Positions 1 to 37,978 of a DNA stretch of 37,978 bases are shown one piece after another (position 1 is the first letter of the stretch; every line of letters starts with the position of its first letter). Made by a program: the position numbers and the translations under genes. Origin of the DNA: an uncultured Caryophanales bacterium (GTDB taxonomy: Bacteria > Bacillota_I > Bacilli_A > RF39 > UBA660); contig CAMVMQ010000004.1 of assembly GCA_947168625.1 (NCBI GenBank), forward strand, positions 1 to 37,978, given 5' to 3'. The notes below the pieces were generated by a model. It worked only from the letters and a program-made list of their open reading frames with translations. It ran no database searches and was not told where the DNA came from.

Positions 1-408
1 TTTTCCGCCTTCAACTAATGTAGCAATAACTTGTTCTGGATTTAAAATTTCTATATCAGAATCTTTCTCAATATCACCAGCAGTAATAACTCCCGGAGTA
101 TTCTTCTTTATACGTAAGATTTTCTCTTCACCACGAGCATGATTCTTTAGAACAATACTCTTTAAATTTAATACAATAGCAGTTACATCTTCAATTACGC
201 CATCAATCTTTTGAAATTCATGAGCAACTCCATCTATTTTAACAGAAGTAATAGCATCTCCTGGTAAAGATGATAGCATAACTCTACGCATTGCATTACC
301 AATAGTCGTTCCAAAGCCTCTTTCTAATGGCTCTAAAACAAACTTACCATAGAAATTATCTTTTACGTATTCTTTTATTTTATAATCTGGTTTTTCAAAC
401 TTTAACAT
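1..408 (-). CDS. rpoA: RNA polymerase alpha subunit, N-terminal part (cut by window edge)
   Basis: The first 136 codons of RpoA are visible; the rest, including the C-terminal DNA-binding domain, lies beyond base 1. The reading frame starts MLKFEKPDYKIKEYV and contains the family block LEPLERGFGTTIGNAMRRVL-like (here AMRRVMLSSLPG), the dimerisation part of the alpha N-terminal domain that nucleates core polymerase assembly. The ATG at 408 has a GGAGG ribosome binding site just upstream. It follows rpsK by 17 bases, the normal end of the alpha operon, with rplQ expected next outside the window. Identification is certain; completeness cannot be judged. Confidence 0.97.
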   Translation of the reverse strand, partial: MLKFEKPDYKIKEYVKDNFYGKFVLEPLERGFGTTIGNAMRRVMLSSLPGDAITSVKIDGVAHEFQKIDGVIEDVTAIVLNLKSIVLKNHARGEEKILRIKKNTPGVITAGDIEKDSDIEILNPEQVIATLVEGGK

Positions 409-425
409 ATGAATTCCTCCTTTAA

Positions 426-812
426 TTATCCACGTCTTCTCTTAGGTGGACGACAACCATTATGTGGAATTGGTGTTACATCTGTTATTGATTTTACTTC
501 TAATCCAACTGTCTGCAAACTTCTAATTGCAGTTTCTCTACCAGAGCCTAAGCCCTTTACAAAAGCATCAACTGTTTTCATACCAGCAGCTACTGCTTCT
601 CTTCCAGCAGCTTCAGCAGCCATACCAGCAGCAAATGGAGTAGATTTCTTACTTCCCTTTACTCCTTGTTTACCAGCAGAAGCCCAACTTATAACATTTC
701 CATCTAAATCAGTAATAGTTACGATAGTGTTATTGAATGTAGAATGAATATGTGCTTTACCGACTGGAACATTTTTCTTAGTTTTTCTTTTTCTTGAATT
801 ATACTTTCCCAT
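426..812 (-). CDS. rpsK: 30S ribosomal protein S11
   Basis: S11 sits on the platform of the small subunit and helps form the mRNA exit region. The 128-residue product has the usual length and ends with the family signature [19 protein letters not shown] (residues about 109-127), which is decisive. The basic N-terminus ([14 protein letters not shown]) is also typical. It lies between rpsM and rpoA with short gaps of 13 and 17 bases, so it is surely co-transcribed. Upstream it has an AGGAGG-type binding site. Nothing is unusual about it. Confidence 0.98.
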
Positions 813-825
813 ATTTTCCTCCTAA

Positions 826-1191
826 TTATTTTTTCTTATTAGCAACGACAGCACCTTTACCCTTACGAGTATGAGCATTACGATTTGTACGTTGTCCTCT
901 TACTGGAAGACCTTTTTTATGCCTTAAACCTTGATAAGAGCCAATTTCCATCTTAGTCTTAATATTAAGAGTTACTTCTCTTCTAAGATCTCCTTCAACT
1001 AAATGCTTATCAACTTCTTTTCTGATTCTAGTAAGTTCATCATCGGTTAAATCATTTGCTTTTTTGTTTAAATCTACTTTTGCATTTTTTAAGATTGTCT
1101 TTGAAAGATTTCTTCCAATACCATAAATGTAAGTAAGTGATATTTCAATACATTTATCTCCTGGAATATCTACACCTTTAATTCTTGCCAT
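826..1191 (-). CDS. rpsM: 30S ribosomal protein S13
   Basis: S13 is in the head of the 30S subunit and contacts the P-site tRNA and the 50S bridge. The 121-residue protein begins [13 protein letters not shown] and carries the helix-two-turns-helix segment YIYGIGRN near residue 22 and the basic tail [16 protein letters not shown] near residues 99-114, both characteristic. Length matches the family (about 121). A TAGGAGG site precedes the ATG. It follows rpmJ and precedes rpsK, the standard alpha-operon order of Bacillota. Confidence 0.98.
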
Positions 1192-1207
1192 TTTCTAATT
1201 CCTCCTA

Positions 1208-1321
1208 TTAACCTTGTTTTTGTTTGTGTTTTGGATTTTCACAAATAACCATTACTTTTCCATTTCTTTTAATTATTTTGCATTTATCACAAATTTTCTT
1301 TACTGATGCTCTAACTTTCAT
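1208..1321 (-). CDS. rpmJ: 50S ribosomal protein L36 (zinc type)
   Basis: A 37-residue frame reading [15 protein letters not shown], then an internal basic stretch, ending [10 protein letters not shown]. The CxxC pair at residues 11 and 14, a third Cys at 27 and the His at 32 form the zinc ribbon of the C+ form of L36, the smallest protein of the large subunit. An AGGAGTGAT ribosome binding site precedes the ATG with a good spacing. It sits between infA and rpsM exactly as in Bacillus. Keeping the zinc-binding paralogue in the operon, like the zinc-type S14 here, suggests zinc is not normally limiting (inference). Confidence 0.97.
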
Positions 1322-1333
1322 TTATCATCACTC

Positions 1334-1552
1334 CTATTTCTTATTATAAATAATACGCCCTTGTGTTAAATCGTATGGTGACATAGCTAAAACCACTGTA
1401 TCACCTGGTAAGATACGTATGTTATTCATGCGCATTTTACCAGAAACATGGGCTACTACTACGTGGCCACCATCTAGTTCAACTTTAAACTTACCTTGAG
1501 GTAAGTTATCAATAACCTTACCTTCTACTTCGATTAAATCTTCTTTACTCAA
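1334..1552 (-). CDS. infA: Translation initiation factor IF-1, TTG start
   Basis: IF-1 is a single S1-like OB-fold that binds the A site of the 30S subunit during initiation. The conserved core runs from [10 protein letters not shown] to [14 protein letters not shown]. An ATG lies three codons further upstream (1561), but the AGGAG of the ribosome binding site abuts that ATG with no spacer. The TTG at 1552 is 9 bases from AGGAG and gives [11 protein letters not shown] and exactly 72 residues, the family length. I therefore choose TTG. The start lies inside the last codons of map (8-base overlap), so the two are probably translationally coupled. Function is certain; the start is likely. Confidence 0.95.
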
Positions 1553-2303
1553 GTCTATCATCTCCTGTTAATATTTCACAGCCGTCTTCTGTAACAATAA
1601 CAGTGTGTTCAAAGTGGGCTGATGGTTTATTATCACCTGTTATTATTGTCCAATCATTATCTAGAATATAAACATTTCGTGTACCTAAATTTAACATAGG
1701 TTCCACAGCAATTGTCATACCTTTTTTTAATATTGGACCACTACCCTTTTTTCCATAATTGAATACATCAGGGTCTTCATGTAAATTACTTCCAATGCCA
1801 TGACCAGTAAGTTCTCTTACTACTCCTAATTTATGCTTTTTAGCATATTCTTCAATAGCATTAGATACATCTCCTAAATGCACACCATCTTTAATTTTAG
1901 ATAAGCCTTCATATAAAGCTTTCTTAGTATGTTCTAAGAGATATTTTTTATCATCCGAGATATCTCCTACTGGATATGTCCAAGCACTATCACCATGATA
2001 TCCTTTATAACAAGCACATATATCTAAGGTGACAATATCACCATTTTTTAGTTTTCTCTTACCTGGAATACCATGGACTACTTCCTCATTTACCGAAATA
2101 CATATACTCTTAGGAAAGCCATCGTAATTTAGACATGATGGATAAGCATCATTTGCTATGATAAAATCATGAGCAAGATTGTCTAACTCTTCTGTTGTTA
2201 TTCCTGCCTTTATATAAGGCATTAAATACTTATGTGTATCGTAGACAATCTGCCCAGCCTTACGCATTAAGGATAATTCATAATCACTCTTAATTGTTAT
2301 CAT
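1545..2303 (-). CDS. map: Methionine aminopeptidase, type I
   Basis: This enzyme removes the initiator methionine from new proteins. The pita-bread metalloprotease ligands are all visible: D94 and D105 (in [10 protein letters not shown] and YHGDSAW), H168 (TGHGIG), E201 (AVEPML) and E232 (FEHTVIV), with the catalytic H77 in VVHGIP. The 252-residue length is normal for a type Ia enzyme with no zinc-finger N-terminal extension. Its ATG overlaps the TGA of adk by four bases (ATGA), and its end overlaps infA. The order secY-adk-map-infA is the usual one. Confidence 0.98.
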
Positions 2304-2953
2304 TTAATAGCCTTCTTTATCTCTTCAAATATAGCATCAGGACTCTTTCCTTCAACATCCACCACTAAAAGATTATTATTATCTTCATAGTATTTTATTA
2401 ATGGATAAGTTTCCTTCATATACGTGTCAAATCTATTTATAAATGTTTCTTTATTATCATCACTTCTAGTTACTAATGAACTATCACAGTGATCACAAAT
2501 ATTTTCTCTTACTGGAGATAACTCAGTATTACTAAGGTTATAAGTAGCGCCACATTTAGGACAAATAACTCTACTCATTGACCTTAATAGAGCCTCTTCT
2601 TTACTTATTTTTAAGTATATAATCGTACCAATATCAAAAGATAATTCTTCTAATATTCTCTCATACTCTTTAGCCTGATTAATATTTCTAGGATATCCAT
2701 CTAAAATATATCCTTTCTTGCAATCCTTATTACTTAGTCTTTTTATAAGTAACTTAGTTATTATCTCGTCAGAAACAAATTCTCCTCTAGCCATACTATC
2801 TTTAATTTCTTTACCAAGTTTAGTCATGTGGGCTATCTCATCTCTTAGCAAGTCACCAGTAGATATGTGAGGTAAATTAAAGCGATGCTCTAATATTTCT
2901 GAAATAGTTCCTTTACCCGCTGCGGGAGGAGCAATAAATATAATATTTTTCAT
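2300..2953 (-). CDS. adk: Adenylate kinase, zinc-LID form
   Basis: Catalyses ATP + AMP = 2 ADP. The 217-residue protein has the long LID of Gram-positive enzymes with a complete four-cysteine zinc site: C131 and C134 (CPKC), C153 and C156 (CDHC). The AMP-binding strand (STGDLLRDEI, residues 31-40) and the DGYPRN motif (85-90) are present. The P-loop is slightly odd, reading APPAAGKGT at residues 8-16 where GxPGxGKGT is usual; the essential GKGT is intact, so activity is expected. Its start shares one base with the secY stop (TAATG) and its TGA overlaps map. Confidence 0.97.
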   Translation of the reverse strand: MKNIIFIAPPAAGKGTISEILEHRFNLPHISTGDLLRDEIAHMTKLGKEIKDSMARGEFVSDEIITKLLIKRLSNKDCKKGYILDGYPRNINQAKEYERILEELSFDIGTIIYLKISKEEALLRSMSRVICPKCGATYNLSNTELSPVRENICDHCDSSLVTRSDDNKETFINRFDTYMKETYPLIKYYEDNNNLLVVDVEGKSPDAIFEEIKKAIK

Positions 2954-4215
2954 TATCTTGCTCCTTTATAATTACGATTGATTAAACTACTTTCTAATTG
3001 CTTATATGTTTCAATTGCTACTCCTACTACGATTAGTACTCCAGTACCACCTACTGTAACAGATGATGGTAAACCTGTATTAATAAAACTACTAAAGATA
3101 ATAGGTAAAGCTGCAATTGCTGAAATAAATACTGAACCCAAGAAAGTAATTCTATTTAGAATCTTCTTAATATACTTTTCTGTTTCAGTTCCAGGTCTAA
3201 TACCAGGAATATATCCACCACTCTTATTTAAATTCTTAGCTAGCTCTTTTGGATTAATCTGCATATTAGTGTAGAAGAATCCAAAAACAAAGATAAGAAT
3301 GATATATAAGACAAAACCAGTTGGTGTTGTATAATTTATATATTTAGATACAAATACTGAGAACTTAGAAGATTCTCCTACTAAACCAGAAATAAATGAC
3401 GGAATAGTTAGTATTACCGAAGCAAAAATTACTGGCATTACACTAGCACTATTTAACTTAAATGGTATATAGTTTTGTTTAGCACCATATGCTGAATTAG
3501 TCCTATTAGAATATTGAATAGGTATTCTTCTTTCTGAATTCTCTTCAAATACTATACCAACTATTATTAATAGATACACTAATGCAAAGATAATAAATCC
3601 TATAATACCAACAAATAATGAACCAGTTCTATCTAATACTAGAGATGTAAAGGTATCAATAAACATTTTAGGAACAGTATATATAATACCAGCCATAATT
3701 AGAAGGCTTATTCCATTGCCAATACCTTTCTGAGTAATTTGATCTCCAAGCCATAATAGAAAGGCAGTACCAGCAGTAAGTATTACTGCTATTTTAAGAT
3801 ACTCTAAAGTACCAGCATCCTTTACAAACGTAAATGCCATTGCAAAACCTTGAATAAAGGCTAAGGCAATACCAATATACCTATTTATTTGATTAATCTT
3901 TTGTCTTCCTTGTTCGCCAGATTCTTTTAATTCTGTAAAATAAGGAATAATATCCATTTGTAAGATACCAGTTACGATACTAGCGGAGATATAAGGCATA
4001 ACACCTAGAGCAAAGATTGAAAAATTCTTTAATGCTCCTCCTCCAATAGCATTATAAAGTTCCCATAATCCTAAACTAGAGATAGCTCCCTTAGTTCCAG
4101 GAACAGGAATAGTAGTACCTAAAGCAAATATTAATAGTCCAAATAATGTAAAACCAATTCTTTTTCTGATATCCTTATTTTTTGGACTGAAGATTAATTT
4201 TAGATTTTTAAACAT
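2953..4215 (-). CDS. secY: Preprotein translocase channel subunit SecY
   Basis: SecY forms the protein-conducting channel in the plasma membrane with SecE and SecG. The 420-residue protein has ten recognisable hydrophobic segments. It contains the plug-region text TIPVPG near residue 36, and the cytoplasmic loop GIGNGISLLIMAGI at about 165-178. The C-terminal cytoplasmic loop GGYIPGIRPGTETEKYI is also a SecY hallmark. The ATG directly abuts the TAG of rplO, with GAGGTGAT as ribosome binding site inside the rplO end. Length is typical for Bacillota (about 430). Confidence 0.98.
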   Translation of the reverse strand: MFKNLKLIFSPKNKDIRKRIGFTLFGLLIFALGTTIPVPGTKGAISSLGLWELYNAIGGGALKNFSIFALGVMPYISASIVTGILQMDIIPYFTELKESGEQGRQKINQINRYIGIALAFIQGFAMAFTFVKDAGTLEYLKIAVILTAGTAFLLWLGDQITQKGIGNGISLLIMAGIIYTVPKMFIDTFTSLVLDRTGSLFVGIIGFIIFALVYLLIIVGIVFEENSERRIPIQYSNRTNSAYGAKQNYIPFKLNSASVMPVIFASVILTIPSFISGLVGESSKFSVFVSKYINYTTPTGFVLYIILIFVFGFFYTNMQINPKELAKNLNKSGGYIPGIRPGTETEKYIKKILNRITFLGSVFISAIAALPIIFSSFINTGLPSSVTVGGTGVLIVVGVAIETYKQLESSLINRNYKGAR

Positions 4216-4659
4216 CTAAATCACCTCAGTTTTTCCACCATTAGCATTAATCTTTTCGATGGCACTTCTTGTGAAAGCATTAGCTCTAACAGTAAGTTTC
4301 TTTTCTAACTTACCATTTCCCAATACTTTTACTCCATCTAATTCTTTATTAATAAGACGAGCTTCTTTAAGAAGTTTAATATCTACGACAGTATCATTAT
4401 CGAATCTATTTAAGTCTTCAACATTTACTGTACTATATACAGTTCTAAAATTATAGTTATTAAATCCTCTTTTTGATAATCTTCTAAATAATGGTAATTG
4501 TCCACCTTCAAAGCCAGGTCTTACACCGCCACCACTACGAGCATTTTGTCCTTTTTCACCTTTACCACTAGTTTTACCTGTGCCAGAGCCTTGACCACGT
4601 CCGACTCTTTTTCTATTCTTAACAGAACCTTCGATTGAAGTTAATTCATGTAATTTCAT
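4216..4659 (-). CDS. rplO: 50S ribosomal protein L15
   Basis: L15 is an early assembly protein of the large subunit. The glycine-rich basic N-terminal tail ([20 protein letters not shown], about residues 22-41) and [18 protein letters not shown]-like text (here [10 protein letters not shown]) are diagnostic. Length 147 is normal. The ATG shares one base with the stop of rpsE (TAATG), so no rpmD gene fits between rpsE and rplO, where Bacillus carries it. Directly followed by secY. Confidence 0.98.
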
Positions 4660-5288
4660 TATCTCAACTCCTCAACTTTCTTATCTCTTAAGAAGGCAAC
4701 ATGTTCAGGTGACTTCTGTCCTTTTAGTGCTCTTAGAGTAGCACGAGCAGCATTAATCTTCGTACTAGATCCTAAGCTCTTAGAAAGTACATCTTTAACA
4801 CCGGCAAGTTCTAGAACATCTCTTACAGGACCTCCAGCTTTAACTCCAGTACCTTCTTTGGCAGGCTTAAGCATAACTCTAACTGCGCCTTCCTTAATAG
4901 TGATATCATGTGAAATTGTACGATTATCAATTAAGTCAACTTTAATAACATTCTTTGATGCTGCTTCTGTTGCTTTCTTTACAGCATCTGGCATTTCTTT
5001 AGCCTTACCAGTTCCTAAACCAACTAGTCCTTTACGATTTCCTACTACTACAGTAGCGGCAAATCTAAATTGACGACCACCTTTAACAACTTTAGTAACT
5101 CTTCTAATTTCGATAACTTTATCTTCTAAATCAGATTTAGGTTTACTATTTCTTCTTTCATTGTTTCTAGGACGTTTGTTCTTATCGAACTTACGAGGTT
5201 TAGAATCATGTGTTTTTTCTGCTTTTTCTACTACTTCTTTTTCAGTAGTTTTAACAGTCTTTTCTTCTTTCTTTATTTCTTCGTTCAT
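4659..5288 (-). CDS. rpsE: 30S ribosomal protein S5 with long charged N-terminal extension
   Basis: S5 is needed for decoding fidelity and mRNA unwinding at the entry channel. The conserved protein begins around residue 53 ([20 protein letters not shown]) and continues with [17 protein letters not shown] and the C-terminal [20 protein letters not shown]. Before it lies an extra region of about 50 residues made almost only of Lys, Glu, Thr, Arg and Asn. A strong AGGAGG site is placed correctly before the ATG at 5288 and none is seen at the start of the core, so the extension appears real. Similar extensions occur in some mycoplasma-related S5 proteins (family knowledge). Confidence 0.97.
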
Positions 5289-5303
5289 GAAGTTATCCTC
5301 CTT

Positions 5304-5666
5304 CTAGAATTCTAATCCGCCTTCACGTGCAGCATCTGCTAGAGCCGCTACACGTCCATGATATAGGTATCCGCCTCTATCAAAAACAACGGTTTTAATT
5401 TTTGCTTTTTTAGCTCTTTTAGCGATTTCTGCTCCAACAACTTTAGCAGCTTCAATGTTACCACCATTTTTAAGTTTTAATTCCTTATCAAGAGAACTAG
5501 CACTTACTAAAGTTACACCGTTAACATCATCGATTATTTGAGCTTCAATATTAGCATTTGATCTAAACACGCAAAGTCTTGGCATTTCTTTAGTACCACT
5601 TAAATTTTCTCTAATTCTTGCGTGCCTTACTTTTCTCATTTCATTTCTTGAAACTTTCTTAATCAT
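5304..5666 (-). CDS. rplR: 50S ribosomal protein L18
   Basis: L18 binds 5S rRNA and helps bring it to the central protuberance. The 120-residue protein has the basic start [19 protein letters not shown], then [24 protein letters not shown] and the C-terminal [26 protein letters not shown], which is the strongest family block. Length equals that of Bacillus L18. It lies 18 bases after rplF and 15 before rpsE with a usable purine-rich binding site. Nothing is unusual. Confidence 0.98.
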
Positions 5667-5684
5667 CTAAATACCTCCTATTAA

Positions 5685-6224
5685 TTATTTAGAAGCTTTC
5701 TTTCCTTCTTTACGACGGATAGTTTCACCTTTGTACTTAATACCTTTACCTTTATAAGGTTCTGGTCCTCTTACTTTACGTACATTAGCAGCAAACTCTC
5801 CTACTAATTCTTTATTAATACCTTCAATATCAATTTCAGTATTACTTATTCCCTTTACTGTAAGTCCATTAGGTACTTCCATAATAACGGGATGAGAATA
5901 TCCTGCTGATATAGTTAGTTTATTTCCACTTACATTAAACTTATAACCAACACCAACAATCTCTAAACTCTTTTTATATCCACTAGTTACACCATCAATC
6001 ATATTTTTGATATTAGCATTAGTGGTTCCATGCATAGCATGAGTAAATTTATCATCTTTTAAAGTTTCAACTTTAACTTCACCATTTTCAGCAGTAACTT
6101 TAATGTTCTTAACAAGCTCTAAAGATAATTCTCCTTTAGGTCCTTTAACTGTTACAGTACTACCTTCGATATTAACATTAACATTTTCAGGAATAGATAA
6201 AACTCTTTTACCAATACGACTCAT
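5685..6224 (-). CDS. rplF: 50S ribosomal protein L6
   Basis: L6 sits near the factor-binding site and the sarcin-ricin loop. The 179-residue protein shows the two repeated L6 domains: MSRIGKRVLSIPENV with TVKGPKGEL at the start, and the C-terminal signature RGPEPYKGKGIKYKGE (about residues 152-167). Length is typical (178-180). It starts six bases after the rpsH stop, so translational coupling is likely. Standard position between rpsH and rplR. Confidence 0.98.
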   Translation of the reverse strand: MSRIGKRVLSIPENVNVNIEGSTVTVKGPKGELSLELVKNIKVTAENGEVKVETLKDDKFTHAMHGTTNANIKNMIDGVTSGYKKSLEIVGVGYKFNVSGNKLTISAGYSHPVIMEVPNGLTVKGISNTEIDIEGINKELVGEFAANVRKVRGPEPYKGKGIKYKGETIRRKEGKKASK

Positions 6225-6230
6225 TATCTA

Positions 6231-6620
6231 TTACCATACATAAGCAATTACTTCTCCACCTAAAGAATTAGCTCTAGCTTCTTTATCAGTCATAATTCCT
6301 TTAGATGTAGAGATAATAGCAATTCCTAACCCATTTAATACTGTAGGTATTTCTTCTTTACTAGAATATACTCTAAGCCCAGGTTTAGAAATTCTCTTAA
6401 GTCCTGTAATTACTCTTTCTTTATTTTTATATTTTAGTGTTAATGTTATCATTTTTTGAACGCTTTTAGATGATACTTTATAATCTTCAATAAATCCTTC
6501 TTCTTTTAATATTCTAGCAATCTCTTCTTTAGTTTTAGATGCTGGAACATCAACAGATTGAGCTCTATTTTGATTAGCATTACGTATTCTTGTAAGCATA
6601 TCTGCGATTGGATCTGTCAT
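6231..6620 (-). CDS. rpsH: 30S ribosomal protein S8
   Basis: S8 is a primary binder of 16S rRNA helix 21 and, in other bacteria, the translational repressor of the spc operon. The 129-residue protein starts [16 protein letters not shown] and has the RNA-binding C-terminal block [20 protein letters not shown] and GGEVIAYVW, both family hallmarks. It is about three residues shorter than Bacillus S8. It has a GGAGGGATT site. In most Bacillota rpsN lies directly upstream; here an unknown gene separates the two. Confidence 0.98.
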
Positions 6621-6648
6621 TATAAATCCCTCCTTCTTTTATCTTATC

Positions 6649-7299
6649 TTACGATTCTTTCTCTTTTTCTTTAATCTTTTGTTTTGGTTTATCTTTTTCT
6701 AATTCTAAGAAATCATTTAATGCATTTTGCATTTTTTCATAAGTTAATTGTCTTCCATCATTCTGAACTTGTAAATCAAATAAATATTCTATAAATTCAT
6801 TTACATATTCATAATTTTTAAAGTCAGTATGACATAAAATAGTAGAATCCAAAGCATAATCATCAAACAAATCATATTTGTCTAATAATTTATCAAATGT
6901 TATATAATATAATTTTTCTAAATTAGGACCACATTTACACATAGCATTATAATAAATATCAATATAATTTTCTGAAGTATCAACTGATTTTAGATATTTT
7001 GCATATTTTCTTTCAGCCTTTTTATCAGCAAAATCTTTTGATATTGAAATAGCAACTTTTCTAAAGCCATTAAACTCTACTCCTTTATTATAAATTATTG
7101 GCCCAAACGAATTGTTTTCTTTAATTGTAAGTAAATCTGCAATTATCTGTATTATATCAAAAGTTCTAAAAGTCAAACTTGATTTTAATAATCTTTTTAA
7201 TTCAGCATTCTTTATTTTTTCTTTTCTAATTAATTCTAACAACTTATCATATTCATCTTTAGCTATATCTAACTTATATAATAATTCTTCTGAATTCAT
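6649..7299 (-). CDS. Unknown 216-aa protein inserted in the spc operon
   Basis: I do not recognise this protein. It starts MNSEELLYKLDIAKDEYDKL, looks mostly alpha-helical and rich in Lys, Glu, Asp and Tyr, and ends in a charged tail (KDKPKQKIKEKEKES). There is no signal peptide and no membrane segment, so it should be cytoplasmic. Three cysteines occur near the middle (MCKCGPN and ILCHTD). The start is the ATG at 7299, 7 bases after GGGAG; upstream in-frame TTG (7317) and ATG (7305) fit that site less well. It is co-oriented between rpsN and rpsH and has no terminator or promoter that I can see, so it should be expressed with the ribosomal proteins. The very AT-rich codon use suggests recent gain or fast evolution (inference). 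Confidence 0.85.
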   Translation of the reverse strand: MNSEELLYKLDIAKDEYDKLLELIRKEKIKNAELKRLLKSSLTFRTFDIIQIIADLLTIKENNSFGPIIYNKGVEFNGFRKVAISISKDFADKKAERKYAKYLKSVDTSENYIDIYYNAMCKCGPNLEKLYYITFDKLLDKYDLFDDYALDSTILCHTDFKNYEYVNEFIEYLFDLQVQNDGRQLTYEKMQNALNDFLELEKDKPKQKIKEKEKES

Positions 7300-7326
7300 A
7301 ACCATACTCCCATACAAAAGATTAAA

Positions 7327-7512
7327 TTACCAACTTGATTTTTTTACACCAGGTATTTGACCTTTATATGCAAGTTCTCTAAAGCAAATACGGCAAATTC
7401 CATATTTTTTAAGAACTGCATGAGGTCTTCCGCAAATACTGCATCTAGTGTATTTTCTAACCTTAAATTTAGGTTCTCTTTCTGATTTAACTATCATTGA
7501 TTTTCTTGCCAT
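7327..7512 (-). CDS. rpsN: 30S ribosomal protein S14, zinc type (type Z)
   Basis: The protein is 61 residues, [20 protein letters not shown], followed by CSICGRPH and CRICFREL and ending [11 protein letters not shown]. The two CxxC motifs bind zinc and define the short S14 form. I use the ATG at 7512: it gives the exact family length and start, and it has GGAGAT 9 bases upstream. An in-frame start 12 codons earlier would run into rplE and lacks family support. Follows rplE by 13 bases. Confidence 0.97.
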
Positions 7513-7525
7513 TTTCTTTATCTCC

Positions 7526-8065
7526 TTATTTCCTAAAAGGAACTCCAAGTTCTTTTAATAAATCAAATGCTTCTTCGTTAGTTTTAGCAGTAGTTACTAA
7601 TACTACGTCCATTCCTCTAACTTTTTCAACTTCATCAAAATTAATTTCAGGGAAAATTATTTGTTCTTTAATACCGATTGTATAATTTCCTCTTCCATCA
7701 AAACTCTTAGGAGATAGTCCTCTAAAGTCTCTTACACGAGGAAGTGAGATACTGATTAACTTGTCTAAGAAAGTATACATTCTCTCTCCTCTTAAAGTAA
7801 CTTTACAACCAATTTTATGACCTTCTCTTATTTTAAATGAAGCAATTGACTTTTTAGCAGTTGTTTCGACAGCTTTAAGACCAGTAATTTTTTCTAGTTC
7901 TTTAACTGCTTCTTCAAGATACTTTGAATTAGCAACAGCATCTCCAACTCCCATATTTACAACTATTTTTTCTAGTTTAGGTACTAACATAGGTGTCTTA
8001 TAGTTATATTTTTCTGTTAAACTTGGAACAACTTCTTTTACATATTTTTCTTTTAGGCGATTCAT
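7526..8065 (-). CDS. rplE: 50S ribosomal protein L5
   Basis: L5 binds 5S rRNA and contacts P-site tRNA and S13 across the subunit bridge. The 179-residue protein begins [16 protein letters not shown], with [12 protein letters not shown] near residue 33 and the C-terminal region [23 protein letters not shown], all diagnostic. Length equals the family standard (179). It is preceded by a GGAGGGCG site and lies between rplX and rpsN as in Bacillus. No anomalies. Confidence 0.98.
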
Positions 8066-8085
8066 ACTTACGCCCTCCTTCCAAA

Positions 8086-8373
8086 TTAATCTACTTTCTT
8101 AGTAGCTTTTTTTGATACTTTTGTTTCTTTCTTTGCAGTCTTCTTTGGCTCTTTCTTAGCATCAATAACTTTAACATTAGATGCGTGGATACTAGCCTCA
8201 GTCTCAATTATTTCACCATTACCATTATTGTTTTTAGGTTTTAAATGTTTTTTAACAATATTAACACCTTCAACAATAACTCTATCTTTTAATATTTTAA
8301 GGATTTTTCCTTCCTTACCTTTATCGTCTCCGGTAATGACTACGACTTTGTCGCCTGTTTTTAGTCTGTTCAT
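8086..8373 (-). CDS. rplX: 50S ribosomal protein L24
   Basis: L24 initiates large-subunit assembly. The N-terminal KOW motif is clear ([21 protein letters not shown], about residues 7-27), followed by [16 protein letters not shown]. The C-terminal part departs from the family: after [11 protein letters not shown] the usual zinc-ribbon-like or conserved tail is replaced by a short Lys/Thr/Ala-rich tail ([16 protein letters not shown]). Total 95 residues, slightly below the common 101-105. AGGAGG lies just before the ATG. Confidence 0.97.
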
Positions 8374-8388
8374 ATTTCCTCCTTATTC

Positions 8389-8757
8389 CTATAGCACATC
8401 TTTAGCTAAACTTACAATCTTTGTAAAATCTTTATCTCTAAGTTCACGTGCTACTGGACCTAAAATACGTGTACCTACTGGACTCTTATCATCTTTAATG
8501 ATAACACATGCATTATCATCGAATCTAATATAACTTCCGTCGTCTCTTCTAACTCCTCTTTTTGTTCTTACGATAACGGCTTTTACAACTTTACCTTTAC
8601 CTATAGTACCATTCGGAGTAGCTTTTTTAACTGTAGCAACAACGATATCTCCAATATTACCCGTTTTAACTTTGCTTCCACCTAGAACTCTAATTACTAA
8701 TACTTCACGAGCTCCACAGTTATCAGCAACTTTTAATCTTGTTTCTTGTTGTACCAT
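8389..8757 (-). CDS. rplN: 50S ribosomal protein L14
   Basis: L14 lies at the subunit interface and takes part in intersubunit bridges; it is also the docking site of ribosome silencing factor RsfS (family knowledge). The 122-residue protein matches the family end to end: [20 protein letters not shown] at the start and [20 protein letters not shown] near the end. Length is exactly standard. An AGGAGG site precedes it; neighbours rpsQ and rplX are as expected. Confidence 0.98.
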
Positions 8758-8784
8758 ACTTTTTTCCTCCTTATCTTAGAAGAG

Positions 8785-9039
8785 TTATAGAATAACAGCT
8801 TTCTCTATTACTTCTACTAATTCATATCTTTTAGTTTTTGATAGTGGTCTAGTTTGGGCTAAGCGAACTTTATCACCAACATGAGCAGTATTATTTTCAT
8901 CATGAGCAGCATATTTCTTAGAATATTTAACTCTTTTTCCATATAATGGATGTTTTTTATAAGTTTCAACTTTAACAGTAATTGTCTTATCAGCTTTATC
9001 TGAAACAACTGTTCCAATTAGTTCTTTTCTTTCTTTCAT
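8785..9039 (-). CDS. rpsQ: 30S ribosomal protein S17
   Basis: S17 is an OB-fold primary binder of 16S rRNA. The 84-residue protein has the motifs [21 protein letters not shown]-like (residues 9-29; the last positions vary) and [14 protein letters not shown], plus the [19 protein letters not shown] block near residue 55. Length is standard. It begins 8 bases after the rpmC stop, using a GGGTAAGTG-like binding site. No anomalies. Confidence 0.98.
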
Positions 9040-9047
9040 AATTTCAC

Positions 9048-9239
9048 TTACCCTTCTCTTCTCTCATTAAGAATAGTATTCATTCTTGCTACTTCTTTAC
9101 GAAGTTCATTAATTCTTGAAGGTTTTTCAAGATTACCAGTAGCTTTCAACATTCTTAAATTGAAAAGTTCTTCCTTATTTTCATGTATTTTCTTATTAAG
9201 TTCTTCGGTGGTTAATTTCCTAAGTTCATTAGTCTTCAT
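9048..9239 (-). CDS. rpmC: 50S ribosomal protein L29
   Basis: L29 is a small two-helix protein near the peptide exit tunnel, part of the docking site for chaperones and the secretion machinery. The frame [20 protein letters not shown] and later [19 protein letters not shown] is diagnostic. In-frame GTG codons at 9251 and 9248 would add MVKK, but the family usually begins MK.NELR and the GGTG that could act as binding site is placed 6 bases before the ATG at 9239, so I choose ATG (63 residues). Its start overlaps the rplP end by 11 bases. Confidence 0.95.
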
Positions 9240-9660
9240 TTTTTTCACCACTTTCTTCTCTCTTTACAAACTTACATTTGATAGGTAACTTATGAGATGC
9301 AAGTCTTAAGGCTTCACGAGCAGTTGCTTCATCAACTTCCCCTATTTCAAACATAATTTTGCCCTCTTTAACAACAGCAACCCAAACCTCTGGATTACCT
9401 TTACCTTTACCTTGTCTTGTTTCAAGAGGCTTCTTTGTTAGTGATAAGTCAGGGAATATATTAATCCATACCTTACCACCTCTCTTCATATATCTTGTCA
9501 TAGCAATTCTGGCAGCTTCGATTTGATTAGTAGTAATCCAAGCTCCTTCTTTAGCCATAAGACCATATTCACCAAAATGAAGAGTTGTATTTCCTTTAGC
9601 TTTTCCTTCGTATTTTCTACGGAAAGTCTTTCTATGTTTAGTTCTTTTTGGCATTAACAT
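9229..9660 (-). CDS. rplP: 50S ribosomal protein L16
   Basis: L16 shapes the A-site side of the peptidyl-transferase region and organises tRNA binding. The 143-residue protein starts [14 protein letters not shown] and contains [20 protein letters not shown] and [16 protein letters not shown], both family hallmarks. The ATG at 9660 has GGGAGGT at ideal distance; an in-frame start 11 codons upstream would lack both. The gene overlaps the 3' end of rpsC by 23 bases, which indicates translational coupling. Confidence 0.98.
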
Positions 9661-10303
9661 GAGAATTACCTCCCTTACTATCCAAGATTTCACCTTTATA
9701 GATCCATACTTTTACACCAATCTTACCATAAGTAGTATCGGCTTCTGCTGTAGCGTAATCGATATTAGCTCTAAGTGTATGTAGAGGAATAGTTCCCTCA
9801 GAATAACCTTCACCACGAGCGATATCAGCGCCACCTAAACGTCCAGATACTAAAGTTTTAATACCTTTAGCTCCAGCTTTCATTGTATTACGAATAGCTT
9901 TCTTTTGAGCTACTCTGAATGATACTCTGTTTTCGATGTTGTGAGCAATATTATCTGCTACTATTTGTGCATCCATATCAGGTGTTTTAACTTCAACTAC
10001 TGATATTTGAACGTCTTCATTAGTTAGCTTAGATACTTCTTTTTTAATTTTTTCTACTTCAACACCACTTTGACCAATAATCATACCAGGTTTAGCAGCA
10101 TAGATGAATACTTCACATCTCTTCGGATTTCTTTCAATAAGAATCTTAGAAATAGAAGCTGTCTTAAACTTTTTATTTAAATACTGTCTAATTTTGTAAT
10201 CATTAATAAGGTATTTAGAAAAATCATTCTTTGTATACCATTTAGATTCCCAGTCTTTATTGATACCTATTCTAAGTCCTGTTGGACTAACTTTTTGACC
10301 CAC
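9638..10303 (-). CDS. rpsC: 30S ribosomal protein S3
   Basis: S3 forms part of the mRNA entry tunnel and helicase centre. The protein begins [20 protein letters not shown] and has a KH RNA-binding domain with the GMIIGQSG loop near residue 73. The C-terminal domain contains [20 protein letters not shown] and [20 protein letters not shown], strongly conserved. 221 residues is normal. It follows rplV by 16 bases and overlaps rplP at its end. Confidence 0.98.
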
Positions 10304-10319
10304 CTAAATGTCCTCCTAT

Positions 10320-10661
10320 CTATTTTTCTGCCACAATTATTGTAATGTGACTTGTCTTGTGATCATTTCTTCCTGTACGACCACGAGAATCAAATTTAAT
10401 TCTTTTAATTACTAATGCTTCATCGACGAAACATGTCTTAACATAAAGATTTTCTTCATTCATGTTAAAATTATTTACAGCATTGCTAGTAGCTGATTCA
10501 AGTACTTTAGAAATTACTCTAGATGCTCTTTGAGGCTGATTAGCAAGGATAGCCCTCGCATCATTTACACTCTTACCTCTTATTAAATCAATAATAAGTC
10601 TTGTCTTTCTAGGGGAAATTCTAACAGTCTTTGCTACTGCTTTAGCTTCCGTTCTTTCCAT
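10320..10661 (-). CDS. rplV: 50S ribosomal protein L22
   Basis: L22 lines the narrow part of the peptide exit tunnel, where it takes part in arrest-peptide sensing and macrolide sensitivity. The 113-residue protein has the typical start (AKAVAKTVRISPRKTRLIID) and the long beta-hairpin region with IKRIKFDSRGRTGRNDHKTS, although the tunnel tip sequence is somewhat unlike the usual RARGRA.I.KR. Length is standard. AGGAGG precedes the ATG. Located between rpsS and rpsC as usual. Confidence 0.97.
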   Translation of the reverse strand: MERTEAKAVAKTVRISPRKTRLIIDLIRGKSVNDARAILANQPQRASRVISKVLESATSNAVNNFNMNEENLYVKTCFVDEALVIKRIKFDSRGRTGRNDHKTSHITIIVAEK

Positions 10662-10683
10662 TATTTTTCCTCCTTATAGAAAA

Positions 10684-10953
10684 TTATTTTACTTTGTTTT
10701 GACCGTGTCCGCCAAACTTTCTAGTAGGAGAAAATTCTCCTAATTTATGTCCTACCATATCTTCTGTTACATATACGGGAATAAATTCTTTACCATTATG
10801 TACGGCAAATGTATGACCAATAAATTCAGGAAAGATTGTTGAACGACGTGACCAAGTTTTAATAACTTCCTTTTTACCAGTTTCATTTAATGCCTTTACT
10901 CTCTTTAATAATCTATCAAATACGTAAGGGCCTTTTTTAATACTTCTAGCCAT
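10684..10953 (-). CDS. rpsS: 30S ribosomal protein S19
   Basis: S19 binds 16S rRNA in the 30S head together with S13. The 89-residue frame begins [19 protein letters not shown] and contains the signature [20 protein letters not shown] followed by [20 protein letters not shown] and [12 protein letters not shown]. Length and sequence are fully standard. Preceded by GGAAG and placed between rplB and rplV. Confidence 0.98.
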
Positions 10954-10970
10954 ATTTAATCTTCCTTTCT

Positions 10971-11795
10971 TTATTTCCTACGAGTCACAATATACTTATT
11001 TGACTCTTTCTTATTCTTTCTAGTCTTATATCCTAGAGCAGGTTTACCCCAAGGAGTCATAGGTCCACTACGACCAACTGGAGCTCTACCTTCACCACCA
11101 CCATGTGGGTGATCATTAGGGTTCATAACAGAACCTCTTACTGTAGGTCTAAATCCCTTATGTCTTGTTCTTCCAGCTTTACCAATCTTAACAAGTGAAT
11201 AATCTTCGTTACCTACAGCACCAATAGTTGCCTTACAAGTACCTAAAATTTTTCTTGTCTCACCACTTGATAATCTAATAAGAACATATTTATCTTCTCT
11301 ACCAAGAATTTGAGCACTAGCACCAGCACTTCTAGCAAGTGTTGCACCTTTACCTGGTCTTAATTCAATATTATGAATAACAGTACCAACAGGGATATTC
11401 ATAATAGGAAGAGTATTTCCTACTTTAATATCAACGTTATTTCCTGATACAACAATATTTCCAACTTCTAATCCTTTTGGAGCAATAATATATGCTTTTT
11501 CACCATCAATATAAGTAATTAATGCAATATTAGCACTTCTATTAGGATCGTACTCAATAGCGGTAACTCTAGCAGTTACATCAGTCTTATTTCTCTTAAA
11601 ATCAATAAGTCTATATTTTCTCTTAACACCGCCACCTCTATGTCTAACAGTAATTTTACCTTGATTATTTCTGCCATCAGTTTTTTTCTTAGAAACTAAT
11701 AGACTCTTTTCAGGAGTACTCTTGGTAATATCACTTACTAGTACAGATCTTTGTCTTGTACCAGCTGTCATAGGTTTATAATTTCTTATTGCCAT
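10971..11795 (-). CDS. rplB: 50S ribosomal protein L2
   Basis: L2 is required for subunit association and supports the peptidyl-transferase centre. The 274-residue protein begins [19 protein letters not shown]. The most conserved C-terminal region is intact, including [19 protein letters not shown] (about residues 225-243) with the functionally important His. [11 protein letters not shown] near residue 60 is also diagnostic. Length is standard (about 276). AGGAGG lies upstream; it is between rplW and rpsS. Confidence 0.98.
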
Positions 11796-11813
11796 CTCTA
11801 ATTCCTCCTTACA

Positions 11814-12092
11814 TTAGTCGAAACTAATAGTATTTCCTTTCGCAAGTGTTACGATAGCTTTTTTGTATTTACTAGTCATTCCAGTATATTTACCTATTCT
11901 TTTCTTTTTAGGTTTAGAATTAATTGTATTTACACTAGCTACCTTAACATTAAATTTCTTTTCAATAGCCTGTTTTATTTCTGTTTTATTAGCCTTATTA
12001 GAAACTTTAAATGCATATCTGCCAACAGATTCCATACCAGCTGTTTTTTCAGTAATAATTGGTGCTAAGATGATATCTAAATAATTATTCAT
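11814..12092 (-). CDS. rplW: 50S ribosomal protein L23
   Basis: L23 sits at the tunnel exit and docks trigger factor and SRP. The 92-residue protein shows the start ILAPIITEKTAGMES and the central YAFKVSNKANKTEIKQAIEK and FNVKVASVNTIN blocks, which identify the family. It shares one base with the stop of rplD and has a GGAGGTG site inside the end of that gene. Length is at the short end of the normal range (92-96). Confidence 0.98.
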   Translation of the reverse strand: MNNYLDIILAPIITEKTAGMESVGRYAFKVSNKANKTEIKQAIEKKFNVKVASVNTINSKPKKKRIGKYTGMTSKYKKAIVTLAKGNTISFD

Positions 12093-12721
12093 TATTTAAG
12101 CACCTCCTCTAAAGTGTTTAGAGCTTTCTCAGTAATAAGTAGAATATCAGATGATACTAAATCAAAAGTATTTACTTCTTCTGGAAGAACAATCTTAACA
12201 TTAGCAAGATTACGTGCTGCTAAGCATACATTCTCTTCTAATGTTTCAGTACAAACTAATACTTTCTTGTTAGTTAGTTTTAAACATTCTAATAAAGAAG
12301 TCATCTCTTTAGTCTTATTAGTTTTAAATGATAGAGATTCTACTACTACTAATTCTTTATCAAGTTCTTTATAAGTTAAAGCACTCTTTAAAGCAAGTCT
12401 CTTTTCTTTTTTATTCATTTTCTTTGAATAGTCTCTTGGAACAGGTCCAAATACTATTCCACCATGACGGTATTGTGGAGCTCTAATACTACCTTGACGA
12501 GCATTACCAGTTCCTTTTTGTCTATATGGTTTTCTTCCACCGCCTGACACTTCACTTCTACCTTTAGTTTTAGCAGTACCTTGTCTAGCACCTGCCATAG
12601 CAGCTACTACTGCATCTTTAATGACAGCATCATTTGGTTTAATATTAAATATGTTATCTTCTAATTTTATATCCTTTACCTTTTCGCCTTTTAGGCTTAC
12701 AACATCTATTTTCTTAGACAT
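12092..12721 (-). CDS. rplD: 50S ribosomal protein L4
   Basis: L4 reaches into the exit tunnel; in several bacteria it also autoregulates the S10 operon (family knowledge). The frame contains the loop KTKGRSEVSGGGRKPYRQKG and RQGSIRAPQYRHGGIVFGP, which are diagnostic. I start at the ATG at 12721 (MSKKIDVVSLKGEK, 209 residues): AGGAGG is 6 bases upstream, and the possible earlier ATG has no site. The C-terminus (SSDILLITEKALNTLEEVLK) is normal. Confidence 0.97.
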   Translation of the reverse strand: MSKKIDVVSLKGEKVKDIKLEDNIFNIKPNDAVIKDAVVAAMAGARQGTAKTKGRSEVSGGGRKPYRQKGTGNARQGSIRAPQYRHGGIVFGPVPRDYSKKMNKKEKRLALKSALTYKELDKELVVVESLSFKTNKTKEMTSLLECLKLTNKKVLVCTETLEENVCLAARNLANVKIVLPEEVNTFDLVSSDILLITEKALNTLEEVLK

Positions 12722-12770
12722 AATTTCCTCCTTAATCATCACAATTATATTATCTTATTTGCTTTACTAA

Positions 12771-13547
12771 TTACTCAGCAGTTTTTTCAGTCTCTTGTGA
12801 TGCTTCCTCAGTCTCAGCCTCTGCTAATTCTTCTTCGATTGTCTCCATAGTTTCTTCAACTACTTCTTCAGAAGATTTACCTTCTTCATAAACAATTAAT
12901 TCTACTGGTTCTTTTTTATTGTCACCAGTCTTAATAGCAGTTCTAACTAATACTAAAGAGTTTTTAGGTCCAGGAACACTTCCTTTAATTAAGATAACAT
13001 TATTTTCTAGGTCAACTGAAATAACTTCCAAATTTTGAATAGTTACTTTTTCGTTACCCATATGTCCAGGTAATTTCTTTCCTGGTAAAACTCTCATTGG
13101 TAATAGTGTACCCATTGAACCTACACCTCTATGATACTGACTACCATGACTCATAGGCCCTCTATGTTGGTTATGTCTCTTAATAACACCCTGGAAACCT
13201 TTTCCTTTAGAAGTGCCAGTTACATCAACCATTTCTCCTGCTTCAAAAGCATCAACTTTAAGTGTATCACCTAAAGTGTAATTGCTAACATCTACACCTC
13301 TAATTTCCTTTAAGAAGCGCTTAGGCGTAGTGTTTGCTTTTTTTAGATGACCTTTTTGTGGTTTATTACTTCTATGGTCTTTTTTTTCTACTGTAGCAAG
13401 TTGAATTGCATCATATCCATCAGTATCTTTAGTTTTAATTTGTGATACAACGTTATCTTCAACTTCAATTACAGTTACTGGAATAAGTTTACCGTCAGAA
13501 GTAAATACTTCAGTCATCCCTTTTTTTCTTCCTAAGATTCCTTTCAT
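12771..13547 (-). CDS. rplC: 50S ribosomal protein L3 with acidic C-terminal tail
   Basis: L3 is an early assembly protein with a loop reaching the peptidyl-transferase centre. The family core is complete to about residue 212 ([14 protein letters not shown] at the start, [20 protein letters not shown] and [13 protein letters not shown] later). It is followed by an unusual tail of about 45 residues dominated by Glu, with Ser, Thr and Ala (for example [20 protein letters not shown]). Total 258 residues against about 207 usual. The tail is in frame without a frameshift. An acidic tail on an otherwise basic r-protein is odd and also occurs in some related genomes (not verified). Confidence 0.97.
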
Positions 13548-13559
13548 TTTTTCCTCCTA

Positions 13560-13868
13560 TTATTTTTTAATTTTGATATCAACACCACTTGGTAAATCTA
13601 AGTGAGCTAGTGCATCAATAGTCTCTTTACTTGGATTTTTGATATCGATAAGTCTCTTGTGAGTTCTCTTTTCGAATTGCTCTCTCGAATCTTTGTACTT
13701 GTGTACCGCTCTTAAGATTGTAATTTTTTCAATCTCAGTAGGAAGTGGTACAGGTCCAGATACTTCTCCACCAGTTCTCTTAACAGTAGCTACTATTTTA
13801 GCAGCAGCACTATCAATAATGCGATGGTCAAAAGCTTCTAATTTAATCCTCACAGTCTCCTTTGCCAT
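13560..13868 (-). CDS. rpsJ: 30S ribosomal protein S10
   Basis: S10 is in the 30S head and, as NusE, also takes part in transcription antitermination. The 102-residue protein has the family blocks [17 protein letters not shown]-like start, [14 protein letters not shown] and [15 protein letters not shown]. Length is standard. The ATG has GGGAGG 7 bases upstream. As first gene of the S10 operon it directly follows a structured leader of about 130 bases, whose loop can pair with the bases between this binding site and the ATG (see the leader entry). Confidence 0.98.
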
Positions 13869-13995
13869 AAGTTGTCCTCCCTTCGCCTATATCTTAGTAT
13901 AGACATAGCTCCATATGAATTACCTGATACCCCATTATTTGTTTGACAACTTAACCGGGTGTATCAGCAACTTCACACATCTAAGCCAGTCACAC
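13869..13995 (-). promoter_or_regulatory. rpsJ leader RNA, candidate r-protein autoregulatory element
   Basis: The transcript from the S10 promoter would have about 130 untranslated bases. Bases 13924-13967 form a stem of CTGATAC with GTATCAG extended by CCC with GGG across one bulged A, closing a 23-base loop. Within the loop, 13945-13953 is perfectly complementary over 9 bases to 13868-13876, the stretch running from the last G of the Shine-Dalgarno sequence to the A of the rpsJ AUG. A loop-to-RBS pseudoknot could therefore block initiation. A second small hairpin occurs at 13886-13902. I cannot assign it to a named RNA family. Confidence 0.55.
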
Positions 13996-14002
13996 GTTTA
14001 TA

Positions 14003-14031
14003 ATTATACAAGATAATTCTATGAAAATCAA
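14003..14031 (-). promoter_or_regulatory. Sigma-A promoter of the S10-spc-alpha operon
   Basis: Reading on the minus strand, -35 TTGATT (14026-14031) and -10 TATAAT (14003-14008) are separated by exactly 17 bases. Start of transcription is expected near 13996. This is the only strong promoter that I see for the whole ribosomal block. Confidence 0.85.
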
Positions 14032-14061
14032 GCAAAAATATGACTTTTTTTTAACTTTTTC

Positions 14062-14101
14062 AAGATAAAAAAGAAAAAAAGATAATTTTTTTTATCTTTT
14101 T
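14062..14101 (-). terminator. A/T-rich hairpin terminator
   Basis: On the minus strand, AAAAAGATAA and TTATCTTTTT form a 10-bp stem (14076-14101) around a 6-base loop, followed by T-rich sequence. It is symmetrical enough to work both ways. It lies just upstream of the S10 promoter and probably shields it from read-through. Confidence 0.6.
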
Positions 14102-14253
14102 ACTTATTTTAAACAATTATGCATACTCCATTACTAAAACCAACTTCCTTTGCACTATCATGTACAGTTAATTTAATATCACTCATTAATACTCTTTTAA
14201 ACATTATTTTATTCTAAGTTAATGAACATATCATATATTACTTAATAAGTTAA

Positions 14254-14277
14254 GAAAAAAAGAACAATAGTGTTCTT
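14254..14277 (-). terminator. Terminator of the 150-aa helical protein gene
   Basis: AAGAACA and TGTTCTT pair around a CTAT loop and are followed by a run of T on the minus strand. The hairpin starts within the TAA stop codon of the gene that it ends. Confidence 0.8.
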
Positions 14278-14728
14278 ATAGAAATTCCTTTAATTTTTCT
14301 ACAGCTTCTTCCTGCATCTCGACATATTCGTCAAGGAGTTTATTTATTTGTTCATCTTCTCCTTTATGATTAAGTAGCCTTCTTCCTTCAATGATTCCCA
14401 TATTAGTACCTTGCATAAGTATTTCTGCAAGATGAGATGTTGAGTCATCGTTCATGGTCTTCATTTCAATACCTGACCATGTCATAAATCTATTCATAGC
14501 ACTAGTTTCATGTGGTTCTTCATCTTCATCTTCTACATATTCAGGATAAAGTTTATGAATTTCATCAGAAATTACCTTATATTTGTGATACTGTCTATTT
14601 AGTTCCTTCTTTAAAGCATCATCTTCAACCTTATCCATAATATAATGAATTGCATCCTTACCCATTGATGCTCCTTTATTTAATTCATCTAAAACATTTA
14701 CTTCATTATTTTCTTTTTCTTTTGCCAT
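14276..14728 (-). CDS. Hypothetical helical (ferritin-like, DUF2383-type?) protein
   Basis: A 150-residue cytoplasmic protein, highly helical and acidic in its middle (EDEDEEPHE near residue 67). It has the pattern NKGASMGKDAIHYIMDKVED followed by LNRQYHKYKVISDEI, then WSGIEMKTM and HLAEILMQGTNMGIIEGRR. The spacing of helices and the repeated Glu/His positions resemble four-helix ferritin-like proteins of the DUF2383 kind, often found as small Firmicutes proteins without known role. This assignment is tentative. AGGAGG precedes the ATG. It stands alone, with its own terminator, between ymcA and the S10 operon. Confidence 0.8.
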   Translation of the reverse strand: MAKEKENNEVNVLDELNKGASMGKDAIHYIMDKVEDDALKKELNRQYHKYKVISDEIHKLYPEYVEDEDEEPHETSAMNRFMTWSGIEMKTMNDDSTSHLAEILMQGTNMGIIEGRRLLNHKGEDEQINKLLDEYVEMQEEAVEKLKEFL

Positions 14729-14925
14729 AATAGCCTCCTAGTGATAGTATGGCATAATAATCGAAAACTATGTATTATTTATTTTGGTTTTAAATTTCTT
14801 TCTCTTTCTAAGTTTCATAATTGCTTTATTACATATTTGATTTGCTCTTTGATGCATACAGTTAAATAAATTCCCAAGTTCCTTAAGTTTATAAATATAT
14901 ATATAACTTTTCTTTAAAAAATATT

Positions 14926-15261
14926 CTAGATGGATACTTTACTATCTATGTATTCTTCTAACATAGATGATGATGCTAAAAGAGTATTATTAAAATTCTT
15001 TAATTTAGTCAAATAATCTTTGTAAGATGAATTATTATTTAATTCTTTTGTTTTTTCTTCAATAATATTATCTATTTCTTTATATTTATCATCACCATTA
15101 TATTCTAATTTAGTGGCTTCTTTTTCTAATGTTTTTATTTCATTTATTAAATTCATTATTTCTTTATTGTTATTTAATTTTTCAGTTATGCTTAAATATT
15201 CTTTATATTCTTTAGAATTATTAATACTATTAAATAAACATTCTATACTACTATCTATCAC
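14926..15261 (-). CDS. ymcA: YlbF/YmcA (RicA-like) family protein, GTG start
   Basis: Proteins of the YlbF/YmcA family form the Ric complex, which in Bacillus subtilis promotes RNase Y mRNA processing, competence and biofilm formation. This 111-residue protein is one long helical bundle (EYKEYLSITEKLNNN, then a charged coiled stretch, then YKDYLTKLKNFNNTLLASSSML), as in the family. It begins with GTG at 15261: AAGGGGA lies 9 bases upstream and the GTGA overlaps the TGA of miaB by four bases. An ATG 9 codons upstream lies inside miaB and fits worse. The miaB-ymcA neighbourhood is the same as in Bacillus, which favours YmcA over YlbF. Confidence 0.8.
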   Translation of the reverse strand: MIDSSIECLFNSINNSKEYKEYLSITEKLNNNKEIMNLINEIKTLEKEATKLEYNGDDKYKEIDNIIEEKTKELNNNSSYKDYLTKLKNFNNTLLASSSMLEEYIDSKVSI

Positions 15262-16676
15262 TTTACTATTTCCCCTTCTAGTGACCATGTTTTGGCCTCT
15301 GTTATCTTTATATCTACTATTTTACCAATATAACTTTTATCTGCAGCTATATTAACTAGTTTCATCGTATCAGTATATCCCATTACTTTATTATTTTTAT
15401 CTGATTCACCTTCAATTAATACTTTTACTACTTTGCCAACATATTTTTCATTATTTACACGTGCATACTTATTTACTATTTCGTTTAATCTTTGAAGTCT
15501 ATCTTCTTTTTCTTCCATAGATACACTGTCTTCCATAACTGAAGCTGGTGTTCCTTCTCTTTTTGAATAGATAAAAGTATATGCTAAATCATATTTTAAA
15601 TCATTATATATTTTTAATGTTTCTTCAAAATCTTCTTCTGTTTCATTAGGAAAGCCAACGATTATATCAGTGGTAATTGCACAGTTTGGCATAGCCTTCC
15701 TTAGCTTACTAAATAACTCTCTATATTCAGCATTTGTATATCTTCTATTCATTTTCTTTAGTATTTTATCGCTTCCTGATTGAAGTGGAAGATGAATATA
15801 TGGCATAATATTATCATATTTAGCTATTACATTTATCATATCATCAGAAAAATCCCAAGGATGAGATGTTACAAATCTTACTCTATCAATACCAGTAAGA
15901 GAGACATCTTCAAGTAAATTAGCCATCGTATAATCTTCTTCTAAATCTTTACCATAAGCATTTACATTTTGTCCAAGAAGTGTTACTTCTAAATATCCTT
16001 CTTCTTTTAATTTTTTTACTTCTTCTATTATATCTTTTGGTAGTCTACTTCTTTGTTTGCCTCTCGTATAAGGTACGATACAATATGAACAAAATTTATC
16101 ACAGCCATACTGAATATTTACCCATGCTTTATATTTAGAGTCTCTTACTACTGGCAAGCATTCAATAATGTCTCCTTCAATAGAGTATACTTCAATATTT
16201 TGTTTTTTATCTTTATATGCTTCATCTAATAATTTAGGAAGATCATATATATTATGCGTACCCATAACAATATCTACCCATTTATATTTACTCTTAAGCA
16301 TATTAGCAATACCCTCTTCTTGAGCCATACATCCTGCGAATACTGTTATGATATTAGGATTATCTTCTCTTAATTTTTTAATTCTACCAAGTATACCTGT
16401 TACTTTATTATGGGCATTCTCTCTAATAGCACAAGTATTTAGTATTATTACATCAGCGTCTTCAAAGTTTTCTTCTCTATTATAACCCAACTCTTCCATA
16501 ATACCAGCTATGTTTTCACTATCATGGACATTCATCTGACACCCATAAGTTAAAATAGTATATTTTTTATTCTTACCTATTTCTTTTAACTTTTCATCTA
16601 GCTTATATTTATCATAATAGACATTTACTTTATTCTTTGTTCTTTTTCTTGCTTCATTTATATTTGGCAAATTCAT
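15258..16676 (-). CDS. miaB: tRNA A37 methylthiotransferase MiaB
   Basis: MiaB adds the 2-methylthio group to i6A37 of tRNAs that read UNN codons. Three domains are visible in 472 residues. The MTTase N-domain has auxiliary cluster cysteines C46 (TYGCQMN), C82 (NTCAIRE) and C116 (AGCMAQ). The radical SAM domain has C192, C196 and C199 (GCDKFCSYC). A C-terminal TRAM domain (VLIEGESDK onward, from about residue 405) completes it. It follows the RNase II-like gene by only 4 bases and overlaps ymcA, so all three are likely in the lepA transcript. Confidence 0.97.
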   Translation of the reverse strand: MNLPNINEARKRTKNKVNVYYDKYKLDEKLKEIGKNKKYTILTYGCQMNVHDSENIAGIMEELGYNREENFEDADVIILNTCAIRENAHNKVTGILGRIKKLREDNPNIITVFAGCMAQEEGIANMLKSKYKWVDIVMGTHNIYDLPKLLDEAYKDKKQNIEVYSIEGDIIECLPVVRDSKYKAWVNIQYGCDKFCSYCIVPYTRGKQRSRLPKDIIEEVKKLKEEGYLEVTLLGQNVNAYGKDLEEDYTMANLLEDVSLTGIDRVRFVTSHPWDFSDDMINVIAKYDNIMPYIHLPLQSGSDKILKKMNRRYTNAEYRELFSKLRKAMPNCAITTDIIVGFPNETEEDFEETLKIYNDLKYDLAYTFIYSKREGTPASVMEDSVSMEEKEDRLQRLNEIVNKYARVNNEKYVGKVVKVLIEGESDKNNKVMGYTDTMKLVNIAADKSYIGKIVDIKITEAKTWSLEGEIVK

Positions 16677-16680
16677 GTTA

Positions 16681-18540
16681 TCACTTCTTTTCTAATTCTA
16701 ATATTTTTCCATTTCTTCTTAAATAGCAGTACTCTTCGACAAAAGAATTATTTTCGGCTATTTTATTACTAGCATATTCACACCAATATTTTATTTCTTT
16801 TTCCCAGAAATAATACTTATAATCTAAGTCTCCTTCATCTCTATTTATTATTAAATCATAAATTATATATTCCGCTAAAGCATTCATTGCATCTCTAACA
16901 GAAGCACCAACTTTTACATATCCATCTATTCCAAGACCGGCATGACCAATATTTTCATATGAATAATAACTTCTTGGAAAATAATCTCTTGCTACTCTCT
17001 TTAAGGCATCACTCATTTCATCAATATGATCAATCTCATCTAATATTTTCTTAGCATATTCTTCATCAAATTTAGGACAGACTCTCCATGGCATAATTAA
17101 ATTAAGATTATGATACTTATTCATCATTGGAATAAATCTACCTGATAATACCATACTGTGCTCTACTATTAAATGTGCGGGTGAAGTATCTGATTTAAAA
17201 CTATTTGTATCATTTCTCTGAGATAAAATATTTTTAAATTTGTGAAAGGACTTTACCCTTAAATTATCCCTTGATAGCTTATTAAAAATTTCTAGTAAAA
17301 GATTTAATTTTTCGCTTAAAGGAGTATTTCCTTTCCTTAATATATCATCTGCTTCATCATATGAAAGCTTATGTCTACTTATAATTCTTCCAGGTATTAT
17401 TGTAAGCGTATCCAATAATAAACTATAATCGGTATCAACATCTACTATATATGTTAAAGTATTTGTTACCTTATTAGGAAGTATTGATAAGATTCCACTA
17501 GACAAATATTTCTCAAATATTGGTATATCACAATCAGGAAGATATATTGTCTTTTGCCTTTTCAATGCCTCTCTCATTGTATTTGACACATAAGGTATTG
17601 TTTCAGGAATATTAGCGGTATGAATATACAATGTATATGTTCCATTTTTATTTTTCTTAACAAAAAGTCCATCATCTAGGCAAGTATCTCCAGCATTATC
17701 AATGGTAAGTACTTCTTGCTTTGTAAAATCTTTAGTGTTACCACTTTTATATTCATATTTTTCTTTACATGGTGGAAAATAGAAAGAAACTCCATAAGCA
17801 TTTGCCACTTCTTCTTTAGACATAACGAAATTATTTTCTATTTTACATATTAAATCCCATACAAAACTCTTATCTGACTTTTTTAATATTTCCATGTAAT
17901 CATTATTGGATAATAGTTTTTCTCCTAATTTTCCTCTCAAGAATAGATATAATACTTCATTAAAATATTTTATTTCATACTTATTATCTTCATCTATATT
18001 TATGTATCTTTCAATGATATTTGCAAATACCGAAGGGAGAATATTGTTACTAATAATTAATTCTTGCATATTATTCATCATGTATTTTCCTAATAGTTCA
18101 ATATCTCTTTTCTTAAATACTAAATACATGATAAAATTATATTTGTCACCTTTTCCTTTAGAATTACTAGATATTAAACATCTATTTTGAACATTAACTA
18201 GATTAATTATATGTTCTTCTGCTTTCATTGTTTCTTCCCAATTTAAGCTTTTAGAAAGATTACTTAGCTTTATATCTATTTTTTCATACAACTTATTTAG
18301 GACATTTTTATTTTTACTCTTACTAGCAAAATTATTTAAAAGTGTAATTAAGTGTCCCACTATTTCATTATTATTTATATTTTCGATTTTTCTAAATAGT
18401 TTTAAGATACCATTTAGTATAGCAGTTACTGCTTCATCAAAATTAGTAGTTAAATAATTATAGATTACATCATAATTTGGTGTACAAGAAAGTATATCTA
18501 TCGTTATTTCTTTTGTTACTGTTTTTGCTTTTTTACCCAT
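16681..18540 (-). CDS. Divergent RNase II/R-like (RNB-fold) protein, probably altered active site
   Basis: A 619-residue protein. Residues 277-565 align by eye to the RNB catalytic domain of RNase II/R: LTIDNAGDTCLDDGLF with TYTLYIHTANI (276-311), EHSMVLSGRFI with WRV (460-487), and ENIGHAGLGIDGY with a conserved Arg in GASVRDA (529-551). In E. coli RNase II the active site is D201, D207, D209, D210. Here D281, D289 and D290 are present but the D207 position is C287, though D285 lies nearby. The first 265 residues are helical and unknown, and I see neither the cold-shock domains nor the S1 domain of true RNase R. A GAGGTG site precedes the ATG. It lies between lepA and miaB. Confidence 0.8.
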   Translation of the reverse strand: MGKKAKTVTKEITIDILSCTPNYDVIYNYLTTNFDEAVTAILNGILKLFRKIENINNNEIVGHLITLLNNFASKSKNKNVLNKLYEKIDIKLSNLSKSLNWEETMKAEEHIINLVNVQNRCLISSNSKGKGDKYNFIMYLVFKKRDIELLGKYMMNNMQELIISNNILPSVFANIIERYINIDEDNKYEIKYFNEVLYLFLRGKLGEKLLSNNDYMEILKKSDKSFVWDLICKIENNFVMSKEEVANAYGVSFYFPPCKEKYEYKSGNTKDFTKQEVLTIDNAGDTCLDDGLFVKKNKNGTYTLYIHTANIPETIPYVSNTMREALKRQKTIYLPDCDIPIFEKYLSSGILSILPNKVTNTLTYIVDVDTDYSLLLDTLTIIPGRIISRHKLSYDEADDILRKGNTPLSEKLNLLLEIFNKLSRDNLRVKSFHKFKNILSQRNDTNSFKSDTSPAHLIVEHSMVLSGRFIPMMNKYHNLNLIMPWRVCPKFDEEYAKKILDEIDHIDEMSDALKRVARDYFPRSYYSYENIGHAGLGIDGYVKVGASVRDAMNALAEYIIYDLIINRDEGDLDYKYYFWEKEIKYWCEYASNKIAENNSFVEEYCYLRRNGKILELEKK

Positions 18541-18566
18541 ACTTACACCTCAAATAATTATATATT

Positions 18567-20354
18567 TTAATTTTTCTTATAATCTGTTAAAATACTTAAG
18601 AAAGCTTCAGCAGGTATCTCTACTCTACCTATTGTTTTCATTTTCTTTTTACCTTCTTTTTGCTTTTCAAGAAGTTTTCTCTTACGTGTTATATCTCCAC
18701 CATAACATTTAGCTAAAACATCTTTTCGCATTGCTTTAATATCACTTCTTGCGATTACTTTACTACCAATAACTGCCTGTACTGGTACTTCAAATAGTTG
18801 TCTTGGGATAATATTTTTTAAATTATCAACCATTTTTCTTCCTCTATCATATGCAAAATCTTTATGTACTATTAATGATAGAGCATCGACTATCTCACCA
18901 TTAAGTAAAATATCCATCTTTACTAAATCACTTTCTTTATATCCTATTACTTCATAATCAAAAGATGCATATCCCTTAGTAGAAGATTTTAACCTATCAA
19001 AGAAATCATATACTATTTCTGATAAAGGAAGTTCATAATGAATATTTACTCTAGTCTTATCTAAATAGTCCATTCCTTTATAGATACCTCTTTTATCTTG
19101 ACATAGTTCCATAATTGGTCCTATATAATCACTAGGTACTAAAATATTAGTAAAGATATAAGGTTCTTTTATACTTTTAATTCTTACTTTATCCGGCATC
19201 ATACTAGGATTATCAATGAAGATTACTTCCCCATCAGTAAGTGTTATTTCATAATTTACGGATGGCGTTGTTGCAATTATATCTAGATTAAATTCTCTTT
19301 CAATTCTTTCTGCAATTATTTCTAAATGAAGTAGCCCAAGAAAGCCCATACGAAAGCCAAAACCTAAAGTACTAGAAGACTCCATCTCATAAGTTAAAGA
19401 AGCATCATTTAGTTTTAATTTTTCAATTGCTTCCTTTAAATTAGGGTATTTAGCAGGTTCAATAGGATATATACCGCAGTAGACCATTGGTTTCATAGGT
19501 TTATATCCAGGTAATTTTTCTTCTGCTTCATCATCTGCATCAGTAATGGTGTCTCCTACTTTAACAGATTCCAAACTCTTAATCGAAGCCGTAATAAAAC
19601 CAACTTCTCCAACTCCTAGAGAATCTACTTCTTTTTCAAATGGTGTATGATATCCAAGACTTACAACATCATAAGTGTCTCCTGTCTCCATCATTTTAAT
19701 TTTTGTTTTTTTAGATAACCTGCCAGATACTATTCTAACTAGTATTACTACTCCCCTATAAGGATCAAAATAACTATCAAAGATTAAACATTTTAATTTA
19801 TCTTTGCACTCATTGGGACTAGGTACTCTTTCTATTACCCTATCTAATAGTTCTCCTACTCCTTCACCAGTTTTCGCAGAAACTTTAATTATTTCTTCAC
19901 TCTTAAAACCGAAAGTATCAAATAATTCTCTTTCTACTTTAGGAATATCAGCACTAGGTAAATCTATTTTATTAATTACTGGTATTATTTCCAAATTATT
20001 ATCAAGTGCTAAATAGACGTTAGCAAGAGTTTGGGCTTCTATTCCTTGCGTTGCATCTACTACTAGTATAGCACCTTCACAAGCAGCAAGACTACGAGAT
20101 ACTTCATAACTAAAATCGACATGTCCTGGGGTATCAATAAGATTAAGAGTGTATCCTTTATAATTTAGTCTTACTGTATTTAACTTAATAGTAATTCCTC
20201 TTTCTCTTTCAATATCCATATTATCAAGTAGTTGGTCTTTCATTTGTCTTTTATCAATAGCTCCAGTGTACTCTAATATTCTATCAGCAAGAGTACTTTT
20301 ACCATGATCAATATGTGCTATAATACTAAAATTTCTTATCTTACTAGTATCCAT
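18567..20354 (-). CDS. lepA: Elongation factor 4 (LepA), ribosome back-translocase GTPase
   Basis: LepA acts on stalled ribosomes and in ribosome biogenesis. The GTPase domain has the P-loop AHIDHGKST (residues 13-21), the [14 protein letters not shown] switch II and NKIDLPSAD (guanine recognition). The C-terminal domain characteristic of LepA is present ([16 protein letters not shown]-like block and [19 protein letters not shown], ending in [16 protein letters not shown]). 595 residues is normal. It is the first gene of a four-gene operon with an RNB-like protein, miaB and ymcA, 26 bases before the next gene. The promoter lies just upstream. Confidence 0.98.
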
Positions 20355-20376
20355 CTATATCACTGCCTTCCTTCCT

Positions 20377-20382
20377 ATTATA
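20377..20382 (-). promoter_or_regulatory. Extended -10 promoter of the lepA operon
   Basis: On the minus strand TGTTATAAT gives a perfect -10 TATAAT (20377-20382) with the TGn extension. No good -35 is seen; the sequence upstream is a run of T from the neighbouring terminator. Confidence 0.55.
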
Positions 20383-20397
20383 ACAAAATTTAAATAT

Positions 20398-20434
20398 AAA
20401 AAAAAGAAGAAATTATTACTTTTCTTCTTTTTTA
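20398..20434 (-). terminator. Terminator after the toxin gene; copy 1 of a 37-bp direct repeat
   Basis: AAAAAAGAAGAAA and TTTCTTCTTTTTTT pair around AGTAATAA, then run into T. All 37 bases (20398-20434) recur without change at 21040-21076, where they are the rplT 3' end and terminator. It terminates the toxin-antitoxin unit 12 bases after the toxin stop. Confidence 0.75.
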
Positions 20435-20446
20435 ATTCATCAATTA

Positions 20447-20728
20447 TTATAGTCTATCATATTGAGTCCACATTCTAATTATATGAATTTCTTTTTTTTG
20501 CTCATCAACTTCATATACAATTCTATGTTGCCTGTTAATTCGTCTAGAATATAATCCTGTTAAATCACCGCTTAATTTTTCATAAGATGGTGGATAGCCA
20601 AAAGGGTCTTCCATCATTAATACTAAAATATTTATAGCATTTTTATCTAATCCAGAACTTTTGAGTTTAATTTTATCTTTTCCAGCTTGCTTTGAAAATA
20701 ATATTTTGTATTTATTGCCACTCTTCAT
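20447..20728 (-). CDS. Txe/YoeB-family addiction toxin (RNase-fold)
   Basis: YoeB-type toxins are ribosome-dependent mRNA endonucleases. The 93-residue product shows the family text YEKLSGDLTGLYSRRINRQH (residues 49-68) followed by RIVYEVDE and a C-terminal IIRMWTQYDRL. E50, R62 or R63 and Y90 match known catalytic positions by eye, but the His before the C-terminal Tyr of E. coli YoeB (H83) is Q89 here, so activity may be reduced. The ATG at 20728 has AAGGAG 10 bases upstream and lies inside the antitoxin gene (17-base overlap). An upstream GTG at 20749 is less likely. Confidence 0.9.
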   Translation of the reverse strand: MKSGNKYKILFSKQAGKDKIKLKSSGLDKNAINILVLMMEDPFGYPPSYEKLSGDLTGLYSRRINRQHRIVYEVDEQKKEIHIIRMWTQYDRL

Positions 20729-20972
20729 TTGGATCAAACTCCTTAGCACTACTCCAATCCTCTTTTTTTCTTATTTCATTAATTCTTTCTACATATCCAG
20801 GAATACTTGATAAATATAATGTTTCTTCAATATTTTTCCACTCATCCTCAGATATCAAAACAGCATTTTTACCTTTATTATTAACAATTGTAATAGGATT
20901 AAAGCCAACATTTACATCAGATACTAATTGAAATAAATTAGCTCTTGCATTAGTAATATTTATTGTGCTCAT
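20712..20972 (-). CDS. Phd/YefM-family antitoxin
   Basis: The 86-residue protein starts MSTINITNARANLFQLVSDV, a clear Phd/YefM N-terminal DNA-binding domain, with NPITIVNNKGKNAVLISEDEW at residues about 28-48. Its C-terminal part (SSIPGYVERINEIRKKEDWSS) should wrap around and neutralise the toxin. The ATG at 20972 has GAGGTGA upstream; an in-frame GTG at 20981 overlaps this site. These antitoxins repress their own promoter, which agrees with the palindrome found between -35 and -10 of the upstream promoter. Confidence 0.93.
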   Translation of the reverse strand: MSTINITNARANLFQLVSDVNVGFNPITIVNNKGKNAVLISEDEWKNIEETLYLSSIPGYVERINEIRKKEDWSSAKEFDPNEEWQ

Positions 20973-20990
20973 CTTTCTCACCTCACTTAC

Positions 20991-21019
20991 ATTATAACGT
21001 ACTTTTTTGCGTACGTCAA
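20991..21019 (-). promoter_or_regulatory. Toxin-antitoxin promoter with overlapping operator palindrome
   Basis: Minus strand -35 TTGACG (21014-21019) and -10 TATAAT (20991-20996), 17-base spacer. The spacer carries the inverted repeat ACGTAC-N8-GTACGT (20997-21016), which abuts the -10 and overlaps the -35. It is well placed for autorepression by the antitoxin or the complex. Confidence 0.8.
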
Positions 21020-21039
21020 GTATATATTATTATTATATG

Positions 21040-21076
21040 AAAAAAAAGAAGAAATTATTACTTTTCTTCTTTTTTA
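21040..21076 (-). terminator. rplT operon terminator; copy 2 of a 37-bp direct repeat
   Basis: Same hairpin as at 20398-20434, base for base over 37 positions. Here its 5' arm is the last codons of rplT (KKEEK) and the stop, so the terminator is built into the coding end. Confidence 0.75.
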
Positions 21077-21576
21077 GTAGTTGTCTTTTTAGCAGAAGCT
21101 TTTTTAGTAGTAGTACTCTTTTCTGTTTCCTTTTTAGCAGCTGGTTTCTTTTCTGTAGTTTTAGCTTCTTTTACAGTCTCTTCTTTCTTTGCACTTACTG
21201 TTTTAGGAGTATAAGCTTTTCCTGCTAATGCATCTTTAGCAATAGTTACTAAATCACTAAATGCCTCCATATTATCAATAGCAAGTTCACTAAGCATCTT
21301 TCTATTTACTGTAACTCCAGCTTTATTTAAGCCATCAATAAATCTAGAGTAAGAAATACTATTTTCTCTACATCCAGCATTTATTCTTGTAATCCATAAT
21401 TTTCTAAAGTTTCTTTTATTTTGTTTTCTATCTCTAAATGCATAAACTCCTGAATGCATTACTTGCTCATGAGCGGTTTTATATAATCTATGTTTACTAC
21501 CAAAGTAACCTTTAGCTTCTTTTAATACTTTTTTTCTTCTTGCACGTGCAACTGTGCCACCTTTAACTCTTGTCAT
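21058..21576 (-). CDS. rplT: 50S ribosomal protein L20 with Lys-rich C-terminal tail
   Basis: L20 is essential for early 50S assembly and represses its own operon in Bacillota. The core (residues 1-118) is standard: [36 protein letters not shown]-like text and [20 protein letters not shown]. After it comes an unusual tail of about 54 residues of Lys, Thr, Ala and Glu ([20 protein letters not shown] and similar). Such tails are rare in L20. A GGAGGG site precedes the start. Last gene of infC-rpmI-rplT; its final codons form part of the terminator. Confidence 0.97.
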
Positions 21577-21589
21577 TTTATATACCCTC

Positions 21590-21793
21590 CTATATTAAAT
21601 CTTTAATTCTTTTTAAATCAGAATTAGATAGACTAGTACCTTTCTTTTTACTACTTGCTCTAGCAGCACTATTCTTACCAGTATTATGAAGTACTCCTTG
21701 TCTTCTCTTACTTATAGAACCACTTTGTCTAACATTTAAAACTTTTTTAAGCCCCTTATGTGTCTTCATTTTATTCTTCTTAACTTTTGTCAT
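21590..21793 (-). CDS. rpmI: 50S ribosomal protein L35
   Basis: A 67-residue, strongly basic protein of the large subunit. The frame contains [20 protein letters not shown] near the start and [20 protein letters not shown], matching the family (RFK.T..GK..R....H.L..K). It stands between infC and rplT with gaps of about 12 bases and an AGGAGG site, the universal arrangement. Sequence is more divergent than Bacillus L35, but the identification from context and composition is firm. Confidence 0.95.
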
Positions 21794-21805
21794 AATATCC
21801 TCCTT

Positions 21806-22327
21806 CTATTTCTTAGGTGCAAGCACCATAAACATTGTTCGGCCTTCAATCTTTGGTTTAGATTCGACCTCAGCAATATTACTTACTTTTTCATAAAATC
21901 TATCAAGAACTTCTTTAGCAAGTTCCGGATGAGTTATTTCTCTTCCTTTAAATCTAATACTTGCTTTAACTTTATTTCCTTTACCTAAAGCTTTAGATGC
22001 ATTATTAACCCTTGTCTCAAAATCGTGTATATCAATCTTAACAGAAAGTCTAAATTCTTTAGTCTCTACTATTGCATCTCTCTGCTTTTTTAGCGATTCC
22101 TTTGATTTTTTCTTCTTTTCATACTTAAATTTGTTATAGTCCATTATTTTACATACTGGTACTTTACCAGTATCACTCATAAGAACTAGATCAAATCCAG
22201 CATATCCGGCTAAAGTAAGAGCATCTTGTTTACTCTTTATACCAAGCTGTTCCCCATTAGGTCCAATAACCATCATTTCCTTACATCTAATTTGTTCATT
22301 GATAGGATTATCCTTTAAAGTAGCTAT
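21806..22327 (-). CDS. infC: Translation initiation factor IF-3, likely AUA start
   Basis: IF-3 selects the start codon and keeps subunits apart. The protein has the N-domain (NPINEQIRCKEMMVIGPNGE, then QLGIKSKQDAL), linker KKKSKESLKKQRD and C-domain (IRFKGREITHPELAKEVLDR). A consensus GGAGGTG lies 6 bases before an in-frame ATA at 22327. That start gives 173 residues, typical of Bacillota. The ATG at 22369 is 14 codons upstream, has no ribosome binding site and lies in a hairpin. Non-AUG starts of infC are known as a basis for autoregulation by IF-3, so ATA is favoured. If wrong, the protein has 187 residues. Confidence 0.95.
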   Translation of the reverse strand: MATLKDNPINEQIRCKEMMVIGPNGEQLGIKSKQDALTLAGYAGFDLVLMSDTGKVPVCKIMDYNKFKYEKKKKSKESLKKQRDAIVETKEFRLSVKIDIHDFETRVNNASKALGKGNKVKASIRFKGREITHPELAKEVLDRFYEKVSNIAEVESKPKIEGRTMFMVLAPKK

Positions 22328-22475
22328 AGCTAACACCTCCAAAAAATGAATACTTAAAGAAGTATCCATTTATCCATAAAAAGCTCTTATCAAAATTGTA
22401 TTTACTAAGTTGGCTTTTTTACCTACTACTATATGTAATCAGGTGAGATAAATATAATCTTCTTTCCGTTTCTGT
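22328..22475 (-). promoter_or_regulatory. infC leader, candidate L20/IF-3 control region
   Basis: About 145 untranslated bases precede the ATA start. AAAAAGC (22413-22419 on the minus strand) can pair with GCTTTTT (22378-22384) over a loop that contains AGTAAATACAATTTTG. A second hairpin, GATACTT-CTTT-AAGTATT (22347-22364), is followed by CATTTTTTGG just before the ribosome binding site, which looks like a weak terminator. Leaders acting by attenuation through L20 are known for infC in Bacillota. I cannot confirm this one belongs to that family. Confidence 0.45.
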
Positions 22476-22479
22476 AATA

Positions 22480-22508
22480 ATTATATTATAGTAAATTCTA
22501 AAAGTCAA
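22480..22508 (-). promoter_or_regulatory. Sigma-A promoter of infC-rpmI-rplT
   Basis: -35 TTGACT (22503-22508) and -10 TATAAT (22480-22485) on the minus strand with a 17-base spacer. A second TATAAT overlaps at 22485-22490 but would give only a 12-base spacer. Confidence 0.8.
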
Positions 22509-22537
22509 CCAAAAAGTAACCTTTTCTTATTCTTTTT

Positions 22538-22569
22538 AATAAAAATGAAGATTATTTTTTTAAATCTTC
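22538..22569 (-). terminator. Terminator after cdd
   Basis: GAAGATT and AATCTTC pair (22547-22569) around a 9-base A-rich loop and run into ATTTTTATT. The upstream arm is within the last codons of cdd. Confidence 0.7.
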
Positions 22570-22941
22570 ACTTCCAAAAGGATAAGGGCATAAGTCTTTT
22601 ACAGTATATATCTCTCTATCATAATCATTACTGTATAAAATAATTTCATCGTCTGGAGAAAAAAATTCACTTATTGTTTGTCTACACAAGAAGCAACATG
22701 AAGCAATTCTTGGAGTATCACACATAACATATAATTTACTAAATTCTCCTTTTTTATATCCACTAGCTATTGCACTTGTAATAGCTACTCTCTCGGCACA
22801 AATAGTAGCTCCATAAGAGGCGTTTTCAACATTAACACCTCCAAAGCTTTTGCCATCTTTCATCAAACAAATAGCGGCTACTTTAAATGCGGAATATGGA
22901 CTATAACTATTTTTAAGTAATCTCTTTAAACTCTCTTCCAT
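22552..22941 (-). CDS. cdd: Cytidine deaminase
   Basis: Deaminates cytidine and deoxycytidine to uridine and deoxyuridine in pyrimidine salvage. The 129-residue subunit has the zinc and catalytic signature GATICAERVAI (C48, E50) and the second zinc pair C83 and C86 in CCFLCRQ. The residue before C83 is Cys (C82), where Pro is nearly invariant (PCxxC). The substrate block NVENASYG (37-44) is intact. It follows ybeY by 23 bases with a GGGGAGG site and ends in a terminator. In Bacillus too cdd lies near ybeY. Confidence 0.95.
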   Translation of the reverse strand: MEESLKRLLKNSYSPYSAFKVAAICLMKDGKSFGGVNVENASYGATICAERVAITSAIASGYKKGEFSKLYVMCDTPRIASCCFLCRQTISEFFSPDDEIILYSNDYDREIYTVKDLCPYPFGSEDLKK

Positions 22942-22964
22942 AAATGCCTCCCCTTAAATTATTA

Positions 22965-23405
22965 TTATCTAGTTATACCAAAGCCATCTAGCAATTTATC
23001 CTGCTTACTAAACATTATTTTTTCTTCTTCTTTATTCATGTGATCATAACCTAATAAATGCAAAATACCATGGGTAGCTAAAAAGCATACTTCTCTTTCT
23101 CTTGAATGATTATATTCTAAAGCTTGATCATAAGCAACATCAATAGCTATATAAATGTCTCCTAGTAATCTAAAATCTTTATACACAACGTCCTCATTGT
23201 CCTCTAATGCAAAAGATATGACATCAGTTACTCTATCAGTATTTCTATAATTCTTATTTATTTCATGAATTTCTTCATTGCTAACAAAAATAATATTAAA
23301 TATTCCTTTTTCAATCTTTAACTCTTTAGTAGCATATTTTAGATATTTCCTTAATACATCTATTTCCTCAATATCTTTATTGGTATTATTAAATATATCA
23401 AACAT
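22965..23405 (-). CDS. ybeY: Endoribonuclease YbeY (rRNA maturation)
   Basis: YbeY is a zinc-dependent enzyme involved in 16S rRNA 3' maturation and ribosome quality control. The signature HGILHLLGYDH is complete with zinc ligands H112, H116 and H122 in the 146-residue protein. TDRVTDVISFALED (56-69) is the other family block. Length is typical. A GGGGG-rich site precedes the ATG 5 bases after the upstream gene. It is the second gene of a VanZ-ybeY-cdd unit. Confidence 0.96.
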   Translation of the reverse strand: MFDIFNNTNKDIEEIDVLRKYLKYATKELKIEKGIFNIIFVSNEEIHEINKNYRNTDRVTDVISFALEDNEDVVYKDFRLLGDIYIAIDVAYDQALEYNHSREREVCFLATHGILHLLGYDHMNKEEEKIMFSKQDKLLDGFGITR

Positions 23406-23410
23406 AATAA

Positions 23411-24028
23411 TTACCCCCTTATCATACCAAATATATTAATATTAAATGAATACATAATAACAATTAATAATAATAATATTACTAAAATATCCACTACTGT
23501 ATCATTTCTAAGTATCTTAATTTTACTTCTAATGGCATCCATACCAACAAATAATAGTCCTCCAGTTATTCCTCCTATAACATTTAATATAATGTCATCA
23601 ATATCAAATACTCTTCCAATATAATACTGTACTATTTCAATTGTCAAGGATACAATTAAAGAAAGAATAAAAGTTATACTAATTTTTTTATTATTTAATA
23701 TGTAGGATGCAATGAAACCATATGGAATAAATAAAACAATATTTCCTAAAATATTTTTTATAAATTTATGAGTTCCTAGTCTATATCTAAATATTTCTTT
23801 AAAAGGAACATAATTAGATACCCCATAATTTCTATCTTGAAAAGTTACAACATAGAATAGACATAGTATATAAATAATAGCAATTAAATAGATAAGTTCT
23901 TTATGAAATTGAAATTTCTTATGTCTGGTGATTAAATATGTAATTCTAAGACTACATACAATAACTAGAATAATAACAATCATTGGCCATACATCTGGGA
24001 TTGTCTCTAAAAATATATCCTTAATCAT
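23411..24028 (-). CDS. VanZ-family membrane protein
   Basis: A 205-residue integral membrane protein with about five hydrophobic segments (near residues 15-35, 45-62, 88-108, 117-137 and 180-198). The VanZ-family core is visible: NILGNIVLFIPYGF (91-104) and EIVQYYIGRVFDIDDIILN (131-149), followed by GGITGG. Members are linked to low-level glycopeptide or lipoglycopeptide tolerance and to envelope functions, but most have no tested role. GGAGGG lies before the ATG and overlaps the end of the divIVA terminator, so read-through from the sepF promoter or an unseen promoter drives it. Confidence 0.88.
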   Translation of the reverse strand: MIKDIFLETIPDVWPMIVIILVIVCSLRITYLITRHKKFQFHKELIYLIAIIYILCLFYVVTFQDRNYGVSNYVPFKEIFRYRLGTHKFIKNILGNIVLFIPYGFIASYILNNKKISITFILSLIVSLTIEIVQYYIGRVFDIDDIILNVIGGITGGLLFVGMDAIRSKIKILRNDTVVDILVILLLLIVIMYSFNINIFGMIRG

Positions 24029-24037
24029 ATACCCTCC

Positions 24038-24071
24038 TAAAATAAAGTTACCAAGTACAACCTTGATAACT
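24038..24071 (-). terminator. Terminator after divIVA
   Basis: AGTTATCAAG and CTTGGTAACT (24046-24071) make a 10-bp stem with one G-U pair and a 6-base loop, followed by TTATTTTA. It begins at the divIVA stop codon. With no clear promoter behind it, it may only attenuate transcription into the VanZ-ybeY-cdd genes. Confidence 0.7.
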
Positions 24072-24507
24072 ACTTTTTATCAATATCATATTTATCTAAT
24101 TCATCAGCAAGTTCAAGTTGTGCTTTAATAATATTTTTTATTCTATTTTTATATACGACAATATTCTTTCTAAGTAGTGATGATTCATCTTCTACTTTTT
24201 GCGCATTTACTAAAGACTCGTGAATAATAGAATTGGCATTATTTCTGGCTTCTTCTAATATAATACTTGCTTCTTCTCTAGCTAAAGATTTAATTTTTTC
24301 TGAAGCTGATTGTGCTGCCATAAAGGCCTCTGACATCTTGGCTTCGGTCTTCTTTGCATTCTCTAAATCTTCCTCTAATGAAGAGATTTTCATCTGCAAA
24401 AGAGAATTCTCACTATTTAATTTTTCTAATCTCTTAATTACAACATCAATAAAACGATTTACTTCATCAACATTATAACCTTCTTGACTAATTGTAAACC
24501 TCTTCAT
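24070..24507 (-). CDS. divIVA: DivIVA-family cell division / polar protein
   Basis: DivIVA recognises negatively curved membrane at poles and septa. The 145-residue protein begins MKRFTISQEGYNVDEVNRFID, the conserved N-terminal membrane-binding domain (F and the R/K around it), and continues as a coiled coil (about residues 28-60 and 65-140; LNSENSLLQMKISSLEEDLE and QSASEKIKSLAREEASIILE). Length is close to the family (about 150-165). It lies 22 bases after sepF, an association also seen in Bacillus. Confidence 0.93.
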   Translation of the reverse strand: MKRFTISQEGYNVDEVNRFIDVVIKRLEKLNSENSLLQMKISSLEEDLENAKKTEAKMSEAFMAAQSASEKIKSLAREEASIILEEARNNANSIIHESLVNAQKVEDESSLLRKNIVVYKNRIKNIIKAQLELADELDKYDIDKK

Positions 24508-24529
24508 AAGTCACCACTCTATCTATTTA

Positions 24530-24910
24530 TTACCACTCTACATCAATATCATTTTTCTTTTTATTTTTTTCTTCTTCAGAAATAGTTCCTTCAACATTAA
24601 CATTTTTAGGAGTACATAAGAATATTCCCCCACCTATTTTTTGAAGGTCTCCACCTATTGCATAGACAGTACCAGACAAAAAATCTACAATTCTTTTTGC
24701 TTGGTCAGGAGTTACTCTTTTCATATTGACAACAACAGTATTTCTTTTCTTTAAATGATCCGCTATTTGTTGGCTTTCTGAATAAGCTCGAGGTTCAAGT
24801 AAAATCATCTTCCCATTACCAGGAACCTTTTCTGCTTCATAATATTCATCTTCTGATGCTTCATCCATAACCTCTTCCGTTACAAATTTTTTAAGTTTGT
24901 TAAGTGCCAT
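24530..24910 (-). CDS. sepF: Cell division protein SepF
   Basis: SepF tethers FtsZ to the membrane and helps shape the septum. The 126-residue protein has a short N-terminal amphipathic start ([10 protein letters not shown]), an acidic linker, and the SepF core [20 protein letters not shown] with [20 protein letters not shown] (about 34-73) and the dimer region [20 protein letters not shown]. The family name is clear. Preceded by AGGAGG and a dedicated promoter, it heads the sepF-divIVA unit. Confidence 0.96.
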
Positions 24911-24934
24911 AAATTATCCTCCTATTCTTCTTTA

Positions 24935-24963
24935 ATTTTAGCATATATTTTTTTAAATTACAA
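24935..24963 (-). promoter_or_regulatory. sepF promoter
   Basis: -35 TTGTAA (24958-24963), 17-base spacer, extended -10 TGCTAAAAT with TAAAAT at 24935-24940, minus strand. No terminator for the pilin genes is evident before it. Confidence 0.65.
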
Positions 24964-24972
24964 TACTTTTTT

Positions 24973-25338
24973 CTAACTTTCGCAAGTGACATTTTGTCTA
25001 TTATTATCTACGACACTATAAGTAAAAGTCTTGTTTGTACAATCATAGGTAATTTTAACTTCTGAGCCAATTGTATCTGTTCCTTCTTTTAAGTAACCAT
25101 TTTCTTTTAAATATGATATAGCAACAAAATTATTATCTCCACAATTGATTTTTTCATATTTATTATCGGCTACATACATTTTAGCAGTCGCTATAATATT
25201 TTCTATTGTTCCTTCGCATGCTTTTTTTCTATTCTTATTAATTAAAGTAATAACATTTGGTACTATTGCCATTAAAATAACTCCAATAATAGCAATGACC
25301 ATTAATCCTTCAATTAGTGTAAATCCTTTCTTATTCAT
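24973..25338 (-). CDS. Type IV pilin-like protein (prepilin)
   Basis: The 121-residue protein begins MNKKGFTLIEGLMVIAIIGV, a textbook class III prepilin signal: cleavage after the Gly at residue 5, methylated Phe, and the Glu at +5, then a hydrophobic helix to about residue 30. The C-terminal domain has four cysteines (C39, C62, C99, C118), possibly two disulfides. It resembles ComGC/GspG-type major pseudopilins in size. The ATG overlaps the TGA of the preceding gene by four bases. No prepilin peptidase or pilus ATPase is in the window, so competence versus surface pilus cannot be decided. Confidence 0.88.
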   Translation of the reverse strand: MNKKGFTLIEGLMVIAIIGVILMAIVPNVITLINKNRKKACEGTIENIIATAKMYVADNKYEKINCGDNNFVAISYLKENGYLKEGTDTIGSEVKITYDCTNKTFTYSVVDNNRQNVTCES

Positions 25339-25925
25339 GCTGATGCATCACCACCATTGGAAATATTCGTTAGATATAAAGTGCAATTAGCATCACTTGT
25401 AACATTTTTAAAAATGACTGTTACTTCTCCCATCAAATAATCATTCTCCCAAGTAATGTTTGGTCTACAATCAATTCTTGAAAACTTTTTTCCTCCTGGA
25501 ACTTGAAATGATACTGAAACTTCTCCACCTTCATTAACTGTTAATGGCGAAGATGGATTAAACACAATTCCTCCAGTATTAGAGGTTAAATTAATATTAT
25601 ACGTTGTTACAGTATTATTACCATTGCCTGTATCATCAGGAACTGTTTCTCCACCAGCATTGCTTCCCGAATTATCATCACCAGAATTATTTCCTGAATT
25701 TTCACCTGGAGTATTATCCTCATTTAATTCATCATCATTATCATCAATATTATTATCAACTGAACTTACACCGTTATAAATATTTTCGGCATCTTCGATA
25801 AGATTATCAAGTCTATTCTTTTTTGCAGATAATATAAGTAAATATGAACTAACTAAAATAACAAATAAAATTAGTAATCCATATAATACTGCTGTTATAG
25901 CAAAGCCTCTATTATTTAATTTCAT
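25335..25925 (-). CDS. Atypical pilin-like surface protein
   Basis: A 196-residue protein whose start, MKLNNRGFAITAVLYGLLIL, looks like a prepilin leader (basic residues, Gly7-Phe8, hydrophobic helix to about 32) but lacks the Glu at +5 (Ala here). A low-complexity linker of Asn, Asp, Gly and Ser fills residues about 55-104, followed by a beta-rich domain (YNINLTSNTGGIVFNPSSPL and later VTVIFKNVTSDANCTLYLTN) with two cysteines (C155 and C183). Its stop overlaps the next pilin gene. It may be a minor pilin or simply an anchored protein. GGAGG precedes the ATG. Confidence 0.75.
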   Translation of the reverse strand: MKLNNRGFAITAVLYGLLILFVILVSSYLLILSAKKNRLDNLIEDAENIYNGVSSVDNNIDDNDDELNEDNTPGENSGNNSGDDNSGSNAGGETVPDDTGNGNNTVTTYNINLTSNTGGIVFNPSSPLTVNEGGEVSVSFQVPGGKKFSRIDCRPNITWENDYLMGEVTVIFKNVTSDANCTLYLTNISNGGDASA

Positions 25926-25934
25926 ATTATCCTC

Positions 25935-27194
25935 CTAGTAGGTTATTATTTTCTTACTTGTTTCTGCTAATCTACCACTATCTGATTCTTTTATGGTGAT
26001 TACATTCTTATTACCATCTGAGATATATCTTGTATTTTTTAGTATGTTAAAGACCATTTGAATATCAAATTCTTTACCATTATTGTCATAAGCTCTGCAT
26101 CTTTTTAAAAAGGTTTTATCAAAATCTTTATCATAAGAAGAATACTCTGGTTCCCATCCTACTCTTAAAGCTGCTTCTGTTTCATATGTCTTACCATTAT
26201 AAGTACTGGATAAAACATATTTAAAGTTATCATGTGTTTTAACATAAGGACTGCCAAATGGAAGAGCTATAATTTTAATATACTTTCCTGGTATTATCTC
26301 TTCTAATTTATCATAAACATAACCTATTTCCTTTTGAACTTCTTCTGAACTTGATTTTTTTATATCAAGATGATACTGCGTGTGATTACCAACATCATAA
26401 CCATTATCAACGAGAAATTTTAGAATCTTTTCATTATAATCATTTTGATTGAAAATACCACCATTTACAAAGAATGTTGCTGTTACACCAGCATCAGAGT
26501 GTTTATTACGAAATTCTTCCATTATACCAACTGCACTATTTTTGTCAATAACAATATTACCATCATCATCTAATCCTGTAACTCTAATATTATCTTCATT
26601 GCCATCATCAAAAGTTAGAATAATTGGACTCTTTCCGTATGGAACATCAATATCTCCATGAATAAAATCAATAAGTCTAATCATATAATAACCATTATCA
26701 TAATAGAACTCTAAATCTTCGCGAAAAGCCTCTGGTGTTCTATTATAACCGTCTTTATCAACATTACCTCCTACTGTACCGGTACTATTAGAGGTTTTCT
26801 CTCTAATACCATGATACATCATAATAGGAACTTTACCGAGTTCATTAATATTATCACTAGCTAATTTTTCTTTATCTAATTTACCAAGAGAAATAACAAT
26901 GTCAAGATTCATATTATCTTTAAGTTTAGTCTTTTCCTTAATGCTTTGAGAAATAACTTTATCTTTTTCTATTTCATCACTATATTCATATGTAATATTA
27001 ACATTCATCTTGTATTTGTCTTTAATAGTGTCTATATCATTTATATTAGTAAGTAAAGGCATATAATCTATTTTTTTATTTTTAACATTCTTATCACTAT
27101 TAAAGGCAATATAAAAGGCTAATGCCCCTATTAATATTAGGCAAGGTATTAAATATACTATTTTTTTTATTTTTCTTTTTCTTGTCTTGGTCAT
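25935..27194 (-). CDS. Membrane-anchored polysaccharide deacetylase with PASTA-like domain
   Basis: CE4 (NodB) deacetylases remove acetyl groups from peptidoglycan or other surface glycans. The 419-residue protein has a cytoplasmic basic tail, one membrane helix (13-31), and a PASTA-like segment (about 46-104) ending with KVISQSIKEKTKLKDNMNLD and VISLG. The NodB domain follows: MMYHGI (125-130), TFDDG (194-198, catalytic Asp and metal Asp), and GNHTQYH (269-275) giving the metal His pair H271 and H275. PASTA domains usually bind muropeptides, so it may be a sensor-guided wall modifier (inference). It has its own promoter. Confidence 0.88.
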   Translation of the reverse strand: MTKTRKRKIKKIVYLIPCLILIGALAFYIAFNSDKNVKNKKIDYMPLLTNINDIDTIKDKYKMNVNITYEYSDEIEKDKVISQSIKEKTKLKDNMNLDIVISLGKLDKEKLASDNINELGKVPIMMYHGIREKTSNSTGTVGGNVDKDGYNRTPEAFREDLEFYYDNGYYMIRLIDFIHGDIDVPYGKSPIILTFDDGNEDNIRVTGLDDDGNIVIDKNSAVGIMEEFRNKHSDAGVTATFFVNGGIFNQNDYNEKILKFLVDNGYDVGNHTQYHLDIKKSSSEEVQKEIGYVYDKLEEIIPGKYIKIIALPFGSPYVKTHDNFKYVLSSTYNGKTYETEAALRVGWEPEYSSYDKDFDKTFLKRCRAYDNNGKEFDIQMVFNILKNTRYISDGNKNVITIKESDSGRLAETSKKIITY

Positions 27195-27217
27195 TTTATG
27201 GTCTCCTATCTAAAATA

Positions 27218-27246
27218 ATTATAATGAAAAGAAGAAGAAAAATCAA
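27218..27246 (-). promoter_or_regulatory. Promoter of the deacetylase-pilin operon
   Basis: -35 TTGATT (27241-27246), 17-base spacer, -10 TATAAT (27218-27223) on the minus strand. The -35 lies in the upstream arm of the terminator at 27238-27266. Confidence 0.7.
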
Positions 27247-27266
27247 GGCTATTAGTCTTGATTTTT
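27238..27266 (-). terminator. Terminator between the two deacetylase-like genes
   Basis: AAAAATCAAG and CTTGATTTTT pair perfectly (10 bp) around a 9-base loop. It is symmetrical and so could end transcription from either side. It ends the unit of the surface genes upstream. Confidence 0.8.
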
Positions 27267-27271
27267 AAATA

Positions 27272-28063
27272 TTATTCGCTTAATAATTCTATTAGTGGTA
27301 CTATATCATATCCCTTACTGTAAATATATTTTTTAATAATGTTAATATTATCTATGTTTGGAATGAGAATAATACTTCCGTTTTTTAAATTATCTTTTAT
27401 TTCTTTGTAGTCTCCTATTAGATTAGGGATTACTGTATACATATCATTTTCTTTGCAGATGTTTAATGTCTCATAATCTTTATCTTTACTAAGGCAGTAA
27501 TTTGATCTACTATTAGTTAGTGTATTAATTAGAGTATTATCATTAAGAAGTATTTCTTTACTATATTTTCCATTATTTCCATATGTATATATTTCTTTAC
27601 TTTTTAACTTATTTAAATTGTCAATTGTTAATAGATTATGATTAATAAATAGGGTAACATTATTAATATCTTTATATTTATTAATATTATTGTTTATAAT
27701 TATGATAATAGCTACTTTCTTTTTCTTATTATTACCGCTAATTATAAATTTATCCATATTGCTAGAAATACTAATTCCTGGAACAATATCATCATATATT
27801 ATATTTTCTTCTCTAAAAGTATTATAATCTTTCATATTATCAAATGACTTCTTTATATTTACTCTTCTTCCTTTAATACCTGGTATTACTTCATCTTCAT
27901 AAATAGTAGCATTAACTTCTTTAATCTCATAAGTACTACTTTTACTCTTAATTGTTTTCATTAAAGTACTATGATTATTAATAAAATTAAGTACCCTGTC
28001 TGTATAAAAAAAACTAAAACATACTAGAATTAATAAGGATAGTTTTCTCATTATTTCTTTCAA
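27272..28063 (-). CDS. Membrane-anchored protein, possible deacetylase remnant
   Basis: I do not recognise the family with confidence. The 263-residue protein has an N-terminal hydrophobic anchor (LSLLILVCFSFFY near residue 8) and an extracellular region. The C-terminal end (GSIILIPN, then IIKKYIYSKGYDIVPLIELL) strongly recalls the last strand and helix of CE4 deacetylases, but TFDDG and HxxxH are absent. So it could be a catalytically dead relative with a binding role. TTG at 28063 lies 5 bases from AGGTGG and is preferred; an ATG at 28051 and GTG at 28072 are alternatives. It is followed by a strong terminator. Confidence 0.72.
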   Translation of the reverse strand: MKEIMRKLSLLILVCFSFFYTDRVLNFINNHSTLMKTIKSKSSTYEIKEVNATIYEDEVIPGIKGRRVNIKKSFDNMKDYNTFREENIIYDDIVPGISISSNMDKFIISGNNKKKKVAIIIIINNNINKYKDINNVTLFINHNLLTIDNLNKLKSKEIYTYGNNGKYSKEILLNDNTLINTLTNSRSNYCLSKDKDYETLNICKENDMYTVIPNLIGDYKEIKDNLKNGSIILIPNIDNINIIKKYIYSKGYDIVPLIELLSE

Positions 28064-28106
28064 AATAACCACCTAATTAATCATATGTTTTAGTTTTATA
28101 ATTATA

Positions 28107-29417
28107 TTATCTACGTTTTTTATTTTTACCCTTTTTTATTAAAATAATAGCTAAGGTGATAATCAATACACCTACTAATGCTATAGAAATATATAAATAA
28201 AGATTTGCTTTATCAAGTTTATTCATATAATACATTACTAAATCTTCATTATATCTTTGAATTGTTCCTTCTTCCTTATCGTAGATATACATTCCCTTTT
28301 TACCATTATCTTCATTTTCAGCATATACTAGATAGAATGAGCTTCCTTTTACTTTATCTGACGCAGCATATGTAACGCCTTTCTTAAAATACTGGTATCC
28401 TTCTATTTTATCATCATCGTAAGTAAAAGTAACTTTGGCATAACCACTTGGTAATAATTTTTTAGGTATGCTTAGTAATTTTAAGCTAATGCCATTTACG
28501 TTAATATTCTTATATGGTGTATATTTACCAGTCTTTTCATCATAAATAAAATACTTTGATTCTTTTCCATCAGATAATCCAACTAAAATACTATTGGTTT
28601 TTTTATTTTTATAGCATAATATATCATTTCCATCTATTTTAATAGATGACTTTTCATAACTAACAGGGGTCTCTAATAAACCTTCTTTCCTAATAATAGT
28701 ATATTTTTTATTATTAATCATTACTTCAATTGGATCTAATTCTTTAACAGTAACATTAACAACATATGTCTTAACATTACCATTTTCTGCTTCTACCTTA
28801 ATTTCAAACTTATTTAGTCCTTCAATTACTTCTTTTTCTCCAGTACCACTAATACTAGCTTTACTATCTTCTTTATCTGCATTTATAGTAATTTTCTTTG
28901 TATCATTAGGAACTTCTATACTATACTCTAAGGTGTCTTTGTTAAATTCAGGACTTAAAGAATAACCTTCTACTGAAAGAGCTTTTAGATTATTGTTACT
29001 ACTATAAACTTTAGGGGCAACCACAGCTGGCTGCTTAACACTAATAGATAGGCTCTTATTGTCAAGAGATTGCCATGAATCAGAAGACATATTAGTAATA
29101 CGTACTCCTGAAGTACTACAAGTAACTGTTCCACTTAAAGTAGGTTTAATAGTTATACTATAACTCTTACTCTTAATTGAATTACTAGAGTCATCAAAGA
29201 CCATATCAAGTCCTTCACTTACTCCTGCCCCCTTGCACATAAATGTACCTTCAATACTAACTAGAGGACTATCAGATGATACACTAGCAGTAATTGTAAC
29301 GCTGTTTCCTTTCGTTACTGAAGTATTTCCTCCAATAGTAACACTACTAGCAAAACAATAAGTGCTAAAACTTATGAATAATACTATGCTAATTATCAAA
29401 TATTTAATCTTTCTCAT
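28107..29417 (-). CDS. Membrane-anchored surface protein: cohesin-like? and cadherin-like domains
   Basis: A 436-residue type I membrane protein: signal peptide (about 1-23), a beta-rich domain (25-129: VTIGGNTSVTKGNSVTITAS to SDSWQSLDNKSLSISVK), a cadherin-like beta-sandwich (PF12733 type, 139-226: NNLKALSVEGYSLSPEFNKD and VEAENGNVKTYVVNV), a third beta domain (230-395), a membrane helix (404-428) and a basic tail KKGKNKKRR. The first domain resembles the cohesin/Ig-like modules that often precede cadherin-like domains in Clostridia surface proteins; this is pattern matching, not proof. It directly follows (9 bases) a dockerin protein. C61 and C100 may form a disulfide. Confidence 0.85.
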   Translation of the reverse strand: MRKIKYLIISIVLFISFSTYCFASSVTIGGNTSVTKGNSVTITASVSSDSPLVSIEGTFMCKGAGVSEGLDMVFDDSSNSIKSKSYSITIKPTLSGTVTCSTSGVRITNMSSDSWQSLDNKSLSISVKQPAVVAPKVYSSNNNLKALSVEGYSLSPEFNKDTLEYSIEVPNDTKKITINADKEDSKASISGTGEKEVIEGLNKFEIKVEAENGNVKTYVVNVTVKELDPIEVMINNKKYTIIRKEGLLETPVSYEKSSIKIDGNDILCYKNKKTNSILVGLSDGKESKYFIYDEKTGKYTPYKNINVNGISLKLLSIPKKLLPSGYAKVTFTYDDDKIEGYQYFKKGVTYAASDKVKGSSFYLVYAENEDNGKKGMYIYDKEEGTIQRYNEDLVMYYMNKLDKANLYLYISIALVGVLIITLAIILIKKGKNKKRR

Positions 29418-29426
29418 ATATACCTC

Positions 29427-31916
29427 CTACTGAGTTATTTTCTTATATCCATAATAATCTCTTAATACAGCTAAATAATCAAGCTTATCAACGTTACCAT
29501 CACGATTAACATCTGCTGCTACTTTATAAGCACCACTATACTTTGTATAACCATAATAATCTCTTAAAATAGCTAAATAATCGAGTTTGTCAATAGTACC
29601 ATCCCCATTTACGTCTCCATAAATAACAATATTGTACGAGCTTTCTTTTCCGGCAATTTTAATTTTTAGAGTATCTCCTGTTACAAAAGTGCCACTTTTT
29701 TCTATTCCATTCTTATCATCTACTCGAGCACTGATACCATCACTAACTTTCTTTAGATTATTAATAAGACTATTAATACCTGTATTAATATCTATGCCAT
29801 AAATATAATCATTATTATACTTAATACCACTAGAACTCAACGCCTTATCAACACTTACTTCACTTCTTCTGATATTTAAAATATACTCTTTAACACTACC
29901 ATCTTCAGCTTTAACACTAATATTAATTTTATTTAATCCAACAATTAAATCAAAATTCTTAATATTATCACTTGTACTAGTAGTATCTTCAAATTCATAA
30001 GTTAAATTAATATTATTTACCTCAAATGGAACTTCTAAATTATATTCTAAAGTATTTTTATCAAAAGTAAAATCAAGTTTATCTATAGTTAAACTCTTCA
30101 AACTATTATTACTAGATAAAGTAATATTTTCTTCTTTAGCCTTTTTTATAATAGTTAAATTGTAATAACTAACATCGCCATTTTCTGCAGTAACTGTAAT
30201 AGTTTTTTTATTTTCCCCTGGAAGAAGATTTATAGAACCAGTACCAGACACTGATGCTTTACTACTAATAGAAGAAGCTTCTAGTAATACCTCATTAGTG
30301 GTACTTTCTACTTCAATAAGATAATTAAGATTATTATACTTAAAGTTATCAATATCATCGCCATCTATTTTAATAGTTTTTAGATAGCTATTAGGATTTT
30401 TATTAGCAGGCGCAGCAACTTTATTACTTGGCATATTTTCATAAACTGGAATAATAAAAGCTAAAGGTTCATCAAAAATACCAGATATTGCACTATAACT
30501 ATTATAAGTACTAAGCCCCTCAGTTAAAGGTGCAGTAATATTTTGCATATATTGATGACTATATCTGTTAGAATCAGTGACATTAAATTTCTGAAAATAT
30601 AACGTATTCTGTCCAACACTAATATAATCTTCGCTCAAGAATCTAGCTCCTCCATTAATTGATTTATATGGAGTATCCCATGGTCTTAAATAAGAAGTAC
30701 CACTATGATCTTCTCCCCCCATTGCCCAAACTAGACCATTAATTGCTGGATTACTACCGGTTGCTTTAATATTATAAAAATTATAATATCCTGAATATTT
30801 ATTACCATTATAGGTAAATTCATTACCCAATGAAGCAATACTACCATTTATTCCTTGTTCTTGGAGAACTCTACTAGCCAAATGTACTGGGCTAACATTA
30901 TAATTGTTCGCAGCATCCATAAAAGCCGTAGTATAACTATCTTCACTATACTTTTTATAAAGTCCAGGCATAAAACTATTTCCAAGAATCTTATCAACTA
31001 CATCTGATGTCTGAAAAGATGCTTCATAAGACAAAGACTCAAACATGAAGATATTCTTGGTATTTAAATAATTTCTTGGATCCATAAAATACTTAATTGC
31101 CTCTTCACTAGCATACCACCAATTAACTTCTGTATTATGGCGATAATACTCATCTTTCTCATAACTATAACTATAATCTTTCTTGCTACGATAACCCTCG
31201 CCATATGTGTAATAAACAAGATTCCTTCCTTTTACACTCTCATTTTCGATTACTGTATTCCAATCTAAATTAGTTTTGTACGCGATAAAATTCCATTTAG
31301 GATACATTAAATGAATTTTAGTTAAATCATCTATATAGCTCTCAGGAAAACCAGCTGATTTAAGGCTTTCCTTATACAAAGTAACACTTTCATCATTATC
31401 ATCTACTTCTACATCGGTAATAACATAAGTTCCGCAAACATATCCTTCTTTATTATCTCCGTAAGATACTTTGTACCAGTTTGAGCAATAGCCAGCAGCT
31501 CCTAAAGTATCATCAAGAACAGTCATTTCAGTATCACATGATAATCTATCAATAATTTTACCATTAATACTCTCTCTTACTGTTAATGGATCATCATTCT
31601 CAATACATGATACTTTTCCTTTAATATTCTTATTAACTTTATTAATACTAATATATTCTCCACAAGAAAAGCCTTCAAGAATGCCTTGCTTAATTTGATA
31701 CCATTTACTACAATTATTATTACTACCAGCATTATTATTTAGTATTTCAACTGAAGAATTACAAGAAAGTCCTCCTATTACATTACCATCGATACTACTT
31801 CTTACATTTAATGGGGATGTATCTCCTCCTGAACATATAACGGTCCCAGTATCTGCTTTAACACTGTGTACAATAGATATAAATATTATAAATATAAATA
31901 ATAAATATTTCTTCAT
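29427..31916 (-). CDS. Secreted glucosaminidase-like protein with SH3b, cadherin-like and dockerin domains
   Basis: An 829-residue secreted protein. Order: signal peptide (about 1-21); two bacterial SH3 domains (22-92 and 98-167, PLNVRSS and PLTVRES), each with four cysteines (C28, C52, C69, C85; C104, C127, C144, C161); a linker; a LytB/glucosaminidase-type domain (about 330-480) with HLASRVLQEQGINGS, whose E353 is the likely catalytic acid, and NFYNIKATGSNPA; two cadherin-like sandwiches (508-590, 603-687); and a duplicated type I dockerin (767-829). Each dockerin loop reads DVNxDGxxDKLD, the calcium-binding form. Dockerins bind cohesins. It probably cuts peptidoglycan at the surface (inference). 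Confidence 0.9.
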   Translation of the reverse strand: MKKYLLFIFIIFISIVHSVKADTGTVICSGGDTSPLNVRSSIDGNVIGGLSCNSSVEILNNNAGSNNNCSKWYQIKQGILEGFSCGEYISINKVNKNIKGKVSCIENDDPLTVRESINGKIIDRLSCDTEMTVLDDTLGAAGYCSNWYKVSYGDNKEGYVCGTYVITDVEVDDNDESVTLYKESLKSAGFPESYIDDLTKIHLMYPKWNFIAYKTNLDWNTVIENESVKGRNLVYYTYGEGYRSKKDYSYSYEKDEYYRHNTEVNWWYASEEAIKYFMDPRNYLNTKNIFMFESLSYEASFQTSDVVDKILGNSFMPGLYKKYSEDSYTTAFMDAANNYNVSPVHLASRVLQEQGINGSIASLGNEFTYNGNKYSGYYNFYNIKATGSNPAINGLVWAMGGEDHSGTSYLRPWDTPYKSINGGARFLSEDYISVGQNTLYFQKFNVTDSNRYSHQYMQNITAPLTEGLSTYNSYSAISGIFDEPLAFIIPVYENMPSNKVAAPANKNPNSYLKTIKIDGDDIDNFKYNNLNYLIEVESTTNEVLLEASSISSKASVSGTGSINLLPGENKKTITVTAENGDVSYYNLTIIKKAKEENITLSSNNSLKSLTIDKLDFTFDKNTLEYNLEVPFEVNNINLTYEFEDTTSTSDNIKNFDLIVGLNKINISVKAEDGSVKEYILNIRRSEVSVDKALSSSGIKYNNDYIYGIDINTGINSLINNLKKVSDGISARVDDKNGIEKSGTFVTGDTLKIKIAGKESSYNIVIYGDVNGDGTIDKLDYLAILRDYYGYTKYSGAYKVAADVNRDGNVDKLDYLAVLRDYYGYKKITQ

Positions 31917-31934
31917 CCAATCTACCTCTAATTA

Positions 31935-31940
31935 ATTATA
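31935..31940 (-). promoter_or_regulatory. Extended -10 promoter of the glucosaminidase/cohesin-like operon
   Basis: TGATATAAT on the minus strand provides a TGn-extended TATAAT at 31935-31940. The -35 at the 17-base distance is only TAGAAA. Confidence 0.5.
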
Positions 31941-31996
31941 TCATTCTTCTAATCTTTTTTCTACCCCTACTTCTCTATTTTACACCTAGATTGTCA

Positions 31997-32028
31997 AAAT
32001 TAAAAAGCAAGCACATAATAGTGCTTAC
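31997..32028 (-). terminator. Terminator after the 378-aa anchored protein gene
   Basis: GTAAGCAC and GTGCTTGC (32007-32028) pair in 8 bp including one G-U around a TATTAT loop and run into TTTTTAATTTT. The stem uses the stop region of the gene. Confidence 0.82.
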
Positions 32029-33161
32029 TTTACTCTTCCAACACTTTGATAATTAATTGAGTAGTTGCTTGTTACATCATTACCATTTTGATCATATATA
32101 ATAGCTCTACTAGGAGATATTATATCCTTAGTGTCTGTTTTAATTCTCTCTAATTTGATGCTATTTACTTTATGTCCTTCTACTAAGTTAATAGTGGATA
32201 TATATTCTGGATTACTTGCAAATGATGAATCATCTTGATCTAGTGTGCTTATTGTTATACTTCTCTTTTTAACAGTACAAGTAAGAATATAATCACTATT
32301 TGTATTATCATCCCACTTGTAACTTTTTTCTAATTTAGCAATAACATTATATTTGCCAGCATCAATTGCACTTCTTTGATTTACTATTATTCCATTAGAT
32401 ATCGTAGTTAAAGTTAAATTACTGCCATCATAGATAAGATTAGGATTACATACTGGTCTATTAACGATAGTATTATCTTCCATGCAGTTTATCTTTTCAG
32501 AAGTTTCTCTTTTATGAATAACTTTACTTTTAGTTGAAGTTTCAATACTAATTTCTGCTTTTATCTTCTTGCCAAGTAAATTGGATTGATCATTTTTATC
32601 TTTGCATTCACTAATGTTTCCATGGCAAGATTCCTCGATATAGATGGCAACAAGATATTCATCTTCATTTAAAGTTAAATCCTGCTGTGTATCAGTAAGT
32701 AATAATCTATTATTAGGCATAGTATCATACCTAGGAGATAAATTACCATTATATAAAAGATTATTATTCTTATAAAGTAACCATTTGACACTTTCATCTT
32801 TTAATTCACAATCAATATCAACATTATGAAGGGCAATATCATAAATGCTTTCCTCTGGATTATCAGCATTTCCTGATACCCAAAACTTAAGTTTAAGTAC
32901 TTCTTTTTTATTCATAACAGTATTTATATCACTAGTATCTATTGTCACAGGAATCATCATTCCTTCACTAGATAATACTCTAATATCATTTCCTTCAGTA
33001 TCTTTATCATATCTAATATTAGGGATAATATCCTTAGTAATTAAATTAATATTAGATGTATCACTTGTATTAATAGCAAGAGTTACACCTACTACCGAAA
33101 GCAAGATAACTATAAATAAAAGAGCAATTACCCTAACATTTTTTTTAATAAAATCTTTCAT
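32025..33161 (-). CDS. Membrane-anchored extracellular protein of unknown function
   Basis: A 378-residue protein with an uncleaved-looking N-terminal membrane helix (VRVIALLFIVILLSVVGVTL, residues 10-29) and a long extracellular part. A first beta region (about 40-205) is unfamiliar. The second (about 250-300) recalls repeated MBG-type Ig-like modules (NLIYDGSNLTLTTIS, SAIDAGKYNVIAKLEKSYKW), and a third similar one follows to the end. Cysteines at positions around 117, 179, 186, 226, 234 and 293 may make disulfides. It is flanked by a promoter and a terminator, a one-gene unit beside the surface cluster. No enzymatic motif is seen. Confidence 0.82.
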   Translation of the reverse strand: MKDFIKKNVRVIALLFIVILLSVVGVTLAINTSDTSNINLITKDIIPNIRYDKDTEGNDIRVLSSEGMMIPVTIDTSDINTVMNKKEVLKLKFWVSGNADNPEESIYDIALHNVDIDCELKDESVKWLLYKNNNLLYNGNLSPRYDTMPNNRLLLTDTQQDLTLNEDEYLVAIYIEESCHGNISECKDKNDQSNLLGKKIKAEISIETSTKSKVIHKRETSEKINCMEDNTIVNRPVCNPNLIYDGSNLTLTTISNGIIVNQRSAIDAGKYNVIAKLEKSYKWDDNTNSDYILTCTVKKRSITISTLDQDDSSFASNPEYISTINLVEGHKVNSIKLERIKTDTKDIISPSRAIIYDQNGNDVTSNYSINYQSVGRVK

Positions 33162-33188
33162 TCTTTTTCTCTCCTATTCTCAAGTATA

Positions 33189-33217
33189 ATTATATAATAA
33201 AAGAACTTGAAAAACAA
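33189..33217 (-). promoter_or_regulatory. Promoter of the 378-aa surface protein gene
   Basis: -10 TATAAT (33189-33194), 17-base spacer, weak -35 TTGTTT (33212-33217) on the minus strand. It overlaps the terminator of the gene upstream. Confidence 0.5.
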
Positions 33218-33221
33218 GTCC
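33196..33221 (-). terminator. Terminator after the PP-loop ATPase gene
   Basis: GGACTTG and CAAGTTC (33203-33221) form 7 bp (one G-U) around TTTTT, then TTTTATT. The hairpin begins at the stop codon of the gene. Confidence 0.7.
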
Positions 33222-34042
33222 TATTTATCATAATCTTCTAAAAAAGAATGATAAGTTTTAGCTATTTTATATCCTATAATACAGTTTAAATTTACATTAT
33301 TTAAACTTCTAAAAATATTTAAATCAATATCATTATTCTTTTTTTTAAGTTCTCTTATTAACTCTTTTATTTCTTTTCTCTTACTTATATCTTCTCGACT
33401 AGCCTTTTCAGTAAACGAACATGCACAGTTGATAAAATTAAGTTCATTCTTATCTTTCCAGGCTATAATAGCACTTTCTTTAACTAAGTATAATGGTCTA
33501 ATAAGTTCTAATCCTGGAAAATTATCACTATGTAATTTAGGCATCATTGTCTTTATCTCAGCTCCATAAAACATCGATAATAAAGTAGTTTCAATAACAT
33601 CATCAAAATGATGACCTAAAGCAATCTTATTACATCCCAATTCTTTGGCTTTATTATAAAGAAAGCCTCTTCTCATTTTAGCACACATATAGCAAGGACT
33701 ATCAGGAGATAATTTACCTGCTACTTCAAAAATATCTGATTTGAATATCTCTACTTGTAAATTAAGTTCATTAGCAGTATCCTCTATCATCTTGCGATTA
33801 TAATCACTGTACCCTGGATCCATAACTACGTATTTAGCTTCAAAGGGAAACTTACCATGTCTTATTAATTCTTCTATACATTTAGCCATTAAAAATGAAT
33901 CCTTGCCGCCACTTATACATACCATAATTTTGTCATTTTCCGTAATCAATTCATAATCTTGAACAGCCTTTATAAACTTGCTCCAGATATCTTTACGATA
34001 AGTAGTGATGATACTTCTTTCAACTTCTTTATATTTTTCCAT
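33221..34042 (-). CDS. TtcA-like PP-loop ATPase (tRNA thiolation family)
   Basis: The 273-residue protein belongs to the TtcA/Ncs6-type PP-loop ATPases that adenylate a tRNA base before sulfur transfer. Visible motifs: PP-loop VCISGGKDSF (residues 41-50, SGGKDS at 44-49), CYMCAKMRRG (C117 and C120), GHHFDDVIETTLLSMFYG (143-160) and C206/C208 (NCACSF). The CxxC pair plus a third Cys is the iron-sulfur site in TtcA. TtcA makes 2-thiocytidine at tRNA position 32. Exact substrate is uncertain here. AGGAGG precedes the ATG. Confidence 0.85.
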   Translation of the reverse strand: MEKYKEVERSIITTYRKDIWSKFIKAVQDYELITENDKIMVCISGGKDSFLMAKCIEELIRHGKFPFEAKYVVMDPGYSDYNRKMIEDTANELNLQVEIFKSDIFEVAGKLSPDSPCYMCAKMRRGFLYNKAKELGCNKIALGHHFDDVIETTLLSMFYGAEIKTMMPKLHSDNFPGLELIRPLYLVKESAIIAWKDKNELNFINCACSFTEKASREDISKRKEIKELIRELKKKNNDIDLNIFRSLNNVNLNCIIGYKIAKTYHSFLEDYDK

Positions 34043-34062
34043 ACATTTTCTTCCTCCTCGTT

Positions 34063-34068
34063 AGTATA
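34063..34068 (-). promoter_or_regulatory. Possible extended -10 promoter of the PP-loop gene
   Basis: TGATATACT on the minus strand gives a TGn-extended TATACT (34063-34068) between the yolD-like terminator and the AGGAGG of the next gene. No -35 match is seen. Confidence 0.4.
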
Positions 34069-34072
34069 TCAC

Positions 34073-34113
34073 AAAAAAGATATTTATGGTACCTTTTTAA
34101 TATCATAAATATC
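34073..34113 (-). terminator. Terminator built into the 3' end of the YolD-like gene
   Basis: GATATTTATG and CATAAATATC (34079-34113) form a perfect 10-bp stem with a 15-base loop followed by six T. The upstream arm is codons for DIYD and the other arm contains the stop. Confidence 0.82.
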
Positions 34114-34473
34114 GCTAAAAGGAATTTTAATTCCTCCTAGTAGAATAATGTACTTATTATCTAAATCCAGTCTTCTTACTTTTTTCCTAATTGTTAAATA
34201 TTTACCGCCATCTTTATTTACATCCTTTTTAAAATAAACAATGTCATAAATACTCTCTAAATCAACATTTAAAAGTTTATCATTTATTTCTTCTTCTTTA
34301 TCTATACTTATATCTATCTTATTATCCATTACTTTTTCTTCTTCAAGTAATGCTTCTTTATATCCTGTTAAAGCTGCAAAGGGAGCAAAAATACCCGCTC
34401 TAAGTTTTATATTCATCTTCATATGATTAGATTTTGGCCTTTCCAAATTTATAATATCATCATACCTACTCAT
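34084..34473 (-). CDS. YolD-like protein
   Basis: YolD-family proteins are found next to Y-family (UvrX-type) polymerases in Bacillus and their mobile elements, possibly as polymerase cofactors. The 129-residue protein begins MSRYDDIINLERPKSNHMKM, with FAALTGYKEALLEEE at about residues 32-46 and a C-terminal DLDNKYIILLGGIKIPFSDIYDI, typical of the family. The ATG at 34473 has GGAGG 5 bases upstream and overlaps the polymerase gene by 8 bases, so the two are coupled. It ends within a terminator. Confidence 0.87.
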   Translation of the reverse strand: MSRYDDIINLERPKSNHMKMNIKLRAGIFAPFAALTGYKEALLEEEKVMDNKIDISIDKEEEINDKLLNVDLESIYDIVYFKKDVNKDGGKYLTIRKKVRRLDLDNKYIILLGGIKIPFSDIYDIKKVP

Positions 34474-35941
34474 GATGTCCTCCAATCATTTTATTTCGCA
34501 TAATAGTAGTAGCTCCGTCTTCTAAATCCATTCCTTTATATATAGCATTCTTTCCGTATTTCATTTTTATTTCCAAGATAACCTCTTCTACCCTCTTATC
34601 TTCTTCTTGGTCATCAAAAGTATTATTGCTAAATAAGTCTAACTGTTTAATCTTTCCTCTTTTCTTATATTCTTCTTCATTAATAACATCAAATGATACA
34701 TATATTTTTCTTATTAATAAATTTCTTTTAACAATATCATCATATAACTTAAGAATATTATCCATAATTATTCTAAATGAATATGTATAATCTTCAAGTG
34801 AAATACTTTTATGGCTTTCTTTAGGGATTTCTCTTCCGTAATAATCTCTCTTTACTTCACCACTATAACCATTAAAAATATTTTCTCGGTCATAAATAAT
34901 AGTGAGATAAATTCTGTTGCATACAAGGTTTTTCTTAATTAAATCTAGACATAGTAAATCAGTCATTTCTTTAACAATAACTTTAGCTTTTATATAGTCA
35001 TAAGGTTTTAGTAATACTTGACCGCTTGATATACTGTTCATTCTTGGCTTATAGTCTTTTATATCCTTAATAGTACAAGGTTCTATTCCCCAGGCATGAT
35101 CAATAAGTATCTCAGCATTCACACCAAATAACTTATATAATAGTTCTTCATTATATTTATCACTTAAACTTCCTAAAGAACATCTAGCAATATCTCCCAT
35201 TGTATAAAGGTTATTATCCCAAAGTTTCTTTGCATAACCTTTTCCTACACGCCAAAAATCAGTAATAGGTGTATGTTCCCAAAGTAATTTTCGATAGTTT
35301 ATTTCATCTAAAGAAGCAATTCTGACCCCATCATTATCTGCTTTAATATGCTTAGCAACAATATCCATTGCTACTTTTGCTAAATATAGATTAGTACCAA
35401 TACCAGCAGTCGCAGTTATTCCTGTTTCTTTTAATATATCTTTAATAATTTTCATAGTAAGTTCATGAGCATTCATCTTATACATTTCTAAGTAATTAGT
35501 AGCATCAATAAACACTTCATCAATTGAATAGACATGAATATCTTCTTTTGCAATATATTTTAAATAGATATTATATATTTTTGTACTATACTTAATATAT
35601 AAACTCATTCTAGGCTTTGCAATAATAAAATCGAGTTCTAGGTAAGGATTCATTTTTAAAATATTATTATTATATGTTTTATCCGTAAACTTTTTATAAT
35701 TAATATTTTTTCTTCTTTCTTTATTTACTTCTTTTACCTTTCTTTGAACTTCAAATAATCTTTCTCTTCCTCCAATACCATAGGCCTTAAGAGAAGGACT
35801 TACTGCAAGACATATAGTCTTAGAAGTACGTGAAGAATCCGCTACTACTAAATTAGTTGTAAGAGGGTCAAGATCTCTTTCACGACATTCAACGGAAGCA
35901 TAAAAACTCTTTAAATCAATAGCAATATATACTTTATCCAT
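34466..35941 (-). CDS. uvrX: Y-family translesion DNA polymerase (UvrX/UmuC type)
   Basis: This family copies damaged DNA. The 491-residue protein has VYIAIDLKSFYASVECRERD (residues 4-23, first catalytic Asp at 9), SIDEVFIDAT for the second metal site, and a little-finger domain in the last third. QLDLF at about residues 433-437 is a sliding-clamp binding motif. I start at the ATG at 35941 (GGTGG 5 bases upstream). A longer in-frame start would contain the TTGACT/TATAAT promoter, which argues against it. The YolD partner follows. A chromosomal imuB/dinB role is the alternative. Confidence 0.92.
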   Translation of the reverse strand: MDKVYIAIDLKSFYASVECRERDLDPLTTNLVVADSSRTSKTICLAVSPSLKAYGIGGRERLFEVQRKVKEVNKERRKNINYKKFTDKTYNNNILKMNPYLELDFIIAKPRMSLYIKYSTKIYNIYLKYIAKEDIHVYSIDEVFIDATNYLEMYKMNAHELTMKIIKDILKETGITATAGIGTNLYLAKVAMDIVAKHIKADNDGVRIASLDEINYRKLLWEHTPITDFWRVGKGYAKKLWDNNLYTMGDIARCSLGSLSDKYNEELLYKLFGVNAEILIDHAWGIEPCTIKDIKDYKPRMNSISSGQVLLKPYDYIKAKVIVKEMTDLLCLDLIKKNLVCNRIYLTIIYDRENIFNGYSGEVKRDYYGREIPKESHKSISLEDYTYSFRIIMDNILKLYDDIVKRNLLIRKIYVSFDVINEEEYKKRGKIKQLDLFSNNTFDDQEEDKRVEEVILEIKMKYGKNAIYKGMDLEDGATTIMRNKMIGGHHE

Positions 35942-35957
35942 CTCTACCACCATATTA

Positions 35958-35986
35958 ATTATATAAAATATCCTTCTTTTAGTCAA
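35958..35986 (-). promoter_or_regulatory. Promoter of uvrX-yolD
   Basis: -35 TTGACT (35981-35986) and -10 TATAAT (35958-35963), 17-base spacer, minus strand. Upstream at 35996-36009 is CAAACATACGTACT, matching 10 of 14 positions of the Bacillus LexA box CGAACATATGTTCG. That match is weak. Confidence 0.75.
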
Positions 35987-36020
35987 CAATTTTATAGTAC
36001 GTATGTTTGCCAATAAATAG

Positions 36021-36051
36021 AAAAAAATATAGAGTTATATTCTCTATATTT
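36021..36051 (-). terminator. Terminator of the gpx-trxB-lipoprotein operon
   Basis: AAATATAGAG and CTCTATATTT (36025-36051) pair in 10 bp around a 7-base loop and are followed by TTTT. The hairpin begins at the stop codon of the lipoprotein gene. Confidence 0.82.
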
Positions 36052-36472
36052 AATTATTAATTGTTACTTTAATATCATTACTATCTAAATCTTTTAAATC
36101 ATTAATATGACCTATCTTAGTATAACTATAATTAGTCGTAAATGACTTATAAAATATTACCAAGCAATTATTCCCGTATAACATTACATCCCCTTTATTT
36201 ATCATTTTAGGAATACTAGGATTTGTAGTAAATCCATTATCTAAATAAACATATTTTTCATTGCCATTTAACTCTTCCATATTAATATCTAAGGGTAATA
36301 TATTTAATAATTCTTTAACGGTTTGGTTATCTTCTAAATCTAAAATATAATCATCATTATCAATTGTAATATTTATCTTATCCATAATATCTTTCACTCT
36401 CTTATCTTCTTTTTTACTAGCACAGCCTACTAATAATAGGAAACAGATAATTATTAATACTGATTTTTTCAT
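36050..36472 (-). CDS. Lipoprotein with cyclophilin-like domain
   Basis: The 140-residue protein has a lipoprotein signal (MKKSVLIIICFLLLVGC; lipobox LVGC with the lipid-modified C17), so it is anchored on the outer face of the membrane. The rest resembles the bacterial cyclophilin-like fold family: VKDIMDKINITIDNDDYIL, the TVKELLNILPL region and GDVMLYGNNCLVIFYKSFTTN, then YSYTKIGHIND. No peptidyl-prolyl isomerase residues are evident. The ATG overlaps the TGA of trxB by four bases. Why it goes with redox genes is unknown. Confidence 0.85.
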   Translation of the reverse strand: MKKSVLIIICFLLLVGCASKKEDKRVKDIMDKINITIDNDDYILDLEDNQTVKELLNILPLDINMEELNGNEKYVYLDNGFTTNPSIPKMINKGDVMLYGNNCLVIFYKSFTTNYSYTKIGHINDLKDLDSNDIKVTINN

Positions 36473-37377
36473 AATTTACTATTTATGTATTTAATTGCTT
36501 CAGTAGAGGCTACTGCTCCATCACTTGTGGCTGTTACTAACTGTCTTAAATTCTTAGTGCGAGCATCTCCTGCTACAAAAATACCCTTTCTATTAGTATG
36601 ACAATTTTCTTTAGCTATAATATATCCCTTATCATCCAAATTAATAATCTTAGCAAAATTTTGATTTTCTGGTATTTGACCGACTGCTATAAAAAGAGCT
36701 GATATTTTTAATTCTTTTCTATTATTATCAATGTCCATTACTTCAATACTATCTAGTTTATAACTTCCGTTTAACTTAGTTACATTACTATTATAGATAA
36801 AAGTAATATTATCTTTTTCTTTTAATTTATTTAATGTAGATTCTTCCCCTTTAAAAGTATTCCTTCGATGAATTAAATATACTCTACTTGCAATATCTGA
36901 TAAATATATAGCATCTTCTAAAGCAGTATTTCCTCCCCCTACTACTGCTACTATTTTGCCTTTATAAAAAGCTCCATCACAAGTAGCACAATATGATACT
37001 CCTTTTCCTACTAAATCGCCTTCATTAACAAGGCCTAATTTTCTATTTTCACTTCCTGTTGCAAGTATTAAAGCTTTGCATTTATATTTGCCATTATTAG
37101 TTACTACTTCCTTATACTTAGAATAATTTTTAATTTCAATTACCTTATCAAAAACAAACTCAGTACCTGATTCTTTTGCCTGATTATACATATTAGTAGC
37201 CAAGTCAAAACCAGATATATGATTATTAGCGGGATAATTTTCTATATCCAAAGTATTAATAATTTGTCCACCATAAGCTTTTGCCTCAAGGACTAAGACT
37301 TTTTTATTAGCACGCCTAGCATATATGGCGGATGTTAACCCTGCTGGTCCTGCTCCTACTACAATAATATCATGCAT
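36469..37377 (-). CDS. trxB: Thioredoxin reductase
   Basis: TrxB uses NADPH to reduce thioredoxin. The 302-residue flavoprotein has FAD-binding GAGPAGL (8-14), the redox pair C130 and C133 (CATCDG) and NADPH-binding VGGGNTALEDA (146-156), ending in GIFVAGDARTKNLRQLVTAT, all family hallmarks. Length is standard (about 310). The ATG shares one base with the stop of gpx (TAATG), so they are coupled, as expected if the peroxidase is reduced by the thioredoxin system. Confidence 0.96.
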   Translation of the reverse strand: MHDIIVVGAGPAGLTSAIYARRANKKVLVLEAKAYGGQIINTLDIENYPANNHISGFDLATNMYNQAKESGTEFVFDKVIEIKNYSKYKEVVTNNGKYKCKALILATGSENRKLGLVNEGDLVGKGVSYCATCDGAFYKGKIVAVVGGGNTALEDAIYLSDIASRVYLIHRRNTFKGEESTLNKLKEKDNITFIYNSNVTKLNGSYKLDSIEVMDIDNNRKELKISALFIAVGQIPENQNFAKIINLDDKGYIIAKENCHTNRKGIFVAGDARTKNLRQLVTATSDGAVASTEAIKYINSKL

Positions 37378-37925
37378 TATTTTTCCTCCAATAATCTTAT
37401 TATTTCCTCTTCCATATTCTTTGGATTAAAAGTCGGATCATATCTTTTTACAACATTACCTTTTCTATTTACTAAAAACTTTGTAAAATTCCAAACAATA
37501 TCCCCTTCTTTTTTACATGTCGTACTTATTTTTCTAATAGCTTTCATAGCAGTCTTATTTTTAAGTCCTTGTACTTCTTCAGTAGGCATTTCTTTCTTTA
37601 AATATGTATATAAAGATATTTCATTATCTCCATTTACTTCTATTTTAGACATTTGATCAAACTTAGTATCATATTTCATTGTACAGAATTCATGGATTTC
37701 ATCATCTGTTCCTGGTGCTTGATGACCAAATTGGTCACAAGGAAAATCTAATATTTCTAATCCTTTATCATGATATTTTTCATATAACATTTCTAGTCCT
37801 TCATACTGCGGAGTAAAACCACATCCAGTTGCGGTATTTACTATTAATAGTACTTTATCTTTATATTCATTTAATTTAATATTACTCCCATCTCTTTTCT
37901 TTACTTCATAATCATATATACTCAT
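37377..37925 (-). CDS. gpx: Glutathione-peroxidase-family peroxidase
   Basis: A 182-residue Gpx-family protein. The peroxidatic Cys is C35 in NTATGCGFTPQYEGL, and FPCDQFGHQAPG (61-72) supplies the Gln (Q65) and the C63 thought to act in resolving; Asp64 stands where Asn is usual (FPCNQF). WNFTKFLV is the third family motif. In bacteria these proteins usually take electrons from thioredoxin, and trxB lies directly behind, so this is likely a thioredoxin peroxidase against peroxides (inference). GGAAG precedes the ATG. Confidence 0.95.
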   Translation of the reverse strand: MSIYDYEVKKRDGSNIKLNEYKDKVLLIVNTATGCGFTPQYEGLEMLYEKYHDKGLEILDFPCDQFGHQAPGTDDEIHEFCTMKYDTKFDQMSKIEVNGDNEISLYTYLKKEMPTEEVQGLKNKTAMKAIRKISTTCKKEGDIVWNFTKFLVNRKGNVVKRYDPTFNPKNMEEEIIRLLEEK

Positions 37926-37948
37926 ATTATCTTCCTTTCTATAATTTA

Positions 37949-37977
37949 ATTTTATAATAATTGCTTTTATGTGTCAA
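37949..37977 (-). promoter_or_regulatory. Promoter of the gpx-trxB operon
   Basis: -35 TTGACA (37972-37977, exact consensus), 17-base spacer, -10 TAAAAT (37949-37954) on the minus strand, close to the window end. An alternative -10 (TATAAA) would have a 15-base spacer. Confidence 0.7.
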
Positions 37978-37978
37978 T

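Follow-up and report, generated by a model that had tools for sequence, protein, structure and literature searches.

A secreted glucosaminidase and a membrane-anchored protein encoded beside it in the window (the whole 37,978-nucleotide stretch of DNA analysed here) very probably form a membrane tether that serves a single enzyme, a peptidoglycan hydrolase, and is built by a cohesin–dockerin pair. Four things are directly established: the domain content, the strict pairing of the genes, the homology of the partner's orthologues to cohesins, and a co-variation limited to the recognition residues. In the proposed mechanism, the enzyme would be exported without a membrane anchor and with a type I dockerin at its end, while the partner would be exported and anchored through a C-terminal membrane helix, leaving a cohesin-like N-terminal domain (N-domain) outside the cell. 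The N-domain would bind the enzyme dockerin; calcium would presumably take part, and the two-fold symmetry of the dockerin would presumably allow either of two orientations. The enzyme would thereby be held next to the membrane, most likely cutting newly made glycan strands. An earlier note on this DNA had suggested such a display of a wall hydrolase on the cell's own membrane, and the suggestion is supported by gene pairing in 129 of 130 loci, cohesin matches in 76 of 128 orthologues and the co-variation of recognition residues. We further consider it likely that, in this lineage of genome-reduced Bacilli, the one-to-one cohesin–dockerin plug is a housekeeping device that stations a peptidoglycan glucosaminidase at the membrane, with several mutually orthogonal recognition classes, including some in which the canonical cohesin has been remodelled into short Ig-like sockets.

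Both open reading frames described in the earlier note were recovered at the same positions on the minus strand (Table 1), with 9 nt between them, and the overlap of the partner's ribosome-binding site with the enzyme stop codon makes translational coupling of the two genes likely. The description of the 829-aa product as a secreted glucosaminidase-like protein also held, with a match to the NCBIfam SagB model (E 4e-17) and PDB matches of its hydrolase part to the GH73 enzymes 6fxo, 6fxp and 6u0o (E 4e-12 to 3e-11). GH73/SagB-type membership is indicated by this homology together with the putative catalytic glutamate, E353, which is unchanged in the alignment of all 115 enzyme orthologues; the enzyme is assigned at family level only, because it does not attain the full-length SagB equivalog cut-off of 425 bits. 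The first of its two SH3_3 domains (PF08239) spans about residues 27–90. Hydropathy analysis found no membrane anchor in the window enzyme besides the signal peptide, and a membrane segment past the N-terminus in just 1 of 116 enzymes.

Table 1 Features of the enzyme–partner gene pair in the window.
Feature	Position	Strand	Evidence
Secreted glucosaminidase with C-terminal dockerin, 829 aa, whole gene	29427..31916	-	ORF; Pfam SH3_3, Cadherin-like, Dockerin_1; NCBIfam SagB; PDB GH73 enzymes
Enzyme signal peptide, about residues 1-21	31854..31916	-	Hydropathy peak near N-terminus, none further on
Enzyme second SH3_3 domain, residues 116-165	31422..31571	-	PF08239, E 8e-12 for protein, two stretches
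Enzyme SagB/GH73-like glucosaminidase domain, residues 261-460	30537..31136	-	NF052642 E 3.9e-17; PDB 6fxo, 6fxp, 6u0o
Enzyme E353 codon, presumed catalytic glutamate	30858..30860	-	Aligned with ETG-motif Glu of S. aureus autolysin 6fxo
Enzyme, two Cadherin-like (PF12733) domains	29853..30425	-	30144-30425 and 29853-30119; Pfam
Enzyme type I dockerin, residues 766-829	29430..29621	-	PF00404 E 5e-11; repeat symmetry
AGGAGG ribosome-binding site of partner gene	29423..29428	-	Sequence; overlaps enzyme TAG stop
Membrane-anchored partner, 436 aa, whole gene	28107..29417	-	ORF
Partner signal peptide, about residues 1-23	29349..29417	-	Hydropathy; Ala-rich end conserved
Partner cohesin-like N-domain, residues 24-130	29028..29348	-	hhalign 97.8% to cohesin-type orthologues; co-variation with dockerin; AF2 beta-sandwich
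Partner Cadherin-like beta-sandwich (PF12733), residues 144-223	28749..28988	-	Pfam E 2.9e-9
Partner membrane-proximal beta-rich domain, residues 228-400, no known family	28218..28736	-	AF2 mean pLDDT 84
Partner C-terminal transmembrane segment, then basic cytoplasmic tail	28134..28202	-	Hydropathy 2.9

Type I dockerins consist of two EF-hand-like loop–helix repeats with Asp or Asn at positions 1, 3, 5, 9 and 12. The enzyme C-terminus carries both repeats, DVNGDGTIDKLD and DVNRDGNVDKLD, and matches Pfam Dockerin_1 (PF00404) at residues 766–817 with E 5e-11 and 43.0 bits against a gathering cut-off of 22.9, in agreement with the complete type I dockerin that had been proposed there. Each loop reads DVNxDGxxDKLD, which bears out the symmetrical Lys10-Leu11 reported earlier, and the flanking helices are near-identical (YLAILRDYYGY and YLAVLRDYYGY), with all seven recognition residues (K10, L11, Y13, L14, L17, R18 and Y21) common to both repeats. 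Such internal symmetry, the basis of dual binding, extends to the 128 dockerins compared, in which a mean of 6.4 of 7 recognition positions agree between repeats within a protein versus 2.8 of 7 between species.

The signal peptide, Cadherin-like domain (PF12733, E 3e-9) and C-terminal membrane anchor (hydropathy peak 2.9) previously ascribed to the partner are all present, and a membrane segment past the N-terminus was predicted by hydropathy in 129 of 130 partners. At E ≤1e-20, 214 of 291 family genomes gave partner orthologues, including matches that cover the Cadherin-like domain only. The region between this domain and the membrane (residues 228–400), for which Foldseek gave no match below E 1e-3, is conserved among partners. 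A tentative reading, possible on present evidence, is that the pair binds for the purpose of control: like SpdC, the anchored partner would act as a cofactor determining the sites and extent of cutting by the glucosaminidase, and domain 228–400 would be the regulatory part. SagB is the closest named family of the enzyme and S. aureus SagB is controlled by direct SpdC contact (PMC12272431), and the conserved extra domain would be superfluous for a plain tether; the partner is, however, not of the CAAX-protease type, unlike SpdC. Control of this kind and tethering could both apply.

Of the earlier proposal of a cohesin at residues 25–129 of the partner, the homology stood through the orthologues, while direct identification in the window did not: searching this domain against Pfam cohesin profiles gave no match, and the profile of window-type N-domains retrieved no PDB cohesin. 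Among 128 orthologous N-domains, the cohesin family PF00963 is the commonest Pfam match (76 at E ≤0.01, best 2.4e-10), and it scores above cut-off in 128 of the 291 family genomes, with many such matches lying in the partner gene. A profile built from 32 orthologous N-domains had solved cohesins as its first PDB matches (3l8q, 4e-7). Aligned to the cohesin-type orthologues with hhalign, the window-type profile reached 97.8% probability over 104 columns, versus at most 6% for Cadherin-like, middle-domain, reversed and shuffled controls; the window domain is thus tied to recognised cohesins by this alignment and by its orthologous position in an orthologous protein. The cohesin identity, a guess from the window alone, is through these relatives a well-supported assignment from homology. 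The cohesin fold is a nine-stranded jelly-roll sandwich. The AF2 model of the window N-domain is a confident beta-sandwich (pLDDT 85–95 over most of the domain), for which the closest of the best 50 Foldseek matches were CARDB/Ig-like (TM 0.6 by target), with no cohesin among those 50; the domain is diverged from cohesin, with a fold predicted to be Ig/CARDB-like. When dockerin and N-domain were modelled by AF2 as one chain through the in-frame TAG, from an alignment of 7 rows (four admissible loci), the N-domain was well modelled, the dockerin had pLDDT <40 and the interface was not usable.

The pairing of the two genes is close to invariant. In 130 loci selected by the anchored partner alone, a dockerin-ending gene lies immediately upstream in 129 (gap -58 to +25 nt), and N-domain partners in two other families of the class are likewise paired with a dockerin-ending gene (12/12). 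Chance adjacency is excluded by recurrence of the pair in more than 100 genera and in 129 of 130 loci. Two genomes (G463 and G452) have partner orthologues that lack the N-domain and have no dockerin at all; one locus (L189) retains the N-domain beside an enzyme without dockerin. A scan of genome contigs for further relatives yielded only three named ones. Many genomes of the family contain a single dockerin, which in the loci examined adjoins the partner.

N-domain and dockerin also diverge together, with a distance correlation of r = 0.717 over 115 pairs versus 0.12–0.31 for all other domain pairs. The correlation persists in a partial Mantel test (0.657, p = 0.001, 115 pairs) and after thinning to 72 divergent pairs (0.679). 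For the published type I recognition positions 10, 11, 17, 18 and 22 (PMC5748583), the partial r with the N-domain is 0.673, and for ten other variable dockerin positions it is 0.048. A tree-corrected independent-pairs test, comprising few pairs, gave about 4.6 same and 0 opposite (p about 0.06).

That the dockerin instead docks on another cohesin or scaffold, such as a second group of cohesin-like domains, on contig C71, leaving the neighbouring N-domain as an Ig-like wall-binding domain only, is improbable. Other cohesin-like domains adjoin dockerins in the genome (L002, L003), which, with the predicted Ig-like fold of the window N-domain, speaks for this alternative. The whole draft genome holds three dockerins, no Pfam cohesin above cut-off and one sub-threshold match outside the partner; it has one N-domain of the partner type, which favours the tether. 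Against it, the dockerin residues with which the N-domain co-varies are precisely those of recognition, the C71 dockerins differ from the enzyme dockerin in those residues, and the single dockerins of many family genomes lie, in the loci examined, beside the partner. Joint exchange of dockerin end and N-domain start by recombination, without binding, is very unlikely: although their coding segments lie within about 100 bp and the tree shows at least 33 switches of dockerin class, the signal peptide whose codons separate them correlates with neither (0.055, 0.024), entropy-matched non-recognition dockerin positions give 0.050 and the Cadherin-like domain next to the N-domain does not track the dockerin (0.12). 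Confinement of the co-variation to recognition positions and its absence from the intervening signal peptide argue against linkage, which the signal peptide and entropy-matched correlations largely refute. Plug and socket co-vary across more than 100 genera, and binding that keeps the enzyme at the membrane of the cell that makes it is therefore very probable.

To our knowledge, nearly everything known about cohesins and dockerins comes from complexes that break down foreign polysaccharides; in the present lineage this plug would be a conserved part of the bacterium's own wall metabolism. The tether is also a possible answer to how a secreted glucosaminidase stays at the membrane in cells that lack an SpdC arrangement of the staphylococcal kind. 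With their repeatedly switched recognition classes, the 115 natural pairs are a ready data set for work on the cohesin–dockerin recognition code, and orthogonal binding pairs could be drawn from them. Orders with thin or lost walls have been reported (PMC10868615), and the uncultured groups studied here probably sit near them.

The pair resembles the type I pairs of clostridial cellulosomes in its duplicated EF-hand-like dockerin with symmetric residues 10, 11, 17, 18 and 22, in its beta-sandwich partner (a Pfam cohesin in most orthologues) and in its species-specific recognition (PMC5748583, PMC12484212). Unlike those cellulosomes, it comprises one cohesin and one dockerin enzyme from neighbouring genes, without scaffoldin array or cellulose-binding module; it presumably acts on the wall of its own cell, and in some lineages, including that of the window, the sockets are diverged and Ig-like. 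The partner bears one socket, and the system is not a cellulosome in the sense of a multi-cohesin scaffoldin with plant-polysaccharide enzymes. As with the single-cohesin anchoring scaffoldin ScaE of R. flavefaciens (PMC2930009), a one-cohesin surface protein would hold a dockerin-bearing partner on the cell; ScaE is LPXTG-anchored, whereas the present partner relies on a transmembrane helix in place of a sortase anchor, would take the enzyme itself as ligand rather than a scaffoldin, and has additional Cadherin-like and unknown domains. The S. aureus SagB–SpdC peptidoglycan-release complex (PMC12272431) likewise joins a SagB-like glucosaminidase (the PDB 6u0o match) to a membrane protein responsible for its positioning or control, but there the contact is a polytopic CAAX-family protein, whereas here it would be a dockerin/cohesin-like module and the partner is single-pass. 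Cohesin–dockerin modules beyond cellulose digestion are described for the Limousia mucinolysome (PMC12997984) and in 2009 work cited in PMC2930009; those are dispersed modules or systems of several enzymes acting on foreign glycans, in contrast to the one conserved pair described here, which serves a wall hydrolase across an entire bacterial family.

The two genes are separated by 9 nt, and since the stop codon of gene 1 shares bases with the AGGAGG that precedes gene 2, they are likely to be translationally coupled. From the N- to the C-terminus, the gene 1 product (the enzyme) has a signal peptide and a pair of SH3_3 domains; the glucosaminidase domain follows, then two domains of the Cadherin-like kind and a type I dockerin (residues 766–829), which the earlier note had described as complete. 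Its catalytic part matches NCBIfam SagB as well as GH73 enzymes of known structure (6fxo, 6fxp and 6u0o; entry 6u0o is SagB in complex with SpdC), and E353, aligned with the ETG glutamate of the S. aureus autolysin, is invariant in 115 orthologues. The gene 2 product (the partner) comprises a signal peptide, an N-terminal domain (N-domain), a Cadherin-like domain and an unassigned beta-rich domain, and ends in a transmembrane helix followed by a short basic tail. A membrane segment is present in 129/130 partners, and 115/116 enzymes have none past the signal peptide. The membrane-proximal domain of the partner is kept across genera, and neither a Pfam family nor a structural match was found for it. 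The gene order downstream of the pair is identical at another locus, L046, which suggests a small cell-wall gene cluster.

Features of the window and of contig C71 from the same genome
Feature	Position	Strand	Remark
Gene 1, 829 aa	29427-31916	minus	ORF
Gene 2, 436 aa	28107-29417	minus	ORF
Partner membrane-proximal domain, residues 228-400	28218-28736	minus
PASTA + polysaccharide-deacetylase protein and protein resembling N-terminal part of YlxY	25935-27194 and 27272-28072	minus	downstream of pair
100-aa ORF resembling YoeB/Txe-type toxin	20447-20749	minus	by eye only
Second cohesin-dockerin set, contig C71	L002:55-2393 and L003:3-695

Across 291 genomes of the family (about 150 genera, roughly 0.5–1.8 Mb each), a dockerin is present in 220 and the anchored-protein profile was matched at 1e-20 in 214, a few of these via the Cadherin-like domain only. 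Loci were fetched on the partner match alone, blind to the upstream gene, and at 129 of the 130 the directly upstream gene ends in a dockerin; the same holds for all 12 N-domain-bearing partners from another two families within the class. The sole exception among the 130 family loci, L189, has an enzyme ORF that stops before any dockerin, in a genome (G244) with four other dockerins; its partner still carries a cohesin-type N-domain. At L219 (genome G463) and L220 (G452) the partner orthologue begins at the Cadherin-like domain, with no N-domain; no dockerin gene was found upstream of it, nor any dockerin elsewhere in these genomes (98–99% complete). Plug and socket are therefore naturally co-absent in both genomes, which may reflect a single event because the two are related.

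The strongest evidence that the two proteins recognise each other comes from sequence co-variation. Among 115 complete pairs, N-domain and dockerin distance matrices correlate at 0.717, with values of 0.12–0.31 for every other segment pair, including neighbours on the same polypeptide. Conditioned on the catalytic, middle and Cadherin-like domains, the partial rank Mantel value is 0.657 (p = 0.001; 999 permutations peak at 0.157), and it stands at 0.679 with the set thinned to 72 divergent pairs. Excess mutual information falls at dockerin positions 10, 11, 13, 14, 17, 18 and 21 of both repeats. The published specificity positions (10, 11, 17, 18 and 22; PMC5748583), selected independently of the present data, alone give a partial value of 0.673, and ten other variable dockerin positions give 0.048. 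Co-inheritance of one DNA segment does not account for the signal, since the value is 0.050 for entropy-matched dockerin positions and 0.055 for the signal peptide whose coding sequence lies between those of dockerin and N-domain. Dockerin recognition classes correspond nearly one to one with N-domain types: LR dockerins (the window's class) pair only with one type, RQ only with another and KN with a third (N-domains of class KN occur, for example, at L013, L094 and L099), and QK dockerins pair with canonical cohesins. A tree-based independent-pairs test pointed in the same direction (p about 0.06, with too few pairs).

Cohesin is the commonest Pfam match among 128 N-domains (76 at E<=0.01), and a profile of 32 of these domains ranks solved cohesins first (3l8q at 4e-7, then 5g5d, 2y3n, 1tyj and others), the matched region lying mostly in the domain's first half. 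Taken over the whole family, the N-domain is thus a cohesin by sequence, and to this extent the cohesin that the earlier note had proposed in the partner stands; however, the window's own N-domain (residues 24–130) gave no direct cohesin match in Pfam or among solved structures. Window-class and cohesin-class profiles nevertheless align over 104 columns with 97.8% probability, and controls (Cadherin-like, middle-domain, reversed and shuffled) reach at most 6%, these values being single comparisons of low-diversity profiles with E-values that are not database-wide. AF2 models the window's N-domain as a confident beta-sandwich, to which Foldseek places CARDB and other Ig-like domains nearest. 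Pfam matches to chagasin-type inhibitor I42 (37/128) and BatD (68/128) were also observed, and short sockets such as those of class KN resemble Ig-like domains more than canonical cohesins. We read the window's N-domain as an Ig-like socket that arose from a cohesin by shortening, and base this common descent on profile similarity and orthologous position.

The symmetrical Lys-Leu pair remarked on previously in the window's dockerin proves to be one case of a family-wide constraint, because the two repeats of a dockerin agree at 6.4/7 recognition positions, compared with 2.8/7 between species (positions chosen on these data, five of which coincide with or adjoin the published set). All seven are identical between repeats in 78/128 dockerins, and such symmetry would be expected if dockerins bind in two modes (PMC12484212). 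One member of the second set, on contig C71, is a dockerin protein. Another, of 548 aa, carries a membrane segment at its N-terminus, then a domain that by eye looks cohesin-like, followed by a Cadherin-like domain and a dockerin; a further one, of 230 aa, is cohesin-like by eye and has a C-terminal membrane anchor. The dockerins of this set differ from the window's in their recognition residues.

In the proposed working, the dockerin would plug into the partner's N-domain on the outer side of the membrane, keeping the glucosaminidase there. The partner might also regulate the enzyme. The wall of order RF39 is predicted to be thin (PMC10868615), as would be that of the host if, as we infer, it belongs in or near that order. 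Full-text searches found no paper joining RF39 and dockerin, and titles and abstracts none pairing a dockerin-bearing wall hydrolase with an anchored cohesin, most subscription journals lying outside the coverage of both. Cohesins and dockerins outside cellulosomes have already been documented in general terms (Peer et al. 2009, as cited in PMC2930009), and cohesin-dockerin machines have been described before, with mucin as their target (PMC12997984). For a glucosaminidase working at the membrane, the pair is likened here to S. aureus SagB-SpdC, whose substrate at that site is nascent peptidoglycan (PMC12272431), and by this analogy we infer for the enzyme a likely role in trimming or releasing newly made glycan strands.
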